Positions 1 to 34,064 of a stretch of DNA of 34,064 nucleotides are shown here, piece after piece; position 1 is the first letter of the stretch; every line of letters starts with the position of its first letter. This DNA is from Candidatus Bathyarchaeota archaeon (GTDB lineage: Archaea > Thermoproteota > Bathyarchaeia > Bathyarchaeales > Bathyarchaeaceae): NCBI GenBank assembly GCA_030615265.1, contig JAUWZP010000012.1, forward strand, positions 1 to 34,064, written 5' to 3'. The notes under the pieces are model-generated. The model had not been told where the DNA came from. It did no database searches and saw only the letters and a list, made by a program, of their open reading frames with translations. Both the position numbers and the translations under genes were made by a program.

Positions 1-48
1 ATGCTTCTTCTTAGTGAATCTTTTAGCCAAATCGAATGCTGATGACAT
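1..48 (-). CDS. Partial hypothetical protein (N-terminus only)
   Basis: A minus-strand frame opens with ATG at 48 and runs off the window start, giving MSSAFDLAKRFTKKKH. An in-frame TGA lies seven codons upstream, so ATG 48 is the first possible start in this frame. The basic, lysine-rich N-terminus suits an archaeal protein, and the gene would diverge from the RqcH gene at 144. Sixteen codons are too few to identify a family, so this may be chance. Confidence 0.25.
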   Translation of the reverse strand, partial: MSSAFDLAKRFTKKKH

Positions 49-143
49 CTTTCTCTTCGCTGGGATTCAATCTTGAACCTCATGTAGCCTCAGAAGAGAG
101 GAATTAGGCTTATTAATTTTTCACCGCGCCCTTTAGATAAACA

Positions 144-2192
144 ATGCTTAAAGGCTTAGACCTCTCTCACATTTTTAGGGGGACAAAAGTGAAAGCAGAG
201 TTAACGAGCTTCGACATTGCTGTCATCGTTTTCGAGCTTAACCAGAGGATAAAGAATGTGCATATAGGAAAAATCTACCAAATCAACCCTACTACGCTGC
301 TTCTGAAGCTTCGCCGCCCCAATGAGCCTCCATTTCATTTGCTTATCGAATCTGGAAAACGCATACATCTAACTTCGTACGTTCTTCCAAAGCCCTTAAG
401 ACCACCAAACTTTTGCATGGCACTTCGCAAAAACCTTGGAAACGGCAAAATCACAGATATACAACAGCACGAATTCGAACGCACAATCACCATTAAGGTT
501 CTTAAAAAGGAGGGAGAATTTCAACTTGTAATCGAGCTTTTCGGTGAAGGCAACATCATCCTTGTAAGTCCGGAAAACAAAATTCTTCATGCACTTGTCT
601 ACAAAAGAATGCGAGACCGCAACGTTTTACGAGGAGAGAACTTTCAGTATGCGCCTCCAAGGGGCAGAAACCCCTTAGAAGTAAGACGAGAAGAAATTAA
701 TGAAATCAAGAATTTCGGGCAACTAATGATCGTGAAGGGACTTACAAAATTTCTAAGCATCGGCGGACTATACGCAGAAGAAATCCTCCTAAGAGCCGAA
801 ATCGACAAGAACTCACCGTGCGAAGCTTTAGGAAAACAGGAGTTTGACAAGATTTTTACTCAACTACAGCTCGTTCTTTCTTCTTTAACAGCTGGAAACA
901 CTGAACCTTGCATTATAGTTGACGAAAATGGCAAGGGCGTTGACGTCACCCCAATTCGACTGAAAAAACACGAGCATCTGCAAGCGAAGGCTTTTGGAAA
1001 GTTCAACGAAGCTATAGATGAATTCTACATGGAAACAAAGCTGAAAACAGACACGACTCAAGCTGCACGAGTGTTCAAGCGTCAACTTGCGAAGCTTCAG
1101 CGAATCTTAGAAAAACAACAGAAAGCACTAGAAGACTCGAAGATGGAGATACCGCGAAACAAGAAGCTTGGAGAGTTAATTTATGCACATTTGGGTGAGC
1201 TTCAACTTCTCCGACAAAGAATCATGAAGGAAAAGGAAAATGGCAAGCCGTGGAAACGGATCATCTCAGACTTCCAAAGAGAAAAGAAAAACGGAATCAT
1301 CTCAGCACGGTACTTCCAAGCCTTAGACTCGAAGCATCGCATTCTCACCGTTTCGATAGAAGACTCAACGCTTCAACTGGACCTAAACCGTTCAATTCAA
1401 GCCAACGCAGCTAAATTCTATGAGAAAGCGAAAAAGGCGCAAAGAAAACTGGAGGGCGCACAAAAGGCATTACAGGGAACTCGAACCAAAATTGAACAGT
1501 TGCACAAAAAGAAGCCGCAAATTGTGAAAGTGCAGAAGCCGCCGCCTGTTAGAAGAGAGAAGGCTTGGTACGAAAAATTCCGATGGTTCTACTCTTCAAG
1601 CAACCTGCTGGTGATTGGCGGAAGAGATGCTACGACCAACGAAGTTCTAATCAAGAAACATATGGAACCGCACGACGTCGTTTTTCACGCTGACATCATA
1701 GGTGCCCCATTCGTTTTGATTAAGACAGAGGGAAAAACACCCTCAGAGCAATCTTTGAAACAGGCTGCCCAGTTTGGGGCGTCTTACTCTCGAGCGTGGA
1801 AGGAGATGTTTGGCGCAATAGATGTCTATTGGTTTCATCCTGAACAGGTGAGTAAAAGCCCGCCGTCTGGACAACACTTGAAAAAAGGCTCCTTCATAAT
1901 TCGTGGAGCCAAGAATTTCATTCGAAAAGTCCCGTTGGCAGTTGCCATTGGAGTTCAAATTGAAGACCCCGCCAGAATTATTGGTGGTCCGCCAGAAGCC
2001 ATCAGCAAACATACGAAGGTTTATGTCATAATCGTTCCAGGCGAACATAAGAGCAGTCAGCTCGCAAAACAAGTACGCCGCGTATTAGCTGAAAAGGCTC
2101 CAAAGGACTGGCGGAAACAAATCCTTGAAACACCGTTAGAAGAGATACAAAGCTTCATACCTTCAGGCAAGGGCAACATTAAATCCGTCTGA
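144..2192 (+). CDS. rqcH: RqcH/Rqc2-type NFACT protein (ribosome quality control)
   Basis: The protein has the full NFACT layout. The NFACT-N segment opens with ELTSFDIAVIV near residue 17. Two long charged helical segments follow (about 290-350 and 420-475), forming the central coiled coil. The C-terminal NFACT-R (DUF814) domain begins at about residue 480 and contains WFYSSSNLLVIGGRDA and HADIIGAPFVLIK. Family members bind peptidyl-tRNA-obstructed large ribosomal subunits and add C-terminal tails to stalled nascent chains; that role is family knowledge. The length is usual for archaeal homologues. The start is uncertain: ATG 144 lies about 25-30 nt after an AT-rich TATA-like TTATTAAT (110-117), which suits a leaderless transcript. 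GTG 189 follows a G-rich stretch and would place the TSFD motif at the very N-terminus, as in most homologues. Confidence 0.9.
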   Translation: MLKGLDLSHIFRGTKVKAELTSFDIAVIVFELNQRIKNVHIGKIYQINPTTLLLKLRRPNEPPFHLLIESGKRIHLTSYVLPKPLRPPNFCMALRKNLGNGKITDIQQHEFERTITIKVLKKEGEFQLVIELFGEGNIILVSPENKILHALVYKRMRDRNVLRGENFQYAPPRGRNPLEVRREEINEIKNFGQLMIVKGLTKFLSIGGLYAEEILLRAEIDKNSPCEALGKQEFDKIFTQLQLVLSSLTAGNTEPCIIVDENGKGVDVTPIRLKKHEHLQAKAFGKFNEAIDEFYMETKLKTDTTQAARVFKRQLAKLQRILEKQQKALEDSKMEIPRNKKLGELIYAHLGELQLLRQRIMKEKENGKPWKRIISDFQREKKNGIISARYFQALDSKHRILTVSIEDSTLQLDLNRSIQANAAKFYEKAKKAQRKLEGAQKALQGTRTKIEQLHKKKPQIVKVQKPPPVRREKAWYEKFRWFYSSSNLLVIGGRDATTNEVLIKKHMEPHDVVFHADIIGAPFVLIKTEGKTPSEQSLKQAAQFGASYSRAWKEMFGAIDVYWFHPEQVSKSPPSGQHLKKGSFIIRGAKNFIRKVPLAVAIGVQIEDPARIIGGPPEAISKHTKVYVIIVPGEHKSSQLAKQVRRVLAEKAPKDWRKQILETPLEEIQSFIPSGKGNIKSV

Positions 2193-2296
2193 AAGAGGGC
2201 ACCAACTAGAAGCCTTCTTTGTTCTTCTCGTCAGAAAATTCAACAACAGTTTAATACACCCTTTTGATTTATCTTCGTGTGGAGGGAAAACCTGCA

Positions 2297-2872
2297 ATGG
2301 CAGACATGGGCATCAGAGGAAAAATGGTTGTTAAAGACGTTATGTCAAGCCCCGTGGTTACTGTTAACGAAAAGGAAGTCGTCACTAAAGTGGCTCAACT
2401 TGTAAGCAAGCACGAGTTAGGCTGCATAATTGTAACAGGAAAAGACGGCAAGCCTTTAGGTATAATCACTGAAAGCGACCTTGTTGCAAGGGTTTTAGCT
2501 AAAAACAGACCACGCTATAAAATGGCTGCCAAAGACGTCATGACCGCCCCTCTCATCACAATTGACCCCGACGAAACTCTCAGTGAAGCCGCGCGGAGAA
2601 TGAGCCAGCTAAATATTCGGAGATTTGGAGTCATGTACAAGGGGAAACTCGTCGGAATAATCTCCAGCAAAGACATTCTAGCAATTACACCAGAACTTAT
2701 CGAAATCACGCAGGAGAAAGCCAAGATCGAAGGCAAAACTGTAGCTGAAGAGGAATATCCCCAGATGACAGGATACTGCGACCGCTGCAGGCAGTGGTCC
2801 GACGCACTTGAGGAAGTAGAGGGCTCTTTCATCTGCGAAAACTGCAAAAGCGAGATGAAGAATGAATACTGA
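2297..2872 (+). CDS. CBS-pair protein with C-terminal zinc ribbon
   Basis: Two CBS modules are visible: VKDVMSSPVVTV to GIITESDLVARVL, and AKDVMTAPLITI to GIISSKDILAI. A helical linker and a small zinc-binding knuckle pair (CDRC and CENC) near the C-terminus follow. CBS pairs usually bind adenine nucleotides or SAM and act as regulatory modules; the zinc ribbon suggests a nucleic-acid or protein contact. The frame is open from 2264, but ATG 2297 follows GGAGG (2281 region) and begins MADMGIRGK directly before the first CBS module, so it is preferred. It is the first of three consecutive CBS genes, with a 9-nt gap to the next, suggesting an operon. The ligand and target cannot be told from the sequence. 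Confidence 0.85.
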   Translation: MADMGIRGKMVVKDVMSSPVVTVNEKEVVTKVAQLVSKHELGCIIVTGKDGKPLGIITESDLVARVLAKNRPRYKMAAKDVMTAPLITIDPDETLSEAARRMSQLNIRRFGVMYKGKLVGIISSKDILAITPELIEITQEKAKIEGKTVAEEEYPQMTGYCDRCRQWSDALEEVEGSFICENCKSEMKNEY

Positions 2873-2881
2873 GGCGACGGT

Positions 2882-3667
2882 TTGCGTGTTCAGGACATAG
2901 CAGACAGAAAATATCCCTTCATCTATGCAGATGAGCTTGCGACAAAGGCTCGAGCTGTTCTTCGCGAAAGAGGTTTACGTATCCTTCCAGTGATAGATGA
3001 AAACAAACGTTTACTGGGAGTAATCACCCGCAGCGACATGATGGCAATCACTTCGTCGGTTTCTCCAATTCGAGTCAAAGGAATCATGTCAACTCCACGA
3101 TTAACTGCAACCCCTGACACGGATGCACGCTCCGTTGTGAAAAAGATGCTTCACCTAGACGAATGGTACGTTCCAGTTGTACAGTCTCCTCAAAACAAAA
3201 CGTACATTGGAATGATTGGACTAGAAAACTTCATCGCCGCTTACTTAAAGAAAGAAACTTCCAAGCTTTCTATTCCGCTTGTTGAGGTTATGTCAACTGA
3301 ACTTTTCGTTTGCTCAGTTAATGATGAAGTAGACAATGTTTGGCGTTCAATGCAGGAAAAGTCTTTCTCTGGATGCCCAGTTGTGGCAAAGGGAAAACTT
3401 GTCGGCGTGTTAACCCAAGCCAACCTCCTTGAGAGCAGCATGGCTTTCCCTGCTTTCGAATCGAAAAAGGGTCGATTCAAGGCTCCCACAAAAATCTCTT
3501 CCATAATGAAAGTGCCCGCCATCTCTTTAAAGCCCACAAACACTGTTAAGGACGCAGCTGAACTCATGCTTAAGAAGGGCATCGGACGAGTGCCAATTGC
3601 AGACCCGAAAGGGAAACTCATGGGCATCGTAGACCGCGAGGACATCGTTCAAGTACTAATCAGATAA
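2882..3667 (+). CDS. Four-CBS-domain protein
   Basis: The protein is almost entirely CBS repeats. Four modules each end in the typical strand-helix signature: LLGVITRSDMMAI, YIGMIGLENFIAA, LVGVLTQANLLES and LMGIVDREDIVQV. No effector or membrane domain is present, so it probably acts as a nucleotide-sensing regulatory subunit; that is inference. Translation appears to start at TTG 2882, with a purine-rich GAGGCGACGG just upstream and directly after the preceding stop. Its stop (TAA 3665-3667) shares one base with the ATG of the next CBS gene, which indicates translational coupling. Confidence 0.85.
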   Translation: MRVQDIADRKYPFIYADELATKARAVLRERGLRILPVIDENKRLLGVITRSDMMAITSSVSPIRVKGIMSTPRLTATPDTDARSVVKKMLHLDEWYVPVVQSPQNKTYIGMIGLENFIAAYLKKETSKLSIPLVEVMSTELFVCSVNDEVDNVWRSMQEKSFSGCPVVAKGKLVGVLTQANLLESSMAFPAFESKKGRFKAPTKISSIMKVPAISLKPTNTVKDAAELMLKKGIGRVPIADPKGKLMGIVDREDIVQVLIR

Positions 3668-4596
3668 TGAGAGGATGTTTAAAAGTGACAGCAAGACGAG
3701 AAACTTTTCGTCGGCGTCTTCGGGAAAAAGGATCATTAGAATTACGGGGGCATCCTTCCAAAAAGCGAGAAGGGGAAATCATGACCATTGCGAAGAGCCC
3801 TGTGGTTACTATGGCACCCACAACTCCGATTTATGATGCGATCAAAATCATGGTTCAGAAGGGATTCCGCCGAATGCCAATTGCTGACCCTGGAACGCAA
3901 AGGCTACACGGCATAATAACAGCGACAGACCTCGTCAACTATTTTGGCGGAGGAGAAAAATATCAGCTGATCCAGCGCAAGTATTCAGGTAACTTCTATA
4001 AGGCAATCAACGAGCCAGTGCGGTCCATCATGACCACCGATGTGGTTTGGGTTTCCACCTCGGCTAAAATCAGCGATGCTTTGCGGATTATGAAGAAACA
4101 TAACGTTGGAGGACTGCCAGTAGTGAACAAGGAGAAGTGTGTTCGGGCTATTATTACTGAACACGACATTATCTCATTGTTCTCTGGGAAAATCAGCGGA
4201 GTTAAGGTTTCAGATGTTATGACCCGAAAAGTTGTAACCGTTACTCCGCGAATTTCAATCTATGAAGCCGCAAGATCGATGGTCGAGCATGGATTTAGAC
4301 GGTTACCCGTGATCTTAGACAGCAAATTTATCGGCATGGCTACGAATAGGACCCTTCTCCGCTTTTTCGGTTCAAGTCAAGTTTTCAAGCACTTACAGTC
4401 AAGAACAATGGCTCAGGTTTTGCAGACATCCGTGCTGGAGGCTACTCGAAAGAGTGTTACTACAGTTGAGCCAAACGCGGATGTCGGCGAAGCAGCAAGG
4501 CTCATGCAGAAGAAAAATGTGGGTTCATTACCGGTCGTACAGAACGAGAGGCTTGTCGGAATAATAACTGAACGAGACTTCTTCAAACTGATATAA
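3667..4596 (+). CDS. Four-CBS-domain protein
   Basis: After a basic N-terminal extension of about 40 residues, four CBS modules follow, marked by LHGIITATDLVNY, VRAIITEHDIISL, FIGMATNRTLLRF and LVGIITERDFFKL. It is the last gene of a three-gene CBS operon (2+4+4 modules). ATG 3667 overlaps the upstream stop. GTG 3685 is an alternative start, with GAGAGG 10 nt before it, and would remove only six residues. The third module is somewhat degenerate (FIGMATNRTLL replaces the usual GIIT-D pattern) and may not bind a ligand. The function beyond ligand sensing is unknown. Confidence 0.82.
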   Translation: MRGCLKVTARRETFRRRLREKGSLELRGHPSKKREGEIMTIAKSPVVTMAPTTPIYDAIKIMVQKGFRRMPIADPGTQRLHGIITATDLVNYFGGGEKYQLIQRKYSGNFYKAINEPVRSIMTTDVVWVSTSAKISDALRIMKKHNVGGLPVVNKEKCVRAIITEHDIISLFSGKISGVKVSDVMTRKVVTVTPRISIYEAARSMVEHGFRRLPVILDSKFIGMATNRTLLRFFGSSQVFKHLQSRTMAQVLQTSVLEATRKSVTTVEPNADVGEAARLMQKKNVGSLPVVQNERLVGIITERDFFKLI

Positions 4597-4681
4597 ATTC
4601 GAAAAGAACGAGAAGCCATATTCTTCGCTTTCCAATCATGAATTAAGAAACAGGCACGCACCAACCCAGCAATCCTTATAA

Positions 4682-4689
4682 GTATAAAA
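4682..4689 (+). promoter_or_regulatory. TATA-box-like promoter element
   Basis: GTATAAAA, preceded by a second CTTATAAG, lies about 35-40 nt before the TTG start of the small winged-helix gene. This fits an archaeal TATA box with initiation near 4710. No experimental support is possible here. Confidence 0.5.
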
Positions 4690-4723
4690 CTAATTGAACT
4701 GAATAAATTGGGAGACGGAAAAG

Positions 4724-4903
4724 TTGGAAGAAAAAGAACAAATGGTGCTCAAAGCCATGGAAAAAGCTGGAAAACCAGTGAGACCAGGAGAGGTTGCGAA
4801 GATGGTCGGTCTAGCCAGCGACGAAGTGTCCAAGATCATAAAAAGCTTGAAAAAGAAGGGAAAGGTTACTTCTCCTAAAAGATGCTTTTACGCGCCAGCA
4901 TGA
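4724..4903 (+). CDS. Small winged-helix-like DNA-binding protein, 59 aa
   Basis: The frame runs from TTG 4724 to TGA 4901-4903 and encodes 59 residues. Its pattern is that of a minimal helix-turn-helix: a first helix (QMVLKAMEKAG), the start of the HTH (VRPGEVAKMVG), a recognition-type helix (SDEVSKIIKSLKKKG) and a short wing (KVTSPKRCFYAP). Such stand-alone HTH proteins are common archaeal transcription factors or chromatin-associated proteins. Support for coding comes from the TATA element about 40 nt upstream, GGAG at 4711-4714 before the TTG, and the clean amphipathic pattern. The target is unknown. Confidence 0.65.
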   Translation: MEEKEQMVLKAMEKAGKPVRPGEVAKMVGLASDEVSKIIKSLKKKGKVTSPKRCFYAPA

Positions 4904-5002
4904 TAATAACTTAGCTCTACGCGGGGCATAGCCAGGAAGTTTTAATCATAGAGAAAATAAGGGAAGGGCGCGACTAAGTTTTTCAGAATTCTCAGAAATC
5001 AT

Positions 5003-5245
5003 CTATCTGCCCTTCACCGCCTGAACAGCTTTCACGAATGTTAGTTTCGACTTATTTTTCAGCTTGAAAGTCTGCATCATCTTCTGCACAATCAATTTTT
5101 CTATTATTTTTGACCCTTCTTCTCCTAAGAGAAATGTTATTGTCTGCTTGAAAACTTCCGGGTGTTCAGGTATCTCCTCCTTTCTCAATTGAGCATTCTT
5201 CTCGATATAGTGATATATGACATGTTCAGCGCGTTTGCCTAACAC
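5003..5245 (-). CDS. Small archaeal helical protein (NitrOD5-like), start unclear
   Basis: The conceptual protein contains LGKRAEHVIYHYIEK, an EEIPEHPEVF motif and FLLGEEGSKIIEKLIVQKM. From memory this matches a widespread archaeal small helical family sometimes labelled NitrOD5; treat that name as tentative. GTG 5245 is the only standard start in frame, but the open frame continues upstream to 5311 and reads SLNQRIIKCIDDSLQ, which looks like the missing first helix. No ATG, GTG or TTG precedes that helix. An ATG at 5312-5310 in the neighbouring frame would join it after a one-base change. The gene may therefore use a non-standard start, carry a frameshift or contain a sequence error. Function is unknown. 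Confidence 0.55.
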   Translation of the reverse strand: MLGKRAEHVIYHYIEKNAQLRKEEIPEHPEVFKQTITFLLGEEGSKIIEKLIVQKMMQTFKLKNKSKLTFVKAVQAVKGR

Positions 5246-5466
5246 CTGTAAGCTGTCGTCTATGCATTTAATGATCCTTTGATTTAGACTGATCGATGTT
5301 GACAGTACGCATCACCAAAACTTCACATCAATCATTTGCTTGGACTTTCCACAACCATTGTAGATTTTGACGCCGAAGTTTCCTCAGTTTCGAAGAGGGA
5401 ATAGTTTATTTTGTACGAAATAAAGATAAGTTTTTCGCATGTTTTAAAAATGCAGGAGGTGAATCT

Positions 5467-5652
5467 TTGAAAAGAATAATCGTTCTCGCTCTTGTCCTCG
5501 TTGTCTTCATGTTTGCTACCACCATTGCAACGGCAACGATCAGCATGCCTGAAGTAAACATAGATCAGGCTTTAAGCACAGAAAAGAGTATCCTTTACGC
5601 CGACCCAATCGACGGAGGACCACCAGGAAGAATCACCGGAGTGAAAAAGTGA
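5467..5652 (+). CDS. Small secreted or membrane-anchored peptide, 61 aa
   Basis: The start is TTG 5467, with a strong AGGAGGT (5454-5460) seven bases before it. The first 24 residues form a typical signal peptide or single membrane segment (KRI, then IVLALVLVVFMFATT). The exported remainder of about 37 residues is rich in Asp, Gly and Pro (DPIDGGPPGR) and has no cysteine. No family is recognised. It lies 36 nt upstream of an Lrp-like regulator gene and may be co-transcribed with it. A short exported peptide, perhaps a signal or a structural component, is plausible but unproven. Confidence 0.6.
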   Translation: MKRIIVLALVLVVFMFATTIATATISMPEVNIDQALSTEKSILYADPIDGGPPGRITGVKK

Positions 5653-5688
5653 AGTCTTATAAGTCTTTAAGAACGCAAAATATGACGA

Positions 5689-6795
5689 TTGGTGTTGCAG
5701 CCAAAACTTGACTCTCTAGACATGAAGATTATAGCAGCCCTGGTGGCTTGTGGTCCTAGAAACCTCGCTGAAGTTTCGAGAAGAACAGAAATATCTCCAA
5801 CGACGATTCAGTACAGACTAAAAACCCTTTCTTCCCATTTTTCTTTAAGATTCTTCACCAACATTTACCATGTAAATTTGGGTCTCAAAAAAGCCATAGT
5901 CATGCTGGAGGCCGAACCTGGGCGAGAAGAATTACTGCTGGAATGTCTGAAAGTTAATGGTTTTTGGATTTATTTGGCTCCAATCTATGGTGCGACCCAA
6001 GGTTACATAGGGGTTTACACGATCCCATTAAATTACACTGCCGAATTTGAAAGATTTCTCGGTGAACTTAAGAAGTTAGGCGTAGCCCGAAGCGTCCAAC
6101 ACATATGGACCACATCGCTGCGAAGAGTCAACTTAATAGGAACATGGTTTGATTACGCGACTGAGAAATGGACATTTCAATGGGAGAATTGGGTTAATGA
6201 GATTCCAAGTCAACCAACTAAACTTCCATACACCTTGGAAGACCCTAAGCAATTTCCCATCTTGGCTGATGGGCGTGACATGTTCATTCTTAAAGAACTC
6301 GAGAAAAATGCAACGGTTTCCTTTAGTGGACTTGCAGAGAGGCTTGGAATCACGCCGCCCGCAGTGAGATACCGTTATCAGAAACTCATAAGACTTAATT
6401 TGATCGAAGGTTTCGAGATCCACTTATATCAGTTCCAGACGATGCCCTTTGAAGCCTTCTATTTTGTTTTCACTTTTGCGAACTATGAAAAATATGCTAG
6501 ATTTGCCGCGTCGCTTCTCGATAAACCTGTCGTTGTTTCGTTAGGTAAGATTTTAGGTCAAAACTCGATGATTGCATTTCTGTATATCCCTATGCAAGAA
6601 TTCAAGGGGTTTATGAAAGCCCTGTCCAGACTGAGAGCAATGGGATGGCTTCAGAACTACTTCTATGTTCATCTAGACCTCGACAAAGACTGGAGGCAAA
6701 CCTTCTCGTATGAATACTTCAAACAAGGGTCATGGATTTACGATCACAAGGAGCACATTAGAACTCTGCGAGCACTCTCATCTAAGATGAGTTAA
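5689..6795 (+). CDS. Two-HTH Lrp/AsnC-like transcriptional regulator
   Basis: The protein has two copies of a helix-turn-helix plus sensor-like unit. The first HTH is DSLDMKIIAALVACGPRNLAEVSRRTEISPTTI in outline, at about residues 8-40. The second, at about residues 200-240, includes ILKELEKNATVSFSGLAERLG and ITPPAVRYRYQKL. Each is followed by an alpha/beta segment of about 120 residues. A two-unit architecture with Lrp-type HTHs is known in archaeal regulators; the effector is not evident. The start TTG 5689 (or GTG 5692) lies about 20 nt after CTTATAAG at 5667-5674, so a leaderless transcript is likely. The gene stands between a small secreted peptide and the convergent polymerase gene. Confidence 0.75.
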   Translation: MVLQPKLDSLDMKIIAALVACGPRNLAEVSRRTEISPTTIQYRLKTLSSHFSLRFFTNIYHVNLGLKKAIVMLEAEPGREELLLECLKVNGFWIYLAPIYGATQGYIGVYTIPLNYTAEFERFLGELKKLGVARSVQHIWTTSLRRVNLIGTWFDYATEKWTFQWENWVNEIPSQPTKLPYTLEDPKQFPILADGRDMFILKELEKNATVSFSGLAERLGITPPAVRYRYQKLIRLNLIEGFEIHLYQFQTMPFEAFYFVFTFANYEKYARFAASLLDKPVVVSLGKILGQNSMIAFLYIPMQEFKGFMKALSRLRAMGWLQNYFYVHLDLDKDWRQTFSYEYFKQGSWIYDHKEHIRTLRALSSKMS

Positions 6796-6946
6796 CAGAA
6801 TATCGAGATCAAATTCTCCTGAAAAAATTGGGCGTTAGCCAGTAGAGATCTTCACAATACTTTTCGTGTGGTCTTACTGAAACTTCTGAACCTATCGGAG
6901 CCTTAAGGAGCTGGCGACGTTATATCTTCGGAGCTTTTTTCTTTAC

Positions 6947-8845
6947 CTATTTGAACCAATCGGAGAGTTTCATCTCTTTTTCCACTTCAAACTTTATGTT
7001 CATGGGCTCAAAAGTCTGGTTTAGAGCTGTTGTTAAGTTCCGTATGTAGTCTTCAATGTTTATCTCCGAAACACTGCGTGTATGCTCAACTGGTTTAACC
7101 GTGAACCTTCTTCCTTTAAAATCAAAAGGCTTAACCTTGATGAACGTAACAGTATCCCGTTTCTTAACCGCTTTTCCAGCCGCAATTAGCTGAGCAGCAC
7201 ACTGGTAGGGTTGAGGCAAAACTTTCGAGCGAAGTTTTACAACGGGATCATGATACAGCCTAACCGAGTAGACCATGTCTTTAAGATCAAAAATTCCATT
7301 CCTCAAATCTCTTATGGCCCTTTGAACAATCTTTATGATTCTCTCCTTTGACAACTCGTATTCCTGCGCGTTCTTTACATGACTTAGCTCTTTAACGCAG
7401 TTTTGGAACACGTTTTGAATAAAGTTAGGTGAGTTAGACTTTACCGCCGTGAGCCCCTTCAGGTCGGCTGAGCCGTCTTCAAAGATGCCGAAATACGCCT
7501 TTTTGGCTTTGGGCAAAACACAAACAGAGTAATGCTTTTCAACTGCAAGGTCTAGTTTAAGCTTCACTTTCACGGTGTTTATCAGCCACCTAACCTTCTC
7601 TGGAGACGCGTTTTCTAGGAATATCGAGTCGGTGTCTCCGTAGACTGGGTGTAACCCACTTTTTTCAGCTAGTTTCCATGTAGTTTTAAGCGCATAACGA
7701 CCGTAGCCGGTGATGGATTCAGCCAAAGGTGGGCAGGCTAGTCCGTGGATTCGCACGGTAACGCCGTAGCTGGACACTGTTATGAGTTTCAGAAGTTTAG
7801 CTAATGCTTCTGCTTGTTGTTTTGCTTTCGCTGAGATGTTGCTGCTTTTTGAAAGAGGCTTGAACCAGTGTATCCGAAGGTCTTTGAGTGCACCGATTAG
7901 TAGGGAGAGAAAGCCGCGCCTTTTTGTGCAGATGTGATGCCCAACTTCGGAAACCCTGTTGCCCTTGCACGTTTCATGGTTGCAGTCAACGGTTTCATAA
8001 GACAGATTGTAGCTGTCGATACAACTCGGATACAAGCTTTCAAAGTCGGCTACAACCGTGTTAAAGTAAACTCCGCTTTTCGGCGCGACAGTTAAGGCGC
8101 CTGCAACAACATAGGGTTCATAGCCTTTCCTCAGCTCTTTCGAAGTTGGAATTAAAACACCGTTTTTTCTGAGATAAGTATACATCATTGACTTCAACCA
8201 GTCGCTTACCCTTCGGCTAGTGTAGGCTTCCTGAACTGGCAAGTTGACAAGCCTTGAAAGCATGAAAGCAAAGTAGTATCTTTCTTGGTCGACTTCATCA
8301 CTGATGCCTAACAGTTCAGCTCTGATTTGCGGCACTGGCTGATGCAACAATGTAAACCAGCGTTCAAGTTGACTGTACTTAAGCATGTCAAAACTCTTCA
8401 CCGCGCCAAAAGCGCTTTCAAACTTGTCTTGAAGGCTTTCAGGAAAACTCAGAACAGGCGTGAACCCATTGTCTTTCATGGCATGAAGGGCACCGAAGAC
8501 TAGACCGTGGTCATAGGCATAACTACGAGCGAATTCTATTTCGTTTTCCCAGGATTTTTCGAATTTTTTTGCGGCTTTTCGCACGAGAATCGGGTTTAAA
8601 AATTTAACCTTAGCGAATTCTCTCTCTTCTTCGGTGAACAAGTCGCGTTTTCTGACAACTTCAATTTCTCCTTGAAAACTGCTCGCTGTATCTTCATCTT
8701 GTTTGCTGAGCGGGTAAGGAACTAAAAGGTAAGACTTGTAGGTGTTGTCTTGAAACTCCACTAGTTCGTTTTTTGATGAATCGTAAAATTTGAGTTTAAC
8801 CTCGTTGCCTTCAGCTTTGGCATCGATAAGGTATAGGGTCTCCAA
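6947..8845 (-). CDS. Family B DNA polymerase lacking the exonuclease domain
   Basis: The palm carries family B motif A (DFESLYPS, residues 267-274) and motif C (YGDTDS, 402-407) with both metal-binding aspartates. Motif B is altered: KLITVSSYG (353-361) has Val where the consensus KxxxNSxYG has Asn. The KAYFG and KGL elements of the thumb follow. The N-terminal domain is present (WENEIEFARSYAYDHG near residue 100). The usual 3'-5' exonuclease domain, with its DIE and later Asp motifs, is missing: only about 50 residues separate the N-terminal domain from the pre-palm helices. At 632 aa it is correspondingly shorter than standard archaeal PolB (about 770-900 aa). A CNHETC...HHIC cluster (288-306) may bind zinc. 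The start is TTG 8845 after GAGAAGG. It lies 22 nt downstream of lipS1 on the same strand and stops at TAG. It is likely a specialised or repair polymerase. Confidence 0.85.
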   Translation of the reverse strand: METLYLIDAKAEGNEVKLKFYDSSKNELVEFQDNTYKSYLLVPYPLSKQDEDTASSFQGEIEVVRKRDLFTEEEREFAKVKFLNPILVRKAAKKFEKSWENEIEFARSYAYDHGLVFGALHAMKDNGFTPVLSFPESLQDKFESAFGAVKSFDMLKYSQLERWFTLLHQPVPQIRAELLGISDEVDQERYYFAFMLSRLVNLPVQEAYTSRRVSDWLKSMMYTYLRKNGVLIPTSKELRKGYEPYVVAGALTVAPKSGVYFNTVVADFESLYPSCIDSYNLSYETVDCNHETCKGNRVSEVGHHICTKRRGFLSLLIGALKDLRIHWFKPLSKSSNISAKAKQQAEALAKLLKLITVSSYGVTVRIHGLACPPLAESITGYGRYALKTTWKLAEKSGLHPVYGDTDSIFLENASPEKVRWLINTVKVKLKLDLAVEKHYSVCVLPKAKKAYFGIFEDGSADLKGLTAVKSNSPNFIQNVFQNCVKELSHVKNAQEYELSKERIIKIVQRAIRDLRNGIFDLKDMVYSVRLYHDPVVKLRSKVLPQPYQCAAQLIAAGKAVKKRDTVTFIKVKPFDFKGRRFTVKPVEHTRSVSEINIEDYIRNLTTALNQTFEPMNIKFEVEKEMKLSDWFK

Positions 8846-8867
8846 CGGTTTTCCTTCTCAGTAAATT

Positions 8868-9866
8868 CTAACCGTGTTGCTCCTTTATTTCCCTTATCTC
8901 TTCTGGCAAAGGGTGCCTAGGATAGTTGTATAATGGCCCGCCTGGACGTTCATTGTAGTAGGGACGGTTGCAACCGGGACAACCCGAAGTCAAAAACGGA
9001 CTGCCGCTTCCAACAACTTGTTGAAGCAGACTCTCTGGAACTCCATAGTCGATAAGCCGCTCATCGTCGTCGAATTTCATGTTTTCAAACCGCGTGTTTC
9101 CGTGAACAATAAGGTAGTGCGCCAACTGAACCCGCCTGTAAGTTGCGACGGAAGGTTGAGGCAAAGTTTCAAAAGTGGTTCCAGGAATAGGAGTGAAAGC
9201 GAAAAGGCTTGGATATACACCGAAATCGTTGCACCATTGAATTGTTTGAATGATTTCCTTTTCGGTTTCTCCGAGGCCCACGATAAGATGTGTGTAAACA
9301 CGGTTTGCGCCGAAAACCTGCACAGCTTTCATTAATGTTTCTCTCTGCGCTTCCCACGTATATGGACTGCTAGCTAATGGTCCCTTGACCCTGTCAAACA
9401 ACTCTTTGGTCGCAGCGTCCAATGCAATACTGATTCTATTAACTCCAGCCGTCTTCAACAGGTTCATTTGCTTCAAGTTGAAGGGTTGACAGGAAACCGA
9501 AAGAGGCACGTCAGCTCGCGACCGTATCTCTTTGGCAAGAGCCAACACATCGTTAAACACTCTGGGATAGTTTAACGCTTGAATGCAAACGCGCTTTACA
9601 GTGGATTTCTTGCTCTCGGTTTCAATTTTCGACATAACCTGCTCAGTTGGAAACGTTGGCCACGTTACGCGAGACAGCATGTCCGCTCGGCTCTTGCTCG
9701 TTTTGGCTTGGGGGCAGAAGCCACAATTGGCTAAGCATTTGCCATAGGAGTAGGTGAGTAAATATATCGTAGTTGGCTCAGCGTCTAACCTTCCATGCAT
9801 CAATCCAAGCACAATGGCTGAGCCTACTGAAACTCTGATTTTTTCAGGCAATTGTGCAGTTGTCAT
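8868..9866 (-). CDS. lipS1: Radical SAM protein, probable lipoyl synthase subunit LipS1
   Basis: The radical SAM cluster motif CLANCGFC supplies C44, C48 and C51. The BioB-like core continues with RVCIQALNYPR and SCQPFNLKQMNLL. The C-terminus has a second cysteine site, SGCPGCNRPYYNE, of the kind that holds an auxiliary iron-sulfur cluster. The N-terminal RVSVGSAIVLGL and EPTTIYLLTY match what I recall of archaeal LipS1, formerly annotated as biotin synthase. LipS1 and LipS2 together insert two sulfurs into a protein-bound octanoyl group. The neighbouring divergent gene looks like LipS2, which strengthens the call. The start ATG 9866 has GAGG upstream. No lipoate-dependent enzyme gene is in the window. 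Confidence 0.75.
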   Translation of the reverse strand: MTTAQLPEKIRVSVGSAIVLGLMHGRLDAEPTTIYLLTYSYGKCLANCGFCPQAKTSKSRADMLSRVTWPTFPTEQVMSKIETESKKSTVKRVCIQALNYPRVFNDVLALAKEIRSRADVPLSVSCQPFNLKQMNLLKTAGVNRISIALDAATKELFDRVKGPLASSPYTWEAQRETLMKAVQVFGANRVYTHLIVGLGETEKEIIQTIQWCNDFGVYPSLFAFTPIPGTTFETLPQPSVATYRRVQLAHYLIVHGNTRFENMKFDDDERLIDYGVPESLLQQVVGSGSPFLTSGCPGCNRPYYNERPGGPLYNYPRHPLPEEIREIKEQHG

Positions 9867-9903
9867 TGTTCAGCCTCAGCTTGTTTGCATTATGGTTTCT
9901 TAA

Positions 9904-9916
9904 ACGTATAAATAAT
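9904..9916. promoter_or_regulatory. AT-rich divergent promoter core between the lipS genes
   Basis: The 98-nt gap between the divergent radical SAM genes holds ACGTATAAATAAT. Read on the minus strand it is a TATA-like element about 40 nt before lipS1. A second AT-rich element, CTTAATACTTA (9931-9941), lies about 25 nt before the TTG start of lipS2. Paired expression of both genes is plausible. Confidence 0.45.
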
Positions 9917-9964
9917 TAAAATGGTGCAGTCTTAATACTTATCCGTTAGCTATGGTGTGCCACC

Positions 9965-10978
9965 TTGTCGAATTGGAAAGACAATTACGAACAACTGCTT
10001 TACGCGGATGAAACAGAACTTAAAGAAGCCTTAGCCGAGGCTCAGAGTTTAAGCTGGAAAAATTTTGGAAAAAGAATCAAATTTTACGCTCCAAGTTTCA
10101 TGTATTACAAAACAGGATATTTTCACTCTTCACCGGCCGCTTTTCCGTCCATCTCTGTTACTGGTCGATTCTGCGCTTTGAAATGCAAACACTGCGGCGG
10201 AAAAGTCTTGAACACAATGCTGCCAGCGGTTACTCCAGAACAGCTAGTTAGCTTGTGCACGCAGTGGAAGCAGAAGGGTGCAGTAGGATGCTTAATAAGT
10301 GGTGGATGCCTCCCAGACGGGTCGGTTCCACTGGGCAGGTTCATAGACGCCATTGCCGAGGTGAAGCGAGACCTAGGTTTAACAGTAGTTGTGCACACCG
10401 GAGTTATCGAGTTATCTATGGCTAAGAGATTGAAAGACGCAGGAGTAGACGCTGCTCTCATCGACATTATCGGTTCGGATGAAACAATAAAGGAAATTTA
10501 TCAGCTAAACGTGGAAGTTCAAGATTTCGACAGGTCCCTGAAAGCGCTACATGAGTCTGGAATCCCCTTTGTGCCCCACGTACTTGTGGGACTTCACTAT
10601 GGCAAGCTTAAGGGCGAACTTAAGGCGTTGCACATGATTTCAAAATATGAGCCTTCCGCGGTTATCGTTATAGCCCTCATGCCTATACATGGAACCCCTA
10701 TGGAAGATGTTCCCCCTACAACATCAACCGACATAGCCAAGGTGTTGACAATAGCGAGGCTAACGATGCCTGATACCCCTTTAGTTTTGGGATGCATGCG
10801 TCCAAAGGGCAGGGGCAAAGGGGAGATCGATGTCCTTGCTGTTGAGGCTGGTGTAAACGCTATCGCGTTTCCAGCGGAGGAAGCCATTAAGCAAGCGGAG
10901 TCTCTTGGTTTAGAAATTAGTTTTTCATCTTTGTGTTGTTCACAAATCTACGAGGATATTCGGCGTAACCTATGGTAA
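9965..10978 (+). CDS. lipS2: Radical SAM protein, probable lipoyl synthase subunit LipS2
   Basis: The radical SAM motif CALKCKHCGG supplies C70, C74 and C77. It is preceded by IKFYAPSFMYYKTG and FPSISVTGRFC, a context I recall for archaeal LipS2. GCLISGGC, DAALIDIIGS and a late Cys pair (FSSLCCSQIY) follow. The protein would act with LipS1 in forming lipoyl cofactor from an octanoyl-lysine protein. The start is TTG 9965; no Shine-Dalgarno is visible, and an AT-rich box about 25 nt upstream suggests a leaderless message. It diverges from lipS1, with 98 nt between them. A generic radical SAM enzyme of another pathway is the alternative. Confidence 0.72.
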   Translation: MSNWKDNYEQLLYADETELKEALAEAQSLSWKNFGKRIKFYAPSFMYYKTGYFHSSPAAFPSISVTGRFCALKCKHCGGKVLNTMLPAVTPEQLVSLCTQWKQKGAVGCLISGGCLPDGSVPLGRFIDAIAEVKRDLGLTVVVHTGVIELSMAKRLKDAGVDAALIDIIGSDETIKEIYQLNVEVQDFDRSLKALHESGIPFVPHVLVGLHYGKLKGELKALHMISKYEPSAVIVIALMPIHGTPMEDVPPTTSTDIAKVLTIARLTMPDTPLVLGCMRPKGRGKGEIDVLAVEAGVNAIAFPAEEAIKQAESLGLEISFSSLCCSQIYEDIRRNLW

Positions 10979-10989
10979 GTGTAGCCGCC

Positions 10990-11232
10990 TCAGAAGCCAA
11001 TTACGAGCGATTCAGTGGATAAAACGCCTGAGGTAGCTCTTATTTTGTCGGTGATAATTCTTGCAAGCTCTTCTAAATCCGAGGCTTCAATCTGCACTAT
11101 TAGGTCGAATCTGCCGAAGACGCCGTAGACTTTTGTTACGCCTTCTATTTTCATCATCTCCTCTTTCGCGGACTTTGCAAAGTTCAATTGTTCGCCTGTT
11201 CCGACCTTGATGAGAACAAAGGCTGTGATCAT
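10990..11232 (-). CDS. Stand-alone Lrp/AsnC ligand-binding (RAM) domain protein
   Basis: The 80 residues form one beta-alpha-beta-beta-alpha-beta RAM/AsnC-C domain: AFVLIKVGTG, VTKVYGVFGRFDLIVQIEA, and STESLVIGF at the C-terminus. It has no HTH. Such small proteins assemble into oligomeric rings and bind amino acids or partner Lrp regulators. The gene is convergent with lipS2, leaving 11 nt between them. Its regulatory target cannot be read from the sequence. Confidence 0.85.
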   Translation of the reverse strand: MITAFVLIKVGTGEQLNFAKSAKEEMMKIEGVTKVYGVFGRFDLIVQIEASDLEELARIITDKIRATSGVLSTESLVIGF

Positions 11233-11288
11233 TTATGATTCCTCCTTTCCAGAAATAACGACATATGAAATTTAACGGTTACTGTTGT

Positions 11289-11645
11289 CTATTCCAGGTT
11301 TACGATCGGCTCCCAATCGCCAGAGCAGATAGTTAAAGCCAAAAAAACAGTGGTTTCATCCGGCAATATCAACTTTGGATCGCTGCGTACATTCAGGAAC
11401 CTTTCTAATTTCGAATGAGCGGTTAAGGCTACATGGTTGTAAAACCTTTTCTCAAACGGATGATAAGTCAGGTGGAGCAGGCTTCTGCAACCAGCAATTG
11501 GAAATCTTCCCTTTTCCAGTATGATCTCGTCTACTTTTCTGATGACGTCAACGATATTGGCTGAAGGCTCCATTGATAATTCAAGCTCGTTGCCCACGAT
11601 TTTGTTTAAATCCGGGTCTCTCAGGATCAACCTGACCCTTTTCAC
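11289..11645 (-). CDS. Hypothetical protein, 118 aa
   Basis: The likely start is GTG 11645, with GAGG eight to twelve bases upstream, giving MKRVRLILRDPDLNKIVG. The frame is open to 11741 but the upstream part ([15 protein letters not shown]) does not look like protein. The remainder alternates strands and helices (IVDVIRKVDEIILEK, FYNHVALTAHSKL) and ends with ETTVFLALTICSGDWEPI. The layout vaguely recalls a beta-grasp fold, but there is no C-terminal diglycine, so a MoaD/ThiS-like role is not supported. No family is recognised. It follows two other small minus-strand genes, probably in one transcript. Confidence 0.6.
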   Translation of the reverse strand: MKRVRLILRDPDLNKIVGNELELSMEPSANIVDVIRKVDEIILEKGRFPIAGCRSLLHLTYHPFEKRFYNHVALTAHSKLERFLNVRSDPKLILPDETTVFLALTICSGDWEPIVNLE

Positions 11646-11700
11646 CGTGTGGTCCTCAGTTAAGAAGAGGATGTGCCAGGTTAAAAACCGTTTTGAACGT

Positions 11701-11844
11701 CTATCTCCAGCTTCTCGAGGATTGTTTGAACGTGTTTTCAACGTTATCTTTTAAAGCAGCAATTTGAGCGCTTATTCTCTTTGCGTCGTGCTTCGCCATT
11801 CCCTGTTTTACTAGCTCTTTTTCAAAGGCTCGCCGTATAGGCAT
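11701..11844 (-). CDS. Possible small helical protein, 47 aa, perhaps frameshifted
   Basis: ATG 11844 opens a frame beginning [19 protein letters not shown], continuing through [17 protein letters not shown] and ending at TAG 11701 with a non-helical tail ([11 protein letters not shown]). In the -1 frame at the same point, the DNA reads [18 protein letters not shown] then a stop, a far better helical continuation. A single missing A in the GAAAAC run near 11740, or a -1 slip, would join them into a 54-residue coiled coil. The start overlaps the upstream 61-residue gene by 34 nt. Function is unknown. Confidence 0.35.
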
Positions 11845-11996
11845 ACGCTTGCCCTTACTAGCCGTAGAGAGGTGGCCACCTCTGCGTAGTCAGGGTTCTC
11901 CAAGATGATAGCTTCTAAGGTGCCGCGTCTCCTCATAATTAGGTCCAGCTTCCTGCTCAACTCATCAAGAGCTTCAGTTTTCTTTTCTTCACTCAT
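11811..11996 (-). CDS. Small hypothetical protein, 61 aa
   Basis: ATG 11996 begins [18 protein letters not shown], giving a short helical protein with [20 protein letters not shown] near the middle. A GTG start three codons upstream is also open. No domain is recognised. It diverges from the membrane-anchored coiled-coil gene at 12123 and leads a run of three small minus-strand genes. The tail after CLYGE shifts frame into the next ORF's sequence, so the C-terminus may be affected by an indel. Confidence in coding comes from composition only. Confidence 0.5.
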
Positions 11997-12098
11997 CAAT
12001 TGCACACACTAAAGCCGTTGACAACAACTGTAATCCTTTAACTATTTTAAGCAACCGAATCGTTTTGCTCTTAGATTTCTTGAGCAGTAGATTAAGGA

Positions 12099-12107
12099 TT
12101 TATATAT
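12099..12107 (+). promoter_or_regulatory. TATA box for the 12123 gene
   Basis: TTTATATAT lies about 20 nt before ATG 12123, so initiation would fall at or within a few bases of the start codon, giving a leaderless or near-leaderless transcript. GGGGA just before the ATG could also act as a weak ribosome-binding site. Confidence 0.6.
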
Positions 12108-12122
12108 CACATAGGGGAAACC

Positions 12123-12818
12123 ATGAATGAACGAGGGAGCTTAGTGGTTTTTGAGCAGCCGTGGCTCGACGTGCTCATCGCTGGAGGCGCAATTGCAGTT
12201 GCCGTTATCGTGCTTTATGCCATGAGGAGCAGAAAAAAGCCTATTGAAAAAAGCTTGGAGAATCAGGTTGAGACAAGGAAGAGCTGGCTGCCATTTAAAT
12301 CCCAAAGAACGGTGACCCGTGAAGAGGCGAAGAAATCCAAGGAAAGACTGAAAAGATTAGAGTTGGAAAGAGAAATTCTCAGTTACGCCATAAGACGCCT
12401 CTATGAGGCTCAAGCAGAGGGCAGAATATCAGAAGAGGAACGTGAAAGCTTAGCGCATAGATACAAAACCAGAATGATGAAGGTTCGAGACTCCATTTCA
12501 AACAGCGAATCCGTTGTGGCGCTGCAAGAACTCGAAACCATGCAACAAGACCTCATCAAACTTTTCAGCGAACGCTTCGATGAACTGGGCGATAAAGTTG
12601 AGGAATTAAGAACACGCCTTGAAGTGGAACCAGTAAAGGAAGTACCCATACCTGCCCCGACAACTAAAGAGATGGAATCGCCAATAAAAGAAAGAAGAAA
12701 AGGTCGAAAGCGACCAGCGGCTCCGCGTAAAACCGATGCTGAGAAAAGAATTGAAGAGATTAGGGCAGAAGTGGAGAAAGTTTTAGAACGGCTGGGACAA
12801 ATTGAAGTTGAAAGCTAA
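12123..12818 (+). CDS. Membrane-anchored coiled-coil protein
   Basis: One N-terminal membrane segment (VLIAGGAIAVAVIVLYAM, about residues 16-34) is followed by a basic stretch. A long charged helical region runs over about residues 60-165 (KERLKRLELEREILSYAIR and similar). A Pro-rich linker, a Lys/Arg-rich patch (KERRKGRKRPAAPRK) and a short C-terminal coiled coil follow. The bulk should be cytoplasmic. No enzyme motif is present, so a scaffold or membrane-linked structural role is a guess. The last 17 nt overlap the start of the rpiA gene, so the two are probably co-expressed. Confidence 0.7.
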   Translation: MNERGSLVVFEQPWLDVLIAGGAIAVAVIVLYAMRSRKKPIEKSLENQVETRKSWLPFKSQRTVTREEAKKSKERLKRLELEREILSYAIRRLYEAQAEGRISEEERESLAHRYKTRMMKVRDSISNSESVVALQELETMQQDLIKLFSERFDELGDKVEELRTRLEVEPVKEVPIPAPTTKEMESPIKERRKGRKRPAAPRKTDAEKRIEEIRAEVEKVLERLGQIEVES

Positions 12819-13515
12819 AAGTTCAAGCTGGATAGAGAAAGCCAAAGAGAGAGCAGCCCTAGAAGCAGTAAAACATGTAAGAGACGACTACATTGTCGGA
12901 CTTGGAAGCGGCAGCACCGCAGCGTACGCCATTAAAGAAATGGGAAAAGTAACCCGACAAAAAAATTGGCAAATTCTCGGCGTTCCAACATCATACCAAG
13001 CCATGCAGTTAGCTACGGAGTATGGCATTAAAACTACAACTCTCTCACAGCACCCGCAGCTTGACCTAACCATCGATGGCGCAGACCAAATTGACAAGGA
13101 GCTAAATTTGATTAAGGGAATGGGCGGCGCTCTCACAAGAGAAAAAATAGTGGCTTCGGCTTCCAAAAAAATCGTGATAGTAGCAGATGAAAGAAAACTG
13201 GTGGAGAAACTGGGCACGAATCATCCTGTGCCAATTGAAGTTTTGCCTTTTGCTGTTGCCATGGTTATGTTGAAAATTCGGAAGATGAAGGGAAAGCCGC
13301 GTCTGCGAGAAACCAGCGGAAAAGTCGGTCCGCTCGTTACCGATAACGGTAATTTCATTCTGGATGTGGATTTTGGAACGTTATACGCTCCGAGCAGGTT
13401 GGATTCTCAACTTCAATCTATCCCAGGCGTGGTTGAAACAGGCATATTCGCTGGCATGGCAGACATCGTTTATTTGGGCACGAAGAACACTGTTCGAAAA
13501 TTAAAGAAAAGATGA
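12802..13515 (+). CDS. rpiA: Ribose-5-phosphate isomerase A
   Basis: All RpiA landmarks are visible: GLGSGSTAAYAI (phosphate-binding loop), TIDGADQID, KGMGGALTREKIVA with the catalytic Glu/Lys region, and ADERKLVEKLG. The enzyme interconverts ribose 5-phosphate and ribulose 5-phosphate, supplying ribose for nucleotides. At 237 aa it is normal length. TTG 12802 overlaps the previous gene by 17 nt; TTG 12808 is an equally possible start. No separate promoter is needed, so it is likely translated from the upstream message. Confidence 0.95.
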   Translation: MKLKAKSSSWIEKAKERAALEAVKHVRDDYIVGLGSGSTAAYAIKEMGKVTRQKNWQILGVPTSYQAMQLATEYGIKTTTLSQHPQLDLTIDGADQIDKELNLIKGMGGALTREKIVASASKKIVIVADERKLVEKLGTNHPVPIEVLPFAVAMVMLKIRKMKGKPRLRETSGKVGPLVTDNGNFILDVDFGTLYAPSRLDSQLQSIPGVVETGIFAGMADIVYLGTKNTVRKLKKR

Positions 13516-13617
13516 TTCAAGATCTTAAACAGTGTAGAAGCACATCGGATACAGCATAATATGCAAGAAGAAGAGAGATAATTGAAGCTAGGGTGACTTT
13601 TGGTTGCCAGTGATCGC

Positions 13618-13851
13618 TCAAGCTTTACTCTGTTGTTTTCTTAAGGCGTCAACGGTGGCTGCTCCTAGTGTCAAGGCAAATATCAAGGACCATATTGCGA
13701 TGGTTCTGACAATGTCGTTTGGGATGGAGAGAAGGAAAGTAAATAGAATCCAGACACCTACCACCACCGTTGGCAGGCTCACAACAATCCAGAGTTCTTT
13801 CCACGTGTAGATGATGAGTAAATCCTTGAGCCATTCAAGCAACGCGTTCAC
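13618..13851 (-). CDS. Small membrane protein, two TM segments
   Basis: From GTG 13851 the frame gives MNALLEWLKDLL, then two hydrophobic segments: ELWIVVSLPTVVVGVWILFT in outline, and IAIWSLIFALTLGAATV. It ends in a basic tail (RKQQSKA). A ribosome-binding site is not obvious. An AT-rich element at 13862-13875 about 20 nt upstream fits a leaderless start. The opposite-strand frame over the same bases is low-complexity and rejected. No family is recognised. Confidence 0.55.
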   Translation of the reverse strand: MNALLEWLKDLLIIYTWKELWIVVSLPTVVVGVWILFTFLLSIPNDIVRTIAIWSLIFALTLGAATVDALRKQQSKA

Positions 13852-14333
13852 TCGCCATGCCTTTAAAATAATTTACACTAAGATGCCTTTATCTTTTCTT
13901 ATCATCTTCCTTTTGGGGGTAGCCACCTCTATTTAGAGACAGCTTTATCAAGTAACAAACATCAAATGATGACGTTCTTAAACAGCTGCATTAAAGGCGA
14001 AGAGCGAAGTACAAGTACGCAGCCTTTTCCAGTGGGATCTGGGAAACTTGGATATTCCCTAAACCATTCTTATGCCAGAATTTTCTGAAGCGAGGAAGCG
14101 ATTCTGCGCGCTCAGCTATTAAATGCAAAATCAGCCATATTGTTGTTGTCGAAACAGCAGACCCAGAACGAGAAAACGCATAAACAACCACTGAAATATT
14201 ATTTTTAGTTTTAAAACCGTTTTGCTAAAAATGTTTATACAAAGCCGTTGCTAATAGGATATGTACTAAACTGGTCTACTGCTGCAACTGCGACAAAATG
14301 ACTTTGAGAAACGCTGTGTTTGAGGTCTGCTAG
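13852..14333. other. 482-nt intergenic stretch without a convincing gene
   Basis: A 66-codon minus-strand frame (13991-14191) and an overlapping plus-strand frame lacking any start (13995-14183) both exist, but neither is clearly coding. This could be a decayed gene. The right end is the glmS leader. GTTTATAC at 14233-14240 fits a TATA box, predicting a leader of about 70 nt. The leader frame just before glmS is cysteine-rich (YCCNCDKM) and its TAG directly abuts the glmS ATG. Confidence 0.4.
14233..14240 (+). promoter_or_regulatory. TATA-like element upstream of glmS
   Basis: GTTTATAC about 95 nt before the glmS ATG is the best TATA candidate in the gap. Initiation would fall near 14262. 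No riboswitch- or ribozyme-like fold was recognised in the resulting leader. Confidence 0.4.
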
Positions 14334-16157
14334 ATGTGTGGAATATTCGGTTGTGTTCTAAAGAACGGTGACGCTGCACCCTTGATTCATGCAGCATTGA
14401 AAAGGCTAGAATACCGAGGCTATGACTCGGTAGGAGAAGCAATAATTCATGAAGGCAAGCTTTATGTGAAGAAAGACGCTGGCAAGATCGATGATGTCCA
14501 TGCCTTGCTCAACCTTGACGACCTTCCAGGTAAAATAGGAATCGGGCACACACGATGGGCAACCCACGGAGCCCCATACAAAGTGAATGCTCACCCCCAT
14601 ACAGATTGCAAAGAAGAGCTAGCGGTTATTCATAATGGAATCATCGAAAATTTCGCGGAGCTTAGGAAAGAGCTGGAAGACCGTGGACACATTTTAAGGT
14701 CTAAGACAGACACCGAGGTAATTGCTCATCTTATCGAGGAAAAGCTGAAAGAAGGCTTAGGGCTAATAGATTCTGTTCGTAAAAGCATCACGCGGTTAGA
14801 AGGCTCCTATTCTATTGCAGTCATATCAGCAAAGGAGCCAGACAAAATAGTTTGCGCCCGAAACGAAAGCCCCCTCGTATTAGGCATCAGCGAAGACGCT
14901 GTTTTTTGTGCATCTGACATTCCAGCATTTCTACCGTTAGCAAACAAGGTGGTTATAGTTGAAAACGGTGAACTCGTTGTTCTCAATCATAAAGGATATG
15001 AAATTCGTAAACTTGCCGATTGGAGCCTTGTTTCGAGACAGCCAAAAATAATTGATTGGAATCCAGTAATGGCGGAGAAGCAAGGATATCCCCACTTTAT
15101 GCTTAAAGAAATCTACGAGCAGCCTAAAACAATTAGAAACACATTGCGTCTGCAAGACCAGTATTTGGAGTTAATGACAGCCTTCTTAGACCGCGCAGGA
15201 GAAGTCTCCCTCGTGGCTTGCGGAACATCCTATCACGCTTGTCTAGCTGCGTCTTACATGTTCTCAAAACTAGCGTTTTTGGCGACTCACCCAATAATTG
15301 CATCTGAGTTTATTGAGCAACATGGAAGAGCAGTTAACATAGACAGCACCATACTTTTTGTAAGCCAGTCGGGCGAAACAACAGACACTCTTGCTGCTGT
15401 GGAACACGCACGTCTTCGAGCTGCAACTGTTTTAGGATTAACCAACGTTATTGGCTCCACCATAACCCGTGTAGCTCGCGTCTACACATGTCAACAATCG
15501 GGTCCAGAAATCGGCGTAGCTGCCACAAAAACCTTTACTTCACAACTTTCGGTGCTTGCTCAACTCGCCTTGCGACTTGCAAAGAAGAGGGGAAAAGTTT
15601 CTCACACGGAAATAGAGTTTCTTGAAGAGAAACTGGAGCAGATTCCTGATGTTGCTGAAGCCTTGCTGAAAACTCAAAGTGAGAAGATAAGACAGTTATC
15701 CAAGAAGTATCGCGACAAAGGATGCTTCTTCTTTCTGGGGCGGGGAATAAGCTATGCCACTGCTCTTGAAGGAAGACTTAAACTACTAGAGATTGCCTAC
15801 ATTCCTTCAATTGCCTATCCAGCTGGAGAAAGCAAGCATGGACCTATCAGCCTTATCGAGCCTGACTTCCCGGTAATTTTTGTTTGCCCGAAAGACGGCA
15901 CCCACAGGACCATTTTGAGCAATATTATGGAGATGAAAGCCCGAGGCGCTTCCATCATAGCCATAATCGAAGAGGGAGATGAAGAGATCAAAAGGTTTGT
16001 CGACGACTACGTTGAGGTGCCGAAGGGCATGCCTGAAATTCTCTCGCCAATCGTATACGTCATTCCACTGCAGCTCTTCGCCTATTATATGGCTATTGAA
16101 CGGGAACTCAACCCTGACATGCCCAGAAACCTAGCGAAGTCTGTAACAGTGAAATAA
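14334..16157 (+). CDS. glmS: Glutamine-fructose-6-phosphate aminotransferase (isomerizing)
   Basis: MCGIFGCVL exposes the catalytic Cys2 of the class II glutamine amidotransferase domain, followed by RLEYRGYDS and GHTRWATHG. Two SIS domains bind the sugar phosphate: VACGTSYHACLA and SQSGETTDT in the first, GRGISYATALEGRLKL in the second. The C-terminus NLAKSVTVK is the usual GlmS tail. The enzyme makes glucosamine 6-phosphate from fructose 6-phosphate and glutamine, the entry to amino-sugar and glycan synthesis. At 607 aa it is full length. ATG 14334 directly follows a TAG in the leader. Confidence 0.97.
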   Translation: MCGIFGCVLKNGDAAPLIHAALKRLEYRGYDSVGEAIIHEGKLYVKKDAGKIDDVHALLNLDDLPGKIGIGHTRWATHGAPYKVNAHPHTDCKEELAVIHNGIIENFAELRKELEDRGHILRSKTDTEVIAHLIEEKLKEGLGLIDSVRKSITRLEGSYSIAVISAKEPDKIVCARNESPLVLGISEDAVFCASDIPAFLPLANKVVIVENGELVVLNHKGYEIRKLADWSLVSRQPKIIDWNPVMAEKQGYPHFMLKEIYEQPKTIRNTLRLQDQYLELMTAFLDRAGEVSLVACGTSYHACLAASYMFSKLAFLATHPIIASEFIEQHGRAVNIDSTILFVSQSGETTDTLAAVEHARLRAATVLGLTNVIGSTITRVARVYTCQQSGPEIGVAATKTFTSQLSVLAQLALRLAKKRGKVSHTEIEFLEEKLEQIPDVAEALLKTQSEKIRQLSKKYRDKGCFFFLGRGISYATALEGRLKLLEIAYIPSIAYPAGESKHGPISLIEPDFPVIFVCPKDGTHRTILSNIMEMKARGASIIAIIEEGDEEIKRFVDDYVEVPKGMPEILSPIVYVIPLQLFAYYMAIERELNPDMPRNLAKSVTVK

Positions 16158-16254
16158 CAATTTAAGACGAACTTTTCAACCAGTGTCTTTTGTGCTTTTG
16201 AAGAGCAAAGTCTTAAGCATCGGTTTCTCTTTGTTATTCTCTTGAGGAGGAAAA

Positions 16255-16962
16255 ATGGAAAACAAGGCTTGGGAACAGCTTGTTCAAAGTTTGATTAGAC
16301 AGCGCATTCTTAAGTCGCCTCACGTGATTCGTGCGTTACGCAAGGTTTCGAGGGAGCAGTTTCTGCCTGAACGAGTGAAATCCTACGCGAACGTGGATTC
16401 TCCGTTTCCAATAGGGTTTGGGCAGACGATTTCGGCGCCACACTGCTAGGCTTAGCTACGCCTAGCTGGGCGAAACATGGTTTCAATAATGAATGAAGCC
16501 CTAGAGTTGAAAGCAGGGCACAAAGTGTTGGAGATAGGTGCAGGTTCAGGCTGGCACGCTTCCACCATAGCAGAGACTGTAGCTCCATCGGACATGGCGA
16601 AAGAAAAGTGGGGACATGTGTACACTGTGGAAATCGTTAAAGGACTAGCTGAATTCGCTCGCAATAATGTGGAGCGTGCAGGCTACGGCAACCGTGTCAC
16701 AATTGTTCATGGAGACGGCTCCCAAGGATATGCTGAAAAAGCTCCTTACGACCGTGTTTTGGTGACCGCCGCAGCGCCAGACATCCCCAAACCACTGATT
16801 GACCAGTTAAAAAACGGCGGAGTTCTTGTTATCCCCGTTGGAGGACTCTATCTTTATCAAACCTTGTTTCGAGTTCGCAAGGTTGATGACAAAATTACTG
16901 AGGAGAACTTGGGCGGCGTAGCCTTTGTTCCGTTAACAGGCAAGTATGGACATAGAATCTGA
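16255..16962 (+). CDS. pcm: Protein-L-isoaspartate O-methyltransferase, interrupted by a 33-nt BHB-type intron
   Basis: ATG 16255 follows a strong GAGGAGG. The first part encodes the PCMT N-terminus up to GFGQTISAPH, then TGC TAG GCT TAG interrupts the frame. Coding resumes in the same frame at ATG 16477 (MVSIMNEALELK), continuing with the SAM motif VLEIGAGSGWHAS, then VHGDGSQGY and YDRVLVTAAAPDIP. Removing 33 nt restores the family motif GQTISAPHMVSIM without loss and gives 224 residues, the normal size. The enzyme methylates abnormal isoaspartyl residues so they can be repaired. The insertion folds as a splicing-endonuclease substrate, so the mRNA is probably spliced. Alternatives are a pseudogene or two separately translated fragments. 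Confidence 0.88.
16442..16474 (+). other. Probable archaeal BHB intron in the pcm mRNA (33 nt)
   Basis: Central helix: CGCC (16436-16439) pairs with GGCG (16469-16472). Bulge 1 is A-C^A (16440-16442) and bulge 2 is A-A^A (16473-16475). Cutting each bulge between its second and third base excises 16442-16474. The inner stem pairs 16443-16451 with 16460-16468 (one U-U mismatch, seven perfect pairs GCTAGGC/GCCTAGC) around an 8-nt loop. The outer helix is weak, with only G16435-C16476 clearly paired. The excision is in frame and regenerates the His codon at the junction. Confidence 0.8.
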
Positions 16963-17047
16963 CCTGCAAAGCGCCTCTTTTTTCCTGTTCAAAATGCGTG
17001 CATAAAGCCATAAATCTTATTAAAAATCTCATAGGTACCTACCGTCC

Positions 17048-17446
17048 ATGTTGCTGGTAACTGTTGCCGCGGTTATTCTGCTTGTATTAGCAGTGGATAA
17101 TGCCTACGAGTTTGCAAGTGTCTACAAGGCGCGGGCGCAGAAAGATAAAGCAGATATGGTGAAACCCCATTCAAGAATTGTGGAAACAGGCGAACTCTTT
17201 GGATTCATATTAGCTGGCATCCTACTGTATCTCTCAGCCTTAGACATAATTGCGGTAATCGTTCTCATCGTGGTAGGCCTCTACCATTTGGGCGGAGCGC
17301 TTTCGACCAAGCAAAATCTTTTAGAATTCTCTCAAGAAAAACTAAGGAGATTTCTTACGGTAATAATGATTGTTTGTTTCGCGGAGGTAGCTGTCGCGGG
17401 ATCCATTGTTGTATGGATGGCAAGCAACGGCTGGATAAGCCTGTGA
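17048..17446 (+). CDS. Membrane protein, four hydrophobic segments
   Basis: Four hydrophobic stretches are seen: residues 1-18 (VAAVILLVLAV), 49-66 (FGFILAGILLYLSAL), 67-84 (IIAVIVLIVVGLYHLG) and 104-126 (VIMIVCFAEVAVAGSIVVWM). A charged loop (KARAQKDKADMVK) separates the first and second. No transporter or enzyme motif is recognised. ATG 17048 has no clear ribosome-binding site; an AT-rich TTATTAAAA lies about 30 nt upstream. The gene is convergent with fen1, 35 nt apart. Confidence 0.65.
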   Translation: MLLVTVAAVILLVLAVDNAYEFASVYKARAQKDKADMVKPHSRIVETGELFGFILAGILLYLSALDIIAVIVLIVVGLYHLGGALSTKQNLLEFSQEKLRRFLTVIMIVCFAEVAVAGSIVVWMASNGWISL

Positions 17447-17481
17447 AGACGCACGGAAAAATCTGGAAGTTGAAATATTAG

Positions 17482-18531
17482 CTAGGAATTGCTTCCAAAC
17501 CATGCTTCTAAAGTTGTTTTTCCCTTAGTTTTGCGCATACCCACGCTTATTTTTCCCAAGGCTTTGCGAACTCTATCTACGGAAAAGTCGCGTTCCCCAC
17601 ACATAAACTGGATTACGCCTTCTATGTCGGGTTCTTTCCAAGCAAGCCGGTAGTTATCAGTAACCTTTGGATGTAAGAAAATATCTCTTATTCGCTGGAG
17701 GTCAACCGGAAACTCTGCTTTTTTCAATGTTGGCAAAAGCTTTTCGAGGCTTCCATGCTGTTTGACCAGTTGAAGCGCTTTTTTGGGTCCGATTCCCTTC
17801 ACGCCTTTGGGGTTAAAGTCTGTTCCAACCAGAATCCCAATGTCTATGAGCTGCTCATAGGTTATGCCTAACTCCCTCAAAACTTTGTCGAGAACCACAA
17901 TCTCTGGCCTTACCTCTATGTACACGTTTTTTCTTGGCAGTTTCCTCCGCCCACTAAGAGTTACGTTTCGAACAAGCATGGATGCGCCGAACAACAGGCT
18001 GTCATAGTCTTGGCTGGCGCAGAAGTTAGAATCCCCCTTCTTAACAAGATACGCGGCTTGGGCTTCACCTTCAGAAGGCGCCTGAATCCATGGAATACCT
18101 AGCAGCGTTAGAAGGCGTTTTGAGTCGTCTGCCATGTAATCCTTAAGCCTTGACGTCATCTGCGCATACCTACGTGCCTCTTCAACTCTACCGTCCTGCA
18201 AGGCTCTCTCATACTTAACAATGGCTTCCTCCTTAACTCGTGCTCTACGCTTGATTTCAACCTCTTTGAGTGTCGGAGGCACCCCGTCAAAGACGTAGAT
18301 AACCTTTATTTCCATATCCACGAGGTTTGAGGTTCGATAAAGCAAACCGCTCAGATGACTTGTAACTCGGCCCGTTCTGTCCTTAAGCGGAGTGCCATCT
18401 GGCTGGCGAATGATAGCCAAGAATTGATAGAGCGCGTTGTATGCGTCAATAGCTATGGACTTGCCTCTGAGGCTTGTGAGGTCTGTGGTAGTTTTTGGGA
18501 TGAGGTCTCTAAGATTTACGCCCAAAGGCAT
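17482..18531 (-). CDS. fen: Flap endonuclease FEN-1
   Basis: The N-domain begins MPLGVNLRDLIP and carries the metal-binding Asp of AIDAYNALYQF (D29). VFDGVPPTLK, the I-domain Glu/Asp motifs APSEGEAQAAYL and ASQDYDSLLFG, and GTDFNPKGVKGIGPKKAL (last metal Asp plus helix-hairpin-helix) follow. The C-terminal TTLEAWFG is a PCNA-interacting (PIP) box. FEN-1 removes 5' flaps during Okazaki fragment maturation and base-excision repair. Length (349 aa) is standard. ATG 18531 is preceded by its own AT-rich region, so it may be transcribed separately from the upstream winged-helix gene, 106 nt away. Confidence 0.97.
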   Translation of the reverse strand: MPLGVNLRDLIPKTTTDLTSLRGKSIAIDAYNALYQFLAIIRQPDGTPLKDRTGRVTSHLSGLLYRTSNLVDMEIKVIYVFDGVPPTLKEVEIKRRARVKEEAIVKYERALQDGRVEEARRYAQMTSRLKDYMADDSKRLLTLLGIPWIQAPSEGEAQAAYLVKKGDSNFCASQDYDSLLFGASMLVRNVTLSGRRKLPRKNVYIEVRPEIVVLDKVLRELGITYEQLIDIGILVGTDFNPKGVKGIGPKKALQLVKQHGSLEKLLPTLKKAEFPVDLQRIRDIFLHPKVTDNYRLAWKEPDIEGVIQFMCGERDFSVDRVRKALGKISVGMRKTKGKTTLEAWFGSNS

Positions 18532-18637
18532 GCACCATTACATAGAACAACGTTTCAATATTTAGGCTTAAACTATTTGAGAACATCATTCATTTCGAAG
18601 ATAGGCAACATAGTAGCGTTTAGGGCAGTTACAGTGG

Positions 18638-18871
18638 CTACTTCTTCTTTATCAGCTCGACTCTTCTCTTGCCTCTTATTACGGATGAAACATGGATTTT
18701 GCCTTCAATTTCCATTCTCATCAGTGTCTGGTTAAGGATGCCGAATCCAATGTCTTCTTGGCTTTCTTTCAGAATGTTAAATAGCTCCATGTCTGTCATT
18801 GGTCCTTTGTTTTGTAACAGTTCGATTATTGTCATGTGAAGCGGATGGGGTTTCCATATCTTAATCGACAT
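18638..18871 (-). CDS. Small winged-helix DNA-binding protein
   Basis: The protein begins MSIKIWKPHPLHMTIIELL, then PMTDMELFNILKES, a recognition-type helix (GFGILNQTLMRMEIEGKI) and a wing with basic residues (VIRGKRRVELIKKK). This is a small single-domain winged helix. It starts 17 nt after the cdc48 stop on the same strand, so it is likely co-transcribed. It ends with TAG, showing that TAG works as a stop here. The DNA target is unknown. Confidence 0.75.
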   Translation of the reverse strand: MSIKIWKPHPLHMTIIELLQNKGPMTDMELFNILKESQEDIGFGILNQTLMRMEIEGKIHVSSVIRGKRRVELIKKK

Positions 18872-18888
18872 AGTGTTTTCCTCAATTA

Positions 18889-21060
18889 CTATGAAATTGG
18901 AGTTGCAGGCTTCTTCACCCGTCTAATGGCTTTCATAAAACTCTTGTACCAAGTTTCCATGTCCGACGAGATGGTTGGCCCAATTTTCTCTAGAGCTTTA
19001 TGGAAATCGTTGAGTGATATCTCTTTGGAGTTTATGTCTTGTCTCAAAGCATTCATGGCTGCCTCTCGGCAAACGGCGTCGATGTCTGCTCCAGAATAGC
19101 TTTTGGTGTTGCTGGCCAACTCTGCTTGGTCGATGTCCTTCGCTAAAGGCATGTCTTTGGTGTAGATTTTGAAAATCTCCAGCCTAGCTTTCTCGTTTGG
19201 TTCAGGCACGTAAATCAGACGGTCAAATCTTCCAGGTCGTAGAACAGCTGGGTCAACGATGTCAGGACGATTGGTGGCAGCGACGATCACAACATCTTCA
19301 AGGGTCATTATACCATCCATCTCAGTCAGCAATTGACTAATAACGCGTTCAGTCACGCCACTGTTTGAAAAGCCCATTCCGCGTCGAGGTACAAGCGAAT
19401 CAAACTCATCAAAGAAAATCACGGCTGGTGAGGCCATCCGTGCCTTTCGGAAAACCTCGCGTATGGCTTTCTCTGACTCCCCAACCCATTTTGAAAAGAT
19501 CTCTGGACCTTTAATGCTGACGAAGTTGGCTTCGCTTTCAGTGGCCACAGCTCTTGCAAGCAGGGTTTTGCCGCAGCCTGGTGGTCCATACAGCAAGATT
19601 CCTTTGGGTGGGCGGATGCCCATTCGCTCGAAGAGTTCTGGATTCTTAATGGGCCATTCAACGGCTTCTTTTAACTCTTCTTTAACTTCTTCCAAGCCTC
19701 CGATTTGGTCCCAGTGAACTGTGGGTATCTCGATGTAGACTTCTCTCATGGCGGTGGGGGTTATTTCTTTGTAGGCGTTCAGGAAGTCTTCCATGAGTAT
19801 CTTCATTTTTTCTAAGACGCTTGGGGGAATTCTTTCTTCTTCTAGGTTGATTTCTGGTAGATACCGCCTTAACGCTTTCATTGCTGTTTCTCTTGCAAGT
19901 GCAGCGAGGTCTGCGCCTGTGTAGCCGTGGGTCATCTGTGACAGCTTTTTCAAGTCAACATCTTTAGCTAACGGCATTCCACGTGTGTGAATCTGCAGAA
20001 CTTCGTATCGCCCCGGTTTGTCGGGGACGCCTATCTCAACCTCTCGGTCAAATCTTCCCGGCCTACGTAGAGCAGGGTCAAGTGCACCTGGTCTGTTGGT
20101 TGCACCTATAACGATAACATTTCCTCTTCCGCTTAGCCCGTCCATCAAAGCAAGAAGTTGGGCAACCACTCGTCTTTCAACTTCGCCTGTAACCTCTTCC
20201 CGTTTGGGGGCGATGGCGTCAAGTTCATCTATGAAGATTATACTAGGCGAATTTTGCTGAGCCTGCTGAAAGATCTCACGTAGTCGCGCCTCGGATTCGC
20301 CGTAAAACTTGCTCATGATTTCCGGCCCGTTTATAGACTGGAAATTGACTTCAGACTCGTTTGCCACGGCCCTTGCAAGCAGGGTTTTGCCGCAACCAGG
20401 TGGCCCGTGAAGCAAAACTCCTTTTGGAGGGTCGATTCCCAGTCTCTGAAAGATTTCTGGATGACGTAACGGAAGCTCAATCATCTCTCGGACGCGCTGA
20501 ATCTCCTCCCGTAGTCCGCCTATGTCCTCATAGGTAGTGCGAGGCATACCTTTGGCTTCAGGGGCTGGTTCATTCAGAATCTGTAAGTTAGTATCGTACG
20601 TGATGCGAACAATGCCGTGGGGTCGGGTCTTGGTGACAATGAACGGTATGGCGTGGCCCAGCATCATTACCAGGGTTGTGTCGCCTTCAACAAAGGTGCG
20701 TTCCATGAGTCGGTTCTTGACAAAGTTTGTGAAGTCTTGATCCACGTTGAGCCGCATGTCAACTGGCGCCAAGACAACGCTTGCTGCATTCTTCACTTTG
20801 CCTGATTTTGCGACGACGTATTCGTTTATGGCTACTCCAGCGTTTTTGCGGGTGAACCCGTCGATTCTTATGATGCCGCGGTCTTGGTCTTCGGAGTAGG
20901 CTGGCCATGCAATGGCGGCGGTGGTTCTTTTTCCAACGATTTCAACGACGTCTCCAGCTGATATGCCAAGTTTCTGCATGGTTCGCTGGTCGATTCTGGC
21001 TATGCCTCTTCCTACGTCTCGTTGTCGGGCGTCTCCAACTCTAAGCTGCAATTCACTCAT
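18889..21060 (-). CDS. cdc48: Cdc48/VCP-type AAA+ ATPase
   Basis: The N-terminal double-psi barrel domain ([16 protein letters not shown]) and a CDC48_2 subdomain precede two AAA modules. The first has GPPGCGKT at about residue 219, with [10 protein letters not shown] and an arginine-finger region RRPGRFDRE. The second has GPPGCGKT at about residue 495, with [10 protein letters not shown] and RPGRFDRL. At 723 aa it is a complete archaeal Cdc48. The hexamer unfolds proteins, probably delivering them to the proteasome. The C-terminus (KKPATPIS) lacks an obvious HbYX motif. ATG 21060 has GAGAAGTGA upstream. Several TATA-like stretches lie in the roughly 295-nt upstream gap. Confidence 0.96.
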
Positions 21061-21187
21061 GGATTTTCACTTCTCATGTGGTTTTAAGCGCGACTTCTAT
21101 GTTCTGAAAGCTTAATTTATTTTCTATTATAGACTGAAAGTAACTTATTTAACACCTAAGTTTTATTTATATCGGTTTTGCTTCGAT

Positions 21188-21215
21188 GCGCGCGATATAC
21201 CGACTTTCCAAATAT
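21188..21215 (+). repeat. 28-bp inverted repeat, left copy
   Basis: The 28 bases beginning GCGCGCGATATACCG and ending TTTCCAAATAT recur exactly, in reverse complement, at 27056-27083. It lies between the cdc48 promoter region and the 3' end of the large secreted-protein gene. An 11-nt TATGCACATAA overlapping its right end (21213-21223) recurs in direct orientation at 27098-27108. Confidence 0.9.
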
Positions 21216-21354
21216 GCACATAACACGTTAAGATCGATCGAAGTCCTAGATATTAACTATTATAGTTAAAGGGACGATAGCTGTTTGGTGGGTTGGTGTT
21301 TTGAGTGGTCTTCGTTTGTAGATGACCATAGCAACCGTGAGCAGAATAAATGTT

Positions 21355-23757
21355 CTATAGAGTGCCTTCTGAAGGAAGTGTAGGAGCAGTTGGTGTTGGT
21401 GGCTTTCTCTTCTTTAAGAAGTAGACTGCTCCAGCCAACGCTACGATTCCTACAATTACTATTATCCAGAACCACCACTGCATCCAGAAAGGAACTTGGA
21501 CTACTGCGTAAACATAGTATTGTCCATTATTGTCATCAATTGCATAGTTTCCTGCATTATCGTATGCAATGATTCTGTACTGTACGTTGGTTCCGCCCGG
21601 TAATCCTGGGATTTCTCCTTCGTAGGTGTCTCCGGTCGCCTTGCTCATTGTGACGTTATTCCAAGTTTCACCGTCGTCCGTGCTGTAAGAAAGGATTACT
21701 CCATCAGGGCGGACTCCGGTGTACGCATCAGTCACGTTCACTGAAACTGTTACAGCTTCATCAATGTCAGAAATTTCTGGTGTGTGAATGGGAGTGCCAA
21801 TTACAGGAGGGGTGTTGTCATGTTCAATTTGGAAAATTAGGTCCTTAAGGCTACTGATGGATTGGTTGTTCCAGATCATTCTATCTGGATCGCTGATGTC
21901 TGGTTCTGGTACGGTTCCAGGTCGAAAGATTGTCACTATATGGGTTGCGTTGCTGCCTCCTTCAACTGTTACTTTTAGTTTCTCTCTCTCTCTTGGTGGT
22001 TCGTCTTCGCTTGTGATGTTGAAGAATCTTTCAAGTTTGAAGCTTGTGGCATTTATCCAGTCTAACGGTGGCAGAACTGCAAATCCGCTTACATCGGCTT
22101 CCACCGAAGTCTCGGTTAGGTTGAGGCTCATTTTGAAATTGGTTAAGTCTAGTTGTGTCTCGTTGATGATTCGCAGCTGCGATGTTAACGGTTGCGGTAC
22201 GTCGCCGTAGGTCAGAAACATGCTTTTTATGTAGTTGATTTCGGCGTTGAAATCATCTTGGATGGTAGCGGTTGCGGTGAGGGTTGCCTGCCCGTTCTCA
22301 TAATCCAACGAAACCTCTGCTGAATCAACAGTGCAATACGTGGTATTTAGAATCGACTCTATGAATGATACCAGTTCAGGCGATATTTCAGGTATTTCCG
22401 GCAAGATCGGGACAATGCCGTTAATGAGTTTGGTTATGTTAACAGTGAACACAAGATTCATATCGGCTTCTTTAAGGGCATGTGCGTACGTTAACACGAA
22501 GGAACCGCTTTCAATCAAAGACCACGTCGCATTTAACACTTCAAACATAGAAGCTGGTTGCTCTGTCATATTGACAAACGTCTGAATGAGGTCTCCCTGG
22601 AACTCTGCCTCAAAATCAACCATAGCGCCGATGGTGTTGTACGGCGTGGTCGTAGTGTTTAACCTTGTGCATTTGAATAGCCCCTGTGTCATGTTGTATA
22701 GGGAATCAGGTCCCTGTCCTGGGATTGTGCTGTTGAACTGTTGAAGTAAATCGTCAAGAATCGTTGCGTTTATTTCCCCAAAATCAGGGTAATTACCGAA
22801 GATGACTGTTGAAGAGCCATTGAGGTATACGTAAGTATTGTTTCCTTCGAAGTCCATTTTTATGTCGTCTAGTGGAAAACCGGGCAGTATGTCAACTGTG
22901 ACATTACCATCTACCATGTTGCCCGCGTATTCCCCCATCACCGTGAAGTCCGTAATGTTAAAAGGAAACTCAGAAGCTATACCAGGCGGAAAGATCGTTG
23001 AGCCGCTAATCGTAGTGGTGAGAAGACCATCAGAATATTCTGAGAGCAATTTGAAGGCTGACGAATTGAACGGGAACTGAGACGCTTCTTCCGGTGGAAT
23101 GATTAATGTAAAGTTCGCTGATACCAGAGTCACGGTGTCGCTCTTTTTGATTTCAGCAACTACATACATTGGAGGCTCTGGGTAGGGCGGCTCCATATGA
23201 GTGTAATTCAGTGCGCCCTGCATGACTACTTGGCCGTCGGGGTATACGACAAAAATCGCTTCTATATCTGCAAAGGGTGAATCGAACTGCGTGTATAGGT
23301 ACTCTGTTGATAGAGGAACATCATATACGGAGTCAAGCCAATGGTCTGTGTACTCAAAAGGAGGAACGTACTCTACAGAATAGAGATGTATTCCAGAAAC
23401 GTTCACAGGGTTTAAACCTGAAACGTAGATTGTAGGGCCGTAAAGCGACACATTGACAACTCGTATACCAGCATCAAGGTGCTCAGATTTATGACCTGAG
23501 ACACTGTAAGAAACAGAAGTGGAGTCTCGGAGTCCCGAAATTTCGACTTTATAATCCCCTGGATCAGTAACGTTAACCTCTACGCCCACCTCAAGGTAAT
23601 CGAAGGCTCCATCACCATCAGTATCCACTCCTCTATCGTCTATACTGCCAGTAAGACTTGCCACCGGCTGCGCATGCGCACGCCAGAAAATCGATAAAGT
23701 TGAGAAGGTCAGAAGAGACATCAGCATGATTATTAAGATTCTTTTGCCAATCCTCAT
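21355..23757 (-). CDS. Large secreted, C-terminally anchored glycoprotein-like protein
   Basis: A signal peptide (KRILIIMLMSLLTFSTLSI, cleaved near AHAQP) is followed by a Ca-binding-like DTDGDGAFDYLEV. A long beta-rich ectodomain carries more than 20 N-glycosylation sequons. An internal repeat is visible around ASQFPFNSSAFKLLSEY and ASEFPFNITDFTVMGEY. Near the end is an Ig/FN3-like module (SYSTDDGETWNNVTM, YRIIAYDNAGN), then a single TM helix (FWIIVIVGIVALAGAVYFL) and a basic tail. It would sit on the cell surface. ATG 23757 has GGTG upstream and is preferred to the GTG at 23778. It diverges from a MacB-like permease gene. No specific family is recognised. Confidence 0.75.
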   Translation of the reverse strand: MRIGKRILIIMLMSLLTFSTLSIFWRAHAQPVASLTGSIDDRGVDTDGDGAFDYLEVGVEVNVTDPGDYKVEISGLRDSTSVSYSVSGHKSEHLDAGIRVVNVSLYGPTIYVSGLNPVNVSGIHLYSVEYVPPFEYTDHWLDSVYDVPLSTEYLYTQFDSPFADIEAIFVVYPDGQVVMQGALNYTHMEPPYPEPPMYVVAEIKKSDTVTLVSANFTLIIPPEEASQFPFNSSAFKLLSEYSDGLLTTTISGSTIFPPGIASEFPFNITDFTVMGEYAGNMVDGNVTVDILPGFPLDDIKMDFEGNNTYVYLNGSSTVIFGNYPDFGEINATILDDLLQQFNSTIPGQGPDSLYNMTQGLFKCTRLNTTTTPYNTIGAMVDFEAEFQGDLIQTFVNMTEQPASMFEVLNATWSLIESGSFVLTYAHALKEADMNLVFTVNITKLINGIVPILPEIPEISPELVSFIESILNTTYCTVDSAEVSLDYENGQATLTATATIQDDFNAEINYIKSMFLTYGDVPQPLTSQLRIINETQLDLTNFKMSLNLTETSVEADVSGFAVLPPLDWINATSFKLERFFNITSEDEPPREREKLKVTVEGGSNATHIVTIFRPGTVPEPDISDPDRMIWNNQSISSLKDLIFQIEHDNTPPVIGTPIHTPEISDIDEAVTVSVNVTDAYTGVRPDGVILSYSTDDGETWNNVTMSKATGDTYEGEIPGLPGGTNVQYRIIAYDNAGNYAIDDNNGQYYVYAVVQVPFWMQWWFWIIVIVGIVALAGAVYFLKKRKPPTPTAPTLPSEGTL

Positions 23758-23887
23758 AATATTCACACCTATGACCACGCGTATTATTGATAGAATTATT
23801 TATGTTCTTCGCACAATAGTTATAGGATTAAAACCGATTCAGAGCTCAAAATCAAGTGAAAGGAAGGATTATGCTACGCGAATCACC

Positions 23888-25057
23888 ATGATGTGTCTAA
23901 GAAACCTCCTCCGAAGACGTTTTAGAACTTCACTTTGCCTATTCGGTGTCTCCCTAGCCACTATCTTCATCGTAGCCATAGGCGCAACCACTACAAATTA
24001 CACGGCGGTCATCAGAGAAATGAACATATTTTTCAGTGGAGATGTCGTTGTCGTAGCCGAAGGCGCCATGGTCATTCAAGCTTTTCCTGTTATGGGAGGA
24101 AACCTTCCAGTAAGTGTAGCTGAAAAAGTGCAGCAGGTGAATGGCGTTAAGACAGCAGTTCCTATGTTGGTTAGATTCGGTTATCAAGTTGAAGCCGTTA
24201 TTCAACTTGCTCCAACAAACGTCAGCATCGGAATACCTCCTGGGAACTGGTCTGTTCTGGTGGGTCACACGCCCCTCAAGCCGGGTGGAAATTGGCCATC
24301 AGGGGATCCGGGTAAAAAAGAGGTTGTCGTCGGTCCATCTCTCGCCGGTCAATATGACCTTGCTGTAAGCTCAAAGGTAAAGGTGGAAAACACGAGTTTG
24401 ACGGTGATAGGCATTCTTGACACACGATCTGCTCTTCTTTCTCGATCGATAATCCTACCACTCAAATTGGCCCAACGCCTATACTATGGACACACCATGT
24501 GGATTAACATGGTCGTCGCCAAGCCTGAAGAGTACGGGATACAGGAACAAGTGGCGAATAGAATTGAAGAAGGAATTGAGGGACTTGAGGCTTTAACGAC
24601 TCATGAAAGACACGAAATTATTGAACCTCTTCTTCATGACGTAGAAACTTGGACTCTAGGACTAAATAGCGTGCTTTCCCTCCTAAGTATGATCCTCGTG
24701 ACAACGGTTGCCATGATGAACGTATCTGAGAGGAGAAGGGACTTCGCTACCTTAGATGCAATTGGAGCTCCAAAGAGCGCAATCTTCCGCATGGTCATCA
24801 CCGAAACCATGTTGATAGGGCTGCTTGGTGGGCTAGCCGGAATATTGTTAGGTTCAATAGCCGCGATACTGATAGCCAGCTTTTACACAAACATCCCGCT
24901 CTCAATGTTTTTCTTTGACCTTTTCAACATCGTTTCTCCACTTTTTATGATGAAAATTCTTGCATCCACAGCGGCTGTAAGCTGCGTTGCAGGAGTCATA
25001 CCCGCCATAGCTGCCTCAAGAATGAACATCTCAGAGGTTTTGAGGTCGGAATATTGA
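23888..25057 (+). CDS. MacB/FtsX-type ABC transporter permease
   Basis: The N-terminal LRNLLRRRFRTSLCLFGVSLA leads into TM1, then a periplasm-equivalent MacB-like ectodomain of about 200 residues, then three C-terminal TM helices (SVLSLLSMILVTTVAMM, GLLGGLAGILLGSIAAIL and AVSCVAGVIPAIAA). The end [14 protein letters not shown] is typical of the family. The frame is open from 23726, but the first 54 codons overlap the divergent gene and promoter, so ATG 23888 or 23891 is preferred. The stop overlaps the ATPase start by four bases (TTGA). Such systems move lipids, peptides or lipoproteins or act mechanically; the substrate is unknown. Confidence 0.85.
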   Translation: MMCLRNLLRRRFRTSLCLFGVSLATIFIVAIGATTTNYTAVIREMNIFFSGDVVVVAEGAMVIQAFPVMGGNLPVSVAEKVQQVNGVKTAVPMLVRFGYQVEAVIQLAPTNVSIGIPPGNWSVLVGHTPLKPGGNWPSGDPGKKEVVVGPSLAGQYDLAVSSKVKVENTSLTVIGILDTRSALLSRSIILPLKLAQRLYYGHTMWINMVVAKPEEYGIQEQVANRIEEGIEGLEALTTHERHEIIEPLLHDVETWTLGLNSVLSLLSMILVTTVAMMNVSERRRDFATLDAIGAPKSAIFRMVITETMLIGLLGGLAGILLGSIAAILIASFYTNIPLSMFFFDLFNIVSPLFMMKILASTAAVSCVAGVIPAIAASRMNISEVLRSEY

Positions 25058-25734
25058 TAGTCGAGACCCAGGAATTGACACGAATGTACCGCCTTGGCGC
25101 GTCCGTCATCATGGCCGTGAACAAGGTGAGTCTGGAGATCAAGGAATCTACTTTCGTTTCGATCGCAGGGCCTTCCGGTTCTGGGAAAACTACGCTTCTA
25201 CACTTGATAGGATTAAATGACCGTCCCACTTCAGGAAAAGTCTTTTTCAAGAACGAGGATACTTCACTTCTAAGCCACAGAGAGCGGAGGGAAATCAGGC
25301 TTCGGAACATCGGGTTTGTTTTTCAAACCTTTAACTTGCTGCCTACACTCACGGCTCTAGAGAATGTTGAACTGCCTATGGCACTAGCAAAGATTCCGCC
25401 AAAGCTGCAAAGGGAAAAAGCTATTCAACTTCTTGAAGCAGTTGGGCTTACTGGCAGGCTTCAACACAGATCCAAAGAGTTGAGCACTGGAGAGATGCAA
25501 CGGGTGGCAATAGCTAGGGCCCTTGCAAACGACCCCCTTTTGATTCTTGCAGATGAACCTACAGGCGAACTTGACTCTGAAACCGGATATGAGATCATAA
25601 AGTTGCTTCTCCGCTTGTGCAGAACACACAAAACCACGGTAGTTGTGGCAACTCACGATGAAAGAGTTGCCAAAGCGTCTGACGTAAAGTACAGTATGCG
25701 GGACGGCTTGATCACGCGAGATGTTGGATTATGA
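25054..25734 (+). CDS. ABC transporter ATP-binding protein (MacB/LolD type)
   Basis: Walker [13 protein letters not shown]-loop [11 protein letters not shown], signature [15 protein letters not shown] (a variant of LSGGQ), Walker [14 protein letters not shown] and H-loop [10 protein letters not shown] are all present. At 226 aa it is a normal single-domain ATPase. TTG 25054 overlaps the permease stop, indicating coupled translation and a two-gene transporter. The ATPase would dimerise under the permease dimer. The permease and the divergent secreted protein may act together at the cell surface; that is inference from context. Confidence 0.93.
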
Positions 25735-25819
25735 GCTTTTCACACTAATATGTGTGTGCGCCTCAAGCTGAGGATGCGGAGTATTTTAGCCTGTTTGTTG
25801 GTTAGACCTTGAAGAAGAG

Positions 25820-26950
25820 GTGCTTTCCATCGCAACAGAAGTTAAGCTCTATGAGGGTTATTTTCACGCCATCATGGCCAGGTTCGATCAGTTAGAACAT
25901 AAATTGGAGAGTCTCATCGAAAAGGTCATAGATGAGGTCAAGGATGGGAATGAGCCGAAAGACCTTCCGCTGAACGAGTTCTTCTCTACCTTCTGCGCGT
26001 TGAAGGCTTGGAATGAAAACCACCCAAGCGCCAAAGGGTACAAGTCAAGCTTAAACTGGTTCTTCAGGTTTCTAAGGAAAAGATATCCAGAGGTAAGGAG
26101 CTTGAGAGAATTAACGCCGATCATGATCTCGGAGTACATTAAGTACCACAAAGAAAGGCACATCTTCTCGAAGAGGCACAACCAGTGGGAGAAGCTAAGT
26201 GAGCGTACCATCAACGCGCACATCAAAAAGCTCCGCCACGCCTTAGAAACGGTTGACAGCCGAGGAACCCAAGAGCTTCGAGAACGCCTAATCACCATTA
26301 AGAGACCGAGGTTAAAGAAGAATCTATATATTCCAACAGATGAGGAGCTAACCAAGATCCCTGAACTACTTAAGAGGCTGAGGGAAAGCAGAAGGGAGGA
26401 TTATAAGTACCTCGCTTTCCTAGCCGCAACTGTCTTGCAGTTCTGTGGAAGAACAAACGCCCTCTCGGAGCTTAGGTTTAACATGATCGAGGGGTTAGGG
26501 AATGGCGAGAAGCCAATAGTTTCATACATTGGCAAGCACGGAGTGGAGCAGGTGAAGGGCATAACCAATGAATGGTACAGGGATTTCCTATCGGAGTGGA
26601 AGGAGTACGTTCATCACAGATACGGAAACACGCAATACTTCTTCCCGAGGAAGTGGGACGGCGAAATAGGGCACATAGCCGATGATCAGTTCCGATTGAA
26701 GTTTAAAGAATTCATGAATATGTGCGGATTGTCTCAATTAACAGTTCACAGCGTCAGATACATCTACGCGACTAAGCTCTATCTGAAGGGCGTTCGGAAG
26801 GACGCCATCAAAGACATCCTCGGAGTGGATGAGAGAACACTAAAGTATTATATTAAAGCGATGCAGGAGCGAAAGAAAAAAGTCTTGTTCACCCACCTAG
26901 AAAAGGTAAGTGTACTGCCCAAAAAGAAGGGAAAAACAGGGCTACCCTAA
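25820..26950 (+). CDS. Tyrosine recombinase / integrase
   Basis: An N-terminal coiled-coil-like segment and a SAM-like core-binding domain (about 50-165) precede the catalytic domain. Visible residues are Arg in FCGRTNALSELRF (R211), Lys in YIGKHG (K239), the HxxR box HSVRYIYATKLYLKG (H310, R313) and a candidate nucleophile in TLKYYIKAM (Y343/Y344). The usual LGH box is ILGVD here, so the second His is replaced. GTG 25820 follows GAAGAAGAG; ATG 25874 is a later alternative. It lies 105 nt from the right copy of a 28-bp inverted repeat and next to genes of unknown function, so it probably belongs to a mobile or invertible segment. Confidence 0.85.
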   Translation: MLSIATEVKLYEGYFHAIMARFDQLEHKLESLIEKVIDEVKDGNEPKDLPLNEFFSTFCALKAWNENHPSAKGYKSSLNWFFRFLRKRYPEVRSLRELTPIMISEYIKYHKERHIFSKRHNQWEKLSERTINAHIKKLRHALETVDSRGTQELRERLITIKRPRLKKNLYIPTDEELTKIPELLKRLRESRREDYKYLAFLAATVLQFCGRTNALSELRFNMIEGLGNGEKPIVSYIGKHGVEQVKGITNEWYRDFLSEWKEYVHHRYGNTQYFFPRKWDGEIGHIADDQFRLKFKEFMNMCGLSQLTVHSVRYIYATKLYLKGVRKDAIKDILGVDERTLKYYIKAMQERKKKVLFTHLEKVSVLPKKKGKTGLP

Positions 26951-27055
26951 ACCATAGGGTTCAACTAAAAATCGAACTATTTCCCTTTTCGAGATTTCTC
27001 TCGCGTTGACCGATTGATAAATGGTTCACAGAATCCTAAAGTATATATCATACAT

Positions 27056-27083
27056 ATATTTGGAAAGTCGGTATATCGCGCGC
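27056..27083 (-). repeat. 28-bp inverted repeat, right copy
   Basis: Exact reverse complement of 21188-21215. It lies 105 nt beyond the integrase stop. The CG alternation extends two bases further here (27084-27085). The direct 11-mer TATGCACATAA follows 14 nt later (27098-27108). The surrounding 227-nt gap holds no gene. Confidence 0.9.
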
Positions 27084-27176
27084 GCAAGAAGATAGGTTAT
27101 GCACATAATCATAGTTATATCACGAAAGTTTGTTGGGTCTATGTCTTCGGTTAGTGCTCCGTTACGTTCTGGACAT

Positions 27177-27458
27177 TTAAGAGACATGTTTAGTCAACTT
27201 ACGCCACGACCACGTTTTCGTGTTTAAAATCCATGTTTGCTGTGGGTCTAATTCCCAATGGCATTGCCGACATATCTTTTCAGGGTGAAATGGTGAACTG
27301 CGGAGATAATAGTCAGACTGTTTATGGCATCTCGGACACTTTCTAGTTTCAACTTCTTTCTTCTTGTGATACTCCATTTCACATTTTTCATTACAGTATT
27401 TTCTCTGTCCCCATCCATAAGTGGGGGGTAGTTCTGTCTGACAGTTTAAACATTTCAT
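27177..27458 (-). CDS. Zinc-finger protein, 93 aa
   Basis: Cysteine pairs are CLNC, CNEKC, CPRC and CRQC, giving two treble-clef or ribbon-like zinc sites: CLNCQTELPP...KYCNEKCEMEYH and RKCPRCHKQ...KICRQCHWEL. It ends with a Trp- and Lys-rich tail. ATG 27458 is well placed, with AAGG about 14 nt before it. It could bind DNA or RNA within an accessory element. No family is recognised. It shares strand with the two unknown genes upstream (27619-28649), after a 160-nt gap that contains repeated operator-like motifs. Confidence 0.7.
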   Translation of the reverse strand: MKCLNCQTELPPTYGWGQRKYCNEKCEMEYHKKKEVETRKCPRCHKQSDYYLRSSPFHPEKICRQCHWELDPQQTWILNTKTWSWRKLTKHVS

Positions 27459-27525
27459 TAGTCATTCAACCTTCGATGTGCTTTATCCAAAACCTTATAG
27501 TTTATCAGAAACGTTCGTTCACGTT

Positions 27526-27586
27526 CCACTCTTAAAACGTGAATGTCGTCTTCACGGTAGTATTTGTCGTGCCACTTTTAAAACGT
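27526..27586. repeat. Pair of 15-nt near-identical direct repeats
   Basis: CCACTCTTAAAACGT (27526-27540) and CCACTTTTAAAACGT (27572-27586) differ at one base and are 46 nt apart, start to start. Two more ACGTT elements lie just before the first copy. The spacing and AT-rich core suggest operator sites in the promoter region of the zinc-finger gene. Confidence 0.5.
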
Positions 27587-27618
27587 TCTAATTTATCTGA
27601 AGAAAAGAGCGCGCGCAT

Positions 27619-28458
27619 TCACTTCCTTTGCAAATCTTCGATTGAAAGAGGGGGAAGGCTTTCCGCTGAACTGGGAATCGTCGCAAGCCTGTATTCCTTT
27701 GGCTTTGGAATGAGGTCTTCAATGTGTATGAGTTCTTTTTCCAACTGTCTTTTTGTTATTTCTTCAAAATCCTTTTGCAATTCCTCAAGGCTTTGTGTTA
27801 AATCGGCAACCCAATGTTCGCCGTTTCTTGTTTCAGGTGGATTCTCCTTGATGGTTTCGTTTAGTTTGTTGATGAGCTTTCGGACATACTTGATTGAAGG
27901 CTCTAAACCGAGGAGTTGTTTAAGATACTCCGAGGGAGTTTTATACGGTTTTCCTTCTCTTTCTGCAATCCATCGGGCGAGAATTCGCTCAACTTTCTTG
28001 TTTCTTATACCGAATTTCCGGTATGCTCCAAGCGGAGTCAGCTCAGTTTCTGGCTGTTCAGAATTGTTCACCTTAAAGCCGAATGGATACTGCCGTTCGC
28101 ATGTTGAGCATAGGATGCTGATTGTTGTTGTGAAGCCTCTCTGGCGGATTCTCGTCCAAGTTGTGTTGAACTCGCCTTTGAAAGCATAGAGTTTCTCAAA
28201 GTAATCTACAAAGGATTTTGCTTCTCGATGGATCTGATTCCACTTTTTGGTGAGTTCAGCAGCATCCTTTAATATCGGCCATAAATTTCGGTAGCTTTCG
28301 TTTCCACTGGTGCTTGCGATGTCTTCTTGCTCGATTTTTAGTTTTTCAAATCCACAGCTGCAATGCCACTCAATTAAAGCGCCTAATTTAGGTTTTCTCA
28401 CATGAAGATTTTCAGGTACATCTATTTCAACAGTTAAACCTTCAACTCGAAATTTCAT
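27619..28458 (-). CDS. Hypothetical accessory protein with putative zinc site
   Basis: The protein starts MKFRVEGLTVEIDVPE. WHCSCGFEK (C33, C35) and ILCSTCERQYPFG (about C137, C140) together could hold one zinc ion split by a helical insertion of about 100 residues. The second half is helical and charged (YLKQLLGLEPSIKYVRKLI, then a coiled-coil-like LEELQKDFEEITKRQLEKEL). No family is recognised. ATG 28458 overlaps the stop of the preceding 64-codon gene (ATGA), so they form an operon. Its location beside an integrase suggests an element-encoded protein. Confidence 0.65.
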   Translation of the reverse strand: MKFRVEGLTVEIDVPENLHVRKPKLGALIEWHCSCGFEKLKIEQEDIASTSGNESYRNLWPILKDAAELTKKWNQIHREAKSFVDYFEKLYAFKGEFNTTWTRIRQRGFTTTISILCSTCERQYPFGFKVNNSEQPETELTPLGAYRKFGIRNKKVERILARWIAEREGKPYKTPSEYLKQLLGLEPSIKYVRKLINKLNETIKENPPETRNGEHWVADLTQSLEELQKDFEEITKRQLEKELIHIEDLIPKPKEYRLATIPSSAESLPPLSIEDLQRK

Positions 28459-28649
28459 AAAACAACCCAGCCCTTAAGTTGCATCTTCTCGCGAAGAGTT
28501 CGAGGCTCACGTGAAACATGCCTCTTCTCCTCTGGCTCACCGACTGAAGAGACAGCAGGTTTTTCCTTTTTCAGAACAGAATCCATGAAAGCTTTGAATT
28601 GCTGCCCTGACATGCTATCCTTAAGCCTGTGGAATTCAGTATTATTCAA
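28455..28649 (-). CDS. Small hypothetical accessory protein, 64 aa
   Basis: From TTG 28649 the frame reads MNNTEFHRLKDSMSGQQF and ends REKMQLKGWVVL, overlapping the next gene by four bases. The frame remains open upstream to 28772 and reads plausibly just before the TTG (DKPREKKLQQVIAL), but no ATG, GTG or TTG is available there. The start is therefore uncertain and could be a rare codon. It is charged and helical; function unknown. Confidence 0.5.
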   Translation of the reverse strand: MNNTEFHRLKDSMSGQQFKAFMDSVLKKEKPAVSSVGEPEEKRHVSREPRTLREKMQLKGWVVL

Positions 28650-28753
28650 TGCAATAACTTGCTGGAGCTTCTTTTCCCTTGGCTTATCGTGCTGGGGGAT
28701 TATCTGTCTTTGCAGTTCTGGAAAGTTGGGAACCAGAGGAAAAAGAAGGCTTG

Positions 28754-28942
28754 GTGAGAAATAAGCGAATTCTCAAAATTCATGAAATGTTAATTCAAAA
28801 GCTCAGCAGCATTGGAACTGATTTTCTTGATTCAAAACTGAGGGCAGCATTGAGACTAAGGGTGCGAAATGATCTGGACATGGTTGTAATCGCAGCAGAA
28901 TTCCTTAAATTGTCCAAACGAGGAACTTTCAGAAGAGGCTAA
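28754..28942 (+). CDS. Hypothetical protein, about 62 aa
   Basis: GTG 28754 gives MRNKRILKIHEMLIQKL, followed by a helical, basic C-terminus (LRAALRLRVRNDLDMVV, FLKLSKRGTFRRG). A longer version from TTG 28679 is also open (87 aa), but would overlap the divergent gene's upstream region. The gene is tail-to-tail with aEF-1beta, sharing four bases at the ends. No family is recognised. Coding is plausible but not certain. Confidence 0.45.
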   Translation: MRNKRILKIHEMLIQKLSSIGTDFLDSKLRAALRLRVRNDLDMVVIAAEFLKLSKRGTFRRG

Positions 28943-29208
28943 ACTCGGCGAACCGCAATCATTTGGATTTGGCTGACGCCCTCAACTTTTTGAATATTAT
29001 TTTCTATTTCGTCTAAGCCGCCAGATTTATCTTCTGGAAGCAGAATATGCGCAATTAACGCGATGAGTCCAAACGCCACGGGTTCCTCGGCGAACTTGTA
29101 AACCGAAGAGTCAGCGGGCATAGTCTTTTCTATCTTCTGTTTAAGCTGGTTCAGGTCTATATCAGTGCCTGTTGGGAATATCTTCATGGAAACCAAAACT
29201 TTTGCCAT
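28939..29208 (-). CDS. ef1b: Elongation factor 1-beta (aEF-1beta)
   Basis: The 89-residue protein matches archaeal EF-1beta: MAKVLVSMKIFPTGTDID, EEPVAFGLIALIAHILLPED and EIENNIQKVEGVSQIQMIAV. It is the guanine nucleotide exchange factor for aEF-1alpha in translation elongation. ATG 29208 lies 19 nt after a zinc-ribbon gene that accompanies it in many archaea, which supports the assignment and suggests one transcript. Confidence 0.96.
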   Translation of the reverse strand: MAKVLVSMKIFPTGTDIDLNQLKQKIEKTMPADSSVYKFAEEPVAFGLIALIAHILLPEDKSGGLDEIENNIQKVEGVSQIQMIAVRRV

Positions 29209-29227
29209 CTGCGTTTCTCCGTGTCTC

Positions 29228-29419
29228 TCATGGTCCTTGAAAGCCGCATTTCGGGCAGCGGTAAGGTCTTCCGAATTTTCGGCATCTACTGCATCGCCAG
29301 ATTACGATCTCTCCACAGTTTGGGCAGGAAAACTTTGTGGGTTCCGTGCCTGGCACTATGATTCTGTGGCATGATGTGCAGATTGGGATGGCTACTGTTG
29401 TGCTGGTTTTTTCAGACAT
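29228..29419 (-). CDS. Archaeal zinc-ribbon RNA-binding-type protein (HVO_2753-like)
   Basis: Four zinc knuckles are visible in 63 residues: CTSC, CPNC, CSRC and CPKC, giving two ribbons. The middle reads PGTEPTKFSCPNCGE and the end YRCPKCGFQGP. This is the conserved small zinc-ribbon protein located just before aEF-1beta in many archaea. Homologues are annotated as RNA-binding; the exact role is not settled. The two genes are 19 nt apart on the same strand. Confidence 0.9.
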   Translation of the reverse strand: MSEKTSTTVAIPICTSCHRIIVPGTEPTKFSCPNCGEIVIWRCSRCRKFGRPYRCPKCGFQGP

Positions 29420-29580
29420 TTCGACCCCTTCAAAGCAGTTTCGTTATGGATATTCTGTCTTATATATACTATGTTGAATAGCTGCCTTAGTTTGCATAAG
29501 GATTACAGAGAAAAAGCTTATTGAGAAACGGAGTGTAAGATGCTTGGAAGACACAACTTTATCGTAGAGTTGGCATCCTT

Positions 29581-30012
29581 ATGAAAGCAATTGAAGTCTT
29601 GTATGCCCGTGGACACGTAAATGTTCAGTTGACCCACAAAAGAACTTTCCAGATTACAAAAGAACTTTTCCTCTCCAAACGTGGCGACTGCGTCATTGCA
29701 GTTGGTGCAACCAAAGGAGCCACGGATTTGAGCCCCCAGTTTAGGGAAACAGCTCGGCATAAAAAGGCGCAAATAACAGTAATAATTGAGGTTGGCAACC
29801 TTGAGGAAGTTGTGAAAGCTCGAGGAAACGCTAGACTAATGTTCACTCACCCAAACGATTTGGTTGTGAGAAAAAGCAGGTATGTTTGCGGTCGAACCTT
29901 GGCTGTAAATGCTGATAAAGCAGCTTGCGACTTTTCAAGAAAACTTGCTGAGAGACTGCATAATCCCGAGCAGAGGGTTAAGGTCACGTTAATAGCTGAG
30001 ACCGCTACCTGA
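29581..30012 (+). CDS. DUF371 family protein
   Basis: The protein has the DUF371 signature: IEVLYARGHVNVQLTHKRTF, GDCVIAVGATKGATDLSP and VVRKSRYVCGRTLAVNADKAA. It is an archaeal beta-rich domain of unknown function and normal length (143 aa). ATG 29581 fits the family N-terminus. Its last eight bases overlap the convergent trm5 gene. Confidence 0.9.
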   Translation: MKAIEVLYARGHVNVQLTHKRTFQITKELFLSKRGDCVIAVGATKGATDLSPQFRETARHKKAQITVIIEVGNLEEVVKARGNARLMFTHPNDLVVRKSRYVCGRTLAVNADKAACDFSRKLAERLHNPEQRVKVTLIAETAT

Positions 30013-31231
30013 CGCGAGCGTCGACTACAACCTGCCAAGTGTAGGGTGCAGTTGCACGAACTGTTCTTGCCATCAAGATTTTCTCAAGGCTTCGACCGGT
30101 CTGCTTAATAGCTTCATCAAAACGGTTTTTTGCGGTTTCCAGCGGATTTGGAGCATTTGTGAATTCGTAGTAATGTATGATGCCGCCTTTCGTCTGTAAA
30201 GCTTCGCAAGCTACGTCTACATATTCTATGGCGTTTTCTGGCAAATTCATGATGATTCGATCTGCAACTCCACTTAGCTTTTCTTGGATTATTTGTCTTG
30301 CGTCGCCTAGAATTGGTGTGACTTTGGCTACAACATTGTTTGCTTTAACGTTTCTCTTTAAGTAGCGAATAGCGTCTGGATTTACGTCGATGGCGTAAAT
30401 TTTCACGTTAGTGCATTTCTTTGCGATTAGAATGGAGAAAGGGCCAACCCCAGCGAACATGTCGATTACGGTCTCGCCTTGTTTAACTTGAGCTGTTATT
30501 CGGCTGTGCTCGTAGGATAGCCTAGGCGAGAAGTAAGCCTTAGCGAGGTCTACATGAAAAATACAGCCGTGCTCTTTATGAACAGTTTTGGTGTTGTCAA
30601 CTCCAGCTATGACCTCAAACTTTCTAACACGATAAACGCCTCCCACAGCGCCCGACTTTGCCAGAACCGTGCTTACCCGCTTATTCGTGGCAAGCATTGC
30701 CTCTCCTATCATTCGCTTATAGTTTTCAAGCTCTGGCGGAATCTCAACGATAGCTACGTCTCCAACAAAATCAACAGCATGAGGAAGACTCACCAAAAGA
30801 TGAGGAGCCAATTTTTCCTCCAACACATCAATTAGTCTTAGCGCATGCCTAGCACGTTCTGAAAATTCATGCGTAGAAACCTCATATTCCAAAAGGTTGT
30901 TTTTGAACTCTTTTAGATCTACACGAAACGGTTTCTGAGTTAAGGGTATGTACAAATGATCTTCCAAACGTTGAATTTTGAAGTCCCGATTGAGAAGGTT
31001 AAGTTTTCTGGCCAGAGCAATGGCCTTTTCACCCTGTGCCTTAGGAACTTTTAAGCATGGAGTTTCAGACAAACGGTGGACCCCGAAATATTCAATACAT
31101 TCAAGCTTAGATGGTGCTTCACTCAAATATAGGATTGAAGCATCCTGAGGCATGGAGAGTATATTGTTGTACGTTTTTGACCCAAAATGATTCCAAAAAC
31201 GGTTCCATTTCGCCTCTAATTCAACCAGCAT
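30005..31231 (-). CDS. trm5: tRNA (guanine37-N1)-methyltransferase Trm5
   Basis: The N-terminal D1-like region contains PCLKVPKAQGEKAIALARKL in outline. The Trm5 signature FHVDLAKAYFSPRLSYEHSRI precedes a Rossmann SAM site (VIDMFAGVGPFSIL, about 255-268, and IDVNPDAIRYLKRN). The catalytic-region NLPENA lies at about 329-334. The enzyme methylates N1 of G37 next to the anticodon and prevents frameshifting. Length (408 aa) is normal for archaeal Trm5 with its D1 domain. ATG 31231 is close to the 3' end of tRNA-Lys on the same strand. It could belong to a subtype that also takes part in wyosine synthesis. Confidence 0.92.
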   Translation of the reverse strand: MLVELEAKWNRFWNHFGSKTYNNILSMPQDASILYLSEAPSKLECIEYFGVHRLSETPCLKVPKAQGEKAIALARKLNLLNRDFKIQRLEDHLYIPLTQKPFRVDLKEFKNNLLEYEVSTHEFSERARHALRLIDVLEEKLAPHLLVSLPHAVDFVGDVAIVEIPPELENYKRMIGEAMLATNKRVSTVLAKSGAVGGVYRVRKFEVIAGVDNTKTVHKEHGCIFHVDLAKAYFSPRLSYEHSRITAQVKQGETVIDMFAGVGPFSILIAKKCTNVKIYAIDVNPDAIRYLKRNVKANNVVAKVTPILGDARQIIQEKLSGVADRIIMNLPENAIEYVDVACEALQTKGGIIHYYEFTNAPNPLETAKNRFDEAIKQTGRSLEKILMARTVRATAPYTWQVVVDARVR

Positions 31232-31243
31232 TTCAAATCAAAA

Positions 31244-31353
31244 TGGCGGGCCCGAGGGGAGTTGAACCCCTGACCATCGGATTAAGAGTTTCAGCCTTGG
31301 CTTAGTCAGAGTTAAGCCCAATCCGCCGCTCTACCTTGCTGAGCTACGGGCCC
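31244..31353 (-). tRNA. tRNA-Lys(CTT) with a 33-nt intron and encoded CCA
   Basis: On the minus strand the acceptor GGGCCCG pairs with CGGGCCC, followed by discriminator G and an encoded CCA. The D arm is GCTC/GAGC. The T arm is AGGGG-TTCAACT-CCCCT. After removal of the intron the anticodon arm reads GCGGA-CTCTTAA-TCCGA, with anticodon CTT, T33 and A37. The body and discriminator G are typical of lysine tRNA. A canonical-position reading would give anticodon GGG with C37, which fits proline poorly. Confidence 0.92.
31290..31322 (-). other. BHB intron of tRNA-Lys, between positions 30 and 31
   Basis: Reading the minus strand, outer helix AGAG pairs with CTCT and central helix CGGC with GCTG (one G-U). 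Bulges are GG^A and AA^A. The inner stem has nine positions with one mismatch, and the loop is 8 nt (ACTCTGAC). Cutting both bulges between bases two and three removes exactly 33 nt and yields the mature lysine anticodon arm. Confidence 0.85.
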
Positions 31354-31543
31354 TTTTGCTTTAGTATTGCACATTCAAATGGTTCTAATAAGCTTGTCTT
31401 TTAAAGATTAGTTTTCAGGGAACTTGTCTTAGTCAATCCTTTGTCAGATAAACTGGATTTTGTTTTTGTTTGAAACTCGTGTCCGAGAGTTTTCGGCTTA
31501 ACCTTTTATATTGTGGTTGCGCAAAAGCTATAGTTGGTTAGCG

Positions 31544-32209
31544 ATGGATGAGCCTTACTTCCACACGGTTTTTCGTCCGAAGTTGGAGAACCCGGTGCTT
31601 GTTGAGGGGTTGCCGGGATTCGGCAATGTAGGTAAGATTGCTGCTCGTCTGCTTATCGAGTTTACCCACGCTAAAGTTTTTGCAGAGTTGTACTCGCCGA
31701 CCTTTCCCGACTATGTTATTGTGAATAAAGATGGGATTTGCCGCGCGCCCCGTTACGAGTTTCACACGGCAACAATGGGAAACACAGATTTTGTCATCTT
31801 AACAGGAGACGCTCAACCTTCTCTTGAAGACCTCAAAGCTCATTACATGCTTTGCGATGAAATCTTAGACTTTGCGGAACAGCACGGCGCTAGATTCCTC
31901 GTAACCATGGGAGGAATGCCCACACCAAAGCCTGCAGAAGAGATCTACGTGGCATCCACCTCGCCTAAGCTTGCAGCCGAAACAGTTGAGAAAGGAGCAA
32001 TTCTTTACGGACAAGGAAGAATCATGGGAGCCACAGGCTTGCTACTTGGGCTGGCAAAAAACAGAGGATGGAAAGGCATCTGCCTACTTGGCGCCACAAC
32101 AGGCTTGAAAGCTGACCGAGGAGCAGCCTACTCGGTTTTCAAATTTCTAATGAAAACCTTGGGAACCAAAGTTCCTTCCAGCCATGGACGCGAAAAGGAA
32201 AAGGGTTAA
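31544..32209 (+). CDS. PAC2 family protein (proteasome-assembly-chaperone-like)
   Basis: PVLVEGLPGFGNVGKIAARLL is the classic PAC2 opening, followed by FVILTGDAQPSL, RFLVTMGGMPTP and IMGATGLLLGLAKNRG. Archaeal PAC2 proteins resemble eukaryotic proteasome assembly chaperones, but their role in archaea is not firmly established. ATG 31544 gives the natural start (MDEPYFH). A TATA-like TTTTATATT at 31504-31512 lies about 35 nt upstream. Confidence 0.9.
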   Translation: MDEPYFHTVFRPKLENPVLVEGLPGFGNVGKIAARLLIEFTHAKVFAELYSPTFPDYVIVNKDGICRAPRYEFHTATMGNTDFVILTGDAQPSLEDLKAHYMLCDEILDFAEQHGARFLVTMGGMPTPKPAEEIYVASTSPKLAAETVEKGAILYGQGRIMGATGLLLGLAKNRGWKGICLLGATTGLKADRGAAYSVFKFLMKTLGTKVPSSHGREKEKG

Positions 32210-32249
32210 GAGCTAAAAAGCAGTTTATTCTCGGTTTGGTTGATGTCTC

Positions 32250-32447
32250 ATGACTAGCGCGCGCGCACGAAGCTTCAAGGTTCTGATTACGCTGGCTTCA
32301 GTTTTCCTCATGTTTGGAGGACCCACCTACCTCATTTATGTTCTCAACGCTATGGAAGTGCCGTATTCCTATGCGACGCTTACTGGGTTGGTTTCTTTTG
32401 TAGCGGGCATAATCATCTTCTTGCGTTTTGTTTCAAAGGAAACCTGA
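32250..32447 (+). CDS. Small membrane protein, two TM segments
   Basis: After a basic N-terminus (MTSARARSFK) come two hydrophobic helices, VLITLASVFLMFGGPTYLIYVL in outline and YATLTGLVSFVAGIIIFLRF, with a short acidic tail. ATG 32250 lies 40 nt after the PAC2 stop on the same strand, so co-transcription is likely. The unusual GCGCGCGC run at 32257-32264 encodes the ARA segment. No family is recognised. Confidence 0.65.
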   Translation: MTSARARSFKVLITLASVFLMFGGPTYLIYVLNAMEVPYSYATLTGLVSFVAGIIIFLRFVSKET

Positions 32448-32554
32448 ACGTAAGCCGGGGTTTTCAGTTTTTCAAACTTTCAACGTATAAGGTTTGGTTG
32501 CCTTAACAAAAGACATATAAAATATGCCATAAGAAATACTCTGTATGTGAAGAG

Positions 32555-33106
32555 GTGGCAGCAACGTACAAGGAAAAAGAAAAGGCGTCGGTGAAAAGGA
32601 CCACGATTATCCTAGAGGAGGAAGAACGCAGATACATTGACTCTCTCATTAAAGAGGGGAAAGAACCAGGCATCAAGCCCTTAATATCTAAGATGCTTGA
32701 CATCTACCGCAGCATGATGATCTACGATTGGAGATTCCCAGGCGAATATTACTGCGGAGTCAGCCGTGTGGCTTTCGTAAACGTCGAACTCATCAGCATA
32801 TTGCTACAGCTCATTCCTGAACAGAAATGGCGAGAAACCGGCAAGAAACTCGGAGACGCAGCAAGGATTTCTATGGAGGCTACGTTAAATCTTGAAGCCT
32901 CAAACCGGGAAAAATGGCCAGATGTGCTGAAGCGACTGAGAGTGCAGGGCTTCGGCGACTTCTACATTCGAGATAAATACTTGGTAATTAAGGCGCCTTT
33001 TATTAACAATTACGAAGTGTTGCGCGGCTTCTTGGAAAACTTGCTCGGTATTAGTCTAGAGTCGAGAACGACCAATCCACCGTTTGTTTTCGAATTTGTC
33101 GAATAA
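32555..33106 (+). CDS. Ribbon-helix-helix-type transcriptional regulator with C-terminal sensor-like domain
   Basis: The N-terminus carries KRTTIILEEEERRYIDSLIKEG, a beta strand followed by helices, as in ribbon-helix-helix DNA-binding domains. After the linker (IYRSMMIYDWRFPGEYY) comes an alpha/beta domain of about 110 residues (LISILLQLIPEQKWRETGKKL, FGDFYIRDKYLVIKAPF) that may sense a ligand. GTG 32555 follows GAAGAG. It stands directly upstream of the pilin gene in the same direction and could regulate it, but that is speculative. Confidence 0.7.
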   Translation: MAATYKEKEKASVKRTTIILEEEERRYIDSLIKEGKEPGIKPLISKMLDIYRSMMIYDWRFPGEYYCGVSRVAFVNVELISILLQLIPEQKWRETGKKLGDAARISMEATLNLEASNREKWPDVLKRLRVQGFGDFYIRDKYLVIKAPFINNYEVLRGFLENLLGISLESRTTNPPFVFEFVE

Positions 33107-33179
33107 TCTCAGACAACGACGAGTCCACTTCGAACTTGCTTATTTTGAATGTATATTGTCATTTCATACGTGTTAAATA

Positions 33180-33187
33180 TTATATAC
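33180..33187 (+). promoter_or_regulatory. TATA box of the pilin gene
   Basis: TTATATAC in an AT-rich stretch lies about 30-38 nt before ATG 33218. AAGGTGA (33206-33212) is a ribosome-binding site, giving a short leader. Confidence 0.6.
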
Positions 33188-33217
33188 ACTAAGAGGTTTT
33201 GTCACAAGGTGAAATGA

Positions 33218-33670
33218 ATGTTCAAGATTGCACACTCGAAAAAGGGAATATCACCGATTCTCGCAACACTTCTGTTGATAGTCATAACAGTTGCAGCAGT
33301 TATCGTAACCTACGCCTGGGTCTTAACCTTCACTACAACGCAGACTCAACAGGCTGGAGTGTTATTGACAAAAGAAAACGTATCATGGGGACCTACAAAC
33401 ACCACAATTACTGTTGTAATTAGAAACACCGGAACAAGTAATGGAAAAATCACGGCGGTTTACATGGGCACTTCATTAACAAATCTCGCCAGCATAAATA
33501 GTAGTGATGTGTCTCCAACTCCTGGGAGCGCCTCAGCGACCGTCAATGCGGAGTCATCGACCACATTTACGATAACATATTCGACTCAATGGGCGTCAAA
33601 TACAAGATACTACTTCAAGTTTGCCACAGATACTCCTGCCACACTAGAGTTCTCAGAGAAATCGCCTTAA
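33218..33670 (+). CDS. Type IV pilin / archaellin-like protein with class III signal peptide
   Basis: The N-terminus SKKGISPILATLLLI, then VITVAAVIVTYAWV, is a class III signal peptide: a basic pair, Gly at the prepilin peptidase site, and a hydrophobic helix that forms the filament core. The rest is a Thr/Ser-rich beta domain with NTGTSNGKITAVYMG, as in the archaeal pilin DUF1628-type family. It is likely an adhesion or surface pilus subunit. Strong AAGGTGA and a TATA box precede ATG 33218. The gene downstream encodes a prepilin peptidase, which would process it. Confidence 0.88.
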   Translation: MFKIAHSKKGISPILATLLLIVITVAAVIVTYAWVLTFTTTQTQQAGVLLTKENVSWGPTNTTITVVIRNTGTSNGKITAVYMGTSLTNLASINSSDVSPTPGSASATVNAESSTTFTITYSTQWASNTRYYFKFATDTPATLEFSEKSP

Positions 33671-33800
33671 AAGAGTGAAGTCTAAGGTAAACTACCATCG
33701 CCAACGGTTCAGAAACTTTCGTTCAATAACCCCCTTACTGTTTAAGTTATAAACTTCTTATTGCAAATATTTCCCCTTAGGAAGAATGGTGAGAGGATAA

Positions 33801-34064
33801 TTGAATGAAACTCTAGACGTTGCCAGAGTTGCCCTTATTCTGTCCTTTCTGGTTTATGCTTCTTGGAGTGACTGGCAAAAGCGTGAAGTAAGCAATAAGG
33901 TATGAGCAGTCTTAGCGCCTTTAGCTTTTCTTTTAACTTCGGTTCAATATGTCTTGTTTGCTGGGGACTTGCTGATTTATGTCATATCATTCGCCGTGAT
34001 GTCCGGCTTGGCAATTGTCCTTTTCTATGCTGGAGCTTTCGGCGGAGCAGACGCAAAGGCGCTT
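33801..34064 (+). pseudogene. Prepilin peptidase (A24/FlaK type), partial at window end, with in-frame TGA
   Basis: From TTG 33801 (GAGAGGA upstream) the frame reads LILSFLVYASWSDWQKREVSNKV, quoted here only in outline, then TGA at 33903-33905. It continues in the same frame with AVLAPLAFLLTSVQYV, a further membrane stretch and FGGADAKAL. The DWQKREVSN and GGADAK segments are the two aspartate motifs of type IV prepilin peptidases. Trp (TGG) would fit exactly where TGA lies. The window ends just after the second Asp. It is either a nonsense-mutated gene, a sequence error or a readthrough case. Neighbouring the pilin gene supports the function. Confidence 0.75.

Follow-up and report, generated by a model that had tools for sequence, protein, structure and literature searches.

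The pcm gene of Candidatus Bathyarchaeota archaeon is very probably interrupted by a tRNA-type intron of the bulge-helix-bulge (BHB) form that would be spliced from its mRNA. The gene, which encodes the protein-repair enzyme protein-L-isoaspartate O-methyltransferase, occupies positions 16255-16962 on the forward strand of the window, by which we mean the whole stretch of 34,064 nucleotides that was analysed, and is split by 33 nt (16442-16474). The sequence evidence consists of the position of the insert, its BHB geometry, covariation, open spliced reading frames, selection on the exons and the presence of the enzyme genes.

Layout of the pcm gene and its insert

The start codon ATG 16255 is preceded by a Shine-Dalgarno-like GAGGAGG (16244-16250). 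Exon 1 (16255-16441; PF01135 positions 4-60) encodes residues 1-62 and closes with base one of the codon for His63; exon 2 (16475-16962; PF01135 positions 61-208) contains the remaining two bases of this codon, Met64 onward and the stop codon. With the insert bridged, the match extends over positions 4-208 of the 210 in the profile. A search of the genome with PF01135 gave no second match of similar strength, the 7 others being weak and partial. If exon 1 is read on unspliced, it continues as CAC TGC TAG GCT TAG, with in-frame stops at 16447-16449 and 16453-16455, and the downstream frame is taken up again at ATG 16477. The insert with its two TAG codons and the unchanged frame behind it thus have the sequence and coordinates given in a first-pass annotation of this DNA. 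We placed the junction by aligning the gene with intronless pcm genes and with the 111 others that bear the intron; the intron matches the R1 model with 80.9 bits (E = 1.9e-18). Joining 16441 to 16475 would yield GGCGCCAC followed by ACATGG, and the junction peptide would contain GQTISAPHMVSIMNEALELK. Solved archaeal enzymes align with the spliced Pcm along its length, and the junction falls within GQTxSAPHMV (1jg1).

The BHB elements described in the same annotation were recovered base for base. The central helix is formed by CGCC (16436-16439), within exon 1, and GGCG (16469-16472), within the intron, and is flanked by the bulges ACA (16440-16442) and AAA (16473-16475). Cuts at 16441/16442 and 16474/16475 would excise 16442-16474 and rebuild the invariant His codon of GQTISAPHM as C/AC, the slash marking the junction. 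The inner stem (16443-16451 with 16460-16468) is paired at 8 of 9 positions, the exception being a T-T mismatch (16444/16467), and it closes on the loop TTAGCTAC (16452-16459), the length of which differs among relatives. The outer helix, which had been noted as weak, indeed amounts to one G-C pair (16435/16476), and this is a feature of the whole intron family rather than a defect of this copy.

To quantify how readily such a structure arises by chance, we shuffled the insert 200,000 times and obtained the full central helix together with at least 8 of 9 inner pairs in 5 per 100,000 shuffles. We also scanned 260 kb of the same genome, a limited set of its stretches, for BHBs that, once removed, would leave two open frames joined. 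Under relaxed settings the pcm BHB ranked 1 of 60 and no other convincing gene was found in the 260 kb, while under strict settings even pcm escaped detection in the 260 kb, owing to its T-T mismatch. The relaxed scan also missed cbf5 of this genome, since the first central pair of cbf5 is T-G, and further introns may therefore exist in the genome. The fold free energy was not significant (z = -0.87), so that the case for the pcm BHB is one of geometry and conservation, not stability.

Conservation and covariation among relatives

The first-pass annotation had proposed that related archaea be searched for the same insertion and for compensatory changes. This search yielded 112 distinct intron-bearing pcm genes, that is, 111 in addition to the one in the window, all interrupted at the same base as judged from protein alignment alone. 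They belong to Bathyarchaeia, other Thermoproteota classes and the Asgard phylum (98 genes from Thermoproteota and 14 from Asgard-phylum genomes). Most of the 150 related genomes searched that have pcm show the interruption at this point, recognizable by in-frame stops or a change of frame. Within Thermoproteota the introns were found in the window's own order (families within f1-f9), elsewhere in the same class (f10, f15 and f17) and in other classes (f34 and f43). Intron lengths range from 21 nt in f10 to 48 nt in f17, the shortest being those of L147, L148 and L169 in the former family.

The 14 Asgard-phylum genes were drawn from genomes that share a phylum with the Asgard archaeon Borrarchaeum. 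In the tree, 12 of them are placed apart from Bathyarchaeia, near Borrarchaeum and other genes of that phylum, and the contigs of several of these are long, the largest reaching 1.1 Mb. The other two, L226 and L227, group with Bathyarchaeia and were set aside as probable binning errors. No interrupted pcm was found in the sampled phylum of the DHVE2-group genome. Two further Asgard-phylum pcm genes, L240 and L243, carry 6 extra in-frame bases (ATGGTA or ATGGTT) at the same point without a BHB.

The spliced frames were open in all 112 genes, and a cut between the second and third bulge bases restored His-Met in each. Unspliced, the frame ran into a stop within the insert (88 genes) or no more than 25 nt after it (24 genes). 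Insert lengths fell into all three classes modulo 3 (27, 49 and 36 genes), so that neither read-through nor a single frameshift would suffice. In 41 of the genes the insert has an intact His codon neither before nor after it, so that only the C/AC joining restores the residue. Both exons are under purifying selection, with dN/dS values mostly in the range 0.04-0.2, and the decay of the downstream part that the first-pass annotation named as a possible refutation was not seen.

The pairing of the helices was examined in the 98 Thermoproteota genes. For the central helix, 99.7% of cells were paired, as compared to 6-51% when the partners were slid, with no fitting involved; three positions were paired in 98 of 98 genes and the fourth in 97. 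The sequence is CGCC with GGCG in 101 of all 112 genes and CACC with GGTG in 9, which are scattered across several separate lineages; the G-U intermediate CGCC with GGTG occurs once. In the inner helix, 90% of cells at the first eight positions were paired versus 17-56% when slid, the first six being paired in 93-100% of the 98 genes and showing many compensatory pair types. Compensatory change was seen in almost every inner pair, and among the 38 genes whose introns measure 31 nt each of the nine pairs had changed on both sides in some genes. For these 38 genes, 78 cells were changed on both sides versus 27.5 in shuffles, which ignore sequence relatedness and of which none out of 500 reached as high a number; the covariation score of these equal-length genes was 0.414 versus 0.04-0.18 when slid.

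The bulges are constrained at the bases of the His codon. The second base of the 5' bulge is C in 98 of 98 genes and its third base varies; the last base of the 3' bulge is A and is followed by C in 98 of 98, and the middle base varies. The His codon is CAC in all 98 intron-bearing Thermoproteota genes, whereas intronless genes have 27 CAC and 20 CAT (p = 5.6e-12). A fixed CAC would be expected if the last base of the His codon pairs with the Ala codon, and the synonymous sites confirm this predicted constraint. The corresponding outer G-C pair was present in 98 of 98 genes and the next pairs were mostly broken. The motif thus has the layout that defines a BHB, a 4-bp central helix with a 3-nt bulge at each exon-intron border, with helices kept by compensatory changes, but it lacks the full outer helix of canonical BHBs, which non-canonical ones do without, and is classed as non-canonical since this helix is almost everywhere a single G-C pair. 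The 112 distinct genes, the shared base, the BHB geometry and the abundant compensation support the original reading of the insert as an archaeal BHB intron.

Other explanations fit these data poorly. In mitochondrial byps and in T4 gene 60 a short hairpin insert likewise interrupts a gene and ribosomes hop over it, a process that depends on matched take-off and landing codons and does not alter the RNA. The pcm inserts are short and form hairpins in an otherwise intact gene, and under such bypassing the insert would remain in the RNA. However, the required codons match in only 2 of the 112 genes, hopping would cost the 41 genes mentioned above their conserved His, and the covarying pairs link exon bases to intron bases in the exact BHB geometry. 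We therefore regard bypassing as very improbable, and hold the same of a two-chain enzyme in which exon 1 is translated up to the stop and exon 2 begun separately at ATG 16477, as the first-pass annotation had considered. The conserved Met after the insert means that an ATG is always available there, but this Met is just as conserved in intronless pcm genes (47 of 47), and 102 of the 112 genes have no Shine-Dalgarno-like site before it, unlike the true start with its GAGGAGG. Separate initiation would also leave the covariation across the junction and the fixed His codon unexplained.

The in-frame stops of this copy might in themselves suggest a pseudogene, an assembly error or stop read-through. 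It is extremely unlikely that any of these accounts for 112 distinct genes with one insertion point, purifying selection on both exons and inserts in which TAG, TGA and TAA are all found; read-through could not bridge the 85 inserts of a length that is not divisible by three.

Splicing machinery and proposed mechanism

The genome encodes two paralogues of the tRNA splicing endonuclease EndA and one RtcB, and two EndA paralogues are present also in most relatives. One of them (L141) aligns with the catalytic subunits of Crenarchaeota and has kept the aligned Tyr, His and Lys, while the other (L142) is without the catalytic Tyr and His. Cleavage of cbf5 pre-mRNAs, with their unconventional BHBs, is attributed to heteromeric EndA (PMC2738675), and the predicted two-paralogue set fits a heteromeric enzyme that takes non-canonical BHBs.

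We infer that the pcm mRNA is cleaved, ligated and translated in its spliced form, as follows. The gene would be transcribed as a pre-mRNA carrying the 33-nt archaeal (tRNA-type) intron, in which the exon sequence GGCGCCAC would fold against the intron end GGGCGAA into the bulge-helix-bulge. The endonuclease, probably an (alpha-beta)2 heterotetramer, would cut each 3-nt bulge after its second base, and RtcB would ligate the exons, thereby restoring the His codon C/AC and the frame. The excised intron would leave as a short RNA, probably circular.

Evolution and relation to other BHB introns

On quick pcm trees, in which intronless genes sit among intron-bearing ones, intron presence required at least 13-16 changes, 4-7 of which were forced by well-supported branches. 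Horizontal spread of a single intron-bearing pcm lineage was rejected (AU test, p = 7e-8, for a group named after the first tree had been seen). The scattered distribution at an identical site suggests either one old intron that was lost many times or repeated insertion at this site. That base, phase and border motif are identical in both phyla would favour a common origin. A tentative scenario, to which we give somewhat less than even credence, is that the intron predates the split between Thermoproteota and Asgard, was held at one base of the active-site motif and was repeatedly kept or lost, possibly being selected by tying pcm expression to splicing capacity.

The pre-mRNA of cbf5 (aCBF5/dyskerin) in Crenarchaeota was reportedly found to contain an intron by Watanabe in 2002 and Yoshinari in 2006. 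We used cbf5 of the same genome (L186, G000:C32:4400-5700), which carries a BHB intron, as a positive control. This gene and its counterparts in 19 sampled Bathyarchaeia (L187-L205) have a BHB intron of 19-40 nt in the Asp codon of GTLDP (G/AT), at the profile position where many other Thermoproteota cbf5 genes are split. The cbf5 intron is proven in Crenarchaeota, most such introns are non-canonical BHBs, and a 2009 study recorded them only in Desulfurococcales and Sulfolobales (Yokobori, PMC2738675). Like the pcm intron, the cbf5 intron is a short BHB in coding sequence, cut between the second and third bulge bases, with a weak or unconventional flanking helix, scattered losses and a hetero-oligomeric EndA. 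The pcm intron differs in its host gene (PF01135) and site, which places it outside the cbf5 family, and it was found in Bathyarchaeia, other Thermoproteota classes and Asgard, as against the two orders given for cbf5 in the 2009 study. Two other cbf5 genes (G013:C38:12176-14746 and G032:C11:292017-294588) contain in-frame, intein-like inserts of about 1.4-1.6 kb; their open reading frames comprise 884 and 797 codons.

Known BHBs in mRNA, as far as we found, are the cbf5 introns and the 5'UTR of HVO_1309 in Haloferax volcanii (PMC7714728, PMC2738675, PMC12397907), and a 2020 paper named cbf5 as the one additional BHB intron described from archaea (PMC7714728). The HVO_1309 BHB is likewise processed by EndA in an mRNA but is located outside the coding sequence, so that the protein, unlike Pcm, does not depend on it. 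The open-access literature on BHB mRNA introns contained no mention of pcm, and earlier notice elsewhere is possible; among the literature searched, pcm is, as judged from the genomic data, the second protein gene known to require BHB splicing within its coding sequence. Since pcm is interrupted in dozens of genera from two phyla, splicing-dependent protein genes would have a wider distribution among archaea than has been assumed. Automated gene prediction probably cuts intron-bearing genes of this kind short or breaks them up, and the pcm introns constitute a large natural collection of putative EndA substrates. The introns of pcm and cbf5 both split, in the same phase, the codon of a conserved motif residue (His of APHM and Asp of GTLDP), a parallel that is relevant to the gain of such introns and to the reasons for their persistence.

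Archaeal tRNA introns with a BHB share the recognition motif and presumably the enzymes, but the substrate in pcm is an mRNA without a tRNA body. The window itself contains a tRNA-Lys(CTT) gene (31247-31353, reverse strand) with a 33-nt BHB-like intron (31290-31322) just upstream of the anticodon, which was missed by the tRNA scan of the window and found using Rfam and ARAGORN with introns allowed. The end of this insert, GGCTGAA/A, resembles that of the pcm intron, GGGCGAA/A.
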